A DNA stretch of 64,000 nucleotides from Oscillatoriales cyanobacterium (GTDB taxonomy: Bacteria; Cyanobacteriota; Cyanobacteriia; Cyanobacteriales; Laspinemataceae): positions 62,001-126,000 of the forward strand of contig JAABRM010000007.1 in the NCBI GenBank assembly GCA_011390955.1, given 5' to 3'. A model generated the notes under the pieces. That model had not been told where the DNA came from and searched no databases. It was given only the letters and a program-made list of their open reading frames with translations. Positions 1 through 64,000 of this stretch are shown here, piece after piece (position 1 is the stretch's first letter; every line of letters begins with the position of its first letter). A program made the position numbers and the translations under genes.

Positions 1-358
1 TTATATTTTGATAAGCCGCAATGCCAATCTGAAGCTTTGTGTGGGAGGCAAGTTCTCCCAAAGAAATTTTATCCGCTTCTATTTTGGGCAATTTATGCCC
101 AAAGAAAAGATGCCGCACTGGATGCGCTATAAAATTTTGATAATGGGATTTCGCCTCACTCACCCATGTTTCTTGCCTAGAGTCTAAAAGGTCAAGCAGA
201 ACGGTAGAAGAAGCATTACTAGCATAGAGTTCTACTGCTTCGAGAAATGTACTTTTTCCAGAATTATTCTGGCCAACAATTAGGTTGACACGACTCAGTT
301 TGGTAACGGTCAGATGTTGAAATAACCTAAAATTAATGATTTGAAAGGATTCTAGCAT
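1..358 (-). CDS. AAA/RecF-like ATP-binding protein, N-terminal part
   Basis: Read on the minus strand from the ATG at 356-358, this frame stays open to the window edge (119 residues), so the C-terminal part lies outside. The start (MLESFQIINFRLFQHLTV) is typical of OLD/RecF/AAA15-type ATPases, where a short beta strand precedes the nucleotide site. A Walker A motif GQNNSGKST follows at about residues 31-39. Family knowledge: such proteins are ABC-like ATPases of the ATP-dependent endonuclease or abortive-infection kind. Without the Walker B and C-terminal domain the subfamily cannot be decided. Confidence 0.75.
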   Translation of the reverse strand, partial: MLESFQIINFRLFQHLTVTKLSRVNLIVGQNNSGKSTFLEAVELYASNASSTVLLDLLDSRQETWVSEAKSHYQNFIAHPVRHLFFGHKLPKIEADKISLGELASHTKLQIGIAAYQNI

Positions 359-446
359 CAATTTACGCCTGATTCTTGGCAAATAGTTTATATTATATTT
401 GACTCAAAAAAATCCCTTGGCATTTTCGATCGCCTGGGGGGATATT

Positions 447-646
447 TTATTTTACCATTTTGGCTGCGATCGATGCAAATGCGATCGCCTCATCTTCTAG
501 CAACATCTCAATTACCTCACGCAGATTTTCCGGCAACTCATCCTTTCTGCCTGGGAATGCGCCCCCGGAAATCCGGGGATATAGCCAACATAAAGCTGAG
601 TATCAGGATCTTTTTCAACTTCAGCGATCGCAGTAAATGTTTTCAT
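447..646 (-). pseudogene. hicB-like antitoxin remnant with frameshift
   Basis: From the ATG at 644-646 the frame gives MKTFTAIAEVEKDPDTQLYV and then a GYIPGFPGAHSQAE stretch, the HicB beta-sheet core with its GxHSQ/GxHTQ signature. It then hits a stop. The expected helical continuation (ELPENLREVIEMLLED, ending AAKMVK) is present in another frame and stops at 447-449. A few residues between the two parts are also missing. This looks like a decayed HicB antitoxin with no hicA beside it. It belongs to the same broad family as the HicB proteins at 46.9-50.1 kb. Confidence 0.7.
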
Positions 647-713
647 CGGATTGATTTGGGATGTTTTAAAGACCATTACAGCGGTTTTCTATTAAATCTA
701 CCACAATGATTTG

Positions 714-847
714 TAGGGGCGAAGCATTCCGGCAGACAAATTATTGCTGAAAATATTGTAAGGGCGAAGCATTCCGGCAGAAGCTCGATGCTTATAATAT
801 TAGATGGACTACCGGAATGCTTCGCCCCTACCGGAATGCTTCGCCCT
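714..847. repeat. Inverted GCGAAGCATTCCGG repeat cluster
   Basis: Two direct copies of the motif GGGCGAAGCATTCCGGCAG (about 717-735 and 762-780) are followed by two inverted copies (about 811-847). Together they can fold into large alternative hairpins. The same motif in inverted pairs recurs at 3167-3235 and 4256-4305, and a diverged pair lies at 54068-54146. This is a dispersed small palindromic family, MITE-like in layout, with no coding capacity seen. Confidence 0.75.
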
Positions 848-925
848 ATCGTGGTTTAGTAATCTGAAAAACACTGTAATATAATTACTCAAATTTTTTA
901 TTTTTCCTGGTGGTCTAGGGATTAA

Positions 926-2377
926 TTATAGCTTAATGTATTCTTGAAATATCCGGTTGATTTGAAACAATCCTCGCCCCCTCTCTGATATTTTTTCGAC
1001 TAAGCCCCGTCTGCCTAAAGATTGCATAGCTTCGGTTAATTCTGATTTGGAAAATTCCCGTAATCCAGATGCTTGAGAAATATCTACCGCTTCATTCTGG
1101 CTGGCTAACCAGGATATCACTTTTTGCTCTAACTTTGATAATCGCTCTAAGTGGTATGCTAAAATTGGTTTTAAGTCGCCGATAAATATCTCCTCTCTCT
1201 GCCCCCCTTTTTTAAGGGGGGGTTGGGGGGGATCTCCTAAAAATAAGGAAACGCTACCATCAAATAGTTCTAATATCGTTGAGGCGATGATATTTAACCA
1301 GGTGGGATGACCTTGATAGAGGTTGATTAATTCTGGCCATTTTTCTGAGTCGGTTAATCCGTGTTCTTTCAAAATTTCTTCAGCATCGGATTCTAATCCT
1401 TTGAGGTTTAAGGTGCGGGTGGATTGTTTTTCTGCTGCTAAGGTAGCAATTTCTCTGGGTTTTTCCCAACTCAGGAGAATCACGCAACTTTGATGATGGT
1501 TTTTGGCGATTTGTTGCCAGAATTGGCCATATTCTTTATGTTCGGTTAAGTATTGACCGGCTAATTCACCGCTTTGAAAAAGATTTTGCAGGTCATCGAG
1601 GATGACTAAACAGCGCGAGTTACGAAAGTAATCAATTATTGTCGGTAATGGGGGCGGTTGGGACTGGGCAAAAAATTGTTGCAGTTGGTTTTTTAGGGAG
1701 GAAAGGGTGGGAGTTTCTGTGAGACTTCGCCAAATAATATAGTCAAATTCAGGCTTGATTTGTTCGATGAGTTGCCTGGTTAGTAAGCTTTTGCCAATGC
1801 CACTTAATCCATAGATGGTGATTAAGCGGATCTGGTCTTGTAAGATCCACTGTTTGAGGGTATTTAGTTCGGTGGTGCGGTTGTAAAATTCCGTGAGGTC
1901 TGGGGCGTCGGTTAAGTCAATAATGGGTGAAGAATTTTGGGTGGGGGAAGAGTCGGGGGAAGAGTTAGGGGAAGAGTCAGGAGAAGAGGGCGATCGCTGT
2001 TGAGTATCTTTAATAGTTTGTACAAACTGATGACCAATATTAACAGTATCAAATTGATTAACAGTATCAACATCAACTTGTAAACAGTGACCGGATTGGG
2101 GAGATTGAGAAACCCGATATTTTTTCTCTACCTTGGAACGAAAATTATACTTTTTCAGGTCTTCTCCTAATTCTTCCCGTAACTTTTCCCATAACTTAGC
2201 GGCTTCTTTTTTAACGTGAGATTCACGACAATTATTATATTCTTTAGCAATTTGAGAATACTTTTTCCCTGACCACACACCCTTGAGTATGGCTTCCTCT
2301 ATAGGCTTGAGAGGTTCGCCGGTTTTCTCAAGGATCAGCTTTTCAGCCCACTCTAACACTTCTTCAATATTTTTCAT
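926..2377 (-). CDS. Small STAND NTPase: N-terminal HTH plus NB-ARC, no sensor repeats (copy 1)
   Basis: 483 residues. Residues 1-90 form a helical HTH-like domain starting MKNIEEVLEWAEKL, of the kind found at the N-terminus of cyanobacterial NB-ARC/WD40 proteins. A Ser/Pro-rich linker (about 128-151, SSPDSSPNSSPD type) leads to an NB-ARC ATPase with Walker A GLSGIGKS (190-197) and Walker B CLVILDD (256-262). A winged-helix-like tail ends at EYIKL. No WD40, TPR or pentapeptide repeats follow, so it is short for the STAND class. Residues 382-392 (DPPQPPLKKGG) are a translated dispersed DNA repeat. The NB-ARC core is nearly identical to that of the protein at 50141-51499, while the HTH domains differ. 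It is divergent from the gene at 2541 across a decamer array. Role as a signal-gated regulator is inference. Confidence 0.85.
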   Translation of the reverse strand: MKNIEEVLEWAEKLILEKTGEPLKPIEEAILKGVWSGKKYSQIAKEYNNCRESHVKKEAAKLWEKLREELGEDLKKYNFRSKVEKKYRVSQSPQSGHCLQVDVDTVNQFDTVNIGHQFVQTIKDTQQRSPSSPDSSPNSSPDSSPTQNSSPIIDLTDAPDLTEFYNRTTELNTLKQWILQDQIRLITIYGLSGIGKSLLTRQLIEQIKPEFDYIIWRSLTETPTLSSLKNQLQQFFAQSQPPPLPTIIDYFRNSRCLVILDDLQNLFQSGELAGQYLTEHKEYGQFWQQIAKNHHQSCVILLSWEKPREIATLAAEKQSTRTLNLKGLESDAEEILKEHGLTDSEKWPELINLYQGHPTWLNIIASTILELFDGSVSLFLGDPPQPPLKKGGQREEIFIGDLKPILAYHLERLSKLEQKVISWLASQNEAVDISQASGLREFSKSELTEAMQSLGRRGLVEKISERGRGLFQINRIFQEYIKL

Positions 2378-2418
2378 CAGTAAAAATACAGATACTTTAT
2401 CTTAAAGAAAGAACTATA

Positions 2419-2477
2419 TCCTACCAAATCCTACTTTGTCAATATCAAGGAACCAAATCCTACTAAATCCTACTAAA
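2419..2477. promoter_or_regulatory. Phased decamer direct repeats TCCTACTAAA in the divergent promoter region
   Basis: Four copies of a 10-nt unit lie between the STAND gene and the divergent gene at 2541: 2419 TCCTACCAAA, 2429 TCCTACTTTG, 2458 TCCTACTAAA and 2468 TCCTACTAAA. The pairs are exactly 10 nt apart and the two pairs start 39 nt apart, so all sit close to one face of the helix. The paralogous locus at 51.5 kb carries the same layout with TCCCACTTTT units. This suits an operator bound cooperatively by the STAND HTH domain (inference). Confidence 0.6.
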
Positions 2478-2540
2478 TTTTTTCAGGATACTGGGAAAAA
2501 TTGGGTACTAAATTTACTGTCTTATGGTTGTCGTATATAA

Positions 2541-2984
2541 ATGTTACAGAGTAAGATTGGGGAAACGATCAAAAGCAGATTCAAGGATCATAATTTTATG
2601 ATTTTGGTGATCGTTAATCATCTGAAACATTTTATGCCTAGTCGCAGAGCACGTTTACATACTATTATTCATGCAGCAGCGACAGAAGCTACAGCCGTTG
2701 GGTTTGCCACTGCCCAAATTCCGGGAGACCGCCTTGTGATTGGTGCTGTTCAACTCAATATGACAATTGAATTGGCGGCTGAGTTCGGACACAATATTGA
2801 TAAAGCTGCCGCTATGTCTATAATCACTACAGGTGCATCGACTTTTATCGGAGTTGAGACATGTAATGCTATCATCAAATATGCTCCAGGAATAGGAAAT
2901 GCAGCTAATATGATTACTGCTGCTTCTGTCACTGAAACGATTGGTTGGGCTGTTGTTGAATATTACGAAAATAAAAAAAAATAA
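2541..2984 (+). CDS. DUF697-like stand-alone hydrophobic protein
   Basis: 147 residues starting MLQSKIGETI. From about residue 50 the alternating small/hydrophobic pattern (HAAATEATAVGFA, IPGDRLVIGAVQL, AEFG, KYAPGIGNAANM, ETIGWAVVEYYE) resembles the DUF697 membrane-associated domain usually fused behind Era/YcjX-type small GTPases. Here no GTPase domain is present. The first six residues match those of the 56-residue peptide at 51740, and both genes are divergent from paralogous STAND genes. No good Shine-Dalgarno is seen. Membrane association is inferred from the hydrophobic helices. Function is unknown. Confidence 0.6.
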   Translation: MLQSKIGETIKSRFKDHNFMILVIVNHLKHFMPSRRARLHTIIHAAATEATAVGFATAQIPGDRLVIGAVQLNMTIELAAEFGHNIDKAAAMSIITTGASTFIGVETCNAIIKYAPGIGNAANMITAASVTETIGWAVVEYYENKKK

Positions 2985-3019
2985 TGGCATTGCATTATTT
3001 TGAATTTCCCAGAAACATA

Positions 3020-3050
3020 GAAACCCGGTTTCTTCAAGAAACCGGGTTTC
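3020..3050. repeat. Perfect palindrome GAAACCCGGTTTCTT, copy 1
   Basis: 15-bp arms (GAAACCCGGTTTCTT and its complement) are separated by one base and followed by a shared tail reading TGCATTTCTGGACAATTTT. The same palindrome plus tail occurs at 53259-53289 and 54019-54049. It is a small dispersed hairpin element between genes and may act as a terminator-like structure for the gene at 2541. Confidence 0.8.
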
Positions 3051-3166
3051 TGCATTTCTGGACAATTTTCTGACAGAAATTAGCGACGGGATTCTCGCGA
3101 TTGGCTTGGCGCGATCGCACATATTCCTATACCGTTTCCAATTAAAAATGCAACCCTTTTGGGCGC

Positions 3167-3235
3167 GGGGGCGAAGCATTCCGGTATATAGGTTAATATT
3201 TTGATCCGATGTGATCTGCCGGAATGCTTCGCCCC
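3167..3235. repeat. Inverted GGGGCGAAGCATTCCGG repeat pair
   Basis: Left arm at 3168-3184 and right arm CCGGAATGCTTCGCCCC at 3219-3235 are exact complements around a roughly 34-nt loop. Same family as the cluster at 714-847. The layout is that of a very short MITE-like unit. Confidence 0.75.
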
Positions 3236-3275
3236 TACTATTAGATGAATTTTTGTAAATGGTATTAATAGTACC

Positions 3276-4073
3276 TTAATCTACCTTTTGTGCTAATAAA
3301 TGTTTAACCCAAACTCGATTTGTTTCTGATAAAGCGGGAACAATTTCTGAGGTATAATCAATCCGATAATCATAGCCAGCTTTATCATAAATTTCGGTAA
3401 ATAACTGCTGGAAGTTTACCGTTGGCTCAACATCGTCCGATCGCAAAGGCAGAGAAAAACTAGGCAGCGCATCTTTTAAATTAAAAGCATATAACTCCGC
3501 TGCTGGTCTTTGGGCATAACGACTAATTAAAATTCGATAATCTGACTGAATATCCGGGGCTAAAATTGGCAGAGAATCAAAGCTTCTAAGTAAATCAATT
3601 TCGATTAAATTGGTTAAACTGCCTAAAATCCGCTGACGTTTTTGCAGATAACTTTCTCGTCCTTCCCCCGGACGTTTATTAACCGGAGATAAAATTTCCA
3701 CAACCGTAACAACTAAACCGCTGCTTCTATCTCTTACTTCTAAATAATGCTGCTTAATTTTTTCAGACATCGGCACCTTAACCACAATCGGTTGAAGGGG
3801 AGATGAAGCAACAGCCACAGCGGTTTGAGACGAGGCTTGATTCACCGGAGAAGACTGACGTTTGACCGCTAAATCTGGAACTCCCACTAACAGGGAATTA
3901 TCGCCATTAAACGGATTCACTTCATAAATACGCTTTTCGATCGCAATTTCATACTTGGGACGAACTTGCGGCACTAAAGAATCTGCCAATGCCACAATTA
4001 ACCGGCTATGAACTTCAGGCCAAAAATCAGGATTTTCCAGATAAGGATCGAACCCTGGAAACGGTGAAGGCAT
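3276..4073 (-). CDS. DUF4058 family protein
   Basis: 265 residues from the ATG at 4071-4073. This start is preferred to an upstream one because a GGAGG lies just before it and the family begins MPSPFPGFDPYLE, as here. Other family landmarks are the WPEVHSRLIVALAD stretch (about 20-33), a YEIAIEKRIYEV strand and an EVRDRSSGLVVTVVEILSPVNK segment. The DUF4058 family is widespread in cyanobacteria and its function is unknown; a nuclease-like fold similar to Uma2 has been suggested. It sits upstream (in its own direction) of nothing obvious; the neighbouring Uma2 gene is 252 bp away. Confidence 0.85.
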   Translation of the reverse strand: MPSPFPGFDPYLENPDFWPEVHSRLIVALADSLVPQVRPKYEIAIEKRIYEVNPFNGDNSLLVGVPDLAVKRQSSPVNQASSQTAVAVASSPLQPIVVKVPMSEKIKQHYLEVRDRSSGLVVTVVEILSPVNKRPGEGRESYLQKRQRILGSLTNLIEIDLLRSFDSLPILAPDIQSDYRILISRYAQRPAAELYAFNLKDALPSFSLPLRSDDVEPTVNFQQLFTEIYDKAGYDYRIDYTSEIVPALSETNRVWVKHLLAQKVD

Positions 4074-4255
4074 CGATTGACCTCCGTGCAAATGAAAATT
4101 GAATCGCCTCAACTAATCATAGCAATTTTTAATTGCTCAATTCGCCCCACCACTTCCAGGAATGGTGTTATTTGACATCAGATTCCAGCGCATTCGATCG
4201 CGAAATCCTATTCAGACGAAATTAAGACTGAACCACGGTAGGACCCGCGCATTCC

Positions 4256-4305
4256 GTAGGGGCGAATGGCCATTCGCCCCTACTGCCGGAATGCTTCGCC
4301 CCTAC
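4256..4305. repeat. Palindromic GTAGGGGCGAATGGCCATTCG repeat unit
   Basis: A run of overlapping palindromes: GGGGCGAATGGCCATTCGCC at 4259-4278 is self-complementary, and an adjoining CCGGAATGCTTCGCCCC is half of the element family seen at 714 and 3167. It lies between the DUF4058 and Uma2 genes. Confidence 0.65.
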
Positions 4306-4325
4306 AGATGCTTTGTGGTTTTGAC

Positions 4326-5126
4326 TTAAAGGTTATCGGGATCTAGCCCGATCGCCCGCAACCGTTCCGCGAGACGTTCGGCCCGCTGGTGTTCAATTTC
4401 CGCTCGTTGGCGTTCAATCTCCGCCCGCTGGCGTTCTGCCTCAGCAAGCTCAACCGCTTGTTCGGCTTTTTGGCGTTCAGCCTCTTCCGGTAACAACACC
4501 AAATTGCCTTCGGTATCGTAAAACCGTAACCAAACTGCCGCTTCTCGGTCGATAGTACCCGACCAAGTTCCCAGCCAAAAGCCCAAACTCTCACACCAGA
4601 GCCAACCTCGGTCATTTGCCCCCAAGGACTGATAACCGTGGGAACTGTGCAAGTGCCATCCCTGCAAGGAATTTGGCTCAAACGGGTCAAAGACAAAGTA
4701 ATCAGGGGTGCGGAAAACCCGCTGATAAATATCCTTCTTGACTCCTTTATCTATCCTCGCGGTACTGGGGGACATGAACTCGACAATTACATCTGGGTAG
4801 CGACCGCCTTCCTGCCAGACCACCCAGCCCTGTCGTTCCCTTGTCCCGTCTACATCTAAGACCGCAAAGAAATCAGGGCCGCGAAAGTCTTTGTTTCTAA
4901 CTTGTTCGCTGCTGTAATAAATAAACATATTGCCGCCCGTGTAAAAATCATTGCGCGAGATCCAAGCTTGTTGCAATGACCGGATCAGGACGTTCATGGC
5001 AATGCGGTGGCGGTTAGTCTCCAAGGGTTCTCCATCATCAAAAATCAAGTCCGTCGGCGGCATGGGCGGTTCCCAGTCCGGCTCTACAACGGTTTCGGGG
5101 TTATAGGCGGTGAGCTCTACTGACAT
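4326..5126 (-). CDS. Uma2 family (DUF820) endonuclease-like protein
   Basis: 266 residues. Residues 1-210 resemble Uma2/DUF820 proteins of the PD-(D/E)XK fold: GGNMFIYYSSEQVRNKDFRGPDFF, then VIVEFMSPSTARID with the likely catalytic Asp and Glu, and YQRVFRTPDYFVFDP. A charged C-terminal coiled coil (about 218-258) is built of ERQRAEIE heptads. Uma2 genes are very abundant in cyanobacteria and nuclease activity is mostly unproven. The start MSVELTAYNPE has a weak upstream purine-rich stretch. Confidence 0.85.
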   Translation of the reverse strand: MSVELTAYNPETVVEPDWEPPMPPTDLIFDDGEPLETNRHRIAMNVLIRSLQQAWISRNDFYTGGNMFIYYSSEQVRNKDFRGPDFFAVLDVDGTRERQGWVVWQEGGRYPDVIVEFMSPSTARIDKGVKKDIYQRVFRTPDYFVFDPFEPNSLQGWHLHSSHGYQSLGANDRGWLWCESLGFWLGTWSGTIDREAAVWLRFYDTEGNLVLLPEEAERQKAEQAVELAEAERQRAEIERQRAEIEHQRAERLAERLRAIGLDPDNL

Positions 5127-5261
5127 TTTCGGCTCCCTACGGTTGGTAGTTCTTGTTGATGATTATATCCCTTGGGGCAAATAGCTGGCGGGTGCATCCC
5201 AGCGGCATTCCCGCCGTTTTGCTCCTCTGAGTTAATTAGCGATCGACCCCACCGATCGCAC

Positions 5262-5400
5262 TGATGCACGGCACGATACCAACTTCTCCTTAGATTTGGC
5301 CGCCCTCGATGCTGCTCCTGTGGCGAATGCGCCTCAAATCAATGGCTAATTTTTAGCTAAAACCGAATTAAAAAACGGTCTCCTATTGGGGAGCATTTTT
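5262..5400 (+). pseudogene. Relict 3' end of a psbA gene with its terminator
   Basis: The frame ending at the TAA 5347-5349 reads HDTNFSLDLAALDAAPVANA followed by PQING, which aligns with the end of standard D1 ([17 protein letters not shown], then PQING). Immediately after comes the same 3' region as in the intact psbA genes (TAATTTTTAGCTAA type) and a diverged copy of the CTCTCCT-type terminator hairpin with a T-run ending near 5400. Upstream sequence does not resemble psbA. This is the decayed tail of a lost psbA copy. Confidence 0.8.
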
Positions 5401-5702
5401 TTAGGTTTTTTGTGGTCAGGATTTATCAGTAATTTTGCACCACAGAGGGACAGATAAAACAGCGTTGAGTTATATATACCTCATCCGGTTTAACTCGTCC
5501 TATTTCTATCATGTAGGGGTCAGCAGCGGTTGACCCCTACTTATACCATTTTGAAAAATAATTGCTGCACATCAACGATCGGCGATTTTCCCACCCCTCT
5601 TTCCGCAAGGGAAGGGGGATCTATCGATGCGGACTTAAATTAAAATGGGATGAGGCGGAGCAATTCCGCAAGAGCCAGAAATAATCCGCACTTAATCATT
5701 CT

Positions 5703-7385
5703 TTAAAACGTAAATGTTGTCCGAATTGTTCCCACCATAATTTCATTTCGATCGCCATTAGGTTCGGGATGCAAAATCAGAAACATCCCCGGAGTCAAGA
5801 AAATACGATCGGTCAACTGAATCCGATACATGGCCTCAATATGCCAGCTAATATCATCTGTAGAGGAATCACTTCCGGCATCACTACGGATAACTCTGGG
5901 AGGGTTGCCAATCAATAAAGATGCGAGGTTTCCTTTGCCCCCCAGATCGGGAAAACCTAAACTCAATGCCCAATAAATAATCTCAGCATTACTACCCGCA
6001 GGAATGTCCGACGCTAAATTAGAGGTTTCCGCATTAGCAATAGTATAGCCGAACCAACCAGAGAGGTTTAACTTAGGAACTAATCGGTAGGTTGCTTCCA
6101 CCCCAAAATGATCGCCAGATGTGGCAACTTGATTGCCAAAAGGTTGATTTGCCAGTACGGTTCCCGTTGCCCCCGATAGCATTATCTGTCCGGATGGATA
6201 ATAAGAATGAGTATAGGTTAATCCCACCCCCAAGTTGGGATCGGGTTGGTAGGCAAATTGGGCGATCGCTGCATAATTTCCATTAAACAATCCCTTTTTT
6301 ATGTCTGTATTTTCAGCATTTCTGGCCAAATAGCCCAAAGTTAAAGTTAAGGGATTTGCTAATCGGATATTGGTGACAATACCCTTTGCTCCTTCCCCCT
6401 GGCGATAGATCGGACTGTAACGACCAAAACGGGAAATTGAACCCGTAAAGTTAGGCAGTAATAAAGGATTAAAACTAGGAATATGTTCCGGGGCTTCCAA
6501 GCCTCCAGCTTCTACAATTACGTTGGCTGCTTTGCCAATCGGAAAACGATAGTGGAGTCGTTGGATCTGTAACTGATTGTTGTTGTTGCCATCAAATCCC
6601 AAGCGAGTCATGTTGGTTCCTGTCACCCCAACATTTAATGGCGTTCCGTTGAATAATCCTAATCGCATTCTTAGCAGGTCTTTGCCGCTAAAACTGGTAC
6701 TGAAATTGAGCCGCACAACGTTAGACAAAACCGTTTCAGTTGCGTCAGAATCGCCACCGACTCGATCGCCAAAAGTATCCGAAATCGCCAACACTGCGTC
6801 GCCGGAAAATTTGACAGTTGGAGAAAACTGCTGCCCTTCTAAGGTGCTAATTCTGGTTGATAATGAATCAACTCGCTTTGGTAAATCTGCTAGTTCATGG
6901 GGAAATTCTGCCTGCAATCTCCCCAGTGTTGCTAAATCTTCTCTGGGAAGCTGATTGGTGGTGTGAGAGTTAGCTAATGCTAAAATGCGATCGAGACAGG
7001 CATTTAAAGATGATGCAAACTCATCGCGAGTTAAGGCGCGATTTCCCCGGTAAGTTATGTCCGGGGATCCAGCAATGCAGCCATAACGCTCTTTTAAAGA
7101 TTGTAGCGCTTGAAATGCCCAATCTGAGGGAGTTACATCAGCAAGTTGGGAAACAGAAGTTACTCGATCCATTGGCTCATTTTGCCACTGATTTAGCTCG
7201 GATTCAGCTAGTTCTGCGGCGACAATTTTAGGATAGACAATTGACTCTTCCCAATCTAATTGGACTGTTTTTGGCTCCTCGAAGATACTTTCAGACCCAG
7301 CTAAAGCCTTAAGGTTATTTAACTGTAAAACTGCCACAATAGTAGATGCAATGCCCCAAAAAAATTGGGCAAATTTTTGCTTCAT
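5703..7385 (-). CDS. SLH-domain outer-membrane porin (OprB/iron-uptake porin family)
   Basis: 560 residues with an N-terminal signal peptide (MKQKFAQFFWGIASTIVAVL, cleaved near ALAGSE). An S-layer-homology domain at about 75-145 (VTSVSQLADVTPSDWAFQAL, GCIAGSPDITYRGNRALTRDEFA) is followed by a short coiled coil (about 165-185) and a C-terminal OprB-like beta barrel ending in the aromatic TIRTTFTF. This is the dominant cyanobacterial outer-membrane porin type, which anchors to peptidoglycan-linked polymer through SLH and passes small solutes. It stands alone, divergent from the ABC importer genes. Confidence 0.9.
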   Translation of the reverse strand: MKQKFAQFFWGIASTIVAVLQLNNLKALAGSESIFEEPKTVQLDWEESIVYPKIVAAELAESELNQWQNEPMDRVTSVSQLADVTPSDWAFQALQSLKERYGCIAGSPDITYRGNRALTRDEFASSLNACLDRILALANSHTTNQLPREDLATLGRLQAEFPHELADLPKRVDSLSTRISTLEGQQFSPTVKFSGDAVLAISDTFGDRVGGDSDATETVLSNVVRLNFSTSFSGKDLLRMRLGLFNGTPLNVGVTGTNMTRLGFDGNNNNQLQIQRLHYRFPIGKAANVIVEAGGLEAPEHIPSFNPLLLPNFTGSISRFGRYSPIYRQGEGAKGIVTNIRLANPLTLTLGYLARNAENTDIKKGLFNGNYAAIAQFAYQPDPNLGVGLTYTHSYYPSGQIMLSGATGTVLANQPFGNQVATSGDHFGVEATYRLVPKLNLSGWFGYTIANAETSNLASDIPAGSNAEIIYWALSLGFPDLGGKGNLASLLIGNPPRVIRSDAGSDSSTDDISWHIEAMYRIQLTDRIFLTPGMFLILHPEPNGDRNEIMVGTIRTTFTF

Positions 7386-7666
7386 AATTTAACCCTTATT
7401 TCAATGTTTACAGTGTTGAATTAACCGAATTAAACAGGATCCAACCGAATCGTTAAATTCAGGCAGCCTGTGTTTTAGCACCGCGCCAAGGTCTAGAAAA
7501 ATTGACGAATTACCTTTTTGGTATGGAAGATGACAAATTGTTAGCCTTTCGGTCTCCGAATCCTTTGATTAACTAGGAAAAAATCATAAAGTATTTTGTT
7601 TTTTTCGACAATGCCCCTACCAGGCATAGACAACGAGAGCGAACACAATTATCATGGGAATGCTTG
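7386..7666. other. Divergent intergenic region, no gene seen
   Basis: Between the porin and the ABC permease. AT-rich in its right half (AAAAATCATAAAGTATTTTG). No convincing hairpin or repeat was found. Promoters for both directions should lie here, but none can be assigned with confidence. Confidence 0.4.
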
Positions 7667-8536
7667 ATGAATAATCATGCTTACTTTTTATGCTCAAATC
7701 AGATGCTCAAATCAGTAGAAAATAAGAGGTTTGCTTTGACCAAGGTCATGCGATCGAAAAGAGCTTTTCTGCCAGAAGTTCTCAGTATTCTGTGTATTTT
7801 GTGTCTTTGGCAGTTTGGTGCAAGTCAGTATCCCAAAGCGATTTTGCCCTCTCCTGGAGAAACCCTGATTGCATTGATGCAACTTCTATTCAATCGTTCT
7901 TTGCTAGAAGCGATCGGGGCTACGATGCTGCATAGTTTGGGCGGTTTTACTGTTGCTGCTGTGGCGGGGATTAGCGTTGGTTTACTAGCAGAAATGCAGC
8001 AGTTTGTCAAGCGGATGTTGATGCCGATCGCCACTGCTTTGCAGGGAATTCCCCCGATCGCCTGGATTGTCCTTTCAGTTTTGTGGTTTGGCATGGGCAA
8101 TGCTAACTCGATCTTTACGGTTGCTGTAGCCATATTTCCGTTAGTATTTATTGCCACTATTGAAGCATTGCAGACCACAGATCCAAAATTATTGGAAATG
8201 GCACAAACTTATAAAATCAAGGGATGGATGTTAGTGCAAGAGGTTTATTTCCCCCAGTTAATTTCGATTTTGTTTCCGGCGATCGCCTCTGGGTTAGGAT
8301 TAGCTTGGCGAGTGGGAATTATGTCGGAAGTGCTGTCTGCTCCTACGGGAATTGGCGCCGAACTCAACCGGGCAAGAGGTAATTTAGACACAGCTACAGT
8401 CATGGCATGGATTGTCATAACAGTAGTGCTAATTCTCAGTGGCGATTACTTATTGTTGCGGCGGTTAAGGAATTATTTAATGCCTTGGCGGAGCCAAATG
8501 ATCGTGCAGGATCGGGGTGAATTTAGGGAATGTTAA
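7667..8536 (+). CDS. ABC transporter permease, NitT/TauT (SsuC/TauC-like)
   Basis: 289 residues from the ATG at 7667. Internal Met codons (for example 7703) are possible alternatives because the first 20-30 residues are not typical. Six hydrophobic segments are visible, with the family landmarks SPGETLIAL, the IGATMLHSLGGF region, and an EAA-like loop around EVYFPQLISILFPAIASGLGLAW that contacts the ATPase. It overlaps the ATPase gene at 8530 by 7 nt, so the two are co-transcribed. In this family substrates include sulfonates, taurine, nitrate and bicarbonate. The sequence does not decide which; sulfur compounds are plausible from the nearby sulfide genes. Confidence 0.88.
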   Translation: MNNHAYFLCSNQMLKSVENKRFALTKVMRSKRAFLPEVLSILCILCLWQFGASQYPKAILPSPGETLIALMQLLFNRSLLEAIGATMLHSLGGFTVAAVAGISVGLLAEMQQFVKRMLMPIATALQGIPPIAWIVLSVLWFGMGNANSIFTVAVAIFPLVFIATIEALQTTDPKLLEMAQTYKIKGWMLVQEVYFPQLISILFPAIASGLGLAWRVGIMSEVLSAPTGIGAELNRARGNLDTATVMAWIVITVVLILSGDYLLLRRLRNYLMPWRSQMIVQDRGEFREC

Positions 8537-9261
8537 AATTACGCAATATTTATCAACAATTTGGGGCTAATTGTGTCATTGATGGCATCAGTTTTGATTT
8601 GGCACCAGGACAGGTACTTTGCTTAGTTGGTCCTTCAGGTTGTGGCAAAACCACCCTACTTCAAATTGCCGCCGGTTTGATAATTCCCACTTCGGGAAAA
8701 GTAGAAAAATTTAGCAATGAAACAGCTTATGTTTTTCAAGAACACCGTTTACTTCCTTGGCGTACCACGTTAGAAAATCTCACAATTGGGTTAAAAGCCA
8801 GAGGAATTTCCGCTCAACAAAAGTCATTTGTAGCACGACAACTGGCGGCACAATTGGGATTGGAACAGGCGTTACATCTCTATCCCCATCAATTAAGTGG
8901 CGGGATGCAGCAAAGAGTTGCCCTAGGAAGGGCTTTGGCGATCGAACCCGATTTATTACTATTAGATGAACCGTTTAGCGCTTTAGATGTGGGGCTACGC
9001 AGACAATTACAAAGATTGGTGCTGGATTTAATTGCCACTAAGCATCTGGGGGTAATTTTAGTGTCTCACGATTTAGCAGAAGCGGTATTAATGAGCGATC
9101 GCCTTTTGGTATTGTCTCCCAGTCCGGCTCGCATTATCTATAATTGGCAGATTTCGCGTTCAAAAAGCCAACGGGATGAAGCTTTTATTTACAAAACTGT
9201 TTGCCAGTTGCAGGAAATTTCCGAAGTGGCTGTGAGCTTTAATTTGCCTGTTTTTAGTTGA
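8530..9261 (+). CDS. ABC transporter ATP-binding protein, NitT/TauT (SsuB/TauB-like)
   Basis: 243 residues. Walker A GPSGCGKTT (about 36-44), Q-loop FQEHRLLPWRTTLENL, signature LSGGMQQR (about 125-132), Walker B LLLLDEPFSALD and the H-loop histidine in VSHDLAEA are all intact. FQEHRLLPW is characteristic of the sulfonate/nitrate/taurine importer class. Translationally coupled to the permease upstream. The solute-binding protein follows 39 bp downstream. Confidence 0.92.
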   Translation: MLKLRNIYQQFGANCVIDGISFDLAPGQVLCLVGPSGCGKTTLLQIAAGLIIPTSGKVEKFSNETAYVFQEHRLLPWRTTLENLTIGLKARGISAQQKSFVARQLAAQLGLEQALHLYPHQLSGGMQQRVALGRALAIEPDLLLLDEPFSALDVGLRRQLQRLVLDLIATKHLGVILVSHDLAEAVLMSDRLLVLSPSPARIIYNWQISRSKSQRDEAFIYKTVCQLQEISEVAVSFNLPVFS

Positions 9262-9300
9262 TAAATTCCGAGTTCCATAATATAGGTTTTCCGAGGAATA

Positions 9301-10347
9301 ATGGTAATGATGAATCTGCGATCGCGTCGGCATTTTTTGGCTCTCATGGCAGCTAGTACCGGGGTAACTTTAACCAATTATCTCACTAGCTGTCGCCAAC
9401 AATCGGGAATTTCACTTAACAATAACTTTGCCAATTCTAGGCTTAAACTTAATTCCTTGGGACTAGGCGGTTCGATGATTATGATGATGTTACCAATCGC
9501 CTACTTACTAGAGAAAAGTCAGTTACGAGAGGCGGTTACAGAGATTTCTTTATCCACGTTCAAAAATCACGATCAACTGAAGGGGTTAATGACTTCCCAA
9601 CAAGTGCAAATATCAGGAACTCCCACCGAACTGGCCGCCAGTCTTTATCAGCGAGAAATTCCCGTACAACTTCTAAATGTGATGGTTTGGGGCGTTGTTT
9701 ATGTATTTTCACCGCAGCAAAATATTCGCAATTGGCAAGATTTGCGGGGGAAAACGGTGCTAATTCCGTTTAAAAATAGTACATTAGAAAATATTTTTCG
9801 CTATTTGTCTGTTCAGGCGGGTTTGTCACCGGATCGAGATGTGGCGATCCAATCAACTCAAGACTTCCCGCAGACGGTACAGCTACTTTTAGCCCAGCGT
9901 GGCGATGCTGCTTTGCTTTCCGAACCGATCGGCACTTCGGCACAACAGAAAGGCGAACAACAAGGTATGCCGCTTTACCGGGTACTTAATGTTCAGGAAG
10001 AATGGGCAAATGTAACGGGGAAAACACTGAAAATTCCCCAAGCGGGGACAACTGCATTGCAGTCTTTAGTGAATGATTCTCCACAGGTGATTCAATTAGT
10101 ACAAACAGAACTTCGTCAATCAGTTGACTGGATTAAGCAAAATCCAGATGCCGCTGCGGAGTTAGGTGCAAAATATCTAGAACTGCAACCAAATATTATT
10201 CGAGAGGCGCTAAAATTTACCCCTTTTGAATTCAAAACGGCAGCAGAAGCTAAAGTTGAATTAGAGTTTTGGTATCAGTGTTTGGCAGAACAGAATCCCA
10301 AGCTGTTTGATGGCAGTTTACCCGGCGATCGCTTTTATTTCGGCTAA
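9301..10347 (+). CDS. ABC transporter solute-binding lipoprotein (SsuA/NMT1-like)
   Basis: 348 residues. A GAGGA Shine-Dalgarno lies just upstream of the ATG at 9301. The N-terminus has a twin-arginine pattern (RSRRHFLAL) followed by a lipobox ending at Cys31 (YLTSC), so it is probably exported by Tat and lipid-anchored. The mature part has the two-lobe periplasmic-binding pattern, with WQDLRGKTVLIPFKNST and later AALLSEPIGT segments typical of the NMT1/SsuA superfamily. Third gene of the importer operon. The ligand is unknown. Confidence 0.85.
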   Translation: MVMMNLRSRRHFLALMAASTGVTLTNYLTSCRQQSGISLNNNFANSRLKLNSLGLGGSMIMMMLPIAYLLEKSQLREAVTEISLSTFKNHDQLKGLMTSQQVQISGTPTELAASLYQREIPVQLLNVMVWGVVYVFSPQQNIRNWQDLRGKTVLIPFKNSTLENIFRYLSVQAGLSPDRDVAIQSTQDFPQTVQLLLAQRGDAALLSEPIGTSAQQKGEQQGMPLYRVLNVQEEWANVTGKTLKIPQAGTTALQSLVNDSPQVIQLVQTELRQSVDWIKQNPDAAAELGAKYLELQPNIIREALKFTPFEFKTAAEAKVELEFWYQCLAEQNPKLFDGSLPGDRFYFG

Positions 10348-10500
10348 CAATCGGGAAGGCAAGGGCAAATTTTTCCCATCAATAATATCATGGCGATCGC
10401 ATGATTATTATGATGATTATTATGCTGACTTTGACGTTAACTTTGACATTGACTTTGACGTTGTGGGTAAACTTATGCCGTTTCCATAAATATGCCATGT

Positions 10501-11040
10501 TTAATTGAGATCGGGCAGGTGATATCCCCGCCGTTCAAACCACCAACCGAGCGCCGCACAGGAAATCACGACCAAGGGCAATGAAACGGCAAAACGAATG
10601 CAAGTAAAGCGCCATCCCAGAAATGAAGCCTCGAAAAGCATCATCGGCACTCGGCAAATTCCCGCTGCGGATAAAAAAGTGAGGACAATACTCAATTTGG
10701 CTCGTTTCAAATGTAGGGCATGGGCTACTGGAAGGGCGACATGAAGACCACCAACGGTAGTTCCGGCTAGTAGAATTGCCCAAAAATATGATAAAAAACT
10801 TGACCCTCGACCCAGATGCTTTTCAATGGTATTCGTTTTAATCCAGACATCGAATATTCCGGTGAGGATAAACACGCAGGGGAGCACTTTCAACATTTGC
10901 CAAAAAAATGACAGGAAGTTTTGTCCGATCGCCTTTCCGGGAGCAAATCCGGTCAAAAAGCCGCTGATGACCACAATGGCGAATAATGTCCCAATTCCCG
11001 CAACCCAGGGATGCTGCTGCAATGCTTTGAAGATTTTCAT
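10501..11040 (-). CDS. Permease half, ArsP_1/DUF318-like (second gene)
   Basis: 179 residues with four or five hydrophobic helices (WVAGIGTLFAIVVISGFL, LSFFWQMLKVLPCVFILTGIF, YFWAILLAGTTVGGLHVALP, SIVLTFLSAAGICRVPMMLF, FAVSLPLVVISCAALGWWF). The pattern resembles the YraQ/ArsP permease superfamily, in which full-length members are about 300-350 residues. Here the function appears split over two genes: this one starts inside the last codons of the 160-residue gene at 11037 (ATGA-type overlap), so they are translationally coupled. Substrate unknown. Known relatives export organoarsenicals or other toxic thiol/metal species. Confidence 0.65.
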   Translation of the reverse strand: MKIFKALQQHPWVAGIGTLFAIVVISGFLTGFAPGKAIGQNFLSFFWQMLKVLPCVFILTGIFDVWIKTNTIEKHLGRGSSFLSYFWAILLAGTTVGGLHVALPVAHALHLKRAKLSIVLTFLSAAGICRVPMMLFEASFLGWRFTCIRFAVSLPLVVISCAALGWWFERRGYHLPDLN

Positions 11041-11519
11041 GGCAATTCTCCAAAAAAGAGCCCAGTGGCGATCGCTACTACGATGGCGATGATAAAACTA
11101 ACGGCATTTCGCCAGAGAGTTAATTGGGTGCCAAGATATCTTTTTTCCAAAGGAAAAGTGGCCACCCCGACCATCATTAACGTTGTGGAAAATGCCGAAA
11201 GAACCATGTACAGCGCCCCGATTTGCAATAAAATGCCGCACAGGGGAAAAGCAACGAATCCGGGCATGATGGTCACGGAACCTAAGCCAATCGCCCCGAT
11301 GGTGGCGCTCCATTTGTTATCACCCGTTAATACCTGTACCAGGAGTTGTTCTGGAATCATATAGAGGGCGATCGAAAGTAACATCAGCATCCCGATGAAT
11401 TCGGGAGCGATCTTTAAGAATCGGCGTAGAGCTATTTTCAGCGCAGATTTAGTTTTGCCAGGACTGGCTAATAGGGAAAAACCCAGAATTAATCCCGTAA
11501 TCATATAGAGAATTAGCAT
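11037..11519 (-). CDS. Permease half, ArsP_1/DUF318-like (first gene)
   Basis: 160 residues, four to five hydrophobic helices (MLILYMITGLILGFSLLA, FIGMLMLLSIALYMIP, ATIGAIGLGSVTIMPGFVAF, LCGILLQIGALYMVLSAF, AVSFIIAIVVAIATGLFFG). The helices and the GSVTIMPGFVAFPL segment resemble the N-terminal half of YraQ/ArsP permeases. First gene of a two-gene unit with the 179-residue gene, which it overlaps by 4 nt. Paired half-permeases of this size occur in anaerobic bacteria and archaea (recalled, not checked). Confidence 0.65.
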   Translation of the reverse strand: MLILYMITGLILGFSLLASPGKTKSALKIALRRFLKIAPEFIGMLMLLSIALYMIPEQLLVQVLTGDNKWSATIGAIGLGSVTIMPGFVAFPLCGILLQIGALYMVLSAFSTTLMMVGVATFPLEKRYLGTQLTLWRNAVSFIIAIVVAIATGLFFGELP

Positions 11520-11615
11520 TGTTTGATGATTGTTTAGAAGCTCATGTTTAAACAGACAAATTAGCTATTTTGATGGCTAAATTAGCAGCAAATATCGCCC
11601 AAATTTCAGCCGATA

Positions 11616-11657
11616 AATAAAGCAGCGATTTAAGTTATATTAAATCGCTGCTTTATT
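11616..11657. terminator. Strong hairpin between the permease pair and the atypical psbA
   Basis: Perfect 18-bp arms (AATAAAGCAGCGATTTAA and its complement) around a 6-nt loop, ending in AT-rich sequence on both sides. It lies 32 nt after the stop of the minus-strand psbA-like gene, so it should terminate that gene and insulate the permease pair downstream. Confidence 0.85.
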
Positions 11658-11689
11658 TAATCGATTATTTAAGCGGAAACGAACTAGAA

Positions 11690-12784
11690 TTAGCTAATAG
11701 ACGGAGCCTGATTGAGGCTAACGGGAATGCCTTCACCGCCAGCAATCAAGTTCGGGAAATGGTGGGTATTCGGCGCGTGCATTGCCTGAATTCCCAGGGT
11801 AGCCCGATTGAGCAAATCTGCATCGGTGGAAATGACTTTTCCGCTGGCATCGATAATCGAATGGTTGAAGTTAAAGCCATTTAAATTAAATGCCATTACC
11901 CCAATTCCCAGGGTGGCAAACCAAATGCCAATGGTGGGAAAAGCGCCCATGAGAAAATGGACAGAACGGCTGTTGCGGATGCCTACTCCGGGAATTAATA
12001 ACCGGCCTAAAAAGCCCGAATGTCCCGCTAAAAGATTGTAAGTTCCTTCTTGTTGGCCAAATTTGTAGCCCACATTGGTAGATTCTAACTCGCTGGTTTC
12101 ACGAATTAAACTGCTGGTGACTAATGACCCATGTAAGGCACTTAACAAAGCCCCGCCAAAAACTCCAGCAACTCCGATCATGTGTAGCGGGTGCATTAAC
12201 ACATTATGTTGTGCTTGGAGGGACATCATAAAATAGAAAGTCCCGGAAATTCCCAAGGGCATTCCTTCAGAAAAGCTGCCTTGTCCGATGGGATAAATTA
12301 GCAGTACGGCAGTCGCGGCGGATGCGGGGGCGGAAAAAGCAACCGCAATCCACGGGCGCATTCCCAGGCGATAGCTTAATTCCCATAACCGGCCCATGTA
12401 AGACCAAATGGCGATCGCAAAATGCAGAATTATTAGTTGATAAGGGCCACCATTGTAAAGCCATTCTTCAATGGAACTGGCTGACCAAATGGGATAGAAA
12501 TGTAAACCGATCGCTGCTGAGGTGGGGACGACGGCGGCGGTAATCATATTTTGATTACCTAAAATTGAGCCAAAAATTGGTTCGCGGATCCCTTCCATAT
12601 CCACCGCAGGGGCGGCAATAAAGGCGATCGCAAATGTCGTCGCTGCGACCAGGAATGTAGGAATCATCAAGACACCAAACCACCCAATATAAATGCGGTT
12701 TTCCGTGCTAACGATCCAGTCTACAAACATCGGCCACAAGTCACCGATATCGAGTTCGCGTTTGGGTTGTAAAACGGTACTCAT
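11690..12784 (-). CDS. psbA: Atypical (rogue/sentinel-class) photosystem II D1 protein
   Basis: 364 residues, clearly D1 but divergent. Using standard D1 numbering (this protein is offset by +3), TyrZ 161, His190, His198 and His215 are kept. Water-oxidation residues are lost: D61E, N87A, D170E, N181Y, E189Q, E333A and D342L, while H332, H337 and A344 remain. Position 130 is Leu. On the acceptor side the QB-site S264 and F265 read Gly and Ile, with a one-residue insertion after His252. Loss of Mn ligands defines the rogue (group 2, sentinel) D1 class, reported to give a photosystem II that cannot evolve oxygen. It is not ChlF, which has a QD pair at 130/131. Location beside sulfide genes suggests expression under sulfidic or anoxic conditions (inference). 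Confidence 0.93.
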
Positions 12785-13403
12785 AATGACAAATCTCCTA
12801 ATTTTAGGAAAAAGAAATGCTAGAAAAAGATATTTCGTTGTTGAAGCTGAATTAACCGCTTTTTTGTGCGGTCGATCGCGTAGCCTATCTTAGGTAATCG
12901 CGGGGTAATCCCATCAAGCCTTCAACATGAGTGTTGCTCCTCCTATATAATTGCCAACAATAAAAACAACTTAATTCAAAGCAACGCTTGGGTGATGAAG
13001 GCGATTCGCCCTCGTCGCGATAGCTTCGCTAACGCGCAGAGAGGATCGAAGCATTTTGCTAGTGGTAGTAAATAATGCTTAAACAATGCCTAACGTCCGC
13101 AGGATGAATTACCCACTCTGCTATACTAACTCATTATATGCCTACATGGTGATAAATATAAATTAAGTTTTATGTAGCTTCGGTTAACGATTGTGACGAA
13201 ATGTTGCGATCGCCCCAGAAGCGCCTGAAACCCTAGAAGCTCGGTTTCTTTCGGAGCCTCGTCTCAAATTTATATTTATAACTATTCCACTATATAGTTG
13301 TAAAAGTCTCCAAAAATATTTATACTGAAGTAGGAACGGCTAAAGTCACGGCTTCATCGGCCATTAGCAGGATATTGCCCAACAAGAACTATTACAAAAA
13401 CCT
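12785..13403. other. Long divergent region upstream of the atypical psbA
   Basis: 619 bp without a convincing gene. It should contain the promoter of the atypical psbA (left end) and of the flavoprotein at 13404. A loose inverted pair CTACAT ... ATGTAG brackets an AT-rich stretch at about 13143-13178. No TTTACA/TAATAT promoter like that of the standard psbA genes is visible, so regulation should differ. Confidence 0.4.
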
Positions 13404-14501
13404 ATGGAAACATTGCCTTCACTACAAATTGGTCAACATATCGCCCGTTATCCCATCATCCAGGGGGGAATGGGGATCCGCATTTCGGGATCGCATCTGG
13501 CCGCTGCCGTTGCCAATGCCGGAGGGGTCGGAATCGTCTCCGGGGTGGGATTAGGGTTAAATTCGCCCTACTTTGATCCCAACGAAAGCAACCCTCGGAT
13601 CAGACGAGAACAGTTTTTTGAGGCCAATCGATTGGCATTGATTGACGAACTCCAAACCGCCCGCCAACTGAGTCCCGATGGAATTATCGGCGTCAACGTG
13701 ATGGTGGTGGCTAGAGATTATGAAACTCTAGTTCGCACTTCGGCGGAACAGGGGGTAAACCTGATTATTTCCGGCGCCGGTTTGCCCCTTCAGTTACCGG
13801 AATATACCGCCGATTATCCCGAAGTGGCCTTAGTGCCGATCGTTTCTACCACTCGCGCCGCGAAAATTATCTGCCGCAAGTGGGAACGCCAATACAAGCG
13901 CCTGCCCGATGCCTTTGTGGTGGAAAATCCCAATAGCGCAGGGGGGCATTTGGGTGCCAAATACGAGGAACTCGACGATCCGGCCCTGGAAGCAAAACAG
14001 GTGATTCCAGAATTGGTCAATTATTTAGATAATGAACTCGGTCAGCCCATTCCGGTGATTGCTGCGGGCGGGGTTTGGGATCGAGCCGATATTGTCAAGA
14101 TGTTGGAGTTGGGCGCCCGTGGGGTGCAAATCGGCACTCGGTTTATCACTACCGATGAATGTGATGCGGATATCCGTTACAAGGAATTTCATCTGCACGC
14201 CCGACCGGAAGATGTGACGATCGTTTCTAGTCCAGTGGGACTGCCCGGACGCGCCCTGCGAAATCCTTTTGTGGAAAAGGTGATGTCTGGTTCTGCCCTA
14301 GTACAAAAAGGCTGTTTGGTGAACTGCTTACAGGTTTGCCGGTTTCGAGAAGCTGGAGAATTTTACTGTATTGTTCAGGCTTTGGACAAAGCTGCGCGAG
14401 GTGATGTGGAAAATGGGCTGGTGTTTTCCGGTAGCAATGCCGGACGCAGCGATCGCATTATGCCCGTTGCCGAGTTGATGCATGAGTTAGTTGCCGGTTA
14501 A
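13404..14501 (+). CDS. Nitronate monooxygenase-like flavoprotein, Cys-rich anaerobe-type clade
   Basis: 365 residues, TIM-barrel FMN enzyme. PIIQGGMGIRISG at the N-terminus, ENPNSAGGHLG mid-protein and AAGGVWDRADIVKMLELGARGVQIGTRF (FMN phosphate site) identify the 2-nitropropane dioxygenase/FabK superfamily. The C-terminus carries a cysteine cluster (KGCLVNCLQVC, then FYCI) that I recall from homologs in clostridia and other anaerobes rather than classical nitronate monooxygenases. The true reaction in this clade is not known to me; enoyl reduction or nitronate oxidation are both possible. It sits inside the sulfide island, divergent from the atypical psbA. Confidence 0.8.
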   Translation: METLPSLQIGQHIARYPIIQGGMGIRISGSHLAAAVANAGGVGIVSGVGLGLNSPYFDPNESNPRIRREQFFEANRLALIDELQTARQLSPDGIIGVNVMVVARDYETLVRTSAEQGVNLIISGAGLPLQLPEYTADYPEVALVPIVSTTRAAKIICRKWERQYKRLPDAFVVENPNSAGGHLGAKYEELDDPALEAKQVIPELVNYLDNELGQPIPVIAAGGVWDRADIVKMLELGARGVQIGTRFITTDECDADIRYKEFHLHARPEDVTIVSSPVGLPGRALRNPFVEKVMSGSALVQKGCLVNCLQVCRFREAGEFYCIVQALDKAARGDVENGLVFSGSNAGRSDRIMPVAELMHELVAG

Positions 14502-14511
14502 TTCTAGTAGA

Positions 14512-14539
14512 TAGGGTGGGCAAAATTTTGCCCACCCTA
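14512..14539. terminator. Perfect 28-nt palindrome between convergent genes
   Basis: TAGGGTGGGCAAAA is followed directly by its exact complement, located 10 nt after the flavoprotein stop and 27 nt before the stop of the convergent rhodanese. The GTGGGC/GCCCAC core is shared with the tandem repeat at 23227. There is no long T-run, so it is a likely bidirectional transcription block rather than a classic terminator. Confidence 0.6.
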
Positions 14540-14566
14540 CGCATAGCTGCCTCTTGTGTGAATTAT

Positions 14567-15043
14567 TTACTTTTCCAGAGGTTCTCCGGCTAATTTCCAC
14601 CCTTGAAAGCTAGGAGGAAATCCTCGGACGTTGCTGTATCCTAACATTTGCAAACTCATCACTCCCATTGCGGTGCGATAGCCGGTGGTGCAATAGAGAA
14701 TTACCGGGCGGTCTGAGGGAATTTTATCGAGATTTTTCGTTAAATTGGGTAAGGGAATATTGATGGCATTGGGAATATGTCCAGCGGCATATTCTGCCGG
14801 TGTTCTGACATCAATTAATCGGGCGCGATCGCTCTTGATGATATTTTTGAGGGCGGCGGTATTGCCAATGGTGTAATAATCCCCCGGTAGGGAGGTTAAA
14901 AACTGGGTGAGTTCTGCGGATAATTCTGCTTGGGGCAGGGAACTTTCCGCCATGACTGCTAAAGGTGCGATCGCTCCTATTCCCATTTCTAAGAAAATAA
15001 ATAATAAAGTTGCCAGTCCGACTGCTATCAATTTTTTGACCAT
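14567..15043 (-). CDS. Exported single-domain rhodanese
   Basis: 158 residues. An N-terminal signal or anchor (KKLIAVGLATLLFIFLEMGIGAIAPLAVMA, shown by its hydrophobicity) precedes one rhodanese domain with LIDVRTPAEYAAGHIPNAIN and the active-site loop CTTGYRT, in which the Cys takes up sulfane sulfur. Periplasmic or thylakoid-lumen location is likely. It is followed in the same direction as the MBL hydrolase gene upstream (39 bp), so they may share a transcript. Persulfide or polysulfide handling next to SQR fits, but is inference. Confidence 0.88.
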   Translation of the reverse strand: MVKKLIAVGLATLLFIFLEMGIGAIAPLAVMAESSLPQAELSAELTQFLTSLPGDYYTIGNTAALKNIIKSDRARLIDVRTPAEYAAGHIPNAINIPLPNLTKNLDKIPSDRPVILYCTTGYRTAMGVMSLQMLGYSNVRGFPPSFQGWKLAGEPLEK

Positions 15044-15081
15044 TGTTTTTTCCTGCGATAATTAATCAGAACGCCTAATTA

Positions 15082-15909
15082 TTAACTACCAAATTTTAAC
15101 CGAGTACCTACCGGGCAACTGATACATTTTCCGGCCAGTTCATGCCAGAAAAAGGCGATCGCATTCATACCCGTGCAGTGGTTGGCACCGATAATTTCTA
15201 CCTGATATTGCCGCAAAATTTCGGCAGTAGCTTGGAGGCGATCTTCTCGCGCATTCAACAAGTGCATTCCCCCAATCACCGCATAAAATTTGTCTTTTCC
15301 CGTAATTTTCGCGATATAATTGAGCGTATTAATCACCCCGGAATGAGCGCACCCTAAAACCACCACTAAACCTTCTGGGGTATCCATAAATAAAGATTGG
15401 TCATCAGGGATTAAATCAACTTGCTCGTGTTCGGCATCTTGCCAAAAAATACCCCCGGTATCTTCCAAAGGATGCGTTCTGGGAATTGTCCCAGTCACGG
15501 AAACTCCGGGGATAATTTCTGTGGGTTGTTCCGTCCAAATTAACTGGCTAAATTTTTGTTCTAAAATAGCCATATCTTGGATCGGAGAACCAATTTCACC
15601 CCGTTGGCTAAACTTTGGTTTTATAGCCGCTGGATGCAAGAATAATTTAGTCGAATTACATTCCTCTAAAACCGTCATTAATCCCCCCGCATGATCGTAA
15701 TGACCGTGACTGAGGACAACCGCATCTAAATCTTGTAAAGAAATGCCCAAATGTTGAGCATTATGTTTTAGGACAAATCCCTGTCCCGTATCGAATAAAA
15801 TCCGGGAATCATCGGTTTCTATCAGATAAGATAGGCCATGTTCTCCTAATAATCCTCTACCGGCGGCGGTATTTTCTACTAAAACAGTCAAAGACAATGA
15901 ATTTTTCAT
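15082..15909 (-). CDS. MBL-fold metallo-hydrolase, DHPPP-synthase-like family
   Basis: 275 residues. Metallo-beta-lactamase motif SHGHYDHAGG (HxHxDH) with DTGQGFVL before it, a later CAHSGVINT and a GGMHLL segment are typical of the family annotated as 7,8-dihydropterin-6-methyl-4-(beta-D-ribofuranosyl)aminobenzene phosphate synthase, best known from methanogens. In bacteria the real substrate is mostly unknown. Its first codons are duplicated as a 36-nt remnant at 17479-17514. It lies between a rhodanese and an antitoxin-like gene, all on the minus strand. Confidence 0.85.
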   Translation of the reverse strand: MKNSLSLTVLVENTAAGRGLLGEHGLSYLIETDDSRILFDTGQGFVLKHNAQHLGISLQDLDAVVLSHGHYDHAGGLMTVLEECNSTKLFLHPAAIKPKFSQRGEIGSPIQDMAILEQKFSQLIWTEQPTEIIPGVSVTGTIPRTHPLEDTGGIFWQDAEHEQVDLIPDDQSLFMDTPEGLVVVLGCAHSGVINTLNYIAKITGKDKFYAVIGGMHLLNAREDRLQATAEILRQYQVEIIGANHCTGMNAIAFFWHELAGKCISCPVGTRLKFGS

Positions 15910-15912
15910 AGT

Positions 15913-16206
15913 TTAATGGGTTGATTTACAGCGGTTTTTATCTGAATCAAGTAAACAGGGTTTCATCGGTAAATCTCCGTGATGAGTTTGACGACGTTGT
16001 TCCATATCTCCACAAAAATCTGTAAAATCCTGGTCAGACATATTTTCCCAGCAACCTGCAAAATGCATGATTTGATTAATATTATTTTCTGATTGATTTG
16101 AGAACATTTTAAAGTTATGAATTAAATCATATAATTCAGTCATTTTATCATCTGGAATTAAACTAATTTCTTCTATTATTTGATTTGGGGAAATTAGATG
16201 TTCCAT
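15913..16206 (-). CDS. Antitoxin-like small protein, no toxin partner
   Basis: 97 residues. The segment ISLIPDDKMTELYDLIHNF followed by IMHFAGCWENMSDQDFTDFC and EEMERRQ-like GDMEQRRQ resembles cyanobacterial antitoxins of the VapB/DUF2281-like kind, which read PxxxxxEVYDFI and FAGCWKDM. The last 24 residues (from HHGDLP) do not look like the family and run up to the MBL gene 3 nt away. That suggests the original end and the VapC-type toxin were lost. Judged from recalled family patterns only. Confidence 0.5.
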   Translation of the reverse strand: MEHLISPNQIIEEISLIPDDKMTELYDLIHNFKMFSNQSENNINQIMHFAGCWENMSDQDFTDFCGDMEQRRQTHHGDLPMKPCLLDSDKNRCKSTH

Positions 16207-16426
16207 TTTTTTGCCTCTGATTTTTTGCCTGTTATAAGACTGATTGTATTATATCACAACTTAGCCCGATCGCAGCAAATAAAAAATTACTCAAACATAA
16301 TGACTGAGTAGGGAGACTAAGTAGCGATCGCTTTGAGGATTTCTGTCGGTTGGCGATCGAGCATCTACAATTGGGCATCTATAATATAAAACTGAATACC
16401 ACCAGGTACAGAATGAGGTCAAACCA

Positions 16427-17200
16427 ATGTGGGAAATAGCACGTCGTGAAGTTCGGGAGTTACTGAGCAAAAGTCAGGAAACAACAACAGAACCAATCAG
16501 CGAAACAAATATTATGAAACTACCCGAACCAGTGCAACGTTATCTTAGATATAGTGGGGTTGTTGGTAAAGAGAAGATTAAAACTGTTCGCCTCAAACAA
16601 AAGGGCTTTTTTCGACCGGGGGAAAACTTACCCTGGATGCCGATGATTGCGGAGCAATATTATACAACTAATCCCCCGGCTTTTTTGTGGTTCGGCACTG
16701 TGAAAGCTTTGCCGTTTCTGTCCATTTCAGCGAGAGATAAATTTATCGATGGGCAGGGCAGTATGCTGGTTAAACTACAGTCTTTTTTCACCTTAACCAA
16801 TGCCAGTGGTGACAAAATGGATCGAGGGGCATTGTTGCGTTATCTGGGTGAAATGATGTGGTTTCCCACCGCGTGGCTATCGGATTATATCCAGTGGCAA
16901 GAAATCGATCGCCACTCAGCCCGGGCTATTTTGACCTGCAATGGGTTGGAGGTTTCCGCTGTACTACATTTTAATGCCGATGGGCAAATCGTGAAATTAA
17001 CTGCCCAAAGATATCGAGAAGTCAAAGGGGAATATGCTTTAGATGAATGGGAGGCTATTCCTATGACTAACTATCAAGAATTTAATGGGTTACGCATTCC
17101 GGTTAACGTGGAGGTTTTATGGAAGTTGCGATCGGGAGACTTTAGCTACTTTCGCGGTGAAGTCGTGGATGTTGGTTACAACAACGTCGGACTCTATTAA
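16427..17200 (+). CDS. DUF6544/DUF6920-like protein
   Basis: 257 residues, cytoplasmic, no signal peptide. The LPEPVQRYLRYSGVVG stretch (about 31-46) followed by VRLKQKGFFRPGENLPWMPM and a late EWEAIPMTNYQEFNGLRIPVNVEV are hallmarks of a family of uncharacterised proteins that I associate with DUF6544. The pattern of long beta strands suggests a lipocalin/LolA-like barrel. Transcribed alone. No functional link to the sulfide genes can be shown. Confidence 0.6.
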   Translation: MWEIARREVRELLSKSQETTTEPISETNIMKLPEPVQRYLRYSGVVGKEKIKTVRLKQKGFFRPGENLPWMPMIAEQYYTTNPPAFLWFGTVKALPFLSISARDKFIDGQGSMLVKLQSFFTLTNASGDKMDRGALLRYLGEMMWFPTAWLSDYIQWQEIDRHSARAILTCNGLEVSAVLHFNADGQIVKLTAQRYREVKGEYALDEWEAIPMTNYQEFNGLRIPVNVEVLWKLRSGDFSYFRGEVVDVGYNNVGLY

Positions 17201-17521
17201 ATTCTAGTTCAACAGCGATCGCACCTCAAAAAATCATCAAAACCTACTAAAACCTTTCAAAAACTCTCAAAAACTCTTAAAAATTCTCCAAAATAATCAG
17301 GTGCGATCGCCTAGGCTAATAGGCAATTAATTTGGCAAAGTCTTGGTTTTAGGGGTTTGATGGCTTATGAAACAGACAAGCTTTGTGTGTCACAGGGAAC
17401 GGAAACCGAGTAGAACAGCAAAGTCTTTTTACTTTTCTGAGATGGTCTCCGTCAGTCATCGGATCGAGTCGCGACATAAACAGTCAGAGACAATGAATTT
17501 TTCATAGTTTAATGAGCTCGT
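17201..17521. other. Intergenic region with a duplicated gene-start remnant
   Basis: 320 bp between convergent genes. It contains AAAACTCTCAAAA-type simple sequence (about 17235-17290) and, at 17479-17514, a 36-nt copy of the first codons and upstream bases of the MBL gene at 15909 (one mismatch to 15883-15918). No gene is seen. Confidence 0.7.
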
Positions 17522-19846
17522 TTAGGGTAATTTTTTCAGAAACCGGGGCAGGGCGATCGCAAATTCTGTTCCTTTTTCCCCCTCGGAAATACATTCTATA
17601 GTCCCCCCATGTTGTTCGATCGTCTTGTACACAATAGACAAACCTAAACCTGTGCCTTTACCCACAGATTTAGTGGTGTAAAATGGTTCAAATATTCGCG
17701 GCTTAATCTCTGAGTTAATTCCAGTGCCGTTATCAATAATTCTAATCCTTAACTCTTCGTCTAATACTTGCGTCACAATCCTAATTCTGGGCTGCTTCAC
17801 CGGAGCTTCTTCTAAAGCATCAATTGCATTTAGCAGCAGATTCATAAAAACTTGGTTAATTTCCAGAGCATAACACTCAACTAAAGGCAGATTGCCATAA
17901 GCTTTAACTACTTGGATCGCCGGACGGTCTGGAGTTGCTTGTAACCGATTTTCCAGAATTAATAAAATGGAGTCAATACTTTCATGCAAATCAACAGCTT
18001 TGATCTCCGCTTCATCCAGTCGAGAAAAGTTTCGCAAAGCTTGGACAATTTGCCGAATCCGCTCGGCTCCAGTTTTCATGGAATCTAGCAAACTGGGAAA
18101 ATCTGTCTGGATAAACTCCCAATCAACCTCTGCCAATTTTTCTTCAATTTCTGGCTGAGGATTGGGATAGGCTGTTTGATAAGTTTCGATCGTACTGAGC
18201 AAATCTTCTATATAAGTTTTGGCTGGGTTAATATTGCCGTAAATAAAACTAACTGGGTTATTAATTTCATGGGCAACTCCCGCTACCAGTTGACCCAAAC
18301 TGGACATTTTTTCTTGTTGAATCAGTTGAGCTTGGGTCTGTTGCAATTGCTGCAAAGCCTCTTGTAATTCCAGGGCTTTCCTGGATTCAGAAGCAGCGAT
18401 CGCCCTACTTTGTTGGTATAATTCTGCTTGAGTTAAAGCGATCGCCAATCGCTCGGCAACCTTTTCTAGTAATTCTACTTCACTATCGCTCCAATATCGA
18501 CTTTTCTGACTATGACTGCAACTAATAGCACCCATTTTTCCTGACTGAGTATGAACCGGGACAAGCAGCACAGCACGATAGTCTAAAGTATCCAGAAAAA
18601 ATTGTCTTTCTACCGGGTCAGCTAAAGTTAAAGTATCCTCAATGCGGGTAACTTCTTTGCGTGTCATCTTGGCAATTAACGGAGCAATTTCAGCAGCGGG
18701 AACTCGATTGCCTTTTAAAGAGGGTAACTCCGGTGCTTTTGCTTCTGCAATTAGTTCAGCTACCGGGGGAATTTCGGCGGGTAAATATAGTCGAAAAGCA
18801 CATCTTTCCAACTGCAAAACTTGGTAAAGTTCTTGCACCGCTGTTTCCACAACCGTATTAAAATCAAGGGAAGCGCGAATTTGACTGGCAATCCGATTAA
18901 TTAAAGATTCTCTCTGTGCCAGTTGTCTATATTTCGCTTCTGACTCTTGCAAAGCGGACTCAAATTGTTTCCGTTGGGTAATATTAGTACAAGTTCCGAC
19001 TAACCGATAAATTCGTCCATCGCTATCCTTGAGTGGGGTAATCACTGTTAGCCACCAAGTCGGTTTTCCGTCTATGTCCAATACTTTTTCATATTGAATT
19101 GTCTGGCCGCGATGAACGCACTTATCTGAAGACTTTAGACAGCCTTTCGCTAGTTCAGGAAGAAATAATTCTGGAGCTAAGACTGCTGAATTTTCATCTA
19201 AATTTATGCCAAAAACTTGTTGAGCAACGGGATTCAAATCCACACAGCGATAAGTTCCATCAGCATCTACATCAATCACGAAAATAGGATAATCTACCCC
19301 TTCATAGATACTGCGTAAAAACTCCTCTTTTTCCAGCAACGCTTCTCGAATTTGCCACCGTTCTGTAATATCATTGACCAAGGAAAAAATAGTGATAATT
19401 TTGCCTTGGTCATCGACCAACGGTGTATTGTGCCACTCACAAATAATCAACTTGCCATCTTTGGTGACATTTTCGCTGATGTGGTGCTTACCGCCAATTG
19501 ATGTCAGCGGATCTTGGGTAAGCGGAATTTCTCTCCGTTTTACGTTTAGGGATAAGATTAAATCAGTGGCATGAAGCGCGATCGCTTCAGGGGCAGTCCA
19601 ACCAAAAACCTTTTCGGCAGCAGAATTCCAAGCGACAATTTCTAAATTGGCATTCCATTCAATGGCCGCTAAAGCACTTTGATTCAACAAAAGAGATAAC
19701 TTTTGCTCTTGTTGTTTCAACTGGGCTTCAGCTTTTTCCCGTTGCTGAATTTCTCGTTGGAGTTTCTCGGAGGTTTCCGCCAAGGGAATTGCGGGAATTT
19801 CTCTGAGGGGGCGATCGCCAATATCTTCAGCCATAACCTTATCCAT
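17522..19846 (-). CDS. PAS-PAS-GAF hybrid sensor histidine kinase
   Basis: 774 residues, no membrane segment, so cytoplasmic. An N-terminal coiled coil (about 20-50) is followed by PAS (about 50-165), a second PAS/PAC (about 170-300), GAF (about 320-480) and a second coiled coil. The HisKA H-box LVAGVAHEINNP (His near 530) and HATPase boxes NLLLNAIDAL, IDNGTGI and GKGTGLGLSI are intact. No receiver domain or partner regulator adjoins. It overlaps the flavoprotein gene upstream by 8 nt (19839), so the redox protein and the kinase are translationally coupled. A redox or sulfide sensor is an attractive guess, with no ligand residue visible to prove it. Confidence 0.9.
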   Translation of the reverse strand: MDKVMAEDIGDRPLREIPAIPLAETSEKLQREIQQREKAEAQLKQQEQKLSLLLNQSALAAIEWNANLEIVAWNSAAEKVFGWTAPEAIALHATDLILSLNVKRREIPLTQDPLTSIGGKHHISENVTKDGKLIICEWHNTPLVDDQGKIITIFSLVNDITERWQIREALLEKEEFLRSIYEGVDYPIFVIDVDADGTYRCVDLNPVAQQVFGINLDENSAVLAPELFLPELAKGCLKSSDKCVHRGQTIQYEKVLDIDGKPTWWLTVITPLKDSDGRIYRLVGTCTNITQRKQFESALQESEAKYRQLAQRESLINRIASQIRASLDFNTVVETAVQELYQVLQLERCAFRLYLPAEIPPVAELIAEAKAPELPSLKGNRVPAAEIAPLIAKMTRKEVTRIEDTLTLADPVERQFFLDTLDYRAVLLVPVHTQSGKMGAISCSHSQKSRYWSDSEVELLEKVAERLAIALTQAELYQQSRAIAASESRKALELQEALQQLQQTQAQLIQQEKMSSLGQLVAGVAHEINNPVSFIYGNINPAKTYIEDLLSTIETYQTAYPNPQPEIEEKLAEVDWEFIQTDFPSLLDSMKTGAERIRQIVQALRNFSRLDEAEIKAVDLHESIDSILLILENRLQATPDRPAIQVVKAYGNLPLVECYALEINQVFMNLLLNAIDALEEAPVKQPRIRIVTQVLDEELRIRIIDNGTGINSEIKPRIFEPFYTTKSVGKGTGLGLSIVYKTIEQHGGTIECISEGEKGTEFAIALPRFLKKLP

Positions 19847-20843
19847 TAGTGACAGCAGGGAGATTTTCTACCCAAGGTTTTGCTCCGACTGCCCGCCGAA
19901 TTTCTCGCCAAATGGCCGTAGCAGCTAAAGCGCCATCTCCTGCTGCTATGATAACTTGATTTAACCCGACTTTTAAATCCCCGATCGCCAAAATTCTGGG
20001 GTGAGAAGTCCGACACATATTATCCGTGACTAAATTTCCCCCTTTCATCTCCAAACCAATGCCCTTGAGATAGGTATTGTGATAGCGAGAACCCATAGAA
20101 ATCAAGCCTGTTTCCAACTCAACAATTGACCCATCTATTAACTCAACTCCGGTCATCCGGTGATGTTCACCGCGAAATTGTTTAATCGGCGTTTCTATCA
20201 GGGGATAACCATGTTCTCTGAGTTTCGCTTTCAGGGAGTCGCTGACAGTAAACGCGCCATGAGTAAAAACCGTAATATAAGGAGTAAACCAGCTTAAATT
20301 AAACACCATTTCGGCGATCGCGGCTTCACTTCCCGCAAAAAAACCGCATTGTTTATTGGTCATCTCGTACCCATCGCAGACCATACAAACGTGCAAATTA
20401 TAACCGGCATACTCATAAACATTTCGCATATCATCCAAAGGCGGTAAATAATCGATAATGCCGCTGGCTGCAATTAAGTATTTAGAGCGGAAAACTGCCT
20501 CAATACTATTTTGCCTGCCCACTTTCACCCGCACCGCAAAAGTTTCGCCTTCATCGATGACTTCCTCAACAAAACCATTGAGAAAGTCTCCATTCAAACT
20601 ATCGTAATGTTTCTTTCCTTGTTGCAGCAAAACTCGCCCCGGAGTATCCGCAGGTAAACCCAAATAATTGTGCAATTCCTGCATCCAAAAAGACCGGGCT
20701 TTGCCTTTATCAATAATCAGGCTATTCAGGAGATACCTCTGCAAGTAAATGCCAGCGGAAAGTCCGCCAGCCCCGCCACCAATCACGATCGCATCGTAGA
20801 TTTGTTGTTGTTTCTCTTGAAGATTGTTTTTGGTAAGCTGCAT
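19839..20843 (-). CDS. Thioredoxin-reductase-like FAD oxidoreductase
   Basis: 334 residues. FAD-binding GGGAGGLSAGIYLQR at about 22-36, a redox-active-type CMVCDGYE motif (CxxCDG, about residues 137-142) and a C-terminal AIGDLKVGLNQVIIAAGDGALAA for the FAD ribityl site place it in the thioredoxin-reductase/AhpF-like family. The NADPH-site glycines are altered (FAGSEAAIAE), as seen in ferredoxin- or peptide-linked relatives. Its 3' end overlaps the start of the histidine kinase. It could report redox or persulfide state to that kinase (inference). Confidence 0.85.
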   Translation of the reverse strand: MQLTKNNLQEKQQQIYDAIVIGGGAGGLSAGIYLQRYLLNSLIIDKGKARSFWMQELHNYLGLPADTPGRVLLQQGKKHYDSLNGDFLNGFVEEVIDEGETFAVRVKVGRQNSIEAVFRSKYLIAASGIIDYLPPLDDMRNVYEYAGYNLHVCMVCDGYEMTNKQCGFFAGSEAAIAEMVFNLSWFTPYITVFTHGAFTVSDSLKAKLREHGYPLIETPIKQFRGEHHRMTGVELIDGSIVELETGLISMGSRYHNTYLKGIGLEMKGGNLVTDNMCRTSHPRILAIGDLKVGLNQVIIAAGDGALAATAIWREIRRAVGAKPWVENLPAVTNG

Positions 20844-20875
20844 AATTTTCGCTCATCCTTTTGATGGTTGGGCAA

Positions 20876-21556
20876 CTAACGAACAGTTAGCTTTTTCTTG
20901 GCTACTCCAGCAATGTGAGGACTGACCACGGGAAATGAAAGACTAAATTGTTGATAATTGACTGAATCAAATCCGGCAGTTTCTAAAGCCGTCCAGGTAG
21001 TCCGGTTAGGGTGGCAGTTATCAAACATGACTTTCCAGACAGGTTCAATGCTATCTTGAATTCGGCGAGTCCAAGTACAACAATCGGCTGCAACGTGCTC
21101 TAAAAAGATAAAACTGCCACCGGGTTTGAGAATACGTTGAATTTCTTGTAAACTGCGATCGAGATTGTTGACGGAACAGAGAACATGAGTGCTAACTACG
21201 CTGTCAATGCTATTATCTTTAACGGGCAATTGTTCCGCAGTTCCTCGATACAACTCGATATGTTTAATTCCGCGATCGTCCGCTTCTTGTTCGAGATACT
21301 GGTGCATAAACGGATTCGGTTCAATTCCGACCCACTCAATATCTTTTGGATAATAGGAGAGATTCGCTCCAGCGCCCGGTCCTATTTCTAATACTCTGCC
21401 TTTTAATCCTCCTAAAAGCCCTTGTTTCAGTTCCGCAAGGGTGGAAAAATTCGGTGAATTTATCAGGGTAATTTTGCTATGATCTGCCCCGTTCGCTTTG
21501 GCCATTCCCCAAGCAAATAGACGCTTTTGAATTTGCGATAAATTGGAAATTTGCAT
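20876..21556 (-). CDS. Class I SAM-dependent methyltransferase
   Basis: 226 residues from the ATG at 21554-21556. Motif I VLEIGPGAGANLSYYP, the acidic residue in WVGIEPNPFM, motif post-I AEQLPVKDNSIDSVVSTHVLCS and LKPGGSFIFLEHV are all classic for the Methyltransf_11 fold. Close relatives include METTL7-like thiol methyltransferases, which methylate hydrogen sulfide and small thiols; this match is from recalled pattern and is not proven. Same strand and 32 bp from the flavoprotein gene. Confidence 0.82.
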   Translation of the reverse strand: MQISNLSQIQKRLFAWGMAKANGADHSKITLINSPNFSTLAELKQGLLGGLKGRVLEIGPGAGANLSYYPKDIEWVGIEPNPFMHQYLEQEADDRGIKHIELYRGTAEQLPVKDNSIDSVVSTHVLCSVNNLDRSLQEIQRILKPGGSFIFLEHVAADCCTWTRRIQDSIEPVWKVMFDNCHPNRTTWTALETAGFDSVNYQQFSLSFPVVSPHIAGVAKKKLTVR

Positions 21557-21569
21557 CACTTTTTACCCA

Positions 21570-22025
21570 TTAACTCCAGCTACTCATTCTGGCCATCATT
21601 GCGGCGAATAGCGGCAATACCGTAAAACAGATTAACTCCCCTTTAATTAGCCAAGAAATCAGGTTTACTTTGCCGATTTCTAATTGAGGCGTTTGACCCT
21701 TTTGCAGGTTTTTAGTCCAGGTAATAAAAGTAAAGGTGGGATACAGAGACAACAAACTGACTAGGATAAATACCCCCATTTTAGCGTAGAAAAATGGATT
21801 GCTGAGATAGTAATCGGTTCCTTTGCCAAAATAGATCACTCTTAAGATTCCGGTGATCAGAATTGCCGTAGCTGCTATCCCATAAGCGGCATCCGCAAAA
21901 GCCACTCTTTTGGCTTCATCTAGGGTCATTTCTTTTTTGAAGTTAAATACTTCTACGGTTAAAGCCCCAAAAGCTAACATGAAACCTAAGTAATGGAAAT
22001 AAGCTGTAATTGAACTTGCCCACAT
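21570..22025 (-). CDS. DUF2214 family membrane protein
   Basis: 151 residues with four hydrophobic helices: ITAYFHYLGFMLAFGALTVE, YGIAATAILITGILRVIYF, KMGVFILVSLLSLYPTFTFI and a C-terminal LICFTVLPLFAAMMAR. The HYLGF histidine and the RVIYFGKG loop match DUF2214, an inner-membrane family of unknown function with conserved His residues that could bind haem. It precedes the methyltransferase gene by 10 bp, so the four genes 22025 to 17522 form one likely operon. Confidence 0.75.
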   Translation of the reverse strand: MWASSITAYFHYLGFMLAFGALTVEVFNFKKEMTLDEAKRVAFADAAYGIAATAILITGILRVIYFGKGTDYYLSNPFFYAKMGVFILVSLLSLYPTFTFITWTKNLQKGQTPQLEIGKVNLISWLIKGELICFTVLPLFAAMMARMSSWS

Positions 22026-22198
22026 AATGCTATAATGAGTTCCCTAAGTATGATGAACAACCGATCGCCTGAGAGATGGGTTAAAGGGGCGATCGCGATT
22101 ATTTTACCCCACTACCCAATTTTTTGACAATGAGTTGGTGGCGGGTTATTAAATTTCGGGTTAAAGATTCCTGACCGGCAATCTACTTAATTTAATTA

Positions 22199-22579
22199 TC
22201 AAGATTTACCCGTGGCTATGGCTAATTTTAATTGCCGCCATTCTACCATGCCGCCGGTAATATTAAAAACCGATTGAAATCCTGATTTAATCAGAAAATC
22301 AGCGGCGATCGGACTGCGGTGAGAGGTCAAACAAATCACCGCAATGGGTCGATCTTTGGGCAAATCTTTAAACCATTGGGGTAAAAGAAATTTACGCAGC
22401 CCAGAAAATCTCCCCATCAAAATTCTAGGTAAACTCAGATTTAACGCCCCAGGAGCATGACCTGTGGCATACTCTAACTGACTGCGAACATCAATTAACA
22501 AAGGTGGCTGAGATAGCTTGGTGAACTCCAGAGGCGATAGATTAACCACTCTTGGTTGGACTGAAGAGATAGATGCCAT
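22199..22579 (-). CDS. Cytoplasmic single-domain rhodanese
   Basis: 126 residues, no signal peptide. LIDVRSQLEYATGHAPGALNLSLP and the active-site loop CLTSHRS with the catalytic Cys intact, followed by GGMVEWRQ. Second rhodanese in the island; the other (14567) is exported, so the pair covers both compartments. It would move sulfane sulfur from persulfide to an acceptor such as the Hdr-like system (inference). Confidence 0.88.
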   Translation of the reverse strand: MASISSVQPRVVNLSPLEFTKLSQPPLLIDVRSQLEYATGHAPGALNLSLPRILMGRFSGLRKFLLPQWFKDLPKDRPIAVICLTSHRSPIAADFLIKSGFQSVFNITGGMVEWRQLKLAIATGKS

Positions 22580-22737
22580 TGAAATAAAAACCTCTAAAAA
22601 ATGGGGATAATCTCCAGAATTTTTGGGAGATAATTTGTCAATTTATTTAAGTATGACTTACGCAAAGACTCTAGATTTTATTGGTGCGTTATTGCTCGGA
22701 TCGACACCCTACAGATAGCGGTTTCGGGTAATTTTTG

Positions 22738-23181
22738 TTAAGATAAAAACTGATTTTGCGATTCAATAAAATACTCACGAGCCAATGCTTCTACTGGGCT
22801 ATTATGATTGTAATCAATCCCTAACTTTTGCCGTTGGGCTAAGTATTCTTGTTCCGTCCATCCTTCACGCTGGGCTAAAGTTAATAGGGTCATCACTCCG
22901 GCTCTTAAACCAGACGCACAACGAGTATAAACTGGCTGATTGGTGGCATCAACAACCTGAATAAATTCTGCTAGTTTATCTAGGGGAATATGTTGGCGAT
23001 CGACGGGCACTCTAATATAATCAAACCCGATTTGTTTCACCTCTTCTGCATTAAGTTGGTTAGGTTCCGTAGGAGTACATAAATCGATGACTGTTCGGTA
23101 GCCTTTTTGGTGAAGTTCGGTGAGAGCTTCCTGGGATATCAGATTGCCAACCGCGAGAGATTCAGTGATGGTTTGAAACAT
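22738..23181 (-). CDS. DUF442 (beta-lactamase-hydrolase-like, Blh-type phosphatase fold) protein
   Basis: 147 residues. EALTELHQKGYRTVIDLCTPTE and the loop TRCASGLRAGV match DUF442/TIGR01244 proteins, a dual-specificity-phosphatase-like fold often fused to persulfide dioxygenase or rhodanese in sulfide-oxidation loci. The loop Cys is kept. Same strand as the rhodanese 159 bp downstream. The family is regularly found with SQR and CstA/CstB-like genes, which supports a role in sulfide detoxification. Confidence 0.82.
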   Translation of the reverse strand: MFQTITESLAVGNLISQEALTELHQKGYRTVIDLCTPTEPNQLNAEEVKQIGFDYIRVPVDRQHIPLDKLAEFIQVVDATNQPVYTRCASGLRAGVMTLLTLAQREGWTEQEYLAQRQKLGIDYNHNSPVEALAREYFIESQNQFLS

Positions 23182-23226
23182 TTAACTTTTTCCTTTGAAT
23201 TTATCAGATTTGCCAGAATTTGATGG

Positions 23227-23350
23227 TTGGTGGGCAATGCCCACCCTACGTTTATTTAAACTTTCCTCTTGGTGGGCAATGCCCACCCTACGTTTATTTA
23301 AACTTTCCTCTTGGTGGGCAATGCCCACCCTACGTTTATTTAAACTATTT
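23227..23350. repeat. Three 42-bp tandem repeats with a GTGGGCAATGCCCAC palindrome
   Basis: Units start at 23227, 23269 and 23311, exactly 42 bp apart; the first two are identical and the third diverges after TTTATTTAAACT. Each carries the palindrome GTGGGCAATGCCCAC followed by CCTACGTTTATTTAAAC. A dispersed PPLKKGG-type repeat (23361-23392) follows directly. Intergenic, no coding role seen. Confidence 0.85.
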
Positions 23351-23360
23351 TCCGATCTTT

Positions 23361-23392
23361 CCCCCCTTAAAAAGGGGGGTTAGGGGGGATCG
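23361..23392. repeat. Dispersed CCCCCCTTAAAAAGGGGGG repeat
   Basis: One intergenic copy of a short palindrome with a GTTAGGGGGGATC tail. Related copies are at 24394-24435, 27905-27918 (tail only) and 37413-37444. Two further copies lie in frame inside the STAND genes (1202-1234 and 50411-50442). Confidence 0.8.
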
Positions 23393-23434
23393 ATCCCAGG
23401 ATTTTTACGAATAAAAACCGGTTTCTGGCGCTGA

Positions 23435-23968
23435 TTAAACCCACCAAGGAGTTTCGCCAGTACGGGGGTCTATTTCCGTCCAAGGAGAAATCAAAATCGC
23501 ATTATCTTTGACGGCCACATTCACTAATTTCAGTGGCAAAGGTGCGGGGCCACGCAATACAGAACCGTCCGCACTATAGCGAGAACCGTGACAGGGACAT
23601 TGAAATTCTTGGTCAGTTCCATTCCAAGGAAATGTGCAGCCTAAATGGGTGCAATTATCCACAATTCCCATGGTATCAATGCCATCTTTTTGGATGGTTA
23701 AATAAGTCGGTTCACCGGCTAAACCCGCTACTAAAGCGCGAGTGCCTACGGGTTCCGCTAAAATTTGACTGGCAGGAATAGGATTGCCTAAAACATCTTT
23801 GGCGATAATTGCTCCCCCGGCGCCCTGTTCTGATGGCGGAATAAAATATTTGGCGACGGGATAAAGTGCAGCCCCGGCAGTAGAGGCAACGGCAGCACCA
23901 GTCAAAAAGTTGAGCAACTTTCGCCGAGACATGGAAGGGCTTTCGAGAGGTAAACTATGATTATCCAT
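23435..23968 (-). CDS. petC: Extra Rieske iron-sulfur protein (PetC paralog)
   Basis: 177 residues from the ATG at 23966-23968; this start matches the usual PetC length of about 178, while an upstream extension would need a TTG start. One N-terminal transmembrane helix ([25 protein letters not shown], seen as hydrophobic after a twin Arg) is followed by the hinge [12 protein letters not shown]. The cluster motifs CTHLGC and CPCHGS are both intact, and GPAPLPL closes the fold. In cyanobacteria the main petC lies beside petA; this copy instead lies among sulfide genes, so it is probably a paralog that adapts cytochrome b6f. Whether a petA-linked copy exists elsewhere cannot be seen here. Confidence 0.85.
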
Positions 23969-24065
23969 TGGAGTGTTTTTGTTCTGTGATGATTGATTGA
24001 TTTCAGAGTGATAGTGGGGATAATTTAAGGGCAAATTATTCCTGTTTGGGATTTATTTCTGTAAT

Positions 24066-24272
24066 TTATTCTGGGGATTTACTGGTGTTAATCCCTAGCA
24101 AGCGGTAGATGCCACAAAAGCCAAATGTCGCACTGAAAGCCAGCAAGCCTGCGCCGATATCTAAGCCTATGGCTAAGGGCGTACCTTGATAAACATTCAA
24201 ACCTGTATAAAGTAGGGCTGCGGCTAATAAAAACCGCACCATTCGATCTAAGCTGCCAACATTGTTAGACAT
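24066..24272 (-). CDS. DUF2892 small membrane protein
   Basis: 68 residues with two hydrophobic helices (MVRFLLAAALLYTGLNVY and LDIGAGLLAFSATFGFCGIYRLLGI). The NVGSLDRMVRF start and the FCGIYRLLGI end, with its Cys, match DUF2892/YgaP-transmembrane proteins. In YgaP this domain is fused to rhodanese, so a stand-alone copy near two rhodanese genes may anchor or export sulfane-sulfur chemistry at the membrane (inference). Confidence 0.82.
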   Translation of the reverse strand: MSNNVGSLDRMVRFLLAAALLYTGLNVYQGTPLAIGLDIGAGLLAFSATFGFCGIYRLLGINTSKSPE

Positions 24273-24393
24273 GATAACTCCTGGTATAAATGAACAAATA
24301 TTTTCTCCGATCGCTTAAAGCTTAAAGCCTATTTCGTCTGGTTTCCAGTATTGAGTTTCCAGTACCGGGCGATCGCATTTGTTAAGGACTAAA

Positions 24394-24435
24394 GATCCCC
24401 CCCCTTACCCCCCTTAAAAAGCTTAAAAAGGGGGA
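24394..24435. repeat. Dispersed CCCCCCTTAAAAAG repeat with internal duplication
   Basis: A copy of the same family as 23361, with AAAAAGCTTAAAAAGGGGG in place of the usual AAAAAGGGGGG. Intergenic between DUF2892 and DUF2202 genes. Confidence 0.65.
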
Positions 24436-24491
24436 AGACTGAGAAATAAATCTTTTACTCGACGATCGCGAATGTGACGATTTTGGCGACG

Positions 24492-25049
24492 TTAACGACC
24501 GCGACCACCACCGTTAGATCGCTGCACGCAGCGTTCAAAAGCGGTTAAATGTTTTTCTTGAGAAACTTGGCGCAGTTGCGTAAAAGCAGCCTGCAAATCT
24601 GATTGAGTGACAAAAGTTAAGAAGCGATCGTACATAGCCACATTATCAACTTCGGCTTCTACTCCCATTTCACAGGCTGCTTTTAAAGTATCAGGAACCG
24701 AAACATTGCCTGCAAAAGAATCCGCTGGCACAGCTATGCCATATTTGGCAAACAAGTTTTCCCACAGATTCACATGATTATTTTCCGATCGCACAATATT
24801 GGTAAACGGGCGGACTGACCCAAATTTTTCGATGACAGCGTTATAAAATGCTCTAGCGCGATACTCATCATTAATCGAGTCAATCATTGCCTGTTGCGTC
24901 TCAGCATCTAAAGAAGTTTGAGCCATAGCGGTTAAAGGGAAAAAGCTAGAACCAATCATCCCCATAGTGGCAATTAATATTCCTGCTATGACCGAATTAA
25001 ATGCTTTACGGTGATTTGTTTTTGTTGATTGATATTTGTTTTTCATCAT
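24492..25049 (-). CDS. Exported DUF2202 ferritin-like protein
   Basis: 185 residues. A signal peptide (SVIAGILIATMGMIGSSFFPLTAMA region) is cleaved near MAQTS. The mature part is a four-helix bundle with metal-ligand-like residues: INDEYRARAFYNAVIEKFG, FTNIVRSENNHVNLWENLF, MGVEAEVDNVAMYDRFL and SQEKHLTAFERCV. This ExxH spacing matches the DUF2202 ferritin-like family of unknown function. It sits at the 3' end of the Hdr block; a second, unexported DUF2202 protein lies inside the block (29043). Confidence 0.75.
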   Translation of the reverse strand: MMKNKYQSTKTNHRKAFNSVIAGILIATMGMIGSSFFPLTAMAQTSLDAETQQAMIDSINDEYRARAFYNAVIEKFGSVRPFTNIVRSENNHVNLWENLFAKYGIAVPADSFAGNVSVPDTLKAACEMGVEAEVDNVAMYDRFLTFVTQSDLQAAFTQLRQVSQEKHLTAFERCVQRSNGGGRGR

Positions 25050-25148
25050 TTCATGGATAAAGGGCGAAGCATTGGTATATTAAATTGTTGGGGTTAACTC
25101 ATCATTGACTTGCCCGAATGCCTTGCCCCTATGATGCTTAATCTGGAA

Positions 25149-26048
25149 TTACAAACCCAATTTAGCTAAAACCGGCTTGACCGAAACAATATGCTTATTC
25201 ATGCCCAGCTTACTCGGCTTAATGCCTAAAGCCAAACCGATAATTTCGGTGATATAAATAATCGGCATATTGTAAGAAACATTGTATTGTTTCTCGATAT
25301 CCGGCTGGCGGAGTTCTAAATTAGTGTCACACAGAGGACAAGCCAAAACAATGCAATCTGCCCCCAAAGCTTTGGCCTCATCTAATATATTCTTAGTCAG
25401 GTCAAAAGCTACATCTTGTTTAGATACCAAAATCGGGCCACCGCAGCACTTAACTTTGGACTTGAAGTCAACAACTTCTGCCCCACAAATTTCCGACAAT
25501 CGATCCATTGATGTGGGGAAAACTGGCGAATCCCATCCGGTGATATCGGCGGGTCGAGTCAACAGACAACCATAATAACAAGCCACTTTTAAGCCGGTTA
25601 ATGGTCTTTTGACCTGCGAGGCAATATCGATATCATTGACTAACACATCTACGACATTTCTCACCCGGATATTATATTCAGAAACATCGATCCCCATTTC
25701 TGACATAATCGCCGTGATTTTTTCCTTTTCCGTGGGATCTTTTAATGCCTTCATTGCCCGGGCTGATTTGTTGTAACAACCGGAACAAGATGCCAATAAA
25801 TCGAGGTTTTGTTTTTGGGCTAAGGCCACATTTCGGGCAGCCATTGCCATACCCACATCGTGAGAAACACTGGCGGCGATCGAACCTCCACAACAAGACC
25901 AGTCTTTGAGGTCTTCGAGTTCAACGCCTAATGCCTCCATGACCACTTTGGTGGAAATATCAAATTCTTTGGCGGTGGTATGCAGGCTGCATCCGGGATA
26001 GTAAGAATATTTCTGGGTTTTGGTAGTTTTGGTAACTGTTGCCGTCAT
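25149..26048 (-). CDS. hdrB1: HdrB1-like subunit with two complete CCG domains
   Basis: 299 residues. Two cysteine-rich CCG domains are complete: Cys20, Cys52-Cys53, Cys88 and Cys91 in the first, and Cys157/161, Cys201-Cys202, Cys237 and Cys240 in the second (CCGG in both). In heterodisulfide reductases these bind non-cubane [4Fe-4S] clusters that split a disulfide or bind a thiol substrate. Length agrees with B1 of the sulfur-oxidising sHdr complex. It starts 2 nt after the hdrC1 stop, so it is co-transcribed. Soluble cytoplasmic enzyme; substrate probably a protein- or thiol-bound sulfane sulfur. Confidence 0.88.
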   Translation of the reverse strand: MTATVTKTTKTQKYSYYPGCSLHTTAKEFDISTKVVMEALGVELEDLKDWSCCGGSIAASVSHDVGMAMAARNVALAQKQNLDLLASCSGCYNKSARAMKALKDPTEKEKITAIMSEMGIDVSEYNIRVRNVVDVLVNDIDIASQVKRPLTGLKVACYYGCLLTRPADITGWDSPVFPTSMDRLSEICGAEVVDFKSKVKCCGGPILVSKQDVAFDLTKNILDEAKALGADCIVLACPLCDTNLELRQPDIEKQYNVSYNMPIIYITEIIGLALGIKPSKLGMNKHIVSVKPVLAKLGL

Positions 26049-26050
26049 GA

Positions 26051-26665
26051 TTATTTTGCCTTTTCTAATGCTTCTTTAAATGTTTTGGGGTCTTTGATTT
26101 TGTCAGGTAAGGGTGACATTTTGCCTTTGAGGGCTAATTGAATCCCTAATGGCGCTTGGTCGATCATGGCTTTTAATCCGCCATATCGCTGCATTAATTC
26201 TGGTTCAAAAAGGATGCCGCGTTTTTCAACTAAGTCCACAAATATTTGATTAAATCGAGTCGAGTCGTTTTCGATTCCTTGGCGAATGGCGATCGCTTTT
26301 ACCGCTTCAATTACGTCGGAAGGACGCACTCCACGGGGGCATCGGGTGGTACAGATATAGCAAGAACTACACATCCATAAAGTGTTACTTTGCAGTACCT
26401 TTTCCCATTCCCCGCGTTGCACCATTAAAATTAGGGTTCGAGGGGACATATCCATCCGGTCAATATTGGTACAGCCACCGCTACAAGTACCACATTGCAT
26501 ACAAGCGGCGATCGCTGCCCCTTTGCCACCTTCCGCTACGACTTTCTTCATAAAGTCGGAATTCATTTTATCGCCATCTAATTGGCGATCTTTTTTCAGA
26601 CCAAAGACAAATTTTCTTTTAGATTTTGTTGTTTTTGTTGTTTCTTTTGTCGGGTTGACTGCCAT
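26051..26665 (-). CDS. hdrC1: HdrC1-like ferredoxin subunit
   Basis: 204 residues with two [4Fe-4S] motifs: Cys55/58/61/65 (CMQCGTCSGGC) and Cys99/102/105/109 (CSSCYICTTRCP). This is the HdrC pattern, which relays electrons between HdrA flavin and the HdrB clusters. A basic N-terminus of about 30 residues (KETTKTTKSKRK) is extra. Located between hdrA (10 bp upstream) and hdrB1 (2 bp downstream), all in one direction. Confidence 0.88.
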   Translation of the reverse strand: MAVNPTKETTKTTKSKRKFVFGLKKDRQLDGDKMNSDFMKKVVAEGGKGAAIAACMQCGTCSGGCTNIDRMDMSPRTLILMVQRGEWEKVLQSNTLWMCSSCYICTTRCPRGVRPSDVIEAVKAIAIRQGIENDSTRFNQIFVDLVEKRGILFEPELMQRYGGLKAMIDQAPLGIQLALKGKMSPLPDKIKDPKTFKEALEKAK

Positions 26666-26675
26666 TGTTTTTACC

Positions 26676-27743
26676 TCACTTCACTGCTGCCATTGTTGCC
26701 ACTGCTTGCCCATTCATGCTTAAGGCAAAATTCGCGGGATTGCTGGCAATAAAACTGACCATTTCTGCCGCTGCCGATCGCCCATCGGTAATTGATTCCA
26801 TAATCGCTTTTGGCCCCGTGGCTGCCCCCGCGAGAAAAATCCCTTCCCGGTGAGACGCATTATTAGAATATTGTTGATGAGCAGTAGCATAGAAGCGATC
26901 GCAACCAATTTTTAAACCAGCCACTTCTGCTAAATCAGAATTTCCTTCCATTCCCACCATCAAAACCAACAAATCCACCGTCAACCGCATTGGTTTTGCG
27001 GTCAAAGTATCTTCTAAGCGCAATAGCAAACTGCCATTATTTTGCTCTGCTGCTTCAGAAAGCCGACCTCGGAGAAACTGCACCCCAAACCGTTCCTGAG
27101 AAGTGCGATAAAGTTCCTCATAACCGCGACCAAACACTCGAATATCCATATAGAGGCAGTAAACTTCACAATCAGGAAGTTGTTCTTTAACCTCAATGCC
27201 CACCTTAATTGCATTGGTACAGCAAACTCGCGAACAATAATTATTATTCACCTTCTCATCGCGAGAACCAACACAATGAATCATCGCCACTTTTTTCGGC
27301 GGTTTTCCGGCCTTAGTTTTTAAACTTTGCGTCTTCAACATTGCATCCAGTTCCACGGAATTGATGCAATTATCATAAACTCCGTAGCCGTATTCTTCCT
27401 TTAAAGTAGCATCAAAATGGTGATATCCCGTGGCCACTAGAATTGACGCTGCCTCAATTTTTTCTCCAGTGGATGTAGTCACGGTAAAATTCGGGGCATC
27501 ACCGTTAATCTCAGTCACCGTCGTATTAGTTAAAATTCTGGTATTCCCCAAACCTGCCGTCAGATTCGCGGTAATTTCCGAAGCATCGGTAAAATCAGGA
27601 AATACTTTATACCACTTATTTAAATGTCCGCCAATTGTTGCTTGCTTCTCAATTAAAACCACATTGATGCCAAAATTTTGCAGTTTTCCCGCCGCTGCTA
27701 ATCCCGCCGGGCCGCCACCAATTACTACTACCTGTTTATTCAT
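26676..27743 (-). CDS. hdrA: HdrA-like flavoprotein, short sHdr type
   Basis: 355 residues. FAD site GGGPAGLAAAGKL at 9-21, then the HdrA-type cysteine region with Cys157 (HCVGSRD), Cys170, Cys174 and Cys175 (YCSRVCC), and a C-terminal GAATGPKAIMESITDGRSAA. Methanogen HdrA is about 650 residues with extra ferredoxin domains; the short form seen here is that of the sulfur-oxidising sHdr complex and of QmoA-like proteins. Gene order C2-X-B2-A-C1-B1 supports sHdr. A 117-bp palindromic element separates it from hdrB2. Confidence 0.88.
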   Translation of the reverse strand: MNKQVVVIGGGPAGLAAAGKLQNFGINVVLIEKQATIGGHLNKWYKVFPDFTDASEITANLTAGLGNTRILTNTTVTEINGDAPNFTVTTSTGEKIEAASILVATGYHHFDATLKEEYGYGVYDNCINSVELDAMLKTQSLKTKAGKPPKKVAMIHCVGSRDEKVNNNYCSRVCCTNAIKVGIEVKEQLPDCEVYCLYMDIRVFGRGYEELYRTSQERFGVQFLRGRLSEAAEQNNGSLLLRLEDTLTAKPMRLTVDLLVLMVGMEGNSDLAEVAGLKIGCDRFYATAHQQYSNNASHREGIFLAGAATGPKAIMESITDGRSAAAEMVSFIASNPANFALSMNGQAVATMAAVK

Positions 27744-27783
27744 TTTTTTTACCTCTTAATTTTTATACTTTTTAGTTACCTCT

Positions 27784-27900
27784 CTCGTTCCCAGGCTCCA
27801 GCCTGGGAACGCTTATCCAGAGGCTCTGCCTCATGTTTGTCTATCTCACTGGAGGCAGAGCCTCCGTTGGGGCGTTCCCAGGCTGGAGCCTGGGAACGAG
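27784..27900. mobile_element. 117-bp MITE-like element with perfect 28-bp terminal inverted repeats
   Basis: The left end CTCGTTCCCAGGCTCCAGCC plus eight more bases is exactly complementary to the right end. A second inner inverted pair (AGAGGCTCTGCCTC and GAGGCAGAGCCTC) makes almost the whole unit foldable. No coding capacity. It is inserted between hdrB2 and hdrA, inside an otherwise tight operon, where the RNA hairpin could alter expression of the downstream genes. No target-site duplication could be fixed with certainty. Confidence 0.8.
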
Positions 27901-27925
27901 GCAATTAAGGGGGGTTAGGGGGTAT

Positions 27926-28972
27926 CTAAAAAGGTCTTCTCCGCTCTTCCTCAGTTTTAGACTTATCGTAGGGAATGCCGATTTTATCCAGCAAAGGCTC
28001 GATCTGCACCACTTTGGCATTAAATCCGCAATCCTTAAACGGGTCGTAACCTAACATCAACCCCGCAAGTTGTGCGTAGTCCATCACGGAGACATCAAAC
28101 TCTTCTTCCAGCACTTCTTTAATCGTGCCTTGTTCCGCATCCAAAAAGACCGTACAACCGGGACAATTAGTGAGCATTACATTACAGTCTGGATGGGCTT
28201 CTTTCAAACTAGCCATTTTCTTATAAACGCTACTGGCAGTATAGTCGCGGTTTTCTGGGAAAGCGCACTGACGGAAACCCATACCACAGCAATGACGCCG
28301 TTCTGGATAATCCACAATTTCTGCCCCAAAAGCTTCCAGAAGTCCGACTAAAACTTGGGGAAATTCTACCCCACCCATTGCTTCACCTGGAAAGATTTTA
28401 CCATAGTGACAGCCAATATGATCGACCGCCTTAATTCCCTTCAAGCTATACTTAGCTTTTTCGGCTAATTTATGTCGGTTAGCATAGAACACATCAGAAG
28501 CGTGAACCACAGAAGGCCGTCCTCCAGACACATGAGGAATCCAGAACTCACGTCCGGTAGTTTCTTTTAAGGTTTTGGCGGTATATTCTCGTAATTCTGG
28601 TTCTTCTTCCCAGAGTTTAATTACTTCGGTGTAGTTGGCAAAAGAAGTGACACAGAATGAGAAGAGATTATCAACTCCTTGTTCATAATGAGCGAGGGAA
28701 AAATTCCGCGCTGCGATCACCATTTGGGCTTCGATGGTTGTGACATCTCCGTGATAGCCGATCGCCCCACAAGAAGTATGTCCGGGTGCTTCCCGCAAAT
28801 CCATACCCAAATCATTTTTCAAAATTTTATACGCAATGCCTTCGGTGTATGGGGCGGCACTTTGCAGGAAGCAACTGCGGAAGCATCCCCACAATTTACC
28901 CCCTTCATCGTCTACGGTTGGCACGTGCTTTTGGTGTTTATCCCACAGGATATTTTCTCTTGCTACTTTCAT
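27926..28972 (-). CDS. hdrB2: HdrB2-like subunit, first CCG domain degenerate
   Basis: 348 residues. The second CCG domain is complete (Cys188, Cys228-Cys229, Cys270, Cys273). The first is incomplete: Cys30/34 are present, but the CC pair is SCG with only Cys68, and the last CxxC reads Cys107-VTS. So only one non-cubane cluster is expected. Length and position match B2 of sHdr, which is longer than B1. A C-terminal arginine-rich tail ends the protein. It follows a DUF2202 gene (70 bp) and precedes the MITE and hdrA. Confidence 0.86.
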   Translation of the reverse strand: MKVARENILWDKHQKHVPTVDDEGGKLWGCFRSCFLQSAAPYTEGIAYKILKNDLGMDLREAPGHTSCGAIGYHGDVTTIEAQMVIAARNFSLAHYEQGVDNLFSFCVTSFANYTEVIKLWEEEPELREYTAKTLKETTGREFWIPHVSGGRPSVVHASDVFYANRHKLAEKAKYSLKGIKAVDHIGCHYGKIFPGEAMGGVEFPQVLVGLLEAFGAEIVDYPERRHCCGMGFRQCAFPENRDYTASSVYKKMASLKEAHPDCNVMLTNCPGCTVFLDAEQGTIKEVLEEEFDVSVMDYAQLAGLMLGYDPFKDCGFNAKVVQIEPLLDKIGIPYDKSKTEEERRRPF

Positions 28973-29042
28973 AATGGCTTCTCCTTATTTTATTGGTGAT
29001 TAATGTTGCTGTTGTTATCAATTTCGGCATGAAGGTAGAAAA

Positions 29043-29885
29043 TTATCCGAGCGCCGTCCAATCAGTTGTCTGCATTCTCGCCATAAGATTAGTCTGTTCT
29101 TGATTGTCAGAACAGCCGAGGGCTAACTGATTCTGAGATAAGTCAACGATTTCGGTGACATTGCCTAAACCAATCGACTGGCTTTGGTCAGACAAATTAG
29201 GATTATTTAGAGCAATTTGCTCGCATCCCTGAACTTGACAGTTGTTCATTTGGTTCAACGAATTTAACCAAAAATTTGCGGCATATTCTGAGCGATCGCC
29301 TCCGTTAACCCGGTAATTATTGCCTTGTTTTCCGGTCAGAACATCGCTTTGGCGATCGCTCACCAACATCTGATTAGTTTGCATCCCAGTCAGCGGATCC
29401 TCTGCATTAGTTTCACCGTTCAAGTTTGAGGTAAATGCATTCAGATGATTATTCGATCCACTCAACAGTTGTTCATACACCTGTTGAATATCTGCGTTAT
29501 CTGTTTGGGCAATTCGTTCTTGTAAATCGACAATATCAGTCTCTTCAATTAAAACTCCCACCTTCAGAGCTTCAGTCAGAGATTGACTTCCTTGGGCGAC
29601 CAGAGTGTTGTACAATTCTTGCAAATCTGGATTGACAAAAACACCAATCGGACGATCGCCCACGGGGTCGGAAATCTGATAGCGATCGAGCAGAGTTTCA
29701 ATCTTAGTCTCGTGCCGGTCTTCGCTCTTGGCAATATTTTGGAAAATAGGCACGCCCCACTTTTCATACAGGGTGACATACACATCATGCGCTAGTTTTT
29801 CTTCTTCGCGCATATAGATCAGACCTTCGGTTTCGGAAGCATCCAGACTATTATTGATAGTACCAAAATTGTTGCCGTTTTGCAC
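29043..29885 (-). CDS. DUF2202 ferritin-like protein inside the Hdr operon
   Basis: 280 residues, no signal peptide. Residues 20-155 carry the DUF2202 pattern: MREEEKLAHDVYVTLYEKWGV, FQNIAKSEDRHETKIETLL, LIEETDIVDLQERI and GSNNHLNAFT. The Glu/His spacing suggests a di-iron-type helical bundle. The remaining 120 residues are Asn/Gln-rich and unlike the family. In published sHdr operons a small unrelated hypothetical gene occupies a comparable place; a ferritin-like protein here is unusual. Role in iron or oxygen protection of the Fe-S subunits is a guess. Confidence 0.78.
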   Translation of the reverse strand: MQNGNNFGTINNSLDASETEGLIYMREEEKLAHDVYVTLYEKWGVPIFQNIAKSEDRHETKIETLLDRYQISDPVGDRPIGVFVNPDLQELYNTLVAQGSQSLTEALKVGVLIEETDIVDLQERIAQTDNADIQQVYEQLLSGSNNHLNAFTSNLNGETNAEDPLTGMQTNQMLVSDRQSDVLTGKQGNNYRVNGGDRSEYAANFWLNSLNQMNNCQVQGCEQIALNNPNLSDQSQSIGLGNVTEIVDLSQNQLALGCSDNQEQTNLMARMQTTDWTALG

Positions 29886-29915
29886 GATTTTTTCCTTGAT
29901 TTACTTTAATTTACT

Positions 29916-30614
29916 TTAAGGCATTTCGTAGGTTCTGCTATCCGCAGTCTCTACCCAGTTGTCCCAAAACTTCTCAACTTCTTCTTTGCTACCGAGTTTC
30001 TTTTCCATGCCTTTTTCTACCGCATCCATTAACTCGACCGCCCCGGTTGCTTGATAAATTGCCCGCAATTCATCCATATCTTTTTCGGGAATCACTCGGT
30101 GGGAACCTGCGCTATTTTCCTTGTCCATTGGGACATCCCACCATTCCCGCATTTCCGCCATGTGTTCGTAATAATATTCCCAGTTTTCGCCCATTTCGGG
30201 GAAATGTTCCGGGGTAATATTTTCTGCCAACAAGGTATAGCCTCGTTTCAGCATATTTTCCCCAAATACTCGCTTGGCAAATAACTGTTGTCTGCCTTTT
30301 TCCGACTCGGCAAAATAACCGTGACGCACGGAAAGACGACGCAAAGCGAGAATTACTGAAGCGGTACTGTTGCCTCTCGGACACCGCGTTTTACAAGAAA
30401 AACATTGCCCGCAAAACCAAATTTTGTCTGACTTGAGTAAGTCGATCAGCCAGTCTTCGTCTTCGGTTTGGCAAATGTTCATCACCTCGCGAGGGGAATA
30501 ATCATAAACCTCCGCTGCTGGACAAACCGCAGTACATACACCGCAGTTCAGGCAGGCATTCATTCCATGTTGATATTGAATGTCTTGTTTCAGTTCGTCA
30601 ACTAACTTGCCCAT
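29916..30614 (-). CDS. hdrC2: HdrC2-like ferredoxin subunit
   Basis: 232 residues with two [4Fe-4S] motifs: Cys21/24/27/31 (CLNCGVCTAVC) and Cys68/71/74/78 (CGQCFSCKTRCP). The long, acidic C-terminal part (LAENITPEHFPEMGENWEYY) matches C2 of sHdr operons rather than the shorter C1. First gene of the Hdr transcript. Its upstream region holds palindromes (30666-30685 and 30879-30896) shared in part with the sqr promoter. Confidence 0.87.
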   Translation of the reverse strand: MGKLVDELKQDIQYQHGMNACLNCGVCTAVCPAAEVYDYSPREVMNICQTEDEDWLIDLLKSDKIWFCGQCFSCKTRCPRGNSTASVILALRRLSVRHGYFAESEKGRQQLFAKRVFGENMLKRGYTLLAENITPEHFPEMGENWEYYYEHMAEMREWWDVPMDKENSAGSHRVIPEKDMDELRAIYQATGAVELMDAVEKGMEKKLGSKEEVEKFWDNWVETADSRTYEMP

Positions 30615-30665
30615 TGGTAAACTCCATTTTTTTCGCTGCTCAGTTATGTTAATAACTTTTTATAT

Positions 30666-30685
30666 AACCATATAGTAGTATGGTT
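30666..30685. promoter_or_regulatory. Operator-like inverted repeat upstream of hdrC2
   Basis: AACCATA and TATGGTT, exact complements, are separated by 6 nt (TAGTAG), 52 nt upstream of the hdrC2 start. A related CATAGTAGCATAG string lies at about 30827-30839. This size and spacing fit a dimeric winged-helix regulator site. Inference from symmetry only. Confidence 0.45.
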
Positions 30686-30878
30686 GATTAGCGTTGTCAA
30701 TAAGTAGTTTTGCTTAACTTTCCGGAAATCTTCGGGAGTTTTTGGGATCAAGGAGGATTTACGGAAAAACGTGCCTTAACGTAAAATGATGCTTGCTTAT
30801 TGCTTTTGCTACTCGATCATAATCTACATAGTAGCATAGTTATATAATAGTTGAACAAAAAAATATTTGGCAACTCGC

Positions 30879-30896
30879 TTAAGTATATATACTTAA
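30879..30896. promoter_or_regulatory. Perfect 18-bp palindrome TTAAGTATATATACTTAA
   Basis: A fully self-complementary 18-mer in the hdr/sqr spacer. A near copy, TTAAGTAGATATACTCAA (16 of 18 identical), lies at 31161-31178 just downstream of the probable sqr -10 box (TATAAT, 31123-31128). Two matched copies in one divergent spacer suggest a shared regulator. Confidence 0.5.
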
Positions 30897-31160
30897 CCAA
30901 GATAACTGGCACCACTCCCGGTAGCCTGGGGATAACGCGAAATGTATGGAATTGGCTAGAGGATTCTACTATATATAGAAGATCCCAAATCCTGTCCTTG
31001 GTGGGCAATGCCCCTAAGTTGAGGATTTGGCAATTCTGTCTGGGTGTTACTGCCAGGGGTGTTAGTGCCGGAAGCCCTCCCGACTAAAAATTTTGGTGAT
31101 TCAAAATATTCCTATATAAGTATATAATAGAATCACTGACCAAGACAGATGGCCTTCGAC

Positions 31161-31178
31161 TTAAGTAGATATACTCAA
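31161..31178. promoter_or_regulatory. Second copy of the 18-bp operator-like sequence, in the sqr leader
   Basis: TTAAGTAGATATACTCAA, two mismatches from the perfect palindrome at 30879. It falls where a repressor would block transcription just after the TATAAT box at 31123-31128. Its presence also argues that this stretch is untranslated and that sqr starts at 31227. Confidence 0.45.
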
Positions 31179-31226
31179 ACAACAGATTGGCAGTTGGCAA
31201 TCAGTAACATTACCCAAATAAATAAA

Positions 31227-32543
31227 ATGACAACCTCGACCTCAGAAACCGTTCAAACTCCCGCATTACCGGCAGTTCCCGCAGTCAGCAAAACCGTCCA
31301 TTACCAAATTGCGATCGTTGGGGGTGGTGCAGCGGGAATTACCACCGCGTCTGTACTGTTGAAACGAAATAGTCAGTTAGATGTGGCGATTATTGAGCCT
31401 TCAAATAAGCACTATTATCAACCCGGTTGGACATTGACCGGAGGGGGAGTTTTTCAAATTCAAGATACGGTGAGAAACCAACGGGATTTGATTCCTGCGG
31501 GGGCAACTTGGATTCAAGATCGAGTGGTGAAATTAGACCCCGATCGCAATGCGGTGATTACTAAAGAAGGCATTGAAGTTTTATATGAATATTTAATTGT
31601 TTGTCCCGGAATTCAAGTTGATTGGCATTTAATTAAAGGATTACCAGAGGCGATCGGGAAAAACGGCGTCACTAGCAACTATTCTCCTAAATATGCTTCT
31701 TACACCTGGGAACTAATTCAAAAATTCTCTGGTGGCAACGCCCTATTTACCTTTCCAAATACGCCGATTAAATGTGGTGGCGCTCCCCAAAAAGTGATGT
31801 ATATGGCCGATGATGTATTCCGCAGTAAATGGGGTCTGCATCAGCGCAGTAAAGTCATGTTTTTAACTCCGGGAACGAGAATGTTTGCGGTGCCGGAATA
31901 TTCCGCTTTATTAGATCAAGTAGTCAAAGAACGGGAAATAGGCGTAAAATTCCGCCACAATCTTAAGGAAATCAAAGGAGAAAGTAAAGCAGCTATCTTT
32001 GATATTTTTGATACTTCCGGCAATGTGGTGGATGAAGTCACCTATCAATATGAAATGATTCACGTTGCCCCACCGCAAAGCGCCCCGGATTTTATTAAAC
32101 AAAGTCCTTTAGCCACTCCCACCAATCCTTATGGTTGGGTAGATGTGGATCAATATACAATGCAACACAATCGCTACCCCAACGTATTTGCTTTAGGGGA
32201 TGCTTCTTCGGCCCCTACGTCTAAAACTGCCGCTGCCGTCCGCAAACAAGCCCCCGTGGTTGCCGAAAATTTACTCGCTTTCATGGCCGCGAAACCTTTA
32301 ATGGCTAAATATGATGGTTATACTTGTTGCCCTTTAATCACTGGCTATGATAAAACCATCATGTCAGAATTTAGCGGTTATACGGCTATCCCAATGTCTA
32401 GCTTTCCCCTCAATCCGATCAAAGAACGTTGGATTATGTGGAAAATGAAGACCACTGTTTTACCCTGGGTTTACTGGAATCGGATGCTGAAAGGCGCAAA
32501 ATTTGAGGGAGATTATATTAAGTTTCTGCAATGGAAAAAATAA
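31227..32543 (+). CDS. sqr: Sulfide:quinone oxidoreductase, type II-like
   Basis: 438 residues from the ATG at 31227; an in-frame ATG at 31149 would add 26 residues but covers an operator-like sequence. FAD site VGGGAAGITTA at 31-41. The two catalytic cysteines of type II SQR are found as Cys183 (PIKCGGAPQK) and Cys368 (DGYTCCPLITGY), matching the human enzyme pattern; ALGDASSAPTSKTAAA binds FAD. It oxidises sulfide to sulfane sulfur or polysulfide and reduces membrane quinone, here plastoquinone. The C-terminal amphipathic end (MWKMKTTVLPWVYWNRML) should dock on the membrane. Divergent from the Hdr operon. Confidence 0.93.
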   Translation: MTTSTSETVQTPALPAVPAVSKTVHYQIAIVGGGAAGITTASVLLKRNSQLDVAIIEPSNKHYYQPGWTLTGGGVFQIQDTVRNQRDLIPAGATWIQDRVVKLDPDRNAVITKEGIEVLYEYLIVCPGIQVDWHLIKGLPEAIGKNGVTSNYSPKYASYTWELIQKFSGGNALFTFPNTPIKCGGAPQKVMYMADDVFRSKWGLHQRSKVMFLTPGTRMFAVPEYSALLDQVVKEREIGVKFRHNLKEIKGESKAAIFDIFDTSGNVVDEVTYQYEMIHVAPPQSAPDFIKQSPLATPTNPYGWVDVDQYTMQHNRYPNVFALGDASSAPTSKTAAAVRKQAPVVAENLLAFMAAKPLMAKYDGYTCCPLITGYDKTIMSEFSGYTAIPMSSFPLNPIKERWIMWKMKTTVLPWVYWNRMLKGAKFEGDYIKFLQWKK

Positions 32544-32887
32544 ACACATAATGGTAGCATCTAGCCTCCAGGACGCGATCGCGAATTTATAACCTATATA
32601 CTTTGAGATATATTTTGAACGGTGGACTTCGGTCACGCTATCTCGCGTCAAGGTGGATTTGTAGGGGCGCTGCGGAAAAGCGCCCTGTTGCTAGGGGTTT
32701 TGCTAGGGGGTTTGCTAGAGGTTTTGCTTTAAGTTGGGGGCGCAAGCATTGCGCCCCTACATGGAAGAACGATTTCTCGTCATCAAATGTATTACCTTGA
32801 CAGGAATAACAATGCCCACGGGAGTGATTCTGTGGTAAAATACGACTTTTGTGTGGTGCTGATTCGTAAGCGAGGTTATTACTTAAA
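32544..32887. other. Intergenic spacer with imperfect short repeats
   Basis: 344 bp between the two SQR genes. It contains four imperfect copies of TTGCTAGGGGTTT (about 32688-32730), followed by a GGGGGCGCAAGCATTGCGCCCC palindrome that starts near 32737, and an ACCTATATACTTTGAGATATAT stretch near 32590 resembling the AT-rich palindromes at 30879. No gene is seen. Confidence 0.55.
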
Positions 32888-34156
32888 ATGGCGAATATTG
32901 TCGTGATTGGTGCAGGAATTGGCGGATTGCCCGCCGCTTACGAACTCAGACATTTACTTTCTCCTTCTCATCAAGTTACGTTAATTTCGGCATCTCCTAA
33001 ATTTACGTTTATTCCCTCTTTGCCTTGGGTGACAATGGGGTTAACGGCTTTGTCGGACGTGCAAGTGGATCTGAAAACCGCGATCGCCAATCGAGGCATT
33101 GAATTAATCGTCGGGTCGGTGACGGAACTCGATCCAATTAATCAACAAATCACGGTGGGAGACAGCATCATTCCCTATGATTTTGCGATCGTGGCTACGG
33201 GCGCCGAACTAGACCTAGATGTTATCCCTGGCTTAGGCCCAGAAAACGGTTATACCCAGTCGGTTTGTAATCCCCACCATGCGGAAATTGCCCGTCAAGC
33301 TTGGGTAAAATTTCTGGAAAATCCGGGACATTTAGTAGTAGGTGCCATGCCTGGGGCGGGTTGTTTGGGACCGATGTATGAGTTTGCTTTATTGGCGGAT
33401 TTTGTGTTAAGAAAAGCGGGCAAACGTCAAGAAATACCGATTACTTTGATCACCCCAGAACCTTATGCCGGTCATTTAGGGGTTGGTGGGATGGCGAATT
33501 CCGCCGAATTGGTGAAAAATTTGCTGGCCAGTCGAGAAATTAATTTAATCGAAAATGCCGCCATTGACCAGATTTCTCCTCACCAGATTACTTTAGGCGA
33601 TCGCCAAGAAATTCCTTTTAATTATGCCATGATATTGCCCTCGTTTAAAGGGCCAATTTTTGCCCGCAAATTTCCCGATTTGGCAGATGAAAAATGCTTT
33701 TTGCCGGTGTTGCCGACGGGTCAGCATCCCCAGTTTGACTCGATTTATGCTGCCGGAGTAGCGGTGCAAATTCAGCCCCCAGAAACAACCCCAATTCCGG
33801 TTGGTGTGCCGAAAACCGGCCAAATGACTGAAGCAATGGGTATGGCGGCAGCCCATAATATTGCTTTAAGGTTGGGTGAAATTTCCGGAAGTCCGGTAAA
33901 ACCCACTTTAGAAGCAATTTGTTTAGCAGATTTTGGGGATATGGGGATCGCTTTTATTGCCAGTCCAGTTTTACCGGATCCGGTTACGGGAAAACGGCGC
34001 AACGCTGTCGCTTTGCAAGGTCGTTGGGTAAGTTGGAGTAAAGTGGCTTTTGAGAAGTTTTTCTTAACAAAAATGCGCTGGGGTTTAGCAGTGCCTTGGT
34101 TTGAAAGATTGGGGTTGAAAATGTTGGGTTTGTCCCTAGTTGAACCCTTAGAGTGA
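32888..34156 (+). CDS. sqr: Sulfide:quinone oxidoreductase, type I-like
   Basis: 422 residues. FAD site VIGAGIGGLPAAYEL at 6-20. Three cysteines fall at the positions known for type I SQR: Cys127 (QSVCNPHHAE), Cys159 (GAGCLGPMYEFA) and Cys345 (EAICLADFGD), which correspond to Cys127, Cys159 and Cys353 of the Rhodobacter enzyme. This is also the type described from Oscillatoria limnetica, the model for sulfide-driven anoxygenic photosynthesis. The C-terminal amphipathic segment (FFLTKMRWGLAVPWFERLGLKML) should bind the membrane. It follows the type II-like gene by 344 bp in the same direction. Confidence 0.93.
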   Translation: MANIVVIGAGIGGLPAAYELRHLLSPSHQVTLISASPKFTFIPSLPWVTMGLTALSDVQVDLKTAIANRGIELIVGSVTELDPINQQITVGDSIIPYDFAIVATGAELDLDVIPGLGPENGYTQSVCNPHHAEIARQAWVKFLENPGHLVVGAMPGAGCLGPMYEFALLADFVLRKAGKRQEIPITLITPEPYAGHLGVGGMANSAELVKNLLASREINLIENAAIDQISPHQITLGDRQEIPFNYAMILPSFKGPIFARKFPDLADEKCFLPVLPTGQHPQFDSIYAAGVAVQIQPPETTPIPVGVPKTGQMTEAMGMAAAHNIALRLGEISGSPVKPTLEAICLADFGDMGIAFIASPVLPDPVTGKRRNAVALQGRWVSWSKVAFEKFFLTKMRWGLAVPWFERLGLKMLGLSLVEPLE

Positions 34157-34169
34157 GAGGCAAAAAGTG

Positions 34170-34640
34170 ATGCATTTAACGAATCTAAAGTGGACTAAAA
34201 ACATCAGACGGGCTGATGGTGCTTGGGCTTACTTAGAGTTTAAAGCTTATCATTTATTCAAGCTGGCGTGGAGAGATAATGAACCTAATGCCAATAAACC
34301 TGAAAAAGACGATCTTATTTTACTCAGACAAAAGGGATATGTCACGCATTTAGTCCGAGTTCTAGACTACAAAGCTGAACGAGAAGTTGGGCAAAGTGAT
34401 TACAACATTTACCGAATTGTTGAGTCACTTTGGACTATTGATTTTGGTCATCCACCTGGATGGGCAAAAGCGGATCAAATGTTTGGTTATTCAGTCACTT
34501 ATCAAGGTGGGAATGTCATGGAATTAGAAAGCTTGCCTACTTTTAGACAGCGTTGGGATAATGATGGTGGGCTTTTGGCTTTTCAGGAACATATCCAACA
34601 AACCTTACAACCGTTTTCTTTCCGATCGACTACCGACTAA
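34170..34640 (+). CDS. Hypothetical cyanobacterial protein after sqr
   Basis: 156 residues from the ATG at 34170 (a GTG at 34167 precedes it), 13 nt after the sqr stop and so probably co-transcribed. Soluble, rich in Trp and aromatic residues (TNLKWTKNIRRADGAWAYLEF, HPPGWAKADQMFGYSVTY). KPEKDDLILLRQKGYVTHLV looks like a small beta-barrel of the EVE/PUA-like or ASCH type. The family is not recognised. Linkage to sqr may be incidental. Confidence 0.6.
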   Translation: MHLTNLKWTKNIRRADGAWAYLEFKAYHLFKLAWRDNEPNANKPEKDDLILLRQKGYVTHLVRVLDYKAEREVGQSDYNIYRIVESLWTIDFGHPPGWAKADQMFGYSVTYQGGNVMELESLPTFRQRWDNDGGLLAFQEHIQQTLQPFSFRSTTD

Positions 34641-35012
34641 ATATGTATGTAGAGGCGATTCGGGAATCACCTCTGTAGGGGTGATTCGGGAATCACCTTT
34701 ACAGGTTGTGTGGTTTACTCAGCAGAAAAGCGCTGTAAATAACAGGTTTGTACGCTATTTACGAGCAATTTACTGCGGAACGCTACGGGACGATCGCCTT
34801 TAAGTAGAGAGAGAGCGCGATCGCACGATCGTTTCCTTGAGAGGGCATCAGGCAACGCGATCGCCCCCCGATCCTGAGTAGTCAGCAAAATCATCCCGCT
34901 AACAATCCCGCGAAAAGCAGGTGCTTAGGTTAGAATTTGCATAACCTCCCAGATACCTTTTCCCTCTCAAAAACAATAAACTAATCCCAATACTAACTTA
35001 CTACTGAATCTC
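34641..35012. other. Intergenic region with a duplicated GATTCGGGAATCACC motif
   Basis: 372 bp. Two copies of GCGATTCGGGAATCACCTCT-like sequence (about 34652-34672 and 34681-34700), each a GATTCGGGAATC palindrome, then several HIP1 sites. No gene seen. Confidence 0.5.
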
Positions 35013-37316
35013 ATGCTGGTCTGTCCCAAATGTCAATATAAAAATCCCATTAACCATAAGTTTTGTCAAAAGTGTGGCACTTCCCTGACCCAAAAAGCCT
35101 GTCCAGAATGTGGCACTCAGATTAATCTCAGCGCCTTGACTTGCGACCATTGTGGCGCCAAAACGGGCAAAACTTTGTGGGGCATTATTCTGCCCAAAAC
35201 TAATCCCATTACACCATCAGCGGTGGTGCCATCTGAATATGAATCCACCGAGGTAGAGACTGAGGAACTCTTTCCTATTAACCCACCGATGCTTAATCAG
35301 ACGGATATCTCGTCTGAAACCAACAACATCGATGTACTGAGTGCTTTTGAAGTAGAGGAAAATACTCCAGGGTCTCAGTTGGTGACAAAAATCGGTCAAC
35401 CGGATGAAGAGACAAAACCAATTGAGGCAGAACCCTCGACCAATATAGAAAATACAGAAGATATAGAAGATGCAGAAAATACAGGAGATATAGAAGATGC
35501 AGAAAATACAGAAGATATAGAAGATACAATGGCTGCGGCTGTTGTGGTAGAATCCGCAGAAACGGTTGTGGAAACTGCGGTTGAAGATGTATTGACCCCA
35601 CAGACTCCAGCCCTAGAAACTTCAGCCCTAGAAACTCCAGCCCTAGAAACTTCAGTTCTAGAAACTCCAGAAACCAGCAAACCGGACATTTCTATTGCCT
35701 CTGGGGACTATTTAGACGATCGACACCGTTATCAACTAATTTCTCAAATCAGCGCCAAGACTTCATCTGGTGACTGGCAAGGCGGTGTATTAGATTGTCA
35801 ACCCTTGCAAATTTCCCCTTTGCTAACTTCAATTTCTGCCTCATCAACTGCCTCAAGGTCTGGTTCTACTACAGTGATGCAACCCTCGATCGACTTGATT
35901 CCCGCGATCGCACAGCCCTACTTGCAGCTTCGCACCCAATGGGCGCCCATAATTCCCTTAATCCATGATGCTTGGGAAAATCAAGACCATTCCATTTTAC
36001 TAATTGAAGACCGCTCAAACTTGCCTCGGTTAATTGACCAATGCCATCAACTCACCCAGGTAGAACCATTGGATTTACAACCATTCATCCAATGGTTTCA
36101 ACAAATGACCCAATTATGGCAAGTCTTGACCCCGTTGAAATGCCGTCAAAGTCTGCTGAACATCGAGAATTTATTAGTGGATCAAATTAGTGGGGGGTTA
36201 CGTCTGCAACGACTCTATGGAGATGCCACCGACGCCCCAAAATTGGCGGAGTTAGGCAAAATTTGGCGACAACTACTACCCATCGATAGCAACGATTCAG
36301 CGTCGAACGATCCAGAAATCAACCAACGGATTAATGATCTTGTGAATGATGTTGTGAATGAAAATATTCTCACTGCGGATAAATTATTAGCCACGATTCA
36401 AGCGATGTTGCATCCGCAACGCTCCGGCGCGATCGCCCATCCCAAGCATGATAACAATGAACTCAGCCACGGAGATGACCTCTCGACAATCGTAATGACT
36501 CAAGGCTTAAGGAATTTAGAAGCGATCGGCGCCACTGATGTCGGTCAACAACGGAATCACAATGAAGATGACTTTGCCATCAAAACGGACATATTCAAAT
36601 TCCAAACCTCGCGCGATCGCTCTCTCCAATTCCGGGGCATCTATATTGTTTGTGATGGCATGGGTGGACATGACGGCGGTGAAGTCGCCAGCGCCCAAGC
36701 GGTCAAAACCCTACAAGAATACTTTGCCACTCACTGGCAAGATCCACTCACCCTGCCCGACGAAGCCACTATCCGCCAAGGCATCCTACAAGCCAATCAA
36801 GCCATCTACGACCTCAACCAAGAAGAAGTCCGTAGCGGCAGCGGTCGCATGGGCACCACCTTAGTCATGGCTTTAGTCAACCAAAGTGAAATTGCCGTCG
36901 CCCATGTCGGAGATAGTCGCCTTTACCGACTCACCAAAACTCACGGTCTGCAACAACTCACCGTCGATCATGAAGTGGGACAGCGGGAAATTCAGCGGGG
37001 AATTGACCCAGAAATCGCCTATAGTCGCCCTGACGCCTACCAACTCACTCAAGCCCTTGGCCCCCGGCCCGAAAATTTTGTGCAACCGGACATCCAGTTT
37101 TTTCCCATAGAAGAAAACTCTTTATTTATCCTCGCCTCTGATGGTCTCACCGATAATGACTTGCTAGAAAATCATATTTCCACCCATCTAGAACCCTTAC
37201 TAAATTCAGACAGCGACCTCAACCAAGGGGTCAAAAATTTAATCACCTTAGCCAATGACTACAATGGTCACGACAATATTACCGCGATCGCGATTCGGGC
37301 AATGGTACAACAATAG
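35013..37316 (+). CDS. PP2C serine/threonine phosphatase with N-terminal double zinc ribbon
   Basis: 767 residues. Two zinc ribbons (Cys4/7/18/21 and Cys30/33/44/47) are followed by an acidic low-complexity region (about 145-225) with repeats such as ENTEDIEDAENTGDIEDA and ALETSALETP. A middle domain (about 230-480) resembles the pseudo-kinase-like region of such proteins. The PP2C catalytic domain (about 505-765) has GQQRNHNEDDF, IYIVCDGMGGHDGGE, MGTTLVMALV, VGDSRLYRL and DGLTDNDL, which supply the metal-binding aspartates. It is followed by an FHA-kinase gene, an opposing phospho-signalling pair. Confidence 0.9.
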   Translation: MLVCPKCQYKNPINHKFCQKCGTSLTQKACPECGTQINLSALTCDHCGAKTGKTLWGIILPKTNPITPSAVVPSEYESTEVETEELFPINPPMLNQTDISSETNNIDVLSAFEVEENTPGSQLVTKIGQPDEETKPIEAEPSTNIENTEDIEDAENTGDIEDAENTEDIEDTMAAAVVVESAETVVETAVEDVLTPQTPALETSALETPALETSVLETPETSKPDISIASGDYLDDRHRYQLISQISAKTSSGDWQGGVLDCQPLQISPLLTSISASSTASRSGSTTVMQPSIDLIPAIAQPYLQLRTQWAPIIPLIHDAWENQDHSILLIEDRSNLPRLIDQCHQLTQVEPLDLQPFIQWFQQMTQLWQVLTPLKCRQSLLNIENLLVDQISGGLRLQRLYGDATDAPKLAELGKIWRQLLPIDSNDSASNDPEINQRINDLVNDVVNENILTADKLLATIQAMLHPQRSGAIAHPKHDNNELSHGDDLSTIVMTQGLRNLEAIGATDVGQQRNHNEDDFAIKTDIFKFQTSRDRSLQFRGIYIVCDGMGGHDGGEVASAQAVKTLQEYFATHWQDPLTLPDEATIRQGILQANQAIYDLNQEEVRSGSGRMGTTLVMALVNQSEIAVAHVGDSRLYRLTKTHGLQQLTVDHEVGQREIQRGIDPEIAYSRPDAYQLTQALGPRPENFVQPDIQFFPIEENSLFILASDGLTDNDLLENHISTHLEPLLNSDSDLNQGVKNLITLANDYNGHDNITAIAIRAMVQQ

Positions 37317-37412
37317 TTAAACCAACAAGAGTCAAACTAAGGCATTCTCCGCGCCCCGACTTTGGTTTTTGTTTCAACCAACGCAACACCAAGCCGGGGT
37401 TTAAACCTAAAA

Positions 37413-37444
37413 AGCCCCCCTTAAAAAGGGGGGTTGGGGGGATC
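37413..37444. repeat. Dispersed CCCCCCTTAAAAAGGGGGG repeat
   Basis: An intergenic copy of the PPLKKGG-type repeat with the GTTGGGGGGATCGA tail, in the 194-bp spacer between the PP2C and FHA-kinase genes. Confidence 0.8.
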
Positions 37445-37510
37445 GACGCCGGTATTTTGCCACAATTATCTAATAATCGCGCAATTCAAATTCTTTGAGG
37501 ACATTCCGAC

Positions 37511-38791
37511 GTGGTTAACCTGGCATTGTTAGACCTGCAAAACAAGACCTTGGTTGCTGAGTGGCACTTTGAGGGAACTGAAAGCGTGCGAATAGGCCGT
37601 TCCCCAGATAATGATGTAGTCATTGACAACCCGGTTGTTTCTCGACAGCATTTAGAACTCAAGAAAATCGAGAGTTCTGGGATTGCTTCTGGGATTGATG
37701 AAACTTGGCAGCTAATCAGTCACGGCACCAATGGCACTTTTGTCAACGGCACCCTAGCCACTGTCACCACCATCAATCATGGGTCACTAATTCAACTAGC
37801 CAAAAACGGCCCACTCCTGCGATTTACCCTAGATACATCTCCAGGGTCTAATGCTGCCTTTTCGGGGGCTGCGGGCGCAAAGGCTAATCAAGAACTGCCA
37901 CCTCCTCTACCCCTGAAAGTTTGCACCCACCAGGATAACCCCCCAAACAGCTTATTTTGTATCCACTGCGGAGAACCTCTCCAGGTGGAAAGAACCATTC
38001 GCAATTACCAAATCTTGCGAACTTTGGGCATTGGGGGCATGGGAACCACCTATTTAACCGTGAAAAAAGTCGAGGGGTTAGCCCCCAGTCGCCAGGTGCT
38101 TGTCCTGAAAGAAATGAATGCAGATATGACCAAAATTCTCAAGGCGCAAGAATTATTTGAGCGAGAAGCCCGGGTTTTATCCTCTTTAAATCATTCAGGA
38201 ATTCCTCAATTTTTTGACTTTTTTGTGGAAGACGGCAAAAAATGCCTGGTCATGGAAATGATCCACGGTCAGGACTTAGAAAAAATTGTCTTTGCCAAAG
38301 GTCCAGTGGTGATGCATCAGGCAATTTCCTGGATGATTCAAACCTGTGAAGTGCTTGATTATCTGCATAATCAAGATCCACCAGTAGTTCACCGGGATAT
38401 TAAACCGGCAAATTTGATGGTGCGGACTTTGGATCGTCAGATCGTCGTGCTTGATTTCGGTGCAGTCAAAGAAATTGGTACGCCGTTAGGCACTTGTATC
38501 GGCGCACCAGACTATACCGCCCCCGAACAAAATCGAGGCGAACCGCTTACTCAGTCAGACCTCTATGGAGTTGGGGCGACGTTAATTTTTTTGCTTACAG
38601 GGGAAAGTCCCCAAAAATTTGTGCAATTAAAAGGACAAGGTTATCGGTTTAATTTGGACGGCGATCCGAGAATTCCTCCGGAATTAAGAGCAGTAATCGA
38701 TCGCGCTACCGAACCAAAACCAAGCGATCGCTATCAAACAGCGCTAGAACTTTCTCAAGCATTAGCTGATTGTTTGTCAACAATTTCTTAG
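37511..38791 (+). CDS. FHA-domain serine/threonine protein kinase
   Basis: 426 residues, GTG start. An FHA domain (about 10-100; RIGRSPDNDVVIDNPVVSRQ, then GTNGTFVNG) reads phosphothreonine. A zinc-ribbon-like CTHQDN...CIHCGE (about 137-156) follows, then a Hanks-type kinase with glycine loop LGIGGMGTTY, catalytic HRDIKPANLMV and DFGAVKE, and GAPDYTAPEQ in the activation segment. No transmembrane helix. Downstream of the PP2C gene on the same strand; both share zinc ribbons, suggesting they work on a common complex. Confidence 0.92.
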   Translation: MVNLALLDLQNKTLVAEWHFEGTESVRIGRSPDNDVVIDNPVVSRQHLELKKIESSGIASGIDETWQLISHGTNGTFVNGTLATVTTINHGSLIQLAKNGPLLRFTLDTSPGSNAAFSGAAGAKANQELPPPLPLKVCTHQDNPPNSLFCIHCGEPLQVERTIRNYQILRTLGIGGMGTTYLTVKKVEGLAPSRQVLVLKEMNADMTKILKAQELFEREARVLSSLNHSGIPQFFDFFVEDGKKCLVMEMIHGQDLEKIVFAKGPVVMHQAISWMIQTCEVLDYLHNQDPPVVHRDIKPANLMVRTLDRQIVVLDFGAVKEIGTPLGTCIGAPDYTAPEQNRGEPLTQSDLYGVGATLIFLLTGESPQKFVQLKGQGYRFNLDGDPRIPPELRAVIDRATEPKPSDRYQTALELSQALADCLSTIS

Positions 38792-38803
38792 CCGGTTTTT
38801 ATT

Positions 38804-38866
38804 AGTTATTGGTTATTGGTTATTGGTTATTGGTTATTGGTTATTGGTTATTGGTTATTGGTTGTT
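38804..38866. repeat. Heptanucleotide tandem array TTATTGG
   Basis: About nine units of GTTATTG immediately after the FHA-kinase stop. A second, less regular array (units TTATTGG, TTATTCG and TTGTTGG, with inverted copies) lies at 39830-39905. Short tandemly repeated repetitive heptamers of this kind are common in filamentous cyanobacteria. Confidence 0.9.
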
Positions 38867-38957
38867 AGTCCTGATTAACTCAATAATCACCCATCTAATG
38901 CCAAAAAAACCTCGGCGCAAATCAGTTTTATTTAACATAAGTGGGACATCTTTTCAG

Positions 38958-39000
38958 CCCAGAAACGTTAACATTGCATAACGTTTCTGGGTCTATTTTT
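38958..39000 (+). terminator. Rho-independent terminator after the FHA-kinase
   Basis: Perfect 13-bp arms CCCAGAAACGTTA and TAACGTTTCTGGG around an 8-nt loop, followed by TCTATTTTTT. Confidence 0.85.
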
Positions 39001-39132
39001 TAGTGAAATTGCATCCGATTAATATCCCGTAGCGGCGCGTGAATCAGATCCGCAAGTTTTGGCAATTGAATTAATCGAAATCATTGGACAATTCTTGATT
39101 AAATAATTTCAGTTTTGATTCGTTGAAAGCCT

Positions 39133-39354
39133 TTATTCATCCTCTTCCCAGGTTTCGACAGCTAGTAATTCGCTAATCGGATCTCTCATCGTGAATTCAA
39201 ATTCTTCGAGTTCTTTTTTCCAGTGAGACCAGTCGTCACGATACAGAAAGGCGATTTTCCACAGGCTATCGGATGGTTTGATAACGTTGGATTCTACTAA
39301 CGATCGCACCTGACGTTGAAACTTCACCATCGGGTGAGCAACCTTCTGGATCAT
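39133..39354 (-). CDS. DUF4327 family protein
   Basis: 73 residues. FQRQVRSLVESNVIKPSDSLWKIAF, then WSHWKKELEEFEFTMRDPISELL and a final WEED match the small cyanobacterial family DUF4327, which reads LVxxGxVxRxQPIYxLC and EWxxVExELEE. A Met at residue 9 is an alternative start. Function unknown. Transcribed alone. Confidence 0.75.
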   Translation of the reverse strand: MIQKVAHPMVKFQRQVRSLVESNVIKPSDSLWKIAFLYRDDWSHWKKELEEFEFTMRDPISELLAVETWEEDE

Positions 39355-39909
39355 AATACCTCAATTTAATTTTGTGAATCTTCATGTCAACAGTCGCTTC
39401 CCCACCTTCGTTTTTTGCATATTCGTAGATGGTTTTTAGACGGGAAGCTTATTTTTTATCCTACCGAATGGTAGATTTAGGAAATTTGTTGATGGTGTAC
39501 TAACCATCTGACATCTAGTTTTCACTAGGTGCCTAGACACATCCGGATTAACCAACCTCACGTCCGCTAATTTTGACGGGATCGATCAAAGCTAATTAAG
39601 CTTTAAGGATGGGTTGAGATTTTTGAGCGTTTCATCATTGTCATCTCTATAAGGTTAAGGCTCGCGCCTATTAGCCTGTATTCCTTTTTGGATCTGAAAC
39701 AATTTTTGATTGGTACGAACGCCCCAATCTCTGAAATATATATTACCACTTCTCCGGGAAAGCGATCGCTTTTTTGCGGGAAATTTATATTTAAAATTTT
39801 AATATTTATTAAAGAATCTATAAATTTCTCTGTTATTCGTTATTGGTTATTCGTTATTCGTTGTTGGTTATTGGTTATTGGTTAACCAACAACAATCAAC
39901 CATCAACCA
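39355..39909. other. Intergenic region with heptamer arrays, no gene
   Basis: 555 bp. The first 330 bp have no repeats and no good frame; TTTTCACTAGGTGCCTAGAC near 39520 holds a short CTAGGTGCCTAG palindrome, and a small RNA cannot be excluded. From about 39830 the heptamer array runs directly into the end of the STAND gene. Confidence 0.5.
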
Positions 39910-41514
39910 TCAACTAACCCTTAACAACAGTTGCACGTTGTGGGCGGCATATCCCACCTCTAGTTCCGGTTCTCCTTGCAGCAGGGTTTCAATTTGGGTC
40001 AAATATTCGGTAATTCGGCTTTCACTTCTAAAGGTTCGCCGCAGTCGATCTTGAATCGGCGTGAGAATTTCGGTGATTTGGTTTGCTTTGATGGCGGCTG
40101 GGGCTTGAGGCTGAACGAGGGCATGACTCCGCAACAAAACTAATTTCTCGGTTTTTTTGGTGCGGAACACTTCCCGAATTTCGGCGGATACTTGGTCAAT
40201 AATTTGGCTGGTGACATATTCCATTAATAAAGGTTGAAGGGAAAAGACCGCTTCTTCGAGATCGGGATGTTTTTCAATGAGCGATCGCTGCCCCAGGGAA
40301 GCCACTGCTTCGAGGAGTTCTCGTTGGGACACCGGCAGGATCATATTTTCCCGCAGTTTGGCCAAAGAAACGGGCTGACGTTCAATGGCTAACCATTGGA
40401 GAATTTCCCTTTCTAATAGAGAGAGGCGATCGCACTGTGACGCCACCAAGCCGCTAATATCCCCAAAGACCAGGGTATTTTGTTTGAGAAATTCGGCAAC
40501 CTGACCGCCAAATAAATCTCTAATCGTCGTGGCGACAATTTTGAGGGCCAGAGGGTTGCCGCGATACAGAGAAATCAGGGCATCCCATCGATCGGGGCTG
40601 CCTAAACTTTTTTCGGGGAAAATTTCCCTGGCGTCTGGGGTGTGCAGGTCTTGCAGAGGCAGCGATCGCCCCGGCATAGTTTTGCCTTCCAACAGCGCAA
40701 TTTCCTTGGGTTTTTCCTGACTGGTAATCAGCAGACAGCTTTTATGGGGTTCTTCACCCAGACGGCGGAAAAACTCACCATAGTCCTGATATCCAGGGGC
40801 ATATTGACCCGCCAATTCTCCTGAAAGCAAAATGGTTTCTGCACTATCCAGGACTAACAGACAGCGATATTTACGCAGATAGGCAATCAGTTGGCTAATT
40901 TTATCGTTAATTTCCGTAAGGGGATAGTTAAAAGGGCGACGATAGAGAAATTTCAGCAGATTATCTAGTAAATCTTTTAATGAAGGGGCATGACGCAGCG
41001 ATCGCCAAATCATGTAATCAAAACGATCCTGAAGCTGGTGGGCTAACTTCACCGATAGGGCGGTTTTGCCAATGCCTGCCATGCCAAACACCGCCACCAC
41101 CCGACATTCTTGAGATAAAATCCAATCTTCCAGAGTCGCCAATTCCTCAGTCCGACCATAAAAAATTGACACATCCGGGGCTTCCCCCCAGTCTTGCCGA
41201 GGTTTCATCGTATCTTCCATCAACAAAGCCAGGTCATCCCCGGAAGTTTGCATCACCATCAGGGCTTGGTGGTCTTGATACTGGGTGACTAAAATCTGTT
41301 GCAACTTAGCCATTTTGCCCGGACCCGCCCCAGCAATATGAAATTTTTTATATACTTCGCCCAAGCGTTTGCGGACGGCTTCGGCGCGAATCTCTAAATT
41401 AGTCGCGATCGCCGTAATCGTTTCACCAGCCAAAGCATGAGACAACACCTCTAACTCTGACTCCGAGACACCATGTTCAGCCGCCACAGCTTTGAGAAAA
41501 TCTTGGGGAATCAC
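39910..41514 (-). CDS. STAND NTPase (HTH-NB-ARC) truncated before its repeat domain
   Basis: 534 residues. Residues 1-80 carry a LuxR-like HTH (SELEVLSHALAGETITAIATNLEIR, then VRKRLGEVYKKF). NB-ARC follows with Walker A GMAGIGKT (144-151), Walker B CLLVLDSAE and a GNPLALK GxP motif. The end (RITEYLTQIETLLQGE, ELEVGYAAHNVQLLL) is the linker that in full-length relatives is followed by pentapeptide or WD40 repeats. Here the gene stops exactly where the heptamer/TTGATGG array begins. So the sensor part seems to have been lost, and the protein may be a remnant or a minimal form. Confidence 0.85.
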   Translation of the reverse strand: MIPQDFLKAVAAEHGVSESELEVLSHALAGETITAIATNLEIRAEAVRKRLGEVYKKFHIAGAGPGKMAKLQQILVTQYQDHQALMVMQTSGDDLALLMEDTMKPRQDWGEAPDVSIFYGRTEELATLEDWILSQECRVVAVFGMAGIGKTALSVKLAHQLQDRFDYMIWRSLRHAPSLKDLLDNLLKFLYRRPFNYPLTEINDKISQLIAYLRKYRCLLVLDSAETILLSGELAGQYAPGYQDYGEFFRRLGEEPHKSCLLITSQEKPKEIALLEGKTMPGRSLPLQDLHTPDAREIFPEKSLGSPDRWDALISLYRGNPLALKIVATTIRDLFGGQVAEFLKQNTLVFGDISGLVASQCDRLSLLEREILQWLAIERQPVSLAKLRENMILPVSQRELLEAVASLGQRSLIEKHPDLEEAVFSLQPLLMEYVTSQIIDQVSAEIREVFRTKKTEKLVLLRSHALVQPQAPAAIKANQITEILTPIQDRLRRTFRSESRITEYLTQIETLLQGEPELEVGYAAHNVQLLLRVS

Positions 41515-41899
41515 AGCAGTTCTCTACTTAATTAATGTATTTGGTAAGAATAATGTTTCGGCAGGGATGGGCAGACCGCCAATATATCACCTGTACCGAT
41601 AATATGTGAGTTATAATTTCTCTCCCATTACATTACCTCACTTTTGTCATCGCCGCCAATTTTCTCAAAACTGCTTAATCTCACATTTGCCAGGGCGATC
41701 GAGTCTCCCCGGAATATTCCAGAAACCCACCACACTAACTAATTAGTGCATTCCTGCCTCAACAAGTCTTCAACGCGATCGCAGACAGATTAACCGCGCC
41801 AAATCACCTCAGCATCCAGCATATACGATCCCAATTCAGCCCCGAATCGCGCTCAAGTTCCCCGGCATTTTCTCACTTATGGTTATCTTTATCCGCTGC
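41515..41899. other. Intergenic region, nothing recognised
   Basis: 385 bp upstream of the STAND gene and beyond the GNAT 3' end. HIP1 sites are present. No decamer array like those of the two other STAND genes was found, and no hairpin or gene is evident. Confidence 0.5.
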
Positions 41900-42406
41900 C
41901 TATCTTCTATCTGCTGCCTCTAAACGCTTTCCCAGAATTACTACATCTCTTTCCACCCCATCCAACTCTGCCACCTGGGGTAAATGACCCCAACGTTCAA
42001 AGCCGAATTTCTCAAACAACCTCAAAGAAGCTTGATTATGGCCAAAAATAAACCCTAATAAAGTTTTCAAACCCAGTTGAGGAGATTGGCTAATCCCATA
42101 AGCGAGTAATTCCTGACCAATGCCTTGATGTTGCGCTTCAGTAGCCACATAAATGCTGACTTCTGCGGTTGGGTGAAAAGCCGGTCTACCATAAAATGCT
42201 TGAAAACTCAGCCAACCAATGACTAGATCGTCCTTCACTTTTACGAAAATCGGATATTTCTGAGGATTATGCGCCAAAAACCAATCTCGACGGGATGCAA
42301 CGGATACGGGAGTGAGATCCGCTGTGGCCATTCTTTCGGGAATACTGGCATTATAAATGTTCACAATTGTCGGTAAATCGGATTCTGTTGCTAATCTAAT
42401 GGTCAT
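41900..42406 (-). CDS. GNAT N-acetyltransferase, phosphinothricin-acetyltransferase-like
   Basis: 168 residues. IRLATESDLPTIVNIYNASI at the start, AEVSIYVATEAQHQGIGQELL for the acetyl-CoA pyrophosphate loop (QHQGIG) and NQASLRLFEKFGFERWG at the end are typical of the PAT/Bar subgroup, which acetylates small amines such as phosphinothricin or methionine sulfone. Stand-alone gene, divergent from psbA at 42629. Confidence 0.88.
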   Translation of the reverse strand: MTIRLATESDLPTIVNIYNASIPERMATADLTPVSVASRRDWFLAHNPQKYPIFVKVKDDLVIGWLSFQAFYGRPAFHPTAEVSIYVATEAQHQGIGQELLAYGISQSPQLGLKTLLGFIFGHNQASLRLFEKFGFERWGHLPQVAELDGVERDVVILGKRLEAADRR

Positions 42407-42552
42407 AAACTGCCATCCGGGTTTAAATCGGTGATTACCATATCAGAAGTGAGGGCTATTTCAAACCCAGACCAATAGGGAATCAATTGCCTCTCTTCAC
42501 ACTGATAAGCCACGCTTATGACACTGATTAAAATAAATATTTATTAAACCCC

Positions 42553-42581
42553 TTTACAAAGCTTAACAATCCGGTTAATAT
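42553..42581 (+). promoter_or_regulatory. Sigma-70-type promoter of standard psbA copy 1
   Basis: TTTACA (42553-42558), 17-nt spacer, TAATAT (42576-42581). The same promoter and about 50 nt of leader are conserved before copy 2 (45508-45536). The start of transcription would be near 42588, giving a 40-nt leader. Confidence 0.8.
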
Positions 42582-42628
42582 AAAAACATCATCCGAACAT
42601 TGAAAACTACATAGCACTCATAAAGCAC

Positions 42629-43711
42629 ATGACTACTACTCTGCAACAACGCGAAAGCGCTTCTCTGTGGCAGCGCTTCTGCTCCTGGGTCACAAGCACC
42701 GACAACCGCATTTATGTGGGCTGGTTCGGCGTCCTGATGATCCCCACCCTGCTGACCGCAACTATCTGCTACATCATTGCTTTCGTCGCTGCTCCTCCAG
42801 TGGACATCGACGGGATCCGCGAACCTGTGGCTGGTTCCTTACTGTTAGGCAACAACATCATCTCTGGTGCGGTTGTTCCTTCCAGCAATGCGATCGGTCT
42901 GCACTTCTACCCCATTTGGGAAGCGGCTTCTCTCGATGAGTGGCTGTACAATGGCGGCCCATATCAGTTAGTGATTTTCCACTTCCTGATCGGCATCTTC
43001 TGCTACATGGGTCGTGAGTGGGAATTGTCCTACCGCTTAGGTATGCGTCCTTGGATCTGCGTCGCTTACAGCGCTCCCGTAGCTGCTGCTAGTGCCGTGT
43101 TCCTGATCTACCCCATCGGTCAAGGTTCTTTCTCCGATGGTATGCCTCTGGGTATCTCTGGAACCTTCAACTTTATGTTGGTGTTCCAAGCTGAGCACAA
43201 TATCCTGATGCACCCCTTCCACATGTTGGGTGTAGCCGGTGTGTTCGGTGGCGCTTTGTTCTCCGCCATGCACGGTTCTTTGGTGACTTCTTCTTTGGTG
43301 CGTGAAACCACCGAAGTGGAAAGCCAAAACTATGGTTACAAGTTTGGTCAAGAGGAAGAAACCTACAACATCGTTGCCGCTCACGGTTACTTTGGTCGTC
43401 TGATCTTCCAATACGCTTCCTTCAACAACAGCCGCTCTCTGCACTTCTTCTTGGGTGCATGGCCGGTGATTGGGATCTGGTTCACCGCTCTGGGCGTGTC
43501 CACTATGGCCTTCAACCTGAACGGTTTCAACTTCAACCAATCTATTGTTGACTCTCAAGGTCGCACCATCAACACCTGGGCCGACGTGATCAACCGCGCT
43601 AACCTGGGTATGGAAGTAATGCACGAGCGTAATGCTCACAACTTCCCCTTGGATTTGGCTGCTGGTGAAGCTGCTCCTGTGGCTTTGAGTGCGCCTCAAA
43701 TCAACGGCTAA
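42629..43711 (+). CDS. psbA: Photosystem II D1 protein, standard type, copy 1
   Basis: 360 residues, canonical oxygen-evolving D1 of the thylakoid photosystem II core. All Mn4Ca ligands are present: Asp170, Glu189, His332, Glu333, His337, Asp342 and Ala344 before the cleaved C-terminal extension. TyrZ161, His190 and QB-site Ser264 are intact. Glu130 marks the high-light-type isoform. Nearly identical to copy 2 at 45584; the protein differs only by Ala/Thr in the last residues (LSAPQING here). Terminator at 43741. Confidence 0.98.
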
Positions 43712-43740
43712 TTCTTAGCTAATTTAACTAAATAAATAAA

Positions 43741-43771
43741 AAAAGCGTCTCCTCCGGGAGGCGCTTTTTTG
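43741..43771 (+). terminator. psbA copy 1 terminator
   Basis: AAAAGCGTCTCC, 4-nt loop, GGAGGCGCTTTTTT: a GC-rich hairpin with one wobble pair and a T-run, 30 nt after the stop. Confidence 0.88.
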
Positions 43772-43859
43772 TTTGGGTCAAGCCTACAAAAGCTCTATCA
43801 AGCCAACGTAGTGTTTGAATCGAGCGAGTGAAACAATTGTGCTAGTGTGTTTTTGATAC

Positions 43860-44360
43860 CTATGCTTCTCTAGCCTGGTTTATTCGGTCTTCAAGCTGTT
43901 CTCCAGTCAACATATACTGATTCAAGAAATAGTTTTTCCATGTATTCAGAACCCCTTCGACTAACTCAAGAGCATAAAAAGAACGGTTGTCATTTAAGTG
44001 AATTGTTATGCTTTCTTCTCCCTTGCCGAAAGGGCCTTTACCCAACCTACCATGACCAAAACCTGTAGCTGAATTTGCTGAGGAGGTGATAGGTGGGCGA
44101 CGACGACGATCAGGATCCAATCTGAAGTGCTTGTACCCTGTTGCAATTTCTTGGCATATCTTGAGCCATTGGTCGTTATAGAGATCTTGAACGTTATTAG
44201 GCAACGATCGATCGTTTTTGACCCAATCAATCATAGACCAAGCTGTGACGACGAAATTAAACAGCCGATCGCTGGTAACTTTCTCATCTAATAAATCGGC
44301 ATCGCGCTGTAATTTACAAAACATATCGAGAACGGAATTAAAGTTTAATGTCAGGGACAT
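43860..44360 (-). CDS. Hypothetical protein between the psbA copies
   Basis: 166 residues, soluble, mostly helical (SVLDMFCKLQRDADLLDE, FNFVVTAWSMIDWVKND, then WLKICQEIATGYKHFRLD). The pattern resembles small HEPN-like or phage-linked hypothetical proteins; the conserved-looking ATGYKHF could be a HEPN-type helix, but the RxxxxH motif is not clear. Family not recognised. It lies in the segment of toxin-antitoxin genes between the two psbA copies. Confidence 0.55.
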   Translation of the reverse strand: MSLTLNFNSVLDMFCKLQRDADLLDEKVTSDRLFNFVVTAWSMIDWVKNDRSLPNNVQDLYNDQWLKICQEIATGYKHFRLDPDRRRRPPITSSANSATGFGHGRLGKGPFGKGEESITIHLNDNRSFYALELVEGVLNTWKNYFLNQYMLTGEQLEDRINQAREA

Positions 44361-44553
44361 AATTTTATCATCATTTTAATTGGTACATTTACATTATAGC
44401 ATTTTCCGTTTTATGCTGAATACAGCGGCGATAGTTACATTTATTTTTGCTAAAAAATCACCAGCAACATTAATTTTTTTGATTTGGTTAAAATTATTTT
44501 TTATTCATAGTCAAACAAACCTTAATTTAAATTGGACGTTAAAAGTATTAAAA

Positions 44554-45072
44554 TCACAAACCAAGTAAAGCATGGACATCCTTAATTGCGATCGTTAATA
44601 TCATCGAATCAATGGGTGAGGCAGTAAATCCACAATCCTCATAAAATTGTTTTGCTGATTCAGAAATCGCGTGGACAAGAATTGCTCTAATTCCGGCAAT
44701 TTCCGCCGCATTTAAAGTCCGCAAAATCGCATCTCGGAGTAAACCCCGTCCAATTCCTTGTCCTTGCCAATTGCGATCGACTGCCAGTCTACCAATTACC
44801 ATCACGGGAATTGGATCGGGCATATTTCGGCGCACTCGACCCGTGGCGATCGTTTGTGCCACTGCCCCATTTGCCAGACAATAATATGCAATGACTACAT
44901 TTCCCGCACAGACAACGTAAGTGCGCGAAGCTCCCTCTAATTCATTTTTTAAAGCCCGCTTTTTCAGCCAGTCATTTAGCTGACTGTCACCGGAATCAAA
45001 GTTATCAATTTGATGAAATGAATTGAGCTTTTCTGGGGGGGTCAGCTTGTTGGGTTCTTGATTTAATCCCAC
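44554..45072 (-). CDS. GNAT toxin, TacT/AtaT-like
   Basis: 172 residues. FDSGDSQLNDWLKKRALKNE, TYVVCAGNVVIAYYCLANGAV, the acetyl-CoA loop RNWQGQGIGRGLL and a C-terminal AKQFYEDCGFTASP with the likely catalytic Tyr are typical of TacT-like toxins, which acetylate aminoacyl-tRNA to stop translation. It overlaps the 3' end of the DUF1778 antitoxin gene by 10 nt, the usual arrangement. Confidence 0.88.
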   Translation of the reverse strand: MGLNQEPNKLTPPEKLNSFHQIDNFDSGDSQLNDWLKKRALKNELEGASRTYVVCAGNVVIAYYCLANGAVAQTIATGRVRRNMPDPIPVMVIGRLAVDRNWQGQGIGRGLLRDAILRTLNAAEIAGIRAILVHAISESAKQFYEDCGFTASPIDSMILTIAIKDVHALLGL

Positions 45073-45359
45073 GGTGACTTCGTTGTTAACAATTTTTGTA
45101 ATTTATCATTTTTGACCGTTGGTGTATCCAGCCGAGCTAAAAATTGCTGAAATCTCTCTTCATCTAACCCAAAAAAACATTGATATAAAATAACTTCTTG
45201 GGCTTTCTGGTAGGCTGATTCAAGCATGAACTCCGAGCGGTTTTTCCCCTGGATTTTAGCGGCGCGATCGATTAAATCTCGTTGATTTTGTTTCGCTCGG
45301 ATGTTGATGGTAACGTCACGAGTCTGACCGGGTTGTGTTTCAAATTCTGAGGCTGACAT
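45063..45359 (-). CDS. DUF1778 antitoxin, TacA-like
   Basis: 98 residues. Ribbon-helix-helix start (VTINIRAKQNQRDLIDRAAK, then GKNRSEFMLESA) and a C-terminal toxin-binding tail around ERFQQFLARLD are typical of DUF1778 antitoxins, which neutralise GNAT toxins and repress their own promoter. First gene of the pair with the toxin at 44554. Confidence 0.88.
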   Translation of the reverse strand: MSASEFETQPGQTRDVTINIRAKQNQRDLIDRAAKIQGKNRSEFMLESAYQKAQEVILYQCFFGLDEERFQQFLARLDTPTVKNDKLQKLLTTKSPWD

Positions 45360-45507
45360 ACTGTCACCTGTTGACTAACAAAGGTGTATCTCTACTAAGA
45401 TAACGCTTTGTATTTACATTGTCAACACACAAGGGGGTTGGCAAAAATAACCCCAGATGAATAAGTCAGGCTTATCTCCGTAATCAGAAATGCTCGTGTT
45501 AAAACCC

Positions 45508-45536
45508 TTTACAAAGCTTAACAATCGGATTAATAT
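45508..45536 (+). promoter_or_regulatory. Sigma-70-type promoter of standard psbA copy 2
   Basis: TTTACA (45508-45513), 17-nt spacer, TAATAT (45531-45536), same leader as copy 1 up to the ATG. Homology with copy 1 starts at about the -35 box, so the duplicated block includes the promoter. Confidence 0.8.
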
Positions 45537-45583
45537 AAAAACATCATCCGAACATTGAAAACTACATAGCACTCATAAAGCAC

Positions 45584-46666
45584 ATGACTACTACTCTGCA
45601 ACAACGCGAAAGCGCTTCTCTGTGGCAGCGCTTCTGCTCCTGGGTCACAAGCACCGACAACCGCATTTATGTGGGCTGGTTCGGCGTCCTGATGATCCCC
45701 ACCCTGCTGACCGCAACTATCTGCTACATCATTGCTTTCGTCGCTGCTCCTCCAGTGGACATCGACGGGATCCGCGAACCTGTGGCTGGTTCCTTACTGT
45801 TAGGCAACAACATCATCTCTGGTGCGGTTGTTCCTTCCAGCAATGCGATCGGTCTGCACTTCTACCCCATTTGGGAAGCGGCTTCTCTCGATGAGTGGCT
45901 GTACAATGGCGGCCCATATCAGTTAGTGATTTTCCACTTCCTGATCGGCATCTTCTGCTACATGGGTCGTGAGTGGGAATTGTCCTACCGCTTAGGTATG
46001 CGTCCTTGGATCTGCGTCGCTTACAGCGCTCCCGTAGCTGCTGCTAGTGCCGTGTTCCTGATCTACCCCATCGGTCAAGGTTCTTTCTCCGATGGTATGC
46101 CTCTGGGTATCTCTGGAACCTTCAACTTTATGTTGGTGTTCCAAGCTGAGCACAATATCCTGATGCACCCCTTCCACATGTTGGGTGTAGCCGGTGTGTT
46201 CGGTGGCGCTTTGTTCTCCGCCATGCACGGTTCTTTGGTGACTTCTTCTTTGGTGCGTGAAACCACCGAAGTGGAAAGCCAAAACTATGGTTACAAGTTT
46301 GGTCAAGAGGAAGAAACCTACAACATCGTTGCCGCTCACGGTTACTTTGGTCGTCTGATCTTCCAATACGCTTCCTTCAACAACAGCCGCTCTCTGCACT
46401 TCTTCTTGGGTGCATGGCCGGTGATTGGGATTTGGTTCACCGCTCTGGGCGTGTCCACTATGGCCTTCAACCTGAACGGTTTCAACTTCAACCAATCTAT
46501 CGTTGACTCTCAAGGTCGCACCATCAACACCTGGGCCGACGTGATCAACCGCGCTAACTTGGGTATGGAAGTCATGCACGAGCGCAACGCTCACAACTTC
46601 CCCTTAGATTTGGCGGCTGGCGAAGCTGCTCCTGTGGCTTTGAGTACACCTCAAATCAACGGCTAA
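45584..46666 (+). CDS. psbA: Photosystem II D1 protein, standard type, copy 2
   Basis: 360 residues, identical to copy 1 except for LSTPQING at the C-terminus. The DNA is identical for most of the gene; differences cluster in the last 250 nt, and the 3' flanks differ, which points to ongoing gene conversion of the 5' part. All water-oxidation ligands and Glu130 are present. Multiple high-light psbA copies support fast D1 turnover. Confidence 0.98.
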
Positions 46667-46687
46667 TTAAGAGCTAAAACTGAATAA

Positions 46688-46720
46688 AAAAAACGCTCTC
46701 CTGAAAAGGGGGGCGTTTTT
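46688..46720 (+). terminator. psbA copy 2 terminator
   Basis: AAAAACGCTCTCC, TGAAAA loop, GGGGGGCGTTTTTT; 22 nt after the stop. The same hairpin sequence follows the psbA fragment at 49437-49471. Confidence 0.88.
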
Positions 46721-46748
46721 TGTTGTTTAGATATTGTGAAGGGCTATT

Positions 46749-46819
46749 TTTACCACAAAGACACGAAGGACACAAAGGAAATCAAGAATCATCTTTGTGT
46801 TCTTTGTGTCTTTGTGGTT
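46749..46819. repeat. Long imperfect hairpin with ACACAAAG units
   Basis: TTACCACAAAGACACGAAGG on the left pairs with CTTTGTGTCTTTGTGGTTA on the right, with nested GGACACAAAG/CTTTGTGTTC arms. It is a roughly 70-nt palindromic repeat unit between psbA copy 2 and the HicB genes. Confidence 0.7.
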
Positions 46820-46917
46820 ATTACAATTTCAGGCGATCGTTATAGCTGGTCAAGATGGCAGTGATGCTAAAATTTATTTGCAGAACTGAAAAAAATTGCA
46901 GAAGAGGAGGCAGGAGA

Positions 46918-47142
46918 ATGAACTACACGGTGATTATTCAATGGTCACAAGAAGATGAATGTTTTGTGGTATTTCTCCCTGAATTTGAAGATGTTATGCA
47001 ACCTGTCACTCATGGCGAGTCTTATGAAGCGGCGATAACTATCAATCAAGAAGTCATAGACTTATTGATTGATAGTTATCGCGAAGAAGGAAAACCTTTA
47101 CCAGGGATGAAGAATTTAGACCAGTTAATCAAAGCTGCATAA
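46918..47142 (+). CDS. HicB-like antitoxin, orphan
   Basis: 74 residues. The ATG at 46918 is preferred because of the strong GAGGAGGCAGGAG before it. YTVIIQWSQEDECFVVFLPEF is the HicB partial-RNase-H-like sheet, then GESYEAAITINQEVIDLLID. It lies 18 bp before a second hicB and the hicA toxin gene, so three genes form one unit with two HicB-type proteins. Confidence 0.82.
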   Translation: MNYTVIIQWSQEDECFVVFLPEFEDVMQPVTHGESYEAAITINQEVIDLLIDSYREEGKPLPGMKNLDQLIKAA

Positions 47143-47160
47143 GTAAAAGGAGAAAACAGC

Positions 47161-47388
47161 ATGAAACGAGTTCAGCAATTTACTGCGATTATTGAGCGTG
47201 AAGGGGATGGTTATGTATCATTATGTCCAGAATTGGATATTGCCAGTCAAGGGGATTCTGTTGAAGACGCAAAAAATAATTTGATTGAAGCATTAGAGTT
47301 GTTTTTTGAAGTGGCCGATCCTTCGGAAATAGAGAATCGCTTACATACAGAAGTTTTTATAACTAGATTGGAGGTTGCTGTTGCGTAA
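47161..47388 (+). CDS. hicB: HicB antitoxin
   Basis: 75 residues. FTAIIEREGDGYVSLCPELDIASQGDSVEDAKNNL (read as two adjoining motifs) is the full HicB core; the GDSVEDAxxNLxEAL helix is intact. No separate DNA-binding domain. It overlaps the toxin gene by 14 nt, and is partner of HicA at 47375. Confidence 0.9.
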   Translation: MKRVQQFTAIIEREGDGYVSLCPELDIASQGDSVEDAKNNLIEALELFFEVADPSEIENRLHTEVFITRLEVAVA

Positions 47389-47602
47389 TATTCGAGTTTT
47401 GTCCGGGCGAGAAGTCTGTAAAATTTTGGCAGCACATGACTTTGTAGAAGTACGACAACGGGGTAGTCATATCACCATGCAACTTAAAATTGAAGCAACC
47501 ACTATCACCCTGCCTGTCCCCAACCATACAGAAGTAAAGATGACGTGGCAATCCATTATTCGCCAATCAGGATTGCCACGTCATCTTTTTGAGGAAACCT
47601 GA
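47375..47602 (+). CDS. hicA: HicA mRNA interferase toxin
   Basis: 75 residues with a TTG start (47375 or 47381; no ATG is available). LSGREVCKILAAHDFVEVRQ, RGSHITMQL with the catalytic His and VPNHTEVKMTWQSIIRQSGL match HicA, a double-stranded-RNA-binding-like toxin that cleaves mRNA. Gene order here is hicB then hicA, the less common order outside cyanobacteria. Confidence 0.9.
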   Translation: MLLRNIRVLSGREVCKILAAHDFVEVRQRGSHITMQLKIEATTITLPVPNHTEVKMTWQSIIRQSGLPRHLFEET

Positions 47603-47747
47603 TGAAAGCTGGTGTCTGCTAAAAAATCTATTTTACGGTGGGATAGTTGGATTTTAAATGGATGTACTGTTTAGGCACTTAGATGGGGATATTATCCCTT
47701 GAGGGCAGGCGGGAGGGACGTCTGCCCTACGTTTATACCAATCGCAC

Positions 47748-48965
47748 TTAACCGAGGAAAATAGTACCGTCGTTGGCAGGTTGAGCGAAGACGGCGCTCT
47801 CAACCTGACTCAGGGGCGCTGTAATTCCTTCCACCACAGCCACTAAGTCCCGGGTAGAATCGTTTCTGTAGATAGCTAAATTGCTGCCGGTTACTTCTTG
47901 CGTGAAGTCATTAATACTGCCAGCCACCTCGATGACATCGACTCCCTGCTCGAAGTTGCGGATCTGAGCGTAGTCGCTGTCTCCTTGACCCAAATACAGC
48001 TGTACCGCATTAGGCGTTGAAGGAGTGATGTAAGCGGCAGTAGAGAAATTGTCAGGGCCAGTCGCACCGATGAGAGTGTCAATTTCTCCTGTGCCAGTTC
48101 CGATGATTGCCGTATCGTAAGGATCGGAACTGACAACTTCATAGGGAGTCCCGTACAAATATCTTGCCTGACCAAAGCCGGTAATCGTGTCATTCCCCGT
48201 GGTGCCAACAAATGTAGCAGTGCGGTTTTCATATTGGCCATAACGGACAAAGTGTTCGTAGCCATACTTGAATTTGCCCTGCTCCACTGCCGCCTTGACA
48301 TCTGGATAGGATTCTAGGTAATCCGTCTCGGCGAAATTATTCACAGCGCCCAGGTAGAAAGTACCGCTCCCTGCCGCCTCATCAACAAAGGCTCGCTTGA
48401 ACTGAGTCAGGGGCGCTGTCACCCCTTCCAGCACTGCCACCAAGTCTCCGGAGCTTTTTTGATAAATGGATAGATTTCCATCTGCTACCTCTTGGGTGTA
48501 GTCCGCTGGCGTCCCCGCTAGCTCAAGGCTATCTTCGGCAAATCCAAAATTTTTAATCAGAGCGTAGTCGCTGTTCCCCTGACCTACATAAAACTGTACG
48601 GCAGTGGGAATTGACGCTGATGTATAAGCTGCCAGCGCATAATTATCTGGACCTTCGGCACCGACAAGGGTGTCTATTTCGCCCGTCCCCGTCCCGATTA
48701 CCGCGTAATCGTAAGGGTCGGCACTGACGAATTCGTAAGAAGTTGGGTAAAAAAATCGAGCTTGGCCAAACCCACGAATTAGGTCATTGCCAGCCGTGCC
48801 GCTGAAAGTGGGAATGCGATTCTCAAATTGGCCAAATTGTATCAAGTGATCGAGTCCCGACTCAAAAAGTCCTGCATCTACTGCTTCCTTCACATCAGGA
48901 TTGAAGGCCAAATAATCTGCTTCATCGAAGAACGGATAAATTTCGCTATAGGAAGGTTCGGCCAT
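47748..48965 (-). CDS. Two-repeat secreted-type protein (hemolysin-type calcium-binding-like)
   Basis: 405 residues made of two homologous halves of about 200 residues. Each half starts with a DYLAFNPDVKEAVDAGLF/DYLESYPDVKAAVEQGKF helix pair, then LIQFGQFENR/FVRYGQYENR, a GTAGNDLI/GTTGNDTI Ca-loop-like motif, GTGTGEIDTLxGA and a final TFYLG/TIFLG. The PDV...G...HF..YGQ.E.R motif is common in cyanobacterial type I-secreted proteins. No classical signal peptide, consistent with type I secretion; export genes are not nearby. Confidence 0.7.
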   Translation of the reverse strand: MAEPSYSEIYPFFDEADYLAFNPDVKEAVDAGLFESGLDHLIQFGQFENRIPTFSGTAGNDLIRGFGQARFFYPTSYEFVSADPYDYAVIGTGTGEIDTLVGAEGPDNYALAAYTSASIPTAVQFYVGQGNSDYALIKNFGFAEDSLELAGTPADYTQEVADGNLSIYQKSSGDLVAVLEGVTAPLTQFKRAFVDEAAGSGTFYLGAVNNFAETDYLESYPDVKAAVEQGKFKYGYEHFVRYGQYENRTATFVGTTGNDTITGFGQARYLYGTPYEVVSSDPYDTAIIGTGTGEIDTLIGATGPDNFSTAAYITPSTPNAVQLYLGQGDSDYAQIRNFEQGVDVIEVAGSINDFTQEVTGSNLAIYRNDSTRDLVAVVEGITAPLSQVESAVFAQPANDGTIFLG

Positions 48966-49179
48966 GTTTTAGATATCCTTTACTGATTTGTTAACTGTTA
49001 CTCAACACCGATCAGCTTACCGGCAACAGAAGCCTTCAAGAATGCCCGATGACTATATATAATAAAGTTATATATATATATATAATTATAATTATTCCTT
49101 ATAACAAGCGATATTGGGAACGGACATTAATGGCATGGGGCAGCGGGCGATAAGGTTTGGATGCGATCGGGTTCCATTG

Positions 49180-49409
49180 TCCACGCTCTGGGTGTTTCTA
49201 CGATGGCCTTCAACCTGAACGGTTTCAACTTTAACCAGTCGATCGTTGATTCTCAAGGTCGCGTTATCAATACCTGGGCTGACGCGATCGACCGCGCTAA
49301 CCTGGGTATGGAAGTAATGCACGAGCGCAACGCTCACAACTTCCCCTTAGATTTGGCAGCCGGTGAGTCCGCTCCTGTGGCTTTGAGTACACCTCAAATC
49401 AACGGCTAA
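49180..49409 (+). pseudogene. psbA 3' fragment (last ~76 codons)
   Basis: From about 49180 the frame matches standard D1 from near residue 285 to the end: [20 protein letters not shown] through [19 protein letters not shown] and PQING. Upstream sequence to 49160 is unrelated, so no start or promoter is present. The 3' flank is a mosaic: the first 32 nt after the stop match copy 1, and the terminator matches copy 2. The coding part is little decayed, so this is a recent or conversion-maintained fragment. Confidence 0.92.
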
Positions 49410-49436
49410 TTCTTAGCTAATTTAACTAAATAAATA

Positions 49437-49471
49437 AAAAAACGCTCTCCTGAAAAGGGGGGCGTTTTTTT
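49437..49471 (+). terminator. psbA-type terminator after the fragment
   Basis: AAAAAAACGCTCTCC, TGAAAA loop, GGGGGGCGTTTTTTT, as after psbA copy 2. Confidence 0.85.
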
Positions 49472-49591
49472 GCGTTTCTTGTTATGCTGCGGTAAACTAG
49501 CTGATAAAAGTTCCAAAAGCCTTGCCGAATATTTCCGGCTAGAGCAACATCTTTGAGCGAATTAAAACATCGCCGAGAGGAAGCCTAAAAA

Positions 49592-49856
49592 GTGGTCGCG
49601 AAAAAGCGGAAAATTCTGGATAAGGTTCTGGCAGGTTCAAAAAATATCAAGTTTAGTGAAATGGTGACGCTGATTGAAGCTTTCGGGTTTAGCTTGGAAA
49701 GAATCAGTGGTAGTCATCACATTTTTACTCATCCCCAAGTTACGGAAATTGTTAACATTCAAACAGGACAAAGGCGAGGTGACACCTTATCAAGTGCGTC
49801 AATTTTTATCGATAATTGAAGAGTACAATCTGATGATGGAGCAGGATGAATTATGA
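49592..49856 (+). pseudogene. hicA toxin gene with a +1 frameshift
   Basis: The first frame (GTG 49592) gives KILDKVLAGSKNIKFSEM, LIEAFGFSLERISGSHHIF with the catalytic GSHH, then TEIVNIQ. The expected continuation (QDKGEVTPYQVRQFLSIIEE, then YNLMMEQDEL) is in the next frame and stops at 49856. One extra base near 49762 restores the frame if removed. The intact hicB partner begins at 49853, overlapping the original stop by 4 nt. Confidence 0.8.
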
Positions 49857-50077
49857 AAGACTATCACATCAATATTTTCTACAGTGAGGAAGATGAAGGT
49901 TATATTGCTGATATTCCTGACTTAAAATACTGCTCTGCATTTGGTGAAACCCCCGAAACAGCTTTGCGCGAGGTACAAATTGCTAAAGAAGCATGGTTGT
50001 CAGCGGCTTCGGCTGCGGGTAAAGCAATTCCTCAACCTAAATATCGACCGATTATTTATCAGCTACAACAGAGGTAG
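49853..50077 (+). CDS. hicB: HicB antitoxin beside the broken hicA
   Basis: 74 residues. YHINIFYSEEDEGYIADIPD, then YCSAFGETPETALREVQIAKEAWL, the HicB core with the usual P-x-L-x-C/GxT-P-E-T-A-L helix. It keeps an intact frame while the toxin gene is frameshifted, as expected when the antitoxin is retained after toxin loss. Confidence 0.88.
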   Translation: MKDYHINIFYSEEDEGYIADIPDLKYCSAFGETPETALREVQIAKEAWLSAASAAGKAIPQPKYRPIIYQLQQR

Positions 50078-50140
50078 CGAAGACTACGCAACTACTAGCT
50101 AGATGTGTTACGGTTTTCATTTTCTGGAGTTTGACTGGGA

Positions 50141-51499
50141 CTAAATGTACTTTTTAAAGACAGGATTTAGCAGAAAGCGCGATCGCCCTCCCGCGATCAC
50201 TTTTTCGGCTAATCCTCGTCTGACTAAAGATTGGATAGCGTCCCATAATTCCGATTGGGAAATTTCGCTTAATCCAGGTTGTCGTGAAATCTCTACCGCT
50301 TCATCTTCTGAAAATCTGGATATGACTTTTTTTTCTAACTCCGATAAACGGTCTAATTGAGATTCTATAATTGGGGATAAGTCGCCGATAAATATCTCCT
50401 CCTCCTTAAGCCCCCCCTTTCCAAGGGGGGGTTGGGGGGGATTCCCTAAAAATAGGGAAACGCTGCCGTCAAATAGTTCCACGATGGTTGAGGCGATAAT
50501 ATTTAACCAGGTGGGATGACCTTGATAGAGGTTGATTAATTCTGGCCATTTTTGTGAGTCCGTTAATCCGTGTTCTTTCAAAATTTCCTCAGCATCCGCT
50601 GATAATCCTTTCAGGTTTAAGGTGCGGGTGGATTGTTTTTCTGCTGCTAAGGTAGCGAGTTCTCTGGGTTTTTCCCAACTCAGGAGAATGACACAACTTT
50701 GATGATGGTTTTTGGCGATTTGTTGCCAAAATTGGCCATAGTCTTTATGTTCGGCTAAGTATTGACCGGCTAATTCACCGCTTTGAAACAGATTTTGCAG
50801 GTCATCCAGGATGACTAAACAGCGCGAGTTACGAAAGTAATCAATTATTGTGGGTAATTGGGGCTGTTGGGACTGGGCAAAAAATTGTTGCAGTTGGTTT
50901 TTTAGGGAGGAAAGGGTGGGAGTCTCTGTGAGACTTTTCCAAATAATATAGTCAAATTCAGGCTTGATTTGTTCGATGAGTTGCCTGGTTAATACGCTTT
51001 TGCCAATGCCACTTAATCCATAGATGGTAATTAAGCGGATCTGGTCTTGTAATATCCACTGTTTGAGGGTATTTAGTTCGGTGGTGCGGTTGTAAAAGTC
51101 CGTGAGGTCTGGGGCGTCGATTAAGTCGATAATGGGTGAAGAATTTTGGGTGGGGGAAGAGTTAGGAGAAGAGGGCGATCGCTGTTGTTCACTACAAATA
51201 TTGATATTACCTATTTGTAAGCAATTAGCATGATTTTCAGATATTTCTGCTTGTTCTAACACAGAAAACACATTCGACTTTTTAACATCTTCTCCAACCA
51301 CATCAGAAAGAAGTTTCCATAACTTCCACGCTTCTTTTTTCACATGATCGTAGCTTCTCTCATTATTTTCAGCAATTTCATAATAATCCTGATGTTGCCA
51401 AATGCCCTCTAAGATAGATTTTTGTAGCGATTCAAGATGTTTTCCGGTTTTAGCGAATACCTGTTCATCAGTCCAGTTTAAAACTTCTTGAATATCCAT
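50141..51499 (-). CDS. Small STAND NTPase: N-terminal HTH plus NB-ARC (copy 2)
   Basis: 452 residues from the ATG at 51497-51499 (MDIQEVLNWTDEQVF), chosen because it aligns with MKNIEEVLEW of copy 1. An in-frame upstream ATG at 51553 would run through the decamer array. The HTH region (1-85) is related to copy 1 but clearly divergent. The NB-ARC core from PIIDLIDAPDLTDFYNRTTE onward is nearly identical, with Walker A GLSGIGKS and Walker B CLVILDD. It also carries an in-frame dispersed repeat (NPPQPPLGKGG, DNA 50411-50442) and a shorter Ser/Pro linker. It has no sensor repeats. Divergent from the peptide gene at 51740. Confidence 0.87.
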   Translation of the reverse strand: MDIQEVLNWTDEQVFAKTGKHLESLQKSILEGIWQHQDYYEIAENNERSYDHVKKEAWKLWKLLSDVVGEDVKKSNVFSVLEQAEISENHANCLQIGNINICSEQQRSPSSPNSSPTQNSSPIIDLIDAPDLTDFYNRTTELNTLKQWILQDQIRLITIYGLSGIGKSVLTRQLIEQIKPEFDYIIWKSLTETPTLSSLKNQLQQFFAQSQQPQLPTIIDYFRNSRCLVILDDLQNLFQSGELAGQYLAEHKDYGQFWQQIAKNHHQSCVILLSWEKPRELATLAAEKQSTRTLNLKGLSADAEEILKEHGLTDSQKWPELINLYQGHPTWLNIIASTIVELFDGSVSLFLGNPPQPPLGKGGLKEEEIFIGDLSPIIESQLDRLSELEKKVISRFSEDEAVEISRQPGLSEISQSELWDAIQSLVRRGLAEKVIAGGRSRFLLNPVFKKYI

Positions 51500-51527
51500 A
51501 GGACAAAGTGGGGGTATGCAACGATAA

Positions 51528-51630
51528 TCCCACTTTATCACACTTTTTCCCACTTTTTCTCAAAAATCCCACTTTTTCCCACAAAATTGGTGATGTAAAT
51601 AATTGTAAAATGCCACTTTATCCCACTTTT
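51528..51630. promoter_or_regulatory. Phased decamer direct repeats TCCCACTTTT in the divergent promoter region
   Basis: Seven units of a 10-nt motif start at 51528 (TCCCACTTTA), 51538 (TCACACTTTT), 51548 (TCCCACTTTT), 51567 (TCCCACTTTT), 51577 (TCCCACAAAA), 51611 (TGCCACTTTA) and 51621 (TCCCACTTTT). Steps are 10, 10, 19, 10, 34 and 10 nt, so most units share one helical face. Same design as 2419-2477 but with C instead of T at the fourth base and T-rich ends. A likely operator for the STAND HTH or another factor controlling both directions. Confidence 0.65.
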
Positions 51631-51739
51631 ATGACTATACAATCATCCAGTTTTATACTAAAATGATTAACCATACAACGAAAGAGTTTCTAGCAAACTA
51701 GAGCGTACTTTCGACCTTTCATCAAGTAGGTTTACTACT

Positions 51740-51910
51740 ATGTTACAAAGCAAAATAGCAGCGGCTCGAGTCACAGAAAAGCAAAACAACACTGCAATTG
51801 ATGAATCTAAGGGCATTGCTCGGCAAGATAACCACAGTGAATGGTATCCGATTGAGGTAGGAACAGAACGAGCAAATCTTATGGCTTGTCCCAAAGGTGC
51901 GCTTTTTTAA
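51740..51910 (+). CDS. Candidate RiPP precursor peptide (56 residues)
   Basis: ATG at 51740 to TAA at 51908-51910. Leader-like charged N-terminus (MLQSKIAAARVTEKQNNTAI), then a core-like C-terminus with HSEWYPIEVG, one Cys and the end LMACPKGALF. The reading frame lies between the decamer array and a radical SAM/SPASM gene 128 nt downstream, on the same strand; a hairpin at 51990 sits between them. Size, single Cys, aromatic-rich end and order (precursor then maturase) fit a RiPP precursor. The first six residues are shared with the 147-residue protein at 2541, which has the same position in the paralogous locus. No family match is recalled. Confidence 0.6.
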   Translation: MLQSKIAAARVTEKQNNTAIDESKGIARQDNHSEWYPIEVGTERANLMACPKGALF

Positions 51911-51989
51911 GCAACGATTAAGATTGTACGATCATCTAAAAAGGTGAGAAACATATAAAAGCAAATTACTATGCAGTAGATCCAATAGA

Positions 51990-52012
51990 GGACGCGATCA
52001 TATGTCGCGTCC
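51990..52012 (+). terminator. Hairpin between peptide and radical SAM genes (attenuator-like)
   Basis: GGACGCGA (51990-51997), 7-nt loop, TCGCGTCC (52005-52012), then TTACTTT, 26 nt before the radical SAM start. A leaky terminator here would give more precursor mRNA than maturase mRNA, as seen in many RiPP operons (inference). Confidence 0.55.
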
Positions 52013-52038
52013 GTTACTTTCTAAGAGAGGAATTATAT

Positions 52039-53166
52039 ATGTTAGTCCATCGGCATATTGGCAATGTAGATTTCGCAATCGATCCATCCCAGCCTGTTGG
52101 GATTTGTTTAAAAACAAATGAAAATGATCGATTAAAATTTTCAAATATTAAAGCTTTTATTGATTGGATTATAGCCAGAGCGAGAATGCCTGCTACTCTT
52201 CAATGGGAGTTGCTTTCAGTCTGCAACTTTAAATGTCGCTTTTGTTATATGGTGGGACATACCGAACCTACGATATTTTCGTCGGAACGGGCTTTTAAAC
52301 TGATTGATGAATTTGTGGATGCGGGGGTTGTTCAAGTCATTTTAACTGGCGGAGAGTGTCTGATCCATCCAAATTTTACAGCCATTTATGAAAAACTCCG
52401 CTTGGCAGGTATTATTGTATCTGTTTTCACTAATTTAGAAAAGTTAACCGCCGAGCATATCGAAATATTTAAGCGTTATCCACCTTATGTGATTGAGGTG
52501 AGCATTTACGGTCACGATGAAGATAGTTACGAAAGAGTCACTGGACGGCGAGCTTTTAACCAGGTACTCCACAACATAGAGATTCTTCGCGACTATGGCT
52601 TTAATCTTCTTTGTAAAACTCCAATAACTACTCTGACCCATAATTCTATTGATTGGATATATAATTGGTGTCAAAATCGTAACCTGGAATATTTGGCAGA
52701 TCCAAGTATTAAGGATGGTCTTGACGGTGATGATTTATCAGACTTTTCCCTAAAATTTGAAGAATATTACGCTGCCGAAAAACTTAGGCTTCACTTAGCG
52801 AAAAACCTAATTAACTCTACGAATTTAGAAAATAGAGATCCGTCTCGTGTTTTTAGCTGCGGAGTTGGTAAAGTAGGTGCTTACATTAACTACGATGCTA
52901 CTCTTTCTCCCTGTTCAAGCATTCGGAATCAGCGCTTCAATCTGATGGAACTTTCCTTCGCTGATGCTTGGCAACAGTTAGTTAATAATATACAAGCACA
53001 GGAAAATTTAGTTATCAGTGGATGTAATCCGAATTGTTCTGCTAGATCAATATGTAAGATGTGTCCCGCAGTAGCTTTCCGTGATGAAGAAGGAAACTAT
53101 AGAGTTAATCCAGCTTATTGTGAGCGACAAATTGCCCTGGCAAAGGTTCTTGCTATTAGTTCTTAG
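52039..53166 (+). CDS. Radical SAM/SPASM peptide maturase
   Basis: 375 residues, start preceded by GAGAGG. The radical SAM cluster motif is CNFKCRFC (Cys62/66/69) with TGGE at 103-106 for SAM binding. The C-terminal SPASM domain has seven Cys: 274, 292, 329, 333, 339, 342 and 361, in the order C-x17-C, CxxxC, CxxxxxC, CxxC, C, enough for two auxiliary [4Fe-4S] clusters. SPASM enzymes modify ribosomal peptides (thioether, C-C or C-O crosslinks, epimerisation). Residues 1-50 precede the barrel and may bind the leader, though no clear RRE fold is seen. Partner is the 56-residue gene upstream. The chemistry cannot be predicted from sequence alone. Confidence 0.9.
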   Translation: MLVHRHIGNVDFAIDPSQPVGICLKTNENDRLKFSNIKAFIDWIIARARMPATLQWELLSVCNFKCRFCYMVGHTEPTIFSSERAFKLIDEFVDAGVVQVILTGGECLIHPNFTAIYEKLRLAGIIVSVFTNLEKLTAEHIEIFKRYPPYVIEVSIYGHDEDSYERVTGRRAFNQVLHNIEILRDYGFNLLCKTPITTLTHNSIDWIYNWCQNRNLEYLADPSIKDGLDGDDLSDFSLKFEEYYAAEKLRLHLAKNLINSTNLENRDPSRVFSCGVGKVGAYINYDATLSPCSSIRNQRFNLMELSFADAWQQLVNNIQAQENLVISGCNPNCSARSICKMCPAVAFRDEEGNYRVNPAYCERQIALAKVLAISS

Positions 53167-53526
53167 TTCTGCTATTGGGAATAGGTACTTTCCCGATCGC
53201 GATCGCCTTCTTTATTCAATTCTCAATGCGGGGGCGATCGCCCAAGCAGAGCAGACAAGAAACCCGGTTTCTTCAAGAAACCGGGTTTCTTTGTTTCTGG
53301 ACAATTTTGAGGCAGAAGTGGGAGTAATGCCCCCAGAGGAGTTTCTCTCGTTTCAGGTTTCCCGGTTCCAGATTTTAGGGAAATTTCCTGGTTTTAGCTG
53401 GAACTGTTACGCTCGATTTGAATCACCTAAATAGCTTGAGCGTGAGTAATTTCTGCCATAGTCAAGCCACCCGTGACAAACTTGAATAAATATGATTAAA
53501 TAGATGAGGAGCAATTTTTCAAAAAA
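53167..53526. other. Intergenic region with palindrome copy 2
   Basis: 360 bp. HIP1-rich at the left, then the GAAACCCGGTTTCTT palindrome with its shared tail at 53259-53310. The open frame crossing this region is built on the repeat and on out-of-frame radical SAM codons and is not a gene. Confidence 0.65.
53259..53289. repeat. Perfect palindrome GAAACCCGGTTTCTT, copy 2
   Basis: Identical to 3020-3050 in both 15-bp arms, with the same tail TTTCTGGACAATTTT. It lies 92 nt after the radical SAM stop and could end that transcript. Confidence 0.8.
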
Positions 53527-53769
53527 ATGCCAACAGTCTTAAGATTTGAAGCCTATCGTTTTTATTTTTACAGCCATGAACCCAACGAACCACCCCATAT
53601 TCACATTGATAGAGATAATCTCTCAGCAAAATTCTGGTTATCTCCGATATCTTTAGCCAAAAATATCGGCTTTAATGCTAAAGAGCTAAGAAAAATAGAA
53701 TCACTGGTCGAAGCTAATCAACAAAAATTTTTGGAGGCATGGTATGACTACTTTGGCAATTCAAACTGA
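53527..53769 (+). CDS. DUF4160 protein (toxin-antitoxin-like pair, first gene)
   Basis: 80 residues. MPTVLRFEAYRFYFYSHEPN, then EPPHIHIDRD and AKFWLSPISLAKNIGF match DUF4160, a small family nearly always followed by DUF2442. It overlaps the DUF2442 gene by 26 nt. The pair is regarded as toxin-antitoxin-like; which member is toxic is not established to my knowledge. Confidence 0.88.
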   Translation: MPTVLRFEAYRFYFYSHEPNEPPHIHIDRDNLSAKFWLSPISLAKNIGFNAKELRKIESLVEANQQKFLEAWYDYFGNSN

Positions 53770-54013
53770 TATTAGAGTAAAAAATGTTCTGATATATGAA
53801 GATGCTTTTAGTGTTGAATTAATGGATGGACGCACTCTCACCGTTCCTTTAGCTTGGTTTCCTCGACTATTAAAAGCTACACCCGAACAGTTAGAAAAAT
53901 GGGTGATTTGTGGCGGCGGTTATGGGATTCATTGGGAAGAAATTGATGAGGATCTTAGTACCGAAGGATTATTACGCGGTGCTCCCGCGCCTCGGAATCA
54001 AACGCGATTATAA
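53744..54013 (+). CDS. DUF2442 protein (toxin-antitoxin-like pair, second gene)
   Basis: 89 residues. VLIYEDAFSVELMDGRTLTV, then PLAWFPRLLKATPEQLEKW and YGIHWEEIDEDLSTEGLL are the DUF2442 core, related to nuclease-inhibitor-like proteins. Coupled to DUF4160. Confidence 0.88.
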   Translation: MTTLAIQTDIRVKNVLIYEDAFSVELMDGRTLTVPLAWFPRLLKATPEQLEKWVICGGGYGIHWEEIDEDLSTEGLLRGAPAPRNQTRL

Positions 54014-54018
54014 GGCAA

Positions 54019-54049
54019 GAAACCCGATTTCTTTAAGAAACCGGGTTTC
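54019..54049. repeat. Palindrome GAAACCCGATTTCTT, copy 3
   Basis: One arm differs by a single base (GATTTC for GGTTTC) from the copies at 3020 and 53259; the same TTTCTGGACAATTT tail follows. Confidence 0.75.
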
Positions 54050-54067
54050 TGCGTTTCTGGACAATTT

Positions 54068-54146
54068 CCGGGTGTAGGAGCGAAGCATAAGCGGATAAAT
54101 CTCTGGGAAAAATCAACAGATTCTTGACGCTTATGCTTCGCCCGTA
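54068..54146. repeat. Diverged inverted GCGAAGCATAAGCG repeat pair
   Basis: GAGCGAAGCATAAGCG on the left and CGCTTATGCTTCGCCC on the right, around a roughly 45-nt loop. Same layout as the 3167 element but with a different inner sequence. Confidence 0.6.
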
Positions 54147-54299
54147 TCTATATGCATTTTCGGTGCTGGCATTTTAGGACAGAAGTGGGAGGCGCGATCG
54201 CATATGGTGGTTTTCTCTCCTTAACATTTTCTGGGCTTATCCGTGAACCATCGAGCATCTAATAGCGATCGCACCGAGGGTGACAATCTCAACCCCACC

Positions 54300-54695
54300 T
54301 TACGGGATGAAAAGGCGACTTACGCCCATATAGACATCAATATCAATCACAATTTCCACCAGACGAACTGCACAACGCTGCCGATATTCTGAGTCATTCA
54401 ACAAGCGGTCAGCATCACTAATGGTAATCACGGGAAGTGATGTAGACGTAATTTCCTCACGCATCACTTGTTCCAGAGAGTTTTCGCCTTTCATACTCCG
54501 ATTCGCTGTCAATAAAATCATCTGATTTGATTGAGCCAACTGCCAAACAACCCGATCGTCACTATTGATTGACAGGCCGATTTCCTCAAAAGTGATAAAT
54601 CGAATAAACACCCAATCTAGCCAGCCACTACTCACAATACTGCCCGACAGAAGGAGCGCGTGTCCTCTTAAATTACGATCGACTAAAAAATTCAT
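54300..54695 (-). CDS. PIN-like (DUF5615-type) toxin candidate
   Basis: 131 residues. NFLVDRNLRGHALLLSGSI at the start, EIGLSINSDDRVVWQLAQ and MILLTANRSMKGENSLEQVM follow the Asp-rich PIN/Mut7-C-like pattern of DUF5615 proteins. It overlaps the DUF433 gene by 4 nt. DUF5615 and DUF433 form a recognised toxin-antitoxin-like pair in cyanobacteria. Confidence 0.78.
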   Translation of the reverse strand: MNFLVDRNLRGHALLLSGSIVSSGWLDWVFIRFITFEEIGLSINSDDRVVWQLAQSNQMILLTANRSMKGENSLEQVMREEITSTSLPVITISDADRLLNDSEYRQRCAVRLVEIVIDIDVYMGVSRLFIP

Positions 54696-55066
54696 AGCTG
54701 AGACTGAAACTTTGCTTTGGCTGCTTGAAGTTTTGCCCGAATCTCTTCTTGGCCTGGTTTCGGTGGCATAGCGGCAATTTTAGCAATTAAATCCCGATTT
54801 TTTTCTTCATAATACAGCCGCAGTTCCTCCGCTTCCCGAAGCACTTGATGATACTCAGCTTCAACCGTAGGGCGATTGGCCTCAATATAAGCTAAAGCCG
54901 CGTTAATTTGTGCTTCTGTCAGGTCAAATAATCCCCTGATAAATTTAGGCGGATATTGAGCGGTTACATAGTCCATAATGTCGTAGATCGTAATCCGTGT
55001 ACCGGCAATGGTTAACCCTCGTTCTGTACGGATAATCCCTGTTTGTTCCTTGGATATGTTTGTCAT
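54692..55066 (-). CDS. DUF433 antitoxin candidate with helical extension
   Basis: 124 residues from the ATG at 55064-55066; a TTG start five codons upstream is less likely. IIRTERGLTIAGTRITIYDI, then MDYVTAQYPPKFIRGLFDLT and INAALAYIEANR are DUF433, an HTH protein. The C-terminal 45 residues are a charged helix (REAEELRLYYEEKNRDLIAK) that may hold the toxin. Confidence 0.85.
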   Translation of the reverse strand: MTNISKEQTGIIRTERGLTIAGTRITIYDIMDYVTAQYPPKFIRGLFDLTEAQINAALAYIEANRPTVEAEYHQVLREAEELRLYYEEKNRDLIAKIAAMPPKPGQEEIRAKLQAAKAKFQSQL

Positions 55067-55135
55067 AATTTTTCCCAACAATCTGTTGGCTGAAAGTCAT
55101 TTATCTTTTAATACCATATATTTTAATCCAAAAAA

Positions 55136-55489
55136 TTAAGCTGTGGCAAATTCTGTCAAAGGTCGTTTACTGGGATGATGGAACCCTAAAACAATATCAG
55201 TTTGAGGAATTCCCGCAAACAGTAAATCATCCACTATACAGAAATTGGTTAAATCTTGTTCCACCCAAACTTTGCTATCTTTAATTTTCAGATAGATGAT
55301 AATATGCTGTACTAGCTTTGTATCCTCCCAGCCAAAGCGAAACCAAAGATACTCATCTCTCATTTCATCCAAGGCTAGGCGATCGCTTACTTCATATTCA
55401 GGATTTTTCTTGCCTTGATTAAGCTTGATTTCATAATATTCGGTCAAGATTCGTTTGATGATCTGGCGGTAATTTTCTAAGTCAGCCAT
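55136..55489 (-). CDS. xisI: XisI family protein
   Basis: 117 residues. LENYRQIIKRILTEYYEIKL, YLWFRFGWEDTKLVQHIIIY, then KVWVEQDLTN and VLGFHHPSKRPLTEFA are the XisI signature. XisI was named for fdxN-element excision in Anabaena but is widespread, always after xisH, and behaves like one half of a toxin-antitoxin-like pair. It overlaps the broken xisH by 13 nt. Confidence 0.92.
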   Translation of the reverse strand: MADLENYRQIIKRILTEYYEIKLNQGKKNPEYEVSDRLALDEMRDEYLWFRFGWEDTKLVQHIIIYLKIKDSKVWVEQDLTNFCIVDDLLFAGIPQTDIVLGFHHPSKRPLTEFATA

Positions 55490-55815
55490 TTTACCAGTTC
55501 CTCCTTCGCCGTATCTACTACAATTAAAAAAACTCGATTATCTTTAATCGCTGCTTGCACAGATTTTCTTTGAAAAAAATCGTCATAGACCAGACTATCT
55601 ATCGATCGCTAAATACTATATTCCGGTTCAGTCAGTTGAATCAGGTTTCTATATACAATGTATTGTCCCAATGCTCCATGAAAGTCATACATTAGGGATT
55701 TTCCCACAAAGCTTTTGACTTCAACAACGATTTTTTCGCCTCCTCTTTCTGCGGCAATTGGTTTTTCGGCTGCTAGATCGGCATACAATTCAGCATCCTC
55801 ATATTTGATGAAAAT
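55477..55815 (-). pseudogene. xisH remnant, 5' truncated and with an internal stop
   Basis: The frame opens after a TAA at 55816-55818 without a start and reads YEDAELYADLAAEKPIAAER, then GGEKIVVEVKSFVGKSLMYDFHGALGQY, the XisH nuclease-like core with the ExK motif. After TEPEYSI comes a stop, and the remaining VYDDFF...LIVVDTAKEELVKW continues in frame to 55477. About 25 N-terminal residues are missing. XisI is left without a working partner. Confidence 0.85.
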
Positions 55816-55968
55816 TTAAAAGAATGGGTAGTAATTTTATTGTACACTATTACTTTAAGCGTGGATTGATTGGTGAACGAAGAATAAGCACGGCGATCGC
55901 GCTCCGGATATGAAACCAGCGAATTATAATTGAAGGTGATGTGAATATAACCAATCGAGCCGAAAATT

Positions 55969-57297
55969 ATGCAATGGAAGCCTGGGGACCGATTACAAAA
56001 CTATATTATTGAAGAAATCCTCGGAGAAGGGGGATTTGGGGTGACGTATCGCGCTAGGGATCCTAGGGGCGATCGCGTAGCGATTAAAGTGTTGAACCTC
56101 AAAGGATTGGTAGCCGCAAAAGCAGCCAAGTATCGGGAACTTTTGGTCAAAGAGGCGGAATTTTTATCTCAGTGTCATCATCCCAGTATTGTCCAAGTGA
56201 AGGAGTTGATCCAGCAAGACCCGAACTGGTGTATGGTGATGGAATATGTGGAGGGCATGGACTTGGCCACGATGGTTGAAGAGCAAGGGCAATTGGCCGA
56301 ATCTCAAGCAGTCTTCTATATTTACCAAATCGGTGAAGCATTGCATCAGATTCACCAGCAAGGATTTTTACATCGAGATATCAAACCCCTGAATATTTTA
56401 ATTCGCAAAGAAAGGTCTGATGCGGTACTAATTGATTTTGGCTTTGTCCAAGAATTTCAACAGCAGCAAGTGGAAGTGCATCCAGAGTATGGTTCCAGAG
56501 GATTTGCACCGATTGAACAGTATGATTGGCGATCGCTCAGAGGGGCTTATACCGATGTCTATGGATTAGCCGCCACCTTATATACGCTATTAACCGCAAA
56601 AATTCCCGCCTCTGCCACCTCAAGAGACCGGGAAATATTCAAACATCAAACCGATCCTTTAGTTCCCCCAAAAAAATATAATCCGCAAATTAGCGATGCC
56701 GTCAACGAGGCAATTCTCAAAGGTTTAGAATTCCAGCCCGAAAATCGTCCCCAGTCCGTCGCCGAATGGTTAAAACTTTTGGGCTATCATCTGCCAACTG
56801 AAACTGCCACGACTGCCACCGAGGAAAACAAAACTACCGAGAAACCAACAGCCCAGCAGACAAATCCCTGGGGATCCGCTGTGGGCATGGACTATAGCAA
56901 ACTGCAAGCATTACTCGCAGCAGGCAACTGGCAAGAAGCCGATCGCGAAACCGAAGCGATCGTGCTGGCGATATCCGGGCAAGAAGAACAGGGGAAATTG
57001 AATGCCACGCACCTGAAAAACTTCCCCTGTCGGGATTTACGCATTCTGAACCAACTATGGCTAGAATCAAGCAATGGTCGTTTTGGCTTTAGCGTGCAAA
57101 ATCAGATTTGGGCCTCGGTGAAACAAAATTACCAAACCTTCAGCGATCGCGTCGGATGGCGTGTTGGCAAATCCTGGTTGCCCTATTCAGAGTTAAAGTT
57201 TAACCATGAAGCCCCGACGGGACATTTACCCAGTTGGGGACGACGGGGACGTTTTTGGCCATTTTTGGCGGCGAGAGTTGAGGAGTGCATCCTTTAA
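55969..57297 (+). CDS. Serine/threonine kinase fused to a GUN4 domain
   Basis: 442 residues. A Hanks-type kinase (about 10-270) has LGEGGFGVTYRA, VAIKVL, HRDIKPLNILI, DFGFVQE and GSRGFAPIEQY. After a short linker the GUN4 domain (about 305-435) has MDYSKLQALLAAGNWQEADR, LRILNQLWLESSNGRFGFSV, YQTFSDRVGW and a C-terminal GHLPSWGRRG. GUN4 binds porphyrins and stimulates Mg-chelatase in free form; in kinase fusions it probably acts as a tetrapyrrole-sensing module. Start preceded by AGCCGAAAATT, with a weak Shine-Dalgarno. The pentapeptide gene follows 114 bp later. Confidence 0.92.
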   Translation: MQWKPGDRLQNYIIEEILGEGGFGVTYRARDPRGDRVAIKVLNLKGLVAAKAAKYRELLVKEAEFLSQCHHPSIVQVKELIQQDPNWCMVMEYVEGMDLATMVEEQGQLAESQAVFYIYQIGEALHQIHQQGFLHRDIKPLNILIRKERSDAVLIDFGFVQEFQQQQVEVHPEYGSRGFAPIEQYDWRSLRGAYTDVYGLAATLYTLLTAKIPASATSRDREIFKHQTDPLVPPKKYNPQISDAVNEAILKGLEFQPENRPQSVAEWLKLLGYHLPTETATTATEENKTTEKPTAQQTNPWGSAVGMDYSKLQALLAAGNWQEADRETEAIVLAISGQEEQGKLNATHLKNFPCRDLRILNQLWLESSNGRFGFSVQNQIWASVKQNYQTFSDRVGWRVGKSWLPYSELKFNHEAPTGHLPSWGRRGRFWPFLAARVEECIL

Positions 57298-57411
57298 AAG
57301 GTAACGTGATGTAATTGTTGCCAGACAAATGAAGTCAGTCCCATCTGCGAACAGCATTCCCCATCCATAAAACAACATTTGTCCAGCAGACCTATTCAGA
57401 TCAATTATTTT

Positions 57412-58812
57412 ATGAGCAGCGATCCAAATTCCACTCAGTCTAGGTTGAACGCTTCTGGGATGCCGGAAAACAAAAACCAGCAAGTGAGTCAATCTACGAG
57501 TGGTGTCACCAACTCAAATAACTCCCACAGTTCCGACATTTCTGAGAGCAATGGGTCTGAACCTGGGGAAAATTTTTCCAGTTTCAGTGGCGAAACTATG
57601 GTGGGAAAAAAACTAGCCCCTTTCCCAGCCAAGGTTTCTGATGAAACCGACTATACATTGTTGCCCGGTCATCTCCCAGCCCTGGAAACGAATATTAAGA
57701 GTGTTGCCCTATTTAACCTCAATCCAGGGATTGTGATTTTAGGGTCAATTACTTTAATGATTTTGGGGTTGGCCATTGATAATGCCTGGATCGGGTTTAT
57801 GGGTGCCCTACTGACCTTGGCTATTTCCTTGCGGATTATTTTGCCCAACTGGGGCAAAATTTGGGTGCAGTTGGTCCCAGAAGCTTGGCGAGCCATTGTG
57901 GTGTCTTGCTTGGGCTTAGTTGCCGGTATTGTTGGCCTGCTGATGCTGAGTGGGGCAAATCAAGAACCCGGTTCTCGCAATATCCACATTAATTGGGACG
58001 CCATTGGCGCCGTCGGGGAAGTGGTGGGCGCCTTGGGGCAAATTTTAATTGCCATCATTGCGGTTTATGTGGCTTGGCGTCAATATGTGATTTCCAAGGA
58101 GTTGACGATTCAGCAAAACCGGATTACCCAACAGCAAACCATTGATACCTATTTTCAAGGGGTGTCGGATTTGGCGTTGAGTGATGAGGGGTTGTTGGAA
58201 GATTGGCCCCAAGAACGGGCGATCGCCGAGGGCAGAACGGCGGCAATTCTCAGCAGCGTGGACTCGGACGGCAAAGCCAAGATTATCCGGTTTTTATCCC
58301 AGTCTAAATTACTCACTCCCCTACAACGCGATCGCCATCTCGGTCGTCCGATCCTGGATGGGGATGGGGGCTATGCGGAAGATCGCGCTTATGGCGTCCG
58401 TGTCATCTACTTAGGGGTGATGTTAGCGGGGGCTGACCTAGCGGGGACTGATTTGCGCTGGACTGAGTTAAGCGAAGCCAATCTCGTCCGGGCGAATCTG
58501 AAAAACTGCGACCTGGTAAAAGCCAATCTTTCCCGCACAATTCTGTATGAAGCCAACCTAACTGGTGCCGATTTAATGGGGACTCGCTTGTTTTATGGCA
58601 AAGCGGAAACCGCATCTCCGCGCAATCGCACCGACCCGCCCAACTATAAAACCGGGGAATTTACCGGCGCGGTGATCGAAAATGCAGACATGACTAATGT
58701 TCAGCGATTATCCGATGCTCAACGGTACTATTGTTGTGCTTGGGGCGGGTCAAAAACTCGCGCCACCATCCCCGGCGGCTGTGAGGGAATTCCTAACAAA
58801 TTAGGTCGATAA
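57412..58812 (+). CDS. Membrane-anchored pentapeptide repeat protein
   Basis: 466 residues from the ATG at 57412. A Ser/Asn-rich N-terminus (1-65) is followed by hydrophobic helices around 95-125 (PGIVILGSITLMILGLAI, GFMGALLTLAISLRIIL), 150-170 (AIVVSCLGLVAGIVGLLM) and about 200-220 (LGQILIAIIAVYVAW). A soluble region (225-320) then leads to pentapeptide repeats (about 330-405; AGADLAGTDLRWTELSEANL type). The domain order resembles low-complexity pentapeptide membrane proteins common in this group. Same strand as the kinase-GUN4 gene. Confidence 0.85.
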   Translation: MSSDPNSTQSRLNASGMPENKNQQVSQSTSGVTNSNNSHSSDISESNGSEPGENFSSFSGETMVGKKLAPFPAKVSDETDYTLLPGHLPALETNIKSVALFNLNPGIVILGSITLMILGLAIDNAWIGFMGALLTLAISLRIILPNWGKIWVQLVPEAWRAIVVSCLGLVAGIVGLLMLSGANQEPGSRNIHINWDAIGAVGEVVGALGQILIAIIAVYVAWRQYVISKELTIQQNRITQQQTIDTYFQGVSDLALSDEGLLEDWPQERAIAEGRTAAILSSVDSDGKAKIIRFLSQSKLLTPLQRDRHLGRPILDGDGGYAEDRAYGVRVIYLGVMLAGADLAGTDLRWTELSEANLVRANLKNCDLVKANLSRTILYEANLTGADLMGTRLFYGKAETASPRNRTDPPNYKTGEFTGAVIENADMTNVQRLSDAQRYYCCAWGGSKTRATIPGGCEGIPNKLGR

Positions 58813-58944
58813 ACTAGCCGATAAACTGATGCGGGGACGGAGTTTTTCCGCCCCGGATTTTTCCTGAATTTAAGCTGGCGATTTTATCGAAAAAATTGCC
58901 ATATTTTACCGCTTCCATTAGGGTTTTATGCCCCCGATCTATGC

Positions 58945-59514
58945 TTAAAAATTTGAACGATCGGAGGGAAAAATTCCCCGGTTTTTTCTGGCTTCCATCG
59001 CCTTTTCTAATAAGTTTAAAAGACCTGGTGCTTCTTCTTGGAGCGTCAACAATAGCCGCTCACCAATATCTTCATTGCCCGGATCGTGACCAGTGTTCAT
59101 CACGGCGGTTAGTCTTGGCATGGCAATATCATCGACAATTTGGATCAGTCCACTTAAACAGCGATTAAACTGTCTTTCTGTTAATGGGGCATCTTCTAAG
59201 GGAAACTCAATGATCGCGCGAATTTCGCCATCAGATGGATCGTATTCCCACTGAAGCATCTTGGTTTCCCAAGAAATACAAAGCATGGTTTGTAAAATGG
59301 CTTCTTTATAAGGATGAGCGCTAATTCCTGATAAAACTTGGGGCGCAAAGAGTTTGAAAAATTCTCCCTCTTCATCTAGCTGAATCACTAACAGAAAACT
59401 CTCTAAATTTTCGGCTTGAACTCCGGTGATAATCCGATTGTTTTCTTCATCTTCTTCATAATTCCAACCTCGATTATCAAGATATTTAGCGATCTGTTCT
59501 AAGTTTGCGGCCAT
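58945..59514 (-). CDS. YbjN-like domain protein
   Basis: 189 residues, acidic, soluble. IAKYLDNRGWNYEEDEENNR, FLLVIQLDEEGEFFKLFAP, then AILQTMLCISWETKMLQWEYDP and GEIRAIIEFPLEDAPLTERQF fit the YbjN/type III-chaperone-like fold. The C-terminal LTLQEEAPGLLNLLEKAMEA is an added helix. Family members are stress-related and of unclear function. Confidence 0.7.
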   Translation of the reverse strand: MAANLEQIAKYLDNRGWNYEEDEENNRIITGVQAENLESFLLVIQLDEEGEFFKLFAPQVLSGISAHPYKEAILQTMLCISWETKMLQWEYDPSDGEIRAIIEFPLEDAPLTERQFNRCLSGLIQIVDDIAMPRLTAVMNTGHDPGNEDIGERLLLTLQEEAPGLLNLLEKAMEARKNRGIFPSDRSNF

Positions 59515-59634
59515 ATATTAGATGTCCTTCTCTTAAATCAAAACATAAATCTTAACTCAAATCCGCTGGGGTATTTTCATCAAAAATCAGCCGAGACCAA
59601 TTTTGATGAGGTGACTCCTTGACTTTGTGATTTT

Positions 59635-59656
59635 CCTGGGTCTTGTCAAACCCAGG
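59635..59656. terminator. Small hairpin upstream of the YbjN gene
   Basis: CCTGGGT (59635-59641) and ACCCAGG (59650-59656) around an 8-nt loop, in a 300-bp spacer that otherwise shows nothing. A CCTGGGTG half-copy lies at about 59683. It could be a weak terminator or a repeat fragment. Confidence 0.35.
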
Positions 59657-59814
59657 TGAGTCTAAGAATTTTCCTGGGTGAAGGTTTTCCGCCTAGAAAG
59701 CACTCTTTCTCTTTACTCGATCATAACAAGTGACTTACCCTGAATTAGCTTCTATTCTGAAATATAGACAAAAATTGGCGCATCTTTCGGGACTGGTTTG
59801 TCTCAGACGCAAAA

Positions 59815-60813
59815 TTACTCTGTGACTTGACCAGAAGCGGAAATCGAGACGACTTGCCCTGTTTCCGCAGCCACTCGAATGGCGTCGGCGATTTTTAGGG
59901 TATATACACTATCGATCGCGTTTACATATAAAGGAGTGCCATCAATCAGGTGGTCTAAGACCATTGTGGTATCTTGAGCAAATAAGCCTCGGCGAGAACC
60001 CACGGGGATCTCGGTGATGTCAGCGTCACGGAAGAGTTGACCCCGGTCTCCGTCAAATACCAAGGTGCCGCGATCGCCATGCACTTCCAGCTTGCGCTCA
60101 TTTTTCCAGAATCTTTCTCCCTTGCCATAAATCACTTCCGCGATCGCCCCACAGGTAAACCGCAACTGCGCCGTACATAAACAAGCGGTAAAATACTCCG
60201 GCTGTGGCGACGGCCAAAACTGACTCTGGGCGCTGACTGTGGCAACGGTGCCCCATACATCCGTCAACCGATGTAAGCGAGAAAGCGCCCCGGTAAAGGG
60301 AAAGCCAAACAAGTCTGGGTGATAAGTCCAACTCCGAGGGGCGGGTCTTTTGCTACTAATGGTGGCGTAACGGGCATAAAATACTTCACCGGCTTCCGCT
60401 AAGGATGCTTTCAGGGCATTGTGTACTCCGCCCAACAGTTCAATATGTTCTATATGTAGGAGGAGTCCCTGGCGATCGGCCAATGCCAGCAATGTTTCCG
60501 CTTCCAGGGGATCCAAAGATAGCGGATATTCCACCACGACGTGCTTGCCTGCTTCCAGGGCGGCCCGCGCTACTGGCCCATGATCCCGATTAATGGTGCA
60601 AATGAAAATCAGGTCAACGTCATCGCGATCGAGCAATTCCTGCCAAGAGTTGACAGCAATTGCTTGATAAATCTGGCTAAACTCCTGGGTTTTTTCCGGG
60701 GTATGACCCGTCACCGCAACTAACTGGCTCCGAGGATCCTCTTGCAGGGTCGGAGCTCTCAGTTTGGCTGTAAAGCCCGTTCCGACCATTCCGACTCGGA
60801 TCGGTAATGTCAT
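59815..60813 (-). CDS. Gfo/Idh/MocA family NAD(P)-dependent oxidoreductase
   Basis: 332 residues from the ATG at 60811-60813 (MTLPIRVGMVGTGFTAKLRA), which places the Rossmann motif GMVGTGF at the N-terminus as usual. LVAVTGHTPEKTQEF, DVDLIFICTINRDHGPVA and the catalytic region AGKHVVVEYPLSLDPLEAE have Glu-Tyr-Pro where most members have Glu-Lys-Pro, so the usual catalytic lysine is replaced by Tyr. Relatives of this type include biliverdin reductase-like enzymes (BvdR), which use such variations; cyanobacterial BvdR is of this length. The assignment to BvdR is possible but unproven. Confidence 0.82.
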   Translation of the reverse strand: MTLPIRVGMVGTGFTAKLRAPTLQEDPRSQLVAVTGHTPEKTQEFSQIYQAIAVNSWQELLDRDDVDLIFICTINRDHGPVARAALEAGKHVVVEYPLSLDPLEAETLLALADRQGLLLHIEHIELLGGVHNALKASLAEAGEVFYARYATISSKRPAPRSWTYHPDLFGFPFTGALSRLHRLTDVWGTVATVSAQSQFWPSPQPEYFTACLCTAQLRFTCGAIAEVIYGKGERFWKNERKLEVHGDRGTLVFDGDRGQLFRDADITEIPVGSRRGLFAQDTTMVLDHLIDGTPLYVNAIDSVYTLKIADAIRVAAETGQVVSISASGQVTE

Positions 60814-61161
60814 CGAATCTAAAAATATGGATGGTTGATTTCTGTTGGCAGGATAAATCTGACTCACCGGCAGCAAAGGGAAAATTTGGACAATCTCGAT
60901 CCTATCTTACTTTGATGGTCTTACGACGGGTAAATGGCGCCCGGGTTGTTTGGCCGATGTATGCCGATGTATAAGTAATTAGGATGAAATTAGAAATTTT
61001 TATAATAAATTTTATGACATTCATTAGGGAAAAAAACGATCGAATGGGTGATTTTTCTCTTACTATCAGAGACAAGCAAAACATATAGGCAATTCAAGGG
61101 CTGGCTTTTGCCCAATGTTTCCTATTAGGGAAACTTATGACGGAACTTGTCGATTACTTGA

Positions 61162-61473
<312 letters not shown>

Positions 61474-61537
61474 ATCTAGTCGGGCAAGCCAGAAATCCAG
61501 GAGCGCTGCAAAGCCACTGGCAAAAAACGTTAACTAA

Positions 61538-61861
<324 letters not shown>

Positions 61862-61884
61862 GTTTCTCCTCTCAGCTTGAGATC

Positions 61885-61940
61885 AACAGGGCAATTAGCG
61901 CGATCGGTTAGGTAGATCGTGGCTAATTGCCCTGTTTTAT
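61885..61940 (+). terminator. Terminator after the ferredoxin pair
   Basis: Perfect 15-bp arms (AACAGGGCAATTAGC and its complement, 61885-61899 and 61922-61936) followed by TTAT. It lies 24 nt after the copy B stop and can serve both the ferredoxin pair and the convergent SpoIID-like gene. Confidence 0.85.
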
Positions 61941-62010
61941 TGGTTAGTCCTTGAATCTTGAGGCCGATCGCTTTCCCAAATACAGGTCAAGCAGGCAATG
62001 GGTTTGATTA

Positions 62011-63780
62011 TTATGGGTTTGATTGTGGTCGATCCGGATCCTGCCAGAAGATAATTCCATCATTAATCGGTTGCAGTTCGCTACCGGGATAATAGAATTT
62101 GAGGATGCGATCGCTGCTCCATCCCAGGTTAGCCAAGCGGTGAGAGCCGGTTTGACTCAGACCCACCCCATGTCCGAAGCCACCGCCGACAAAGACATAA
62201 CCTTTTAACGTTTTATCCGCTCCATAAATAGGCTCTAGATAAAATAAGGTACTCAGAGGGGCATAAAAAGCTTGTAAGATTTCATCTTTTCGCAACACCA
62301 GGGGGCCAATGTCAGTGGTGACTTTGAGCGCGATCGCCCGACCCGCAGGACTGCGTTCGACCACTTCGAGAAGCTGAATGGCTTTGAAATTGACGAAAGG
62401 ATGTTTCTGCCGCTCCAGATATTTCCGCAAGTCTTGGTTTAGTTTGGGCAGGAGACTGGTTTCCCGCCACCGAAACAAGCCATCCCAGTCTTCTTCGTTA
62501 AATCCTTTTTGCAGACTAATAAATTTGCGGAAGTTTTCCTCCGAGGATAAATTCATCTTAGATAAGTCCCAGATATTAGCCACCGAGTCTATTACCGCTT
62601 GCAAGTAGGGGCGATCGGATCCATCCCACATATCACTAAAGGGTGCAGTGATGCCCCCAGTGGTGGAAGAGTAGAGGGCATCCACTAATTCGTTGTTGTA
62701 GGTGAGCACTTTTCCTGCGGTGGCTGCGATCGCGCGATCGGCGGGTTCCCAGGTTTCCCCAATGCCTTTGTAAACTTGGCATTGAGTATCGGCACAAATT
62801 TGATAATCATCTACGGCAAATCGCCGTAAGTTTCGCAATACATAAGTCCGGGCAATGATCGCTTGGGCTGCCAAGGCCGCATTAGGGGCATTAGCCCCGA
62901 CTTCATGGGGGACGACTCCCCGTAAGTAAGTTTCCAAAGGCACCTGGTTGACTAACGTAAAGTTGCCGTGGGCATTGGGCTGGATCCGAAGTTTTCCGGG
63001 ATAAAGTCGTCGATCTCGGTCGTTTTTACTTCGAGAAACTTGGATTAATCCTTTCCCGGCGGTAATTTCCAGTTCCCGTCGATGGTAGCTGTAGCCATTT
63101 AGCTGCCAAGTGACGGTGAGTTGTTGATTTTGCAGTCCCGTGTCTAGAAATGCGGTTTTGGCGATTTCTGCGGGTAAACTGACCAAGAGGAGGCGCCGCA
63201 GTAGGGGAGTTTGGTAAACCTCTCGTTTCGCCCAGACTTGCCAGGAACCGGGTTGGGCGATTTCTACTTCCAGTCCTTTTTGGCGTAACTTGTTGGCTTT
63301 GGCTTCCGCGTTTTCAAAGCTGCGGTGATTACTTAAAACTAGCCGTTCTTCTAAAGTTGATGCTGTGAGGGGTTGCGGAGAGATTTTTAAGGTGACTTCC
63401 GGGGTTTCCAGGGTTTGAGTGGTGCGATCGCCCGCGAGAAAGGTTAAGGTGAGGCGATCGCCTTCGGTGGCTTTGAGAATGATCTCATCGGTCGGTTGGC
63501 GACCAAACCGTTGCACTACTCCGACTTCTAGTTCGATGTCCTGACTGGTTTGAGTCCATCCGAATTCCCCGGTAAAGCCCAGCAGACAAAATACGGCGAT
63601 CGCGGAAGTCCCAAAACCCGTCAACCATTTGTTTAACCTGCGGTTTCTCTGTCTGGGCAGGGTCAAAAAGTTCTGCGAACCTCTAGGTTTTGATAAGCGT
63701 ACTCTGACAAACAGAAAAAGAAAAGACCGATCTTGATACCGATCTTGATACGGATCTTGATGATGACTGGATTTCTGCAT
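62011..63780 (-). CDS. SpoIID/LytB-domain protein with N-terminal membrane anchor
   Basis: 589 residues. One transmembrane helix near 50-75 (WLTGFGTSAIAVFCLLGFTG). Central and C-terminal SpoIID: QVPLETYLRGVVPHEVGANA, LAAQAIIARTYVLRN, VDALYSSTTGGITAPFSDMW and GGGFGHGVGLSQTGSHRLA. These are the landmarks of the SpoIID lytic transglycosylase family, which trims peptidoglycan glycan strands lacking stem peptides. In non-sporulating cyanobacteria it probably works in cell-wall remodelling or filament septum function. The Met-rich basic N-terminus repeats DPYQDRYQDRS. Confidence 0.88.
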   Translation of the reverse strand: MQKSSHHQDPYQDRYQDRSFLFLFVRVRLSKPRGSQNFLTLPRQRNRRLNKWLTGFGTSAIAVFCLLGFTGEFGWTQTSQDIELEVGVVQRFGRQPTDEIILKATEGDRLTLTFLAGDRTTQTLETPEVTLKISPQPLTASTLEERLVLSNHRSFENAEAKANKLRQKGLEVEIAQPGSWQVWAKREVYQTPLLRRLLLVSLPAEIAKTAFLDTGLQNQQLTVTWQLNGYSYHRRELEITAGKGLIQVSRSKNDRDRRLYPGKLRIQPNAHGNFTLVNQVPLETYLRGVVPHEVGANAPNAALAAQAIIARTYVLRNLRRFAVDDYQICADTQCQVYKGIGETWEPADRAIAATAGKVLTYNNELVDALYSSTTGGITAPFSDMWDGSDRPYLQAVIDSVANIWDLSKMNLSSEENFRKFISLQKGFNEEDWDGLFRWRETSLLPKLNQDLRKYLERQKHPFVNFKAIQLLEVVERSPAGRAIALKVTTDIGPLVLRKDEILQAFYAPLSTLFYLEPIYGADKTLKGYVFVGGGFGHGVGLSQTGSHRLANLGWSSDRILKFYYPGSELQPINDGIIFWQDPDRPQSNP

Positions 63781-64000
63781 AACCGATTTTACTGACTCGC
63801 TATTAATGCTTATTCTGCGATACTTGGGATAAATTTATCAACTATTCATTTTGCCCCTGCAATTATAGCCAATAATCCCCAGGCTGAATTTCTCGGTTAA
63901 ATGAGGCAGATTGTCCGGCAATTTTTAATTTAATTAGTAATTTTTGATAGTTTTAGTTAGATTATTTTGATTTTTTCTCGCTTTAAAGCACCAAATTGCC
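63781..64000. other. AT-rich window end, no gene seen
   Basis: 220 bp upstream of the SpoIID-like gene. TTTTTAATTTAATTAGTAAT-type AT-rich sequence near the edge, no repeat or hairpin recognised. A gene could begin beyond the window. Confidence 0.4.

Follow-up and report, generated by a model that had tools for sequence, protein, structure and literature searches.

MalT and related activators are STAND NTPases that multimerise to act (PMC6468293). MalT-type activators bind direct repeats cooperatively, and in MalT itself a LuxR-type HTH at the C-terminus is combined with a TPR sensor. In AfsR of Streptomyces, adjacent SARP domains occupy 11-bp direct repeats that cover the -35 element and the spacer (PMC10936776). 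Cyanobacterial sigma-70-like proteins are described in which sigma region 4 or a related HTH is joined to NB-ARC (PMC11119718), and the VMAP/STAND conflict systems of multicellular prokaryotes include, in multicellular cyanobacteria, STAND NTPases near highly diverse effectors (PMC7159879).

Here, we analyse a stretch of 64,000 nucleotides from an Oscillatoriales cyanobacterium (referred to as the window) with two loci (locus 1 at 0.9-3.0 kb, locus 2 at 50.1-51.9 kb) in which a STAND gene, an array of short repeats and a divergent gene starting with MLQSKI occur together. Most likely, locus 1 comprises a transcription regulator of the STAND (NLR-like) type that is self-addressed, together with an operator array of its own and a divergent cargo, where the binding itself is inferred. 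Phased arrays are absent from the relevant sections of PMC7159879, PMC10907252, PMC11119718 and PMC10936776, and the open-access literature that we searched, judged by titles and abstract openings, gave no description of the arrays or of the recognition code.

Two STAND loci with their own repeat arrays

The regulator gene of locus 1 (926..2377, minus strand) is an ORF of 483 aa with an N-terminal HTH, an NB-ARC domain (Pfam E 2.3e-8, above cut-off) and a C-terminal part; its Pfam matches include no sensor repeat domain. The HTH domain (residues 1-92; 2102..2377, minus strand) is placed by its paralogs and an AlphaFold2 model (pLDDT 88.3, alignment of 99 sequences) in which residues 52-70 form the recognition helix. 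Structure comparison of this model gives NarL/DNA with Z 7.5, level with Zur, Spo0A and others, while Foldseek returned nothing at E 0.001. At E 0.01, Pfam reports Sigma70_r4 in 15/99 and GerE in 7/99 members of the HTH family and no match for the window HTH itself. Among the matches found, none is a Pfam model specific to this family.

Four decamers are located between the STAND gene and the divergent MLQSKI gene (2377-2541), i.e., two perfect copies of TCCTACTAAA at 2458 and 2468, one copy with a single mismatch (TCCTACCAAA at 2419) and one with three mismatches (TCCTACTTTG at 2429). All four share the core TCCTAC, which reads GTAGGA on the strand of the STAND gene. The units are spaced by 10, 29 and 10 bp, such that the two pairs are 1 bp out of strict 10-bp register. 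The proximal pair (2419..2434, minus strand; GTAGG at 2420-2424 and 2430-2434) is within the 18-bp spacer of the predicted STAND promoter, TTGACA-18-TATAGT, whose putative -35 and -10 elements are at 2437..2442 and 2413..2418 (both minus strand); the spacer thus contains two units. The distal pair (2458..2477, minus strand; GTAGG at 2459-2463 and 2469-2473) is on the cargo side.

Taken alone, the ten-base word is weak: with at most one mismatch it has 8 matches in the window vs. 3.7 expected, and 3/100 shuffles show as many. Exact 5-mer repeats at a lag of 10 bp, on the other hand, amount to 8 at locus 1 vs. a shuffle mean of 0.09, and none of 300 shuffles reaches 8. The phased array of locus 1 is not a chance product. 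Without mismatch, its two-unit word occurs twice in the 7.1-Mb genome, both times at locus 1.

The divergent cargo of locus 1 (2541..2984, plus strand) encodes a glycine/alanine-rich, helical protein of 147 aa that starts with MLQSKI and has homologs at three other loci (L163, L117, L181). Pfam gives no match for it. The helical model is of low confidence (pLDDT 63.9, four-sequence alignment) and its comparison with the PDB gave no useful match; its pore-like look is an impression only.

At locus 2, the paralogous regulator gene (50141..51499, minus strand) is supported by the ORF list and Pfam (NB-ARC, E 5.4e-10, above cut-off). The listed ORF starts with GTG, extends to 51553 and runs into the array; the ATG at 51499 is probably the true start. 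The array (about 51527..51626, minus strand) consists of units with the core GTGGG, some reading GTGTG or GTGGC, i.e., TCCCAC in place of the TCCTAC of locus 1, and its mismatch-free two-unit word is confined to locus 2 within the genome. The divergent cargo (51740..51910, plus strand) is a 56-aa MLQSKI peptide, a candidate RiPP precursor with an ortholog in Planktothrix (L180), and is adjoined by a radical SAM enzyme gene (52039..53166, plus strand; Pfam Radical_SAM E 4.5e-22). Beside Planktothrix L180, the peptide is present in only 1 of 120 genomes of the order, namely the source genome. The region 51740-53166 can be read as a candidate RiPP cassette, and the peptide's C-terminus DNHSEWY.IEVGTERAN.M.CPK.ALF is shared with L180.

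When the two loci are compared, the DNA coding for NB-ARC is 92-97% identical (alignment columns 400-1100) vs. 60-63% for the HTH/linker DNA. The near-identity of the NB-ARC parts is hence a computed result. An earlier note, made from the sequence alone, had claimed four decamers with 10-nt phasing, a second locus with a paralogous STAND gene, its own decamers and an MLQSKI gene, and nearly identical NB-ARC cores with differing HTHs and decamers. These observations held, with small corrections.

Some further features of the window were recorded. Both STAND genes contain a dispersed C-run/G-run repeat (about 1203-1240 and 50415-50445), read as PPQPPL[KG]KGG. Another NB-ARC gene with a weak N-terminal GerE-type HTH (39910-41514, minus strand) is outside the HTH family analysed. 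Two nearly identical psbA-like (photosystem II D1) genes, named by eye, are found 3 kb apart at 42629-43711 and 45584-46666, and a diverged third copy is at 11690-12784 (minus strand).

Phasing and recognition code across the paralog family

Searching with the HTH, we found paralogs at 32 places in the source genome. A profile search of three congeneric genomes (E <= 1e-10) gave 31, 49 and 53 places, with 31 for the source. HTH matches occur in 87/120 genomes of the order and 120/291 of the class (E <= 1e-20), where many class matches outside the order fall in ORFs of other length. For one family (f2), all 59 sampled genomes match, with 1 to 30 matches per genome (E <= 1e-15). From these searches, 227 unique loci were gathered, of which 174 have an array call (53 have none) and 134 are non-redundant; the latter form the covariation set, with HTH identity below 90% between loci. 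Of 105 chosen regions 100 were taken in, before analysis, and 13 G001 places with a G002 twin were excluded. The 227 loci are biased towards high-scoring matches and thus do not form a random sample.

A general repeat score, tried as array detector, performs well vs. mononucleotide shuffles but is unspecific vs. control genes: at a score of 1.75, 174/227 loci pass as well as 25/87 control genes. We therefore used the lag profile instead. Exact 5-mer repeats at a lag of 10 bp are found for 51% of 170 non-redundant loci vs. 13% of 87 control genes, and at 20 bp for 31% vs. 6%. The signal is weak at 9 bp (15% vs. 6%) and other lags are near control level, while the repeats of control genes show no 10-bp peak. 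The phasing is thus shown for the family. The same holds for its overlap with promoters, i.e., a unit is inside the -35/-10 spacer at 49 of the 69 loci with both calls, for which no shuffle control was made. Separately, a long run of decamers in which the cores GTAGG, GTCGG and GTGGG alternate in no single type was observed at about 2860-3060 of region L276 (G000:C53, near 116.36-116.56 kb). No HTH gene was found within the 6 kb read, and this is possibly either an array without a regulator or a simple minisatellite.

To relate HTHs and arrays, cores were called and aligned in register blind to the protein. Among 86 columns over the 134 loci, the top column is 50 for base 3 (z 19.7), 53 for base 1 (z 10.5), 54 for base 4 (z 10.1) and 51 for base 5 (z 7.8), all within the first turn of the recognition helix; for base 2 no column of this helix comes out on top. 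Matched by eye, columns 50, 51, 53 and 54 correspond to S53, H54, K56 and K57 of the locus 1 regulator, i.e., the start of its recognition helix. NarL reads DNA with equivalent helix positions. Base 3 follows residue 50 (Gly-C 36/40, Asp-G 19/21, Ser mostly A with 16/30) and base 4 follows residue 54 (Asp-G 47/54, Asn-A or C 19/21). With average-product correction, columns 24, 46, 8 and 23 also enter the top list. Both window loci obey the inferred code, with Ser and GTAGG at locus 1 and Asp and GTGGG at locus 2, where binding data are not available.

For base 3, the four residues give the right base in 71% of cases when training is restricted to loci below 60% identity in the remaining HTH, vs. 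43% for the remaining HTH itself and 49% for the majority base. For bases 1, 2 and 5, the four residues do not exceed the majority base. In tail-matched pairs, base 3 differs in 40/55 pairs with different residue 50 vs. 17/52 with the same residue, and base 4 in 29/59 pairs with different residue 54 vs. 13/61. An ortholog pair with the same peptide and radical SAM gene follows suit, i.e., Planktothrix L180 combines Ala50 with GTAGG and window locus 2 Asp50 with GTGGG.

Finally, prediction rules were written down before held-out loci were scored. From 103 matches, we removed 30 from the same locus, 16 with at least 90% identity to training, 6 duplicates and 13 without array, which leaves 38 loci, 29 of them callable per base. 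Base 4 was correct in 25/29 cases (majority 18; 0/5000 shuffles as good) and base 3 in 17/29 (majority 11; p 0.001). The latter had 12 misses, 5 of them predicted A and read T, largely the S50-Y51 group. Both covariation and held-out prediction are thus computational results. The main claim of the earlier note, namely that every HTH recognises the repeat variant at its own locus, is supported by covariation across the paralog loci, a check it had proposed and which was passed, as well as by the matched pairs and the held-out prediction; no binding data back it.

The separation of the cores is incomplete. Core collisions are nearly as frequent within genomes (91/571) as between them (443/2302), such that insulation is only partial. 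Some automatic cores in this count (GCCCC, CCCCC) look like low-complexity miscalls and were retained. Given a merely slight deficit of collisions, we dropped the idea that words are selected to be unique in their genome, and strict insulation is not claimed. Loci whose tails are only 7-15% apart carry different HTHs and cores, and this looks, as an inference, as if the NB-ARC part is exchanged or converted around HTH-array cassettes.

Cargo diversity and the MLQSKI start

The dominant ORF is divergent at 193/219 loci, using a crude longest-ORF rule. Nine of the ten cargo proteins scanned have a Pfam match, and the types comprise SIR2-like, UvrD-like helicase, radical SAM, AIG1 and MMR_HSR1 GTPases, formyl transferase and DUF6232, as well as an N6_N4 methylase fused to Mrr and an MvdD-like ATP-grasp (below cut-off). 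Cargo varies even among the close orthologs L001, L150, L154 and L161. Cargo diversity is therefore shown. NCBIfam and PADLOC scans gave nothing decisive; the PADLOC models yielded only weak NTPase and viperin-like radical SAM matches and none for the 147-aa cargo. At one locus (L041, C72:126790), two similar 58-aa proteins (MTVYQ...) are found divergently upstream of a single STAND gene.

MLQSKI opens both cargo genes of the window, 2541-2984 and 51740-51910 (plus strand). A start of the form LQx[KR][ILVM] occurs at only 7/221 loci, which rules out MLQSK as a family-wide signal; among same-strand control ORFs, 0/684 match. An MLQ[SD]KI leader before different cargo is found for the locus 1 relatives L150 and L154 and for the RiPP-like pair (window locus 2 and L180). 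L150 has the short ORF MLQDKIRETSKLDFVV and L154, by eye, a 31-codon ORF ending just ahead of the cargo start; both keep the frame MLQDKIRET at the same place with other cargo. The Planktothrix ortholog of the peptide starts MLQSKIAETP... beside the same radical SAM gene. It shares MLQSKI[AG]ET with locus 1, the DNA differences being mostly at third codon positions (by eye). Because the leader is kept by close orthologs before other cargo and by L180, MLQSKI was probably inherited as a leader within a small subclade. The earlier note's reading as a shared 5' signal before different cargo thus held in part, i.e., only locally, for close relatives of locus 1 and the RiPP-like pair (such starts at 7/221 loci).

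Whether the 147-aa protein itself starts there is less clear. At L163, which has the same cargo, ATA replaces the ATG of the MLQSKI start codon, and the alignment with the L117 and L181 homologs begins only further inside. The true start of this cargo is possibly internal. The cargo of L142 and L059, members of a DUF6232-like cluster, contains LQSKL in its N-termini, which resembles MLQSKI.

Proposed mechanism, rival readings and known systems

In the preferred reading, the N-terminal HTH would dock its recognition helix onto a 5-bp core G-T-x-x-x that is repeated every 10 bp, such that head-to-tail protomers would face one side of the DNA. Upon a nucleotide-state switch of NB-ARC, the protomers would be driven to associate next to one another along the array, an arrangement that we propose by analogy with AfsR. 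The regulator's own expression would be governed by the units within the -35/-10 spacer, and that of the divergent cargo by the units lying further upstream. DNA binding, assembly driven by NTP, the trigger and the regulatory sign are all inferred, without binding or expression data, and activation cannot be told from repression on the basis of sequence. Since HTH and array change together, copies differ in their address, while the NB-ARC engine is common and nearly identical within the genome.

One could object that the arrays are neutral slippage repeats of a repeat-rich genome and that the correlation of HTH and core merely reflects shared ancestry of neighbouring DNA. Upstream tandem repeats are indeed frequent in control genes of the same genome (25/87 at score 1.75), and the long L276 array has no HTH gene found in 6 kb. 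Yet control repeats lack the 10-bp peak, and covariation singles out the recognition helix among 86 columns, survives identity limits and matched pairs, and predicts held-out loci, which leaves this explanation very improbable. Less remote, but still unlikely, is that the HTH-bound array serves autoregulation alone next to an independent neighbour. In favour are the units in the regulator's own -35/-10 spacer and the cargo exchange among the close orthologs L001, L150, L154 and L161; against it stand the predominance of divergent ORFs (193/219 loci, by the crude rule) and the distal units outside the core promoter on the cargo side.

The MLQSKI of the 147-aa gene is harder to settle. It may be an inherited promoter or leader with an internal Met start, its match to the peptide being partly chance, as suggested by the rarity of such starts (7/221 loci), the ATA of L163 and the L117 and L181 alignments that begin inside. 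On the other hand, L150 and L154 keep the MLQDKIRET frame before other cargo, differences between locus 1 and L180 are mostly at third codon positions, and none of 684 control ORFs matches, so that we lean slightly against this view.

Returning to the self-addressed regulator, a bolder version remains tentative and is, in our judgement, a little more apt to fail than to hold: filamentous cyanobacterial genomes would each harbour dozens of NLR-like transcription switches, every one an NTP-driven filament of protomers bound head to tail on a phased array of its own, with a four-residue code and private conflict or peptide cargo, and new switches would arise by exchange of HTH-array-cargo cassettes around a homogenised NB-ARC.

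As it stands, a single genome contains dozens of paralogous regulators with a common ATPase engine and different DNA addresses beside each reader. The putative code by which an NB-ARC regulator family recognises DNA becomes readable from sequence and testable by single substitutions, and the paralogs offer naturally occurring switches that are partly insulated from one another. For multicellular bacteria, the family also connects NLR-like proteins with the control of transcription for SIR2-like, restriction-like, GTPase and modified-peptide cargo.

Compared to the known systems, the window STAND proteins differ from MalT by their N-terminal HTH and by sensor repeats not being found; neither has TPR or GerE among its Pfam matches (E 0.1). 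The cyanobacterial sigma-70-like/NB-ARC proteins are related in that 15/99 members of the HTH family match Sigma70_r4 (E 0.01), but operator arrays or a recognition code are not described in the relevant sections of PMC11119718. The VMAP/STAND systems are proposed to be signalling and effector complexes, without operator arrays in the relevant sections of PMC7159879. AfsR and the NOD-containing SARPs likewise combine a DNA-binding domain with a NOD, and the direct repeats of AfsR also recur after roughly one helical turn beside the -10 element (11 bp there, 10 bp here). AfsR, however, has a SARP DNA-binding domain and a TPR sensor, and its box is fixed and present in two copies. The Pfam matches of the window STAND proteins (E 0.1) include neither SARP DNA-binding nor BTA domains, and the window family is distinguished from AfsR by a different HTH, no TPR match, units of 10 bp and dozens of paralogs whose cores differ.

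Follow-up and report, generated by a model that had tools for sequence, protein, structure and literature searches.

In actinobacteria, FxSxx-COOH systems couple a small peptide, a radical SAM (rSAM)/SPASM enzyme, and an AP-ATPase STAND protein with TPR (PMC7159879). The locus analyzed here, from a filamentous cyanobacterium, also places a STAND gene, a small peptide gene, and an rSAM/SPASM gene in one neighborhood, and in both cases the C terminus of the small peptide is more conserved than its variable body. It lies in a window of 64,000 nucleotides, the whole stretch of DNA that was analyzed. Because of the partial precedent set by FxSxx-COOH (PMC7159879), the preliminary description of the locus went too far in stating that no described system joins these parts. 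The two nevertheless differ in the STAND protein. That of FxSxx-COOH carries TPR (and in some cases TIR), is presented as an effector-like partner, and occurs together with a metallopeptidase (PMC7159879), whereas that of the window is a bare HTH-NB-ARC protein, encoded divergently from the operon and accompanied by a putative operator array. Beyond the FxSxx systems, the open-access literature yielded nothing on cyanobacterial NB-ARC gene conversion or on STAND-controlled RiPPs.

Among transcription activators, MalT recognizes decamers. MalT and the SARP/AfsR/PimR-type activators resemble the window protein in joining a STAND NTPase to a DNA-binding domain (HTH or SARP in their case). The SARP/AfsR/PimR-type proteins act at phased direct repeats of about 10 to 11 bp per monomer beside the −35 region (PMC5930380), and the window likewise has phased direct repeats near a candidate −35. 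Unlike these activators, the window protein has an N-terminal, sigma-70-region-4-like HTH, lacks TPR or another sensor domain, and is one of about 30 paralogues in each genome, every one of which has a private array. In the Rgg/SHP-controlled RaS-RiPP loci of streptococci, a dedicated regulator adjoins a small precursor gene and an rSAM gene (PMC13361665), as in the window; however, Rgg is a peptide-binding RRNPP regulator rather than a STAND NTPase, and these loci show neither a family of repeat arrays nor engine exchange.

A three-gene cassette conserved in two genomes

The STAND gene (50141..51499, minus strand; Pfam NB-ARC, 5e-10) lies head-to-head with a 56-aa ORF (51740..51910, plus strand), and the rSAM/SPASM gene (52039..53166, plus strand) starts 128 nt downstream of the latter. 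The layout given in the preliminary description, an HTH-NB-ARC gene without sensor repeats diverging from a small gene and its neighboring enzyme, was thus borne out. All three genes occur in the same order in G548, a genome from a different family, with identities of 62 to 65% (STAND), 68% (peptide), and 84% (rSAM). DNA homology between the two genomes covers exactly window positions 50145 to 53168, and the flanks are unrelated. The peptide was found in 2 of 391 genomes of the order, which are the only two with an intact rSAM gene. Neither of the two outcomes named in the preliminary description as refuting was observed: the 56-residue frame is kept wherever the rSAM orthologue is intact (two of two genomes), and each of the four copies or remnants known for the rSAM gene (the window, G548, and remnants in G157 and at G000:C1) adjoins a STAND gene or a STAND remnant. 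A separate STAND-peptide-rSAM/SPASM set is present in a sister species (locus L030), with an rSAM only 27% identical to that of the window. The trio is a real cassette that travels as one unit. A plasmid search returned only distant rSAMs (<60% identity), and a scan of genome contigs with the rSAM protein gave 15 pattern stretches, none of which was confirmed as a relative. Within the cassette, no exporter, peptidase, or PqqD-like RRE (leader-peptide recognition domain) was found.

The putative precursor and the rSAM/SPASM enzyme

The putative precursor (MLQSKIA...DNHSEWYPIEVGTERANLMACPKGALF) is under purifying selection, most strongly in its C-terminal half; dN/dS against G548 was 0.36 overall and 0.19 in that half. 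A conserved leader with a variable core had been anticipated but was not seen. In the two intact peptides known, conservation covers the N-terminal 7 and the C-terminal 27 residues, with variation in between. The C terminus, which includes the block HSEWYxIEVGTERANxMxCPKxALF, is the most conserved part and contains one Cys and several aromatic residues; the peptides end in CPKGALF and CPKNALF, without the FxSxx-COOH ending. Neither Pfam nor NCBIfam provided a family name. Between the peptide and enzyme genes lies a hairpin (GGACGCGA...TCGCGTCC; 51990..52012, plus strand) with a stem that is kept in G548 and a loop that differs, and this element may keep precursor levels above those of the enzyme.

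The enzyme is a 375-aa putative peptide maturase. All ten cysteines named in the preliminary description were confirmed, and C62/C66/C69 (CX3CX2C) and the seven C-terminal residues (C274, C292, C329, C333, C339, C342, and C361) are conserved in G548. Pfam recognized the radical SAM domain (PF04055, 4.5e-22), with SPASM below its cutoff (10.9 of 21.5); the spacing of the SPASM cysteines departs slightly from the usual (CX17C, in which Ala replaces the customary Gly, followed by CX3CX5CX2C). The closest PDB structure by sequence was SkfB (2.8e-13), and fold comparison placed the RiPP maturases SkfB and SuiB (SPASM or twitch enzymes) among its nearest solved relatives, although identity in structural alignments was about 14 to 19%, no N-terminal RRE of their kind was recognized, and the window peptide is unrelated in sequence to their substrates. 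The AF2 model is of modest confidence (pLDDT 65). No named equivalog was matched; the best NCBIfam scores were 58 to 70 bits, including heme, MoaA, and SbtM models. Assignment as a viperin, heme d1, or MoaA enzyme was rejected on scores far under the cutoffs and on context. The enzyme is also unlike FxsB (TIGR04269 was not among its best 25 NCBIfam matches), whereas the rSAM of the sister STAND locus L066/L077 is near-FxsB/YhhB. We infer that the adjoining enzyme acts on the 56-aa peptide and would probably introduce a crosslink or another radical modification into the conserved C-terminal block.

The STAND regulator and its repeat array

The STAND gene probably starts at ATG 51499 (452 aa) rather than at GTG 51553, because a MDIQ/MEIQ start is common to the family and no start farther upstream exists in the G548 orthologue; with this start, the array is wholly intergenic. 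The protein comprises an N-terminal HTH (residues ∼1 to 85), an NB-ARC NTPase engine (∼125 to 350), and a C-terminal part without sensor repeats. NB-ARC was matched in 33 of 33 family members and Sigma70_r4_2 in 6 of 33, placing the HTH in the sigma-70-region-4 type. The AF2 model has a helical N terminus with pLDDT mostly above 90, and MalT (8bob) was among the PDB fold matches; by sequence, the HTH matched only designed coiled coils and chance entries in the PDB. Pfam gave no match to TPR or another repeat family, and the NCBIfam TPR model of the FxSxx system (NF040586) scored 15.4 against the 300 required.

An array of seven phased decamers had been described between the divergent genes. 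The array was confirmed, and its count was revised, with up to 2 mismatches allowed, to six plus-strand copies, one inverted copy, and one degenerate copy. The inverted, operator-like copy CAAAGTGGGG (51504..51513, minus strand) adjoins the STAND start and has a similar counterpart, AAAAAGTGGCG, in G548. On the plus strand, TCCCACTTTA, TCACACTTTT, and TCCCACTTTT start at 51528, 51538, and 51548 (51528..51557), the second and third at G548 offsets; TCCCACTTTT at 51567 and the degenerate TCCCACAAAA at 51577 (51567..51586) are kept in G548; and TGCCACTTTA at 51611 and TCCCACTTTT at 51621 (51611..51630) have conserved G548 offsets. The spacings are 10, 10, 19, (10), 34, and 10, and five decamers lie at equal offsets in the orthologous region (+38, +48, +67, +112, and +122). 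Seven CCACTTTT-type copies were observed, compared with a maximum of 6 and a mean of 2.8 in 60 shuffles. A decamer-pair search of the same genome returned only the STAND/peptide promoter and two weak places, which indicates a private motif rather than a genome-wide box.

The decamer at 51621 abuts the −35 box of a candidate peptide-operon promoter (ATGACT-17 nt-TATACT; 51631..51659, plus strand), termed a candidate because it has only 9 of 12 consensus matches; the same consensus scan found none in G548. The divergent HTH-NB-ARC protein may bind the TCCCACTTTT decamers head-to-tail, with occupancy of the array following from ATP/ADP-gated oligomerization. At the unit abutting the −35 box it would help RNA polymerase to turn on the peptide operon, and the decamers near its own start may serve autoregulation. 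The layout fits activation and repression about equally. Taken together, we consider it probable that the trio is a mobile RiPP cassette, regulated through phased operators by a STAND protein of its own that belongs to a family in which the NB-ARC engine is kept uniform by recombination and HTH, operator, and cargo remain joined as an exchangeable cartridge.

The STAND paralogue family and exchange of cargo

The window STAND gene is one of 28 to 30 paralogues per genome. Phased arrays of 9 to 11 nt occur in 34 of 43 STAND promoters tested and in ∼1% of control tiles, and background frequency was accordingly rejected as their explanation. Array types of paralogues include AAATCCTACC, TTTTCGTACT, and ATTTCCGAC; each HTH type has a motif of its own, array position is conserved across families, and the recognition helix covaries with the array. 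At ∼20 STAND loci, a candidate −35 lies 0 to 10 nt past an array unit. Close paralogues share 86 to 97% of the NB-ARC engine and only 35 to 48% of the HTH, and the HTH and NB-ARC trees conflict (AU P values down to 1e-52). Mere conservation of a nonrecombining NB-ARC was rejected, since the synonymous divergence of NB-ARC is low too, whereas that of the HTH is high or saturated. The cargo genes differ between STAND loci. In each of two genomes, 3 of 33 rSAM genes occupy the STAND cargo position, and L030, L066/L077, and L084 share the order of the window, a small ORF followed by an rSAM gene. The set at L066/L077 (a YhhB/FxsB-type cyclophane maturase, twin small peptides, and an aKG-HExxH hydroxylase) is a recognizable RiPP set. 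In the window's own genome, the C1 locus has a STAND engine at one side and, at the other, an rSAM tail of 98% identity, and it looks like a scar of cartridge replacement.

It is very improbable that the decamers simply belong to the short tandem repeats usual in a repeat-rich cyanobacterial genome and have no operator role. Cyanobacterial genomes abound in short repeats, and the window holds an unrelated array near 35300 to 35600, but arrays are tens of times commoner at STAND promoters than elsewhere, with a separate motif for each HTH type and a position that persists across families. More weight, though still little, attaches to an rSAM whose product is a cofactor or whose target is another protein, the small ORF then encoding a regulatory or unrelated small protein. 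Profile matches to heme b synthase, NirJ, and MoaA beside those to peptide maturases, and the lack of an RRE domain, would fit such an enzyme. Against this, the enzyme matches SkfB and SuiB best in the PDB, the peptide is present only with an intact rSAM and is best conserved at the C terminus that carries the Cys and aromatic residues, and the small-ORF-then-rSAM layout recurs at the three loci named above.

The locus might also be a conflict or defense device: invasion would be detected by the STAND protein, whose activation would release the modified peptide as a toxin or an alarm signal, and STAND would be primarily an immune switch and only secondarily a regulator. Such a role has been put forward for FxSxx-COOH and for further NTP-dependent conflict systems in multicellular bacteria, to which STAND proteins are central (PMC7159879). 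The family here is expanded and variable between relatives, with GTPases and helicase- and nuclease-like genes among its cargo and toxin-antitoxin neighbors. We regard this reading as unlikely, since the N-terminal domain is a sigma-70-region-4-like HTH and not an effector, sensor repeats are absent, PADLOC defense models gave only weak matches over the NTPase (PDC-S27/PDC-S01, best 7e-5), and covariation of array and HTH is explained by a role in transcription. A STAND protein regulating a defense peptide is compatible with both the defense and the regulator readings.

Beyond the RiPP cassette itself, we tentatively propose, at odds somewhat short of even, that filamentous cyanobacteria possess a cartridge regulon: ∼30 STAND genes per genome would share an engine through gene conversion, each with a private HTH, a phased operator, and one cargo operon (in many cases a RiPP or a different conflict or signal module). 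New cargo would come in by recombination, its HTH and operator included, into an engine gene already in place, and the window trio would be one such cartridge. No precedent for this pattern was found. Polymorphic toxins, type I restriction specificity genes, and other systems of the constant-engine, variable-module kind combine a homogenized constant part with exchangeable specificity modules; the part exchanged there is an effector or target-recognition domain, whereas in the STAND family it would be the DNA-binding domain, operator, and downstream operon.

The trio offers a defined RiPP candidate that can be tested: its precursor is conserved in two genomes, and it has a regulator of its own. 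It also provides a search rule, in that rSAM operons are enriched among the cargo diverging from these HTH-NB-ARC genes, and other uncharacterized modules occur there too. If true, the cartridge model would explain how tens of independently wired operons can be added with little cross talk, and would offer, in each genome, ∼30 natural pairs of HTH and operator attached to closely related engines, from which rules of DNA recognition and STAND gating could be learned. It would, moreover, provide an example from prokaryotes of specificity modules joined by recombination to a STAND engine that stays constant.

The STAND-peptide-radical SAM trio

The presence of psbA genes marked the window as cyanobacterial DNA. 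All three genes of the trio were sited where the preliminary description had placed them, and the ten Cys residues that it named were all found in the radical SAM (rSAM)/SPASM protein (52039 to 53166, plus strand), which matched PF04055 (4.5e-22). The minus-strand STAND protein matched NB-ARC (5e-10), with no recognizable domain downstream of it in a profile search, and no family match for the 56-residue frame was obtained in Pfam or NCBIfam. On sequence comparison, the ATG at 51499 is the more likely STAND start, because the family members share an MDIQ-like beginning at that position and the orthologue in G548, a genome of another family, lacks an earlier start codon; this start places the operator-like array wholly between the two start codons. 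The array, previously described as seven phased decamers, was indeed phased, but the count was revised to six clear direct copies, one degenerate copy, and one inverted copy. Its 8-mer count of 7 was reached in 0 of 60 dinucleotide shuffles.

The best four NCBIfam scores of the rSAM protein (58 to 70 bits) were far below the cut-offs (325 to 515), and thus it is a member of no named equivalog. Its best PDB sequence match was SkfB (2.8e-13), and the top fold matches of its AF2 model (modest, pLDDT 65) were SkfB and SuiB, both RiPP maturases.

The trio was searched for in 39 relatives, in overlapping samples of 386 (phylum), 391 (order), and 390 (class) genomes, and in 62 genomes of family f2. 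The rSAM gene was rare: apart from two remnants, the only other copy was an intact orthologue in G548 (84% identity). G548 carried all three genes in the same order as the window, and blastn aligned a single block (50145 to 53168; 79% identical, 3,065 aligned positions) between unrelated flanks. The peptides were 68% identical, their sole length change was in frame, and dN/dS was 0.36 over the whole frame, falling from 0.55 in the N-terminal half to 0.19 in the C-terminal half. Conserved parts were MLQSKIA and DNHSEWYxIEVGTERANxMxCPKxALF, although two intact sequences are too few for telling leader from core. A strong hairpin between the peptide and enzyme genes (z-scores of −3.0 and −5.0) kept its stem in both genomes, while loop and flanks differed; by analogy with other RiPP operons, it may favor precursor over enzyme.

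One remnant (in genome G157) comprised a STAND 3'-end piece, an rSAM piece, and a downstream block (window 54283 to 55067), ordered as in the window. The other, L032 on contig C1 of the same genome as the window, has a STAND gene whose NB-ARC-coding DNA is 84% identical. On the divergent side of this gene lie the final 60 rSAM codons (98% identity) and one more scrap. Thus, every rSAM copy or remnant (4/4) adjoins a STAND gene or remnant. The peptide occurred in only 2 of 391 genomes, both with intact rSAM; the proposed linkage of the rSAM gene to both neighbors therefore held. An inverted-repeat (MITE-like) insertion of roughly 135 bp interrupts the rSAM 3' end of L032 (about 7300 to 7740), which adjoins a STAND gene with truncated GTPase cargo.

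A psbA (D1 protein) 3'-end fragment lies near the cassette (49161 to 49409), with complete copies at 45584 to 46666 and in the homologous region of C1; the neighborhood thus looks recombination-prone. On the far side are AAGAAACCCGGTTTCTT...AAGAAACCGGGTTTCTT palindromic repeats (53260 to 53300 and 54010 to 54060), which also occur at other loci and may be a recombination substrate.

The view that no described system joins these parts was too strong: like the trio, actinobacterial FxSxx-COOH systems link a STAND protein (AP-ATPase), a small peptide (a precursor with variable body and conserved C terminus), and an rSAM/SPASM gene (PMC7159879). Regulator-precursor-rSAM loci, with Rgg regulators, are common in streptococci (PMC13361665).

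Cargo and phased arrays of STAND paralogues

At E<=1e-10, with some first-look candidates left unscored, the STAND protein had 28 to 30 matches per genome, itself included, in three genomes of its genus. The survey covered mainly one genus plus four other genomes, with loci picked by similarity to the window STAND; 40 loci fetched around paralogues were oriented and read on the divergent side, together with the window, L030 (sister species), L032, and L106.

The divergent genes (cargo) differed at most loci. L030 (7946 to 9681) repeats the layout of the trio, with a STAND gene, a 60-residue peptide ending SICGCEGTCDACENY, and an unrelated rSAM/SPASM gene, and is a candidate second RiPP of the same design. 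L066 (in G002, another genome) and L077 (in G000, the window's own genome) carry, divergent from a STAND paralogue, twin 58-residue peptides, a YhhB/FxsB-type cyclophane maturase (just below curated cut-offs), and an aKG-HExxH hydroxylase, likely a three-residue cyclophane RiPP operon. L069 has an rSAM gene plus a weak GNAT match, and L084 has a 35-residue peptide and an rSAM gene. Other cargo included P-loop GTPases (MMR_HSR1/AIG1), a UvrD-like helicase, a GIY-YIG protein, secreted small proteins, a putative GG-type leader with a C39-like peptidase, and a peptide judged Nif11-like by eye, accompanied by a weak Coq4-like match. Three of 33 rSAM matches occupied the cargo position in G000 and 3 of 33 in G002, compared with an expectation of roughly 0.3 (binomial P about 0.004 for each genome, taking the position as 1% of the genome); some loci are common to both, so the tests are not independent.

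By heuristic detection, 34 of 43 STAND promoters had at least three units spaced 9 to 11 nt, compared with 7 of 630 window tiles and, in the remaining sequence of the loci, 11 of 842. Unit types differed from locus to locus: TCCCACTTTT at the trio, AAATCCTACC at L049 to L051, L071, and L086, TTTTCGTACT at L032, L048, L052, and L085, AATATCCGAC at L067 and L080, ATTTCCGAC (period 9) at L065, L068, and L082, and further types. The AATATCCGAC arrays were unusually long (13 units at L067 and 11 at L080, at 10-nt spacing) and separate the STAND gene from the gene for a secreted, Cys-containing protein of 157 to 158 residues. The sole strong non-STAND array in the control scan was at about 35300 to 35600 (ATACAGAA units).

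Pairwise promoter similarity tracked recognition-helix identity with NB-ARC identity removed (partial rank correlation, 0.28; 0/2,000 permutations); the converse, tracking of NB-ARC identity, did not hold (0.10; 202/2,000). By consensus matches only, a candidate cargo −35 box starts 0 to 10 nt past a unit in about 20 loci, and in the window a candidate promoter, ATGACT-17-TATACT, begins where the last decamer ends. MalT and other activators that act on phased direct repeats have this layout. SARP-type regulators, too, use repeat units of 10 to 11 bp, which usually overlap the −35 box (PMC5930380).

Apparent mosaic structure of the STAND genes

Sliding identity among STAND proteins revealed a sharp border near residues 100 to 120. 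Compared with L032, L048, L049, L052, and L071, the window STAND was about 76 to 100% identical across NB-ARC windows (86 to 93% overall) and 30 to 60% identical in the HTH; compared with G548, the HTH was 76 to 83% and NB-ARC 46 to 80% identical (sliding windows). Synonymous divergence from the paralogues was 0.18 to 0.26 in NB-ARC, whereas in the HTH it was at least 1.3 or saturated; three G002 pairs gave 0.06 to 0.14 for NB-ARC and 1.6 to 2.8 for the HTH. L071, a second HTH-NB-ARC gene in the window (935 to 2374, minus strand; NB-ARC 90% and HTH 40% identical to the focal STAND), has a phased AAATCCTACC-type array and a small cargo gene, both unlike those of the focal cassette. In the open-access literature, we found no description of a bare HTH-NB-ARC protein as a dedicated regulator, of a paralogous family whose members have private arrays, or of mosaicism between an NB-ARC engine and a cartridge of HTH, operator, and cargo.

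In HTH trees, genes clustered by array and cargo, across families; in NB-ARC trees, they clustered by genus. With quick trees, a simple model, and groups picked after the alignment was seen, NB-ARC data rejected the HTH clades window+G548 (p 4e-7), L048+L085 (6e-52), and the AAATCCTACC group (2e-6), and HTH data rejected the NB-ARC clade (p 2e-73). Unlike the other tested groups, the L032+L052 pair was not rejected (0.14). The simplest reading of these sequences is that recombination or gene conversion would act between the NB-ARC parts of resident paralogues, with HTH, operator, and cargo traveling together. At L032, an engine lies opposite an rSAM tail, an arrangement that would fit replacement of one cartridge by another, in either direction.

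Follow-up and report, generated by a model that had tools for sequence, protein, structure and literature searches.

A conserved short ORF beside a radical-SAM/SPASM gene and opposite an HTH-STAND gene in an Oscillatoriales cyanobacterium: a candidate RiPP precursor-maturase pair

The sporulation killing factor peptide SkfA carries a Cys-Met bond, and in streptide formation one precursor is modified by one SPASM enzyme, SuiB, as we propose for the gene pair described here. SkfB (TIGR04403; PDB 6efn), the maturase of the former sactipeptide system, is likewise a radical-SAM/SPASM-type enzyme encoded next to a short precursor; it is the best PDB sequence match of our enzyme (1.1e-10) and the third Foldseek match of its model, for which SuiB (PDB 5v1s) is the best match (3.8e-12). 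Our peptide resembles SkfA in having a Cys with a Met nearby but differs in that the Met precedes the Cys. Against the SkfB family the enzyme scores 47 bits with a cut-off of 300, and since the aligned part begins approx. 57 residues later in SkfB, the N-terminal region of SkfB has no counterpart in our enzyme. Identity to SuiB in the structural alignment is 14%, with a low-confidence N-terminus in the enzyme model, and nothing points to a Lys-Trp bond here. Of the NCBIfam matches shown, the one to the thio(seleno)oxazole maturase SbtM (TIGR04082; 516 model positions, cut-off 350 bits) aligns over the greatest length (query 10-346, 66.4 bits); the homologous enzyme of Planktothrix sp. PCC 11201 (hereafter Planktothrix) matches SbtM with 53.2 bits over residues 27-205 only.

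For the regulatory side of the locus, one of the nearest described counterparts is MalT, whose operators, the MalT boxes, are direct repeats like those reported below. The MalT-type STAND transcription factors (PMC4381067) combine a DNA-binding domain with a STAND NTPase, and the STAND protein encoded opposite the pair has such an NTPase together with a putative DNA-binding domain. Our protein differs from MalT in its N-terminal, sigma-r4-like HTH and in having NB-ARC instead of the MalT NOD; moreover, many paralogues of it occur in one genome, and the repeat word is different for each. In cyanobacteria, proteins with a sigma70 domain have been reported to carry NB-ARC as an accessory domain, in passages of PMC11119718 where repeat arrays and divergent neighbours do not come up; excerpts of PMC7159879 and PMC5930380 treat other STAND-linked conflict systems and heptameric repeats (SARP-LAL), respectively. 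No literature on the precursor-enzyme pair, or on HTH-STAND repeat arrays with divergent neighbours, was recognised in a search that lay mostly outside subscription papers, which is weak evidence of absence.

The window, i.e., the whole stretch of 64,000 nucleotides analysed here, contains the following features of the locus:

50141-51499, reverse strand: HTH (sigma-70 r4-like) plus NB-ARC STAND gene, presumed local regulator (NB-ARC 5.4e-10; HTH weak)
51526-51630, no strand assigned: (A)AAGTGGGA repeats at 10-bp spacing, presumed operator, in the intergenic region common to the STAND gene and the precursor gene
51636-51664, forward strand: possible precursor promoter TATACA - 17 - TAAAAT (consensus match only; TAAAAT kept in Planktothrix)
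51679-51713, forward strand: 5' leader hairpin before the precursor gene, folding in both genomes with unexceptional energy (z -1.7 and -1.0)
51740-51910, forward strand: gene of the putative 56-aa precursor (frame from ATG to TAA, homologue, codon-level selection)
51824-51907, forward strand: its conserved C-terminal half, residues 29-56 (16 nt and 5 aa changes in the alignment)
51914-52012, forward strand: structured precursor-enzyme spacer (hairpins 51914-51927, 51932-51947 and 51990-52012)
52039-53166, forward strand: radical-SAM/SPASM enzyme, 375 aa, presumed maturase (nearest solved folds led by RiPP maturases)
52222-52245, forward strand: CX3CX2C [4Fe-4S]/SAM motif, C62-C66-C69, invariant in a 10-sequence alignment
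52858-53121, forward strand: SPASM region with C274, C292, C329, C333, C339, C342 and C361, from alignments
53257-53291, forward strand: strong terminator-like hairpin 3' of the enzyme gene

The short gene and the RNA around it

The first-pass annotation had proposed an overlooked 56-residue gene directly before a maturase gene, and its reading of the frame was borne out in full: the ATG lies at 51740, the TAA at 51910, and the translation, MLQSKIAAARVTEKQNNTAIDESKGIARQDNHSEWYPIEVGTERANLMACPKGALF, contains the motif HSEWYPIEVG, ends in LMACPKGALF and has a single Cys, C50 (codon 51887-51889). The antisense frame that it had pointed out is present as well (51667-51894, reverse strand) and is broken by 4 stops in the homologous DNA of Planktothrix, where each of the other five frames of the region has 2-5 stops. 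A search upstream of homologous radical-SAM genes, the check it had suggested, recovered the ORF intact, under selection and directly before the enzyme gene in Planktothrix, the only other genome found with an intact copy of that enzyme gene. This homologue has 57 aa (68% identity, E 1.4e-17) and the same start, stop and position; it is separated by 120 bp (128 bp here) from the gene of an enzyme 84% identical to ours. Neither a frameshift nor an in-frame stop, which had been named as grounds for discarding the gene, was seen in the ORF. With an intact and selected homologue before a homologous radical-SAM gene, the annotation was right both on the gene and on its role as candidate precursor, and we conclude that ORF 51740-51910 is a real gene.

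Selection was assessed over 57 codons including the stop, with one in-frame 3-nt indel set aside. The two sequences differ by 39 nt and 18 aa, as compared to a mean of 25 aa expected under simulated random substitution (whole ORF P = 0.003). In the same simulation, the C-terminal 28 codons plus stop gave P = 0.0002, as compared to P = 0.33 for the N-terminal 28 codons, so that constraint on the N-terminal leader half was not detected with this one sequence pair; this charged half is the less conserved one, and the initial MLQSKIA is identical in both genomes. NG86 dN/dS values were 0.208/0.576 for the precursor, 0.139/0.542 for its C-terminal half and 0.081/0.272 for the enzyme. Because there are two intact copies only, the evidence for selection rests on one sequence pair. 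As the constraint falls on the C-terminal half (consensus DNHSEWYxIEVGTERANxMxCPKxALF) in both the simulation and dN/dS, this half is presumably the modified or recognised part, and residues 29-56 probably represent a recognition segment plus core. The precursor has no family match in Pfam or NCBIfam, and no Nif11-type leader was found by either.

In the precursor-enzyme spacer, 0 of 200 shuffles folded as well as the natural sequence in either genome; its stem GGACGCGA/TCGCGTCC is identical in Planktothrix, with a different loop. A hairpin at 51990 had been predicted to mark the end of a short transcript. The hairpin itself is there; the transcript end was not supported, as the weak T-rich tail is absent from Planktothrix, and in the lack of a T-tract there we rejected an intrinsic terminator. 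With the T-rich tail confined to the window, the element more likely serves stability, processing or attenuation than termination. Rfam gave sub-threshold matches only.

The adjacent enzyme and the distribution of the pair

The annotation had taken the neighbouring gene for a maturase gene, and Pfam Radical_SAM (4.5e-22), the cysteines and the fold agree that it encodes a true SPASM-type radical-SAM enzyme. The radical-SAM motif begins at residue 62. Six of the seven SPASM cysteines are invariant in the 10-sequence alignment and C333 is so in another alignment; the Pfam SPASM score is below the cut-off (10.9 vs 21.5). The best 25 of 63 NCBIfam matches all fall far below their cut-offs (top 70 of 500 bits), including, in bits vs cut-off, AlbA (50.2/850), StsB (50.1/625), PapB (44.2/340), TIGR04103 (47.3/725) and SkfB as given above. 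Judged by its sequence, the enzyme appears to fit no curated maturase family among the matches shown, and for this reason the type of bond it would form is not predictable and would be new information. A leader-recognition (RRE/PqqD) domain is frequent in radical-SAM RiPP systems, though not in all of them; no canonical one was present among the best 25 of 63 NCBIfam and all 4 Pfam matches, and none was recognised beside the enzyme gene.

The AlphaFold2 model (13 sequences) is of moderate confidence (pLDDT 63.7); its barrel part is well predicted and residues 1-48, 223-278 and 322-375 are poor, values under 50 being found at the N-terminus and across most of SPASM. Below SuiB and SkfB, the top 30 Foldseek matches in the PDB include PqqE, EpeE and the sactipeptide thioether enzyme 5why, which we take to be CteB, along with MoaA, DesII, BlsE, an anaerobic sulfatase-maturating enzyme and a viperin-like enzyme. 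By this model, the enzyme ranks with peptide maturases, though another substrate stays possible. PADLOC matches to viperin were ascribed to the common radical-SAM core and set aside.

Among 291 genomes sampled from the order, the precursor is present in two, i.e., this genome and Planktothrix, and the enzyme is matched at 1e-30 or better in three, i.e., the same two and a genome designated G056, whose match is a decayed fragment with 1 stop. Two listed genomes of the same genus (G037 and G060) have neither gene. Our genome has an additional 60-residue scrap of the enzyme on a contig designated C1, and each genome with the pair has one precursor and one intact enzyme. Searches of 61 genomes from the family of Planktothrix sp. 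PCC 11201, 388 of the class and 292 of the phylum revealed no further relative that close (the samples overlap, so that counts are not additive); in the phylum sample the next match falls to 68 bits. Viral contigs yielded nothing more for either gene, nor did phage records (50,697) and plasmid records (72,556) for the precursor, or an initial scan of genome contigs with the enzyme alone; plasmids gave one generic enzyme match (25.6%). Four additional precursor matches (E 0.005-0.1, 388 genomes) were rejected as chance, being short stretches with internal stops in 3 of 4, and neither of the two decayed loci yielded a remnant of the precursor. Overall, these data are best read as a narrowly distributed pair with decayed remnants in two genomes.

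The divergent STAND gene and a model for the locus

NB-ARC is matched in the STAND protein with 39.4 bits (gathering score 23.5). At 452 aa the protein is short, and sensor repeats are not obvious in it. HTH_28 (0.0011) and Sigma70_r4 (1.4e-4) were matched by two out of four paralogue N-termini, both below cut-offs. Across three genomes (this genome, Planktothrix and G056), the N-terminal domain is matched 75 times, with per-genome counts of 31, 26 and 18; all matches were analysed and 72 starts were located, two loci being without a hit and one locus (L120) covering two matches; the HTH domain occurs in 68 of 116 genomes of the class, often within much longer open frames. The longest ORF upstream was divergent for 46 of 50 STAND genes as compared to 22 of 44 decided controls (P = 6e-6; Fisher's exact test). 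The former set comprises 51 matches with E up to 1e-15, one at a contig edge being set aside, and the controls derive from 48 ORFs in four stretches only (2 with no upstream ORF and 2 at an edge); orientation by the longest ORF is a crude rule. Across all 72 located starts, 58 are divergent, 12 co-oriented, 1 at an edge and 1 without an upstream ORF.

The 140 bp upstream of STAND genes showed a lag-10 self-identity of 0.404 +- 0.010 (n = 50) as compared to 0.276 +- 0.006 for controls (n = 54), with peaks also at 20 and 30, and lag 10 ranked first among 35 lags in 31/50 STAND regions vs 1/54 controls. This lag test replaced weaker motif counts, in which 18/71 STAND regions and 2/54 controls exceeded all 20 shuffles. 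The repeat word varies by paralogue (GTGGGA, GTCGGA, GGCGGA, GTAGCA), as do the divergent neighbours, which by eye are SIR2-like, prepilin-like, adenylate-kinase-like and transporter-like genes and genes of small secreted proteins. These data suggest that the STAND gene and its repeats form a dedicated local switch with the RiPP pair as one payload, and this probable switch is the unexpected part of the locus; the first-pass annotation had not picked up the divergent HTH-STAND gene or its repeat array. More tentatively, filamentous cyanobacteria may possess a class of modular switches that has not been described before, in which an HTH-STAND NTPase would bind its own paralogue-specific 10-bp-phased array and control an exchangeable gene on its divergent side, be it pilin-like, adenylate-kinase-like, transporter-like, a gene of a small secreted protein or, here, a RiPP precursor plus maturase. 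An NLR-like STAND gene with paralogue-specific arrays and swapped payloads provides a concrete and easily tested model for the switching of accessory genes in these organisms.

Overall, we consider it likely that the ORF encodes a RiPP precursor, that the adjacent radical-SAM/SPASM enzyme is its maturase and that the pair is STAND-controlled. A short precursor encoded beside a modifying enzyme occurs as a conserved pair in two genomes, and the enzyme has both C62/C66/C69 and the seven SPASM cysteines; the best reading is an orphan, uncharacterised radical-SAM RiPP precursor-maturase pair. We infer that the peptide is the substrate: the enzyme would modify its conserved C-terminal half through radical H-abstraction, with a crosslink or an epimer as the product and Cys50, Trp35, Tyr36, His32 and acceptors around CPK as invariant candidate sites. 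The thioether or aromatic crosslinks suggested in the first-pass annotation are speculative. Precursor and enzyme probably share one transcript, and the structured RNA between them could raise precursor over enzyme output. The divergent HTH-STAND protein probably controls expression by binding the 10-bp-phased repeats between both promoters, and may switch by ATP-driven oligomerisation, as in MalT; leader removal and export would fall to proteins encoded elsewhere. The enzyme would then be an orphan radical-SAM/SPASM protein with a defined substrate candidate. With a switch-like regulator gene facing the pair, the locus points to a possible new peptide natural product under a control system dedicated to it.

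Conservation and structure extend into the flanking spacer, as they would if the frame were open by chance only, within DNA that is conserved but untranslated; we regard this as very improbable given the simulation result for the C-terminal half, the in-frame indel, the kept start and stop and the stops in every other frame in Planktothrix. The small protein could instead be an accessory partner or chaperone of an enzyme acting on another molecule: stronger conservation of the C-terminal half can fit a binding partner, and neither a protease nor an exporter was recognised nearby. PqqD/RRE domains have approx. 90 aa, much longer than these 56 residues with one Cys and no family match, and the nearest folds of the enzyme are led by peptide-modifying enzymes, which makes an accessory role improbable.

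Two further alternatives concern the STAND gene. Instead of being a secreted antibiotic, the modified peptide could act as a signal that the STAND protein reads (autoinduction or self-recognition), a reading favoured by the fact that no exporter was recognised nearby and by the finding that STAND gene, precursor and enzyme form one homology block (50145-53168) in two genomes with different flanks. We consider it rather unlikely, as the STAND protein is short and devoid of obvious sensor repeats and its paralogues face many other payloads, so that binding of this peptide is not a general property of the family. Somewhat less doubtful, yet still unlikely, is that STAND gene and repeats are mere neighbours of the pair, the array serving STAND autoregulation alone. 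In many paralogues the last repeat does run into the STAND gene's own TATAAT-like box; against this, divergent orientation exceeds that of controls and the candidate precursor promoter has a repeat pair immediately 5' of it.

Decayed copies and neighbouring genes

Nucleotide homology with Planktothrix covers the STAND gene, the precursor and the enzyme, and as it stops at the enzyme stop codon, we rejected the toxin-antitoxin-like neighbours DUF4160/DUF2442 (53527-54013) as members of the system. STAND gene and enzyme adjoin in all four loci seen, two of them decayed: the G056 remnant has a piece of each, and in the second copy in our genome (contig C1, locus L010) the STAND gene differs in its N-terminus, and the end of the enzyme is 98% identical. 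A pair that we take to be MNT/HEPN-like flanks both the Planktothrix and the C1 copies, so that an older, larger unit is possible. When the ORFs at 30-64 kb with a length of at least 180 aa were inspected by eye, no peptidase or exporter was recognised.

Genomes differ in the toxin-antitoxin-like pair that comes right after the enzyme gene or what is left of it, i.e., DUF4160/DUF2442, a presumably DUF433-like gene with a partner, or MNT/HEPN-like (window 53527-54013 and 54300-55081; L008 7433-8063; L010 7250-7880; L009 7885-8651), which suggests that this site is an insertion hotspot. The window also contains two psbA-like genes (photosystem II D1; 42629-43711 and 45584-46666) that are almost the same in sequence, and a third psbA-like piece, a C-terminal fragment (49161-49409), all named by eye. 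Window positions 46001-53300 have a collinear partial copy on contig C1 (L010), in which the STAND gene (11056-12459) shares approx. 84% nucleotide identity with window 50141-51499 in the ATPase part; the HTH domains differ (42% aa identity), as if the HTH had been swapped.
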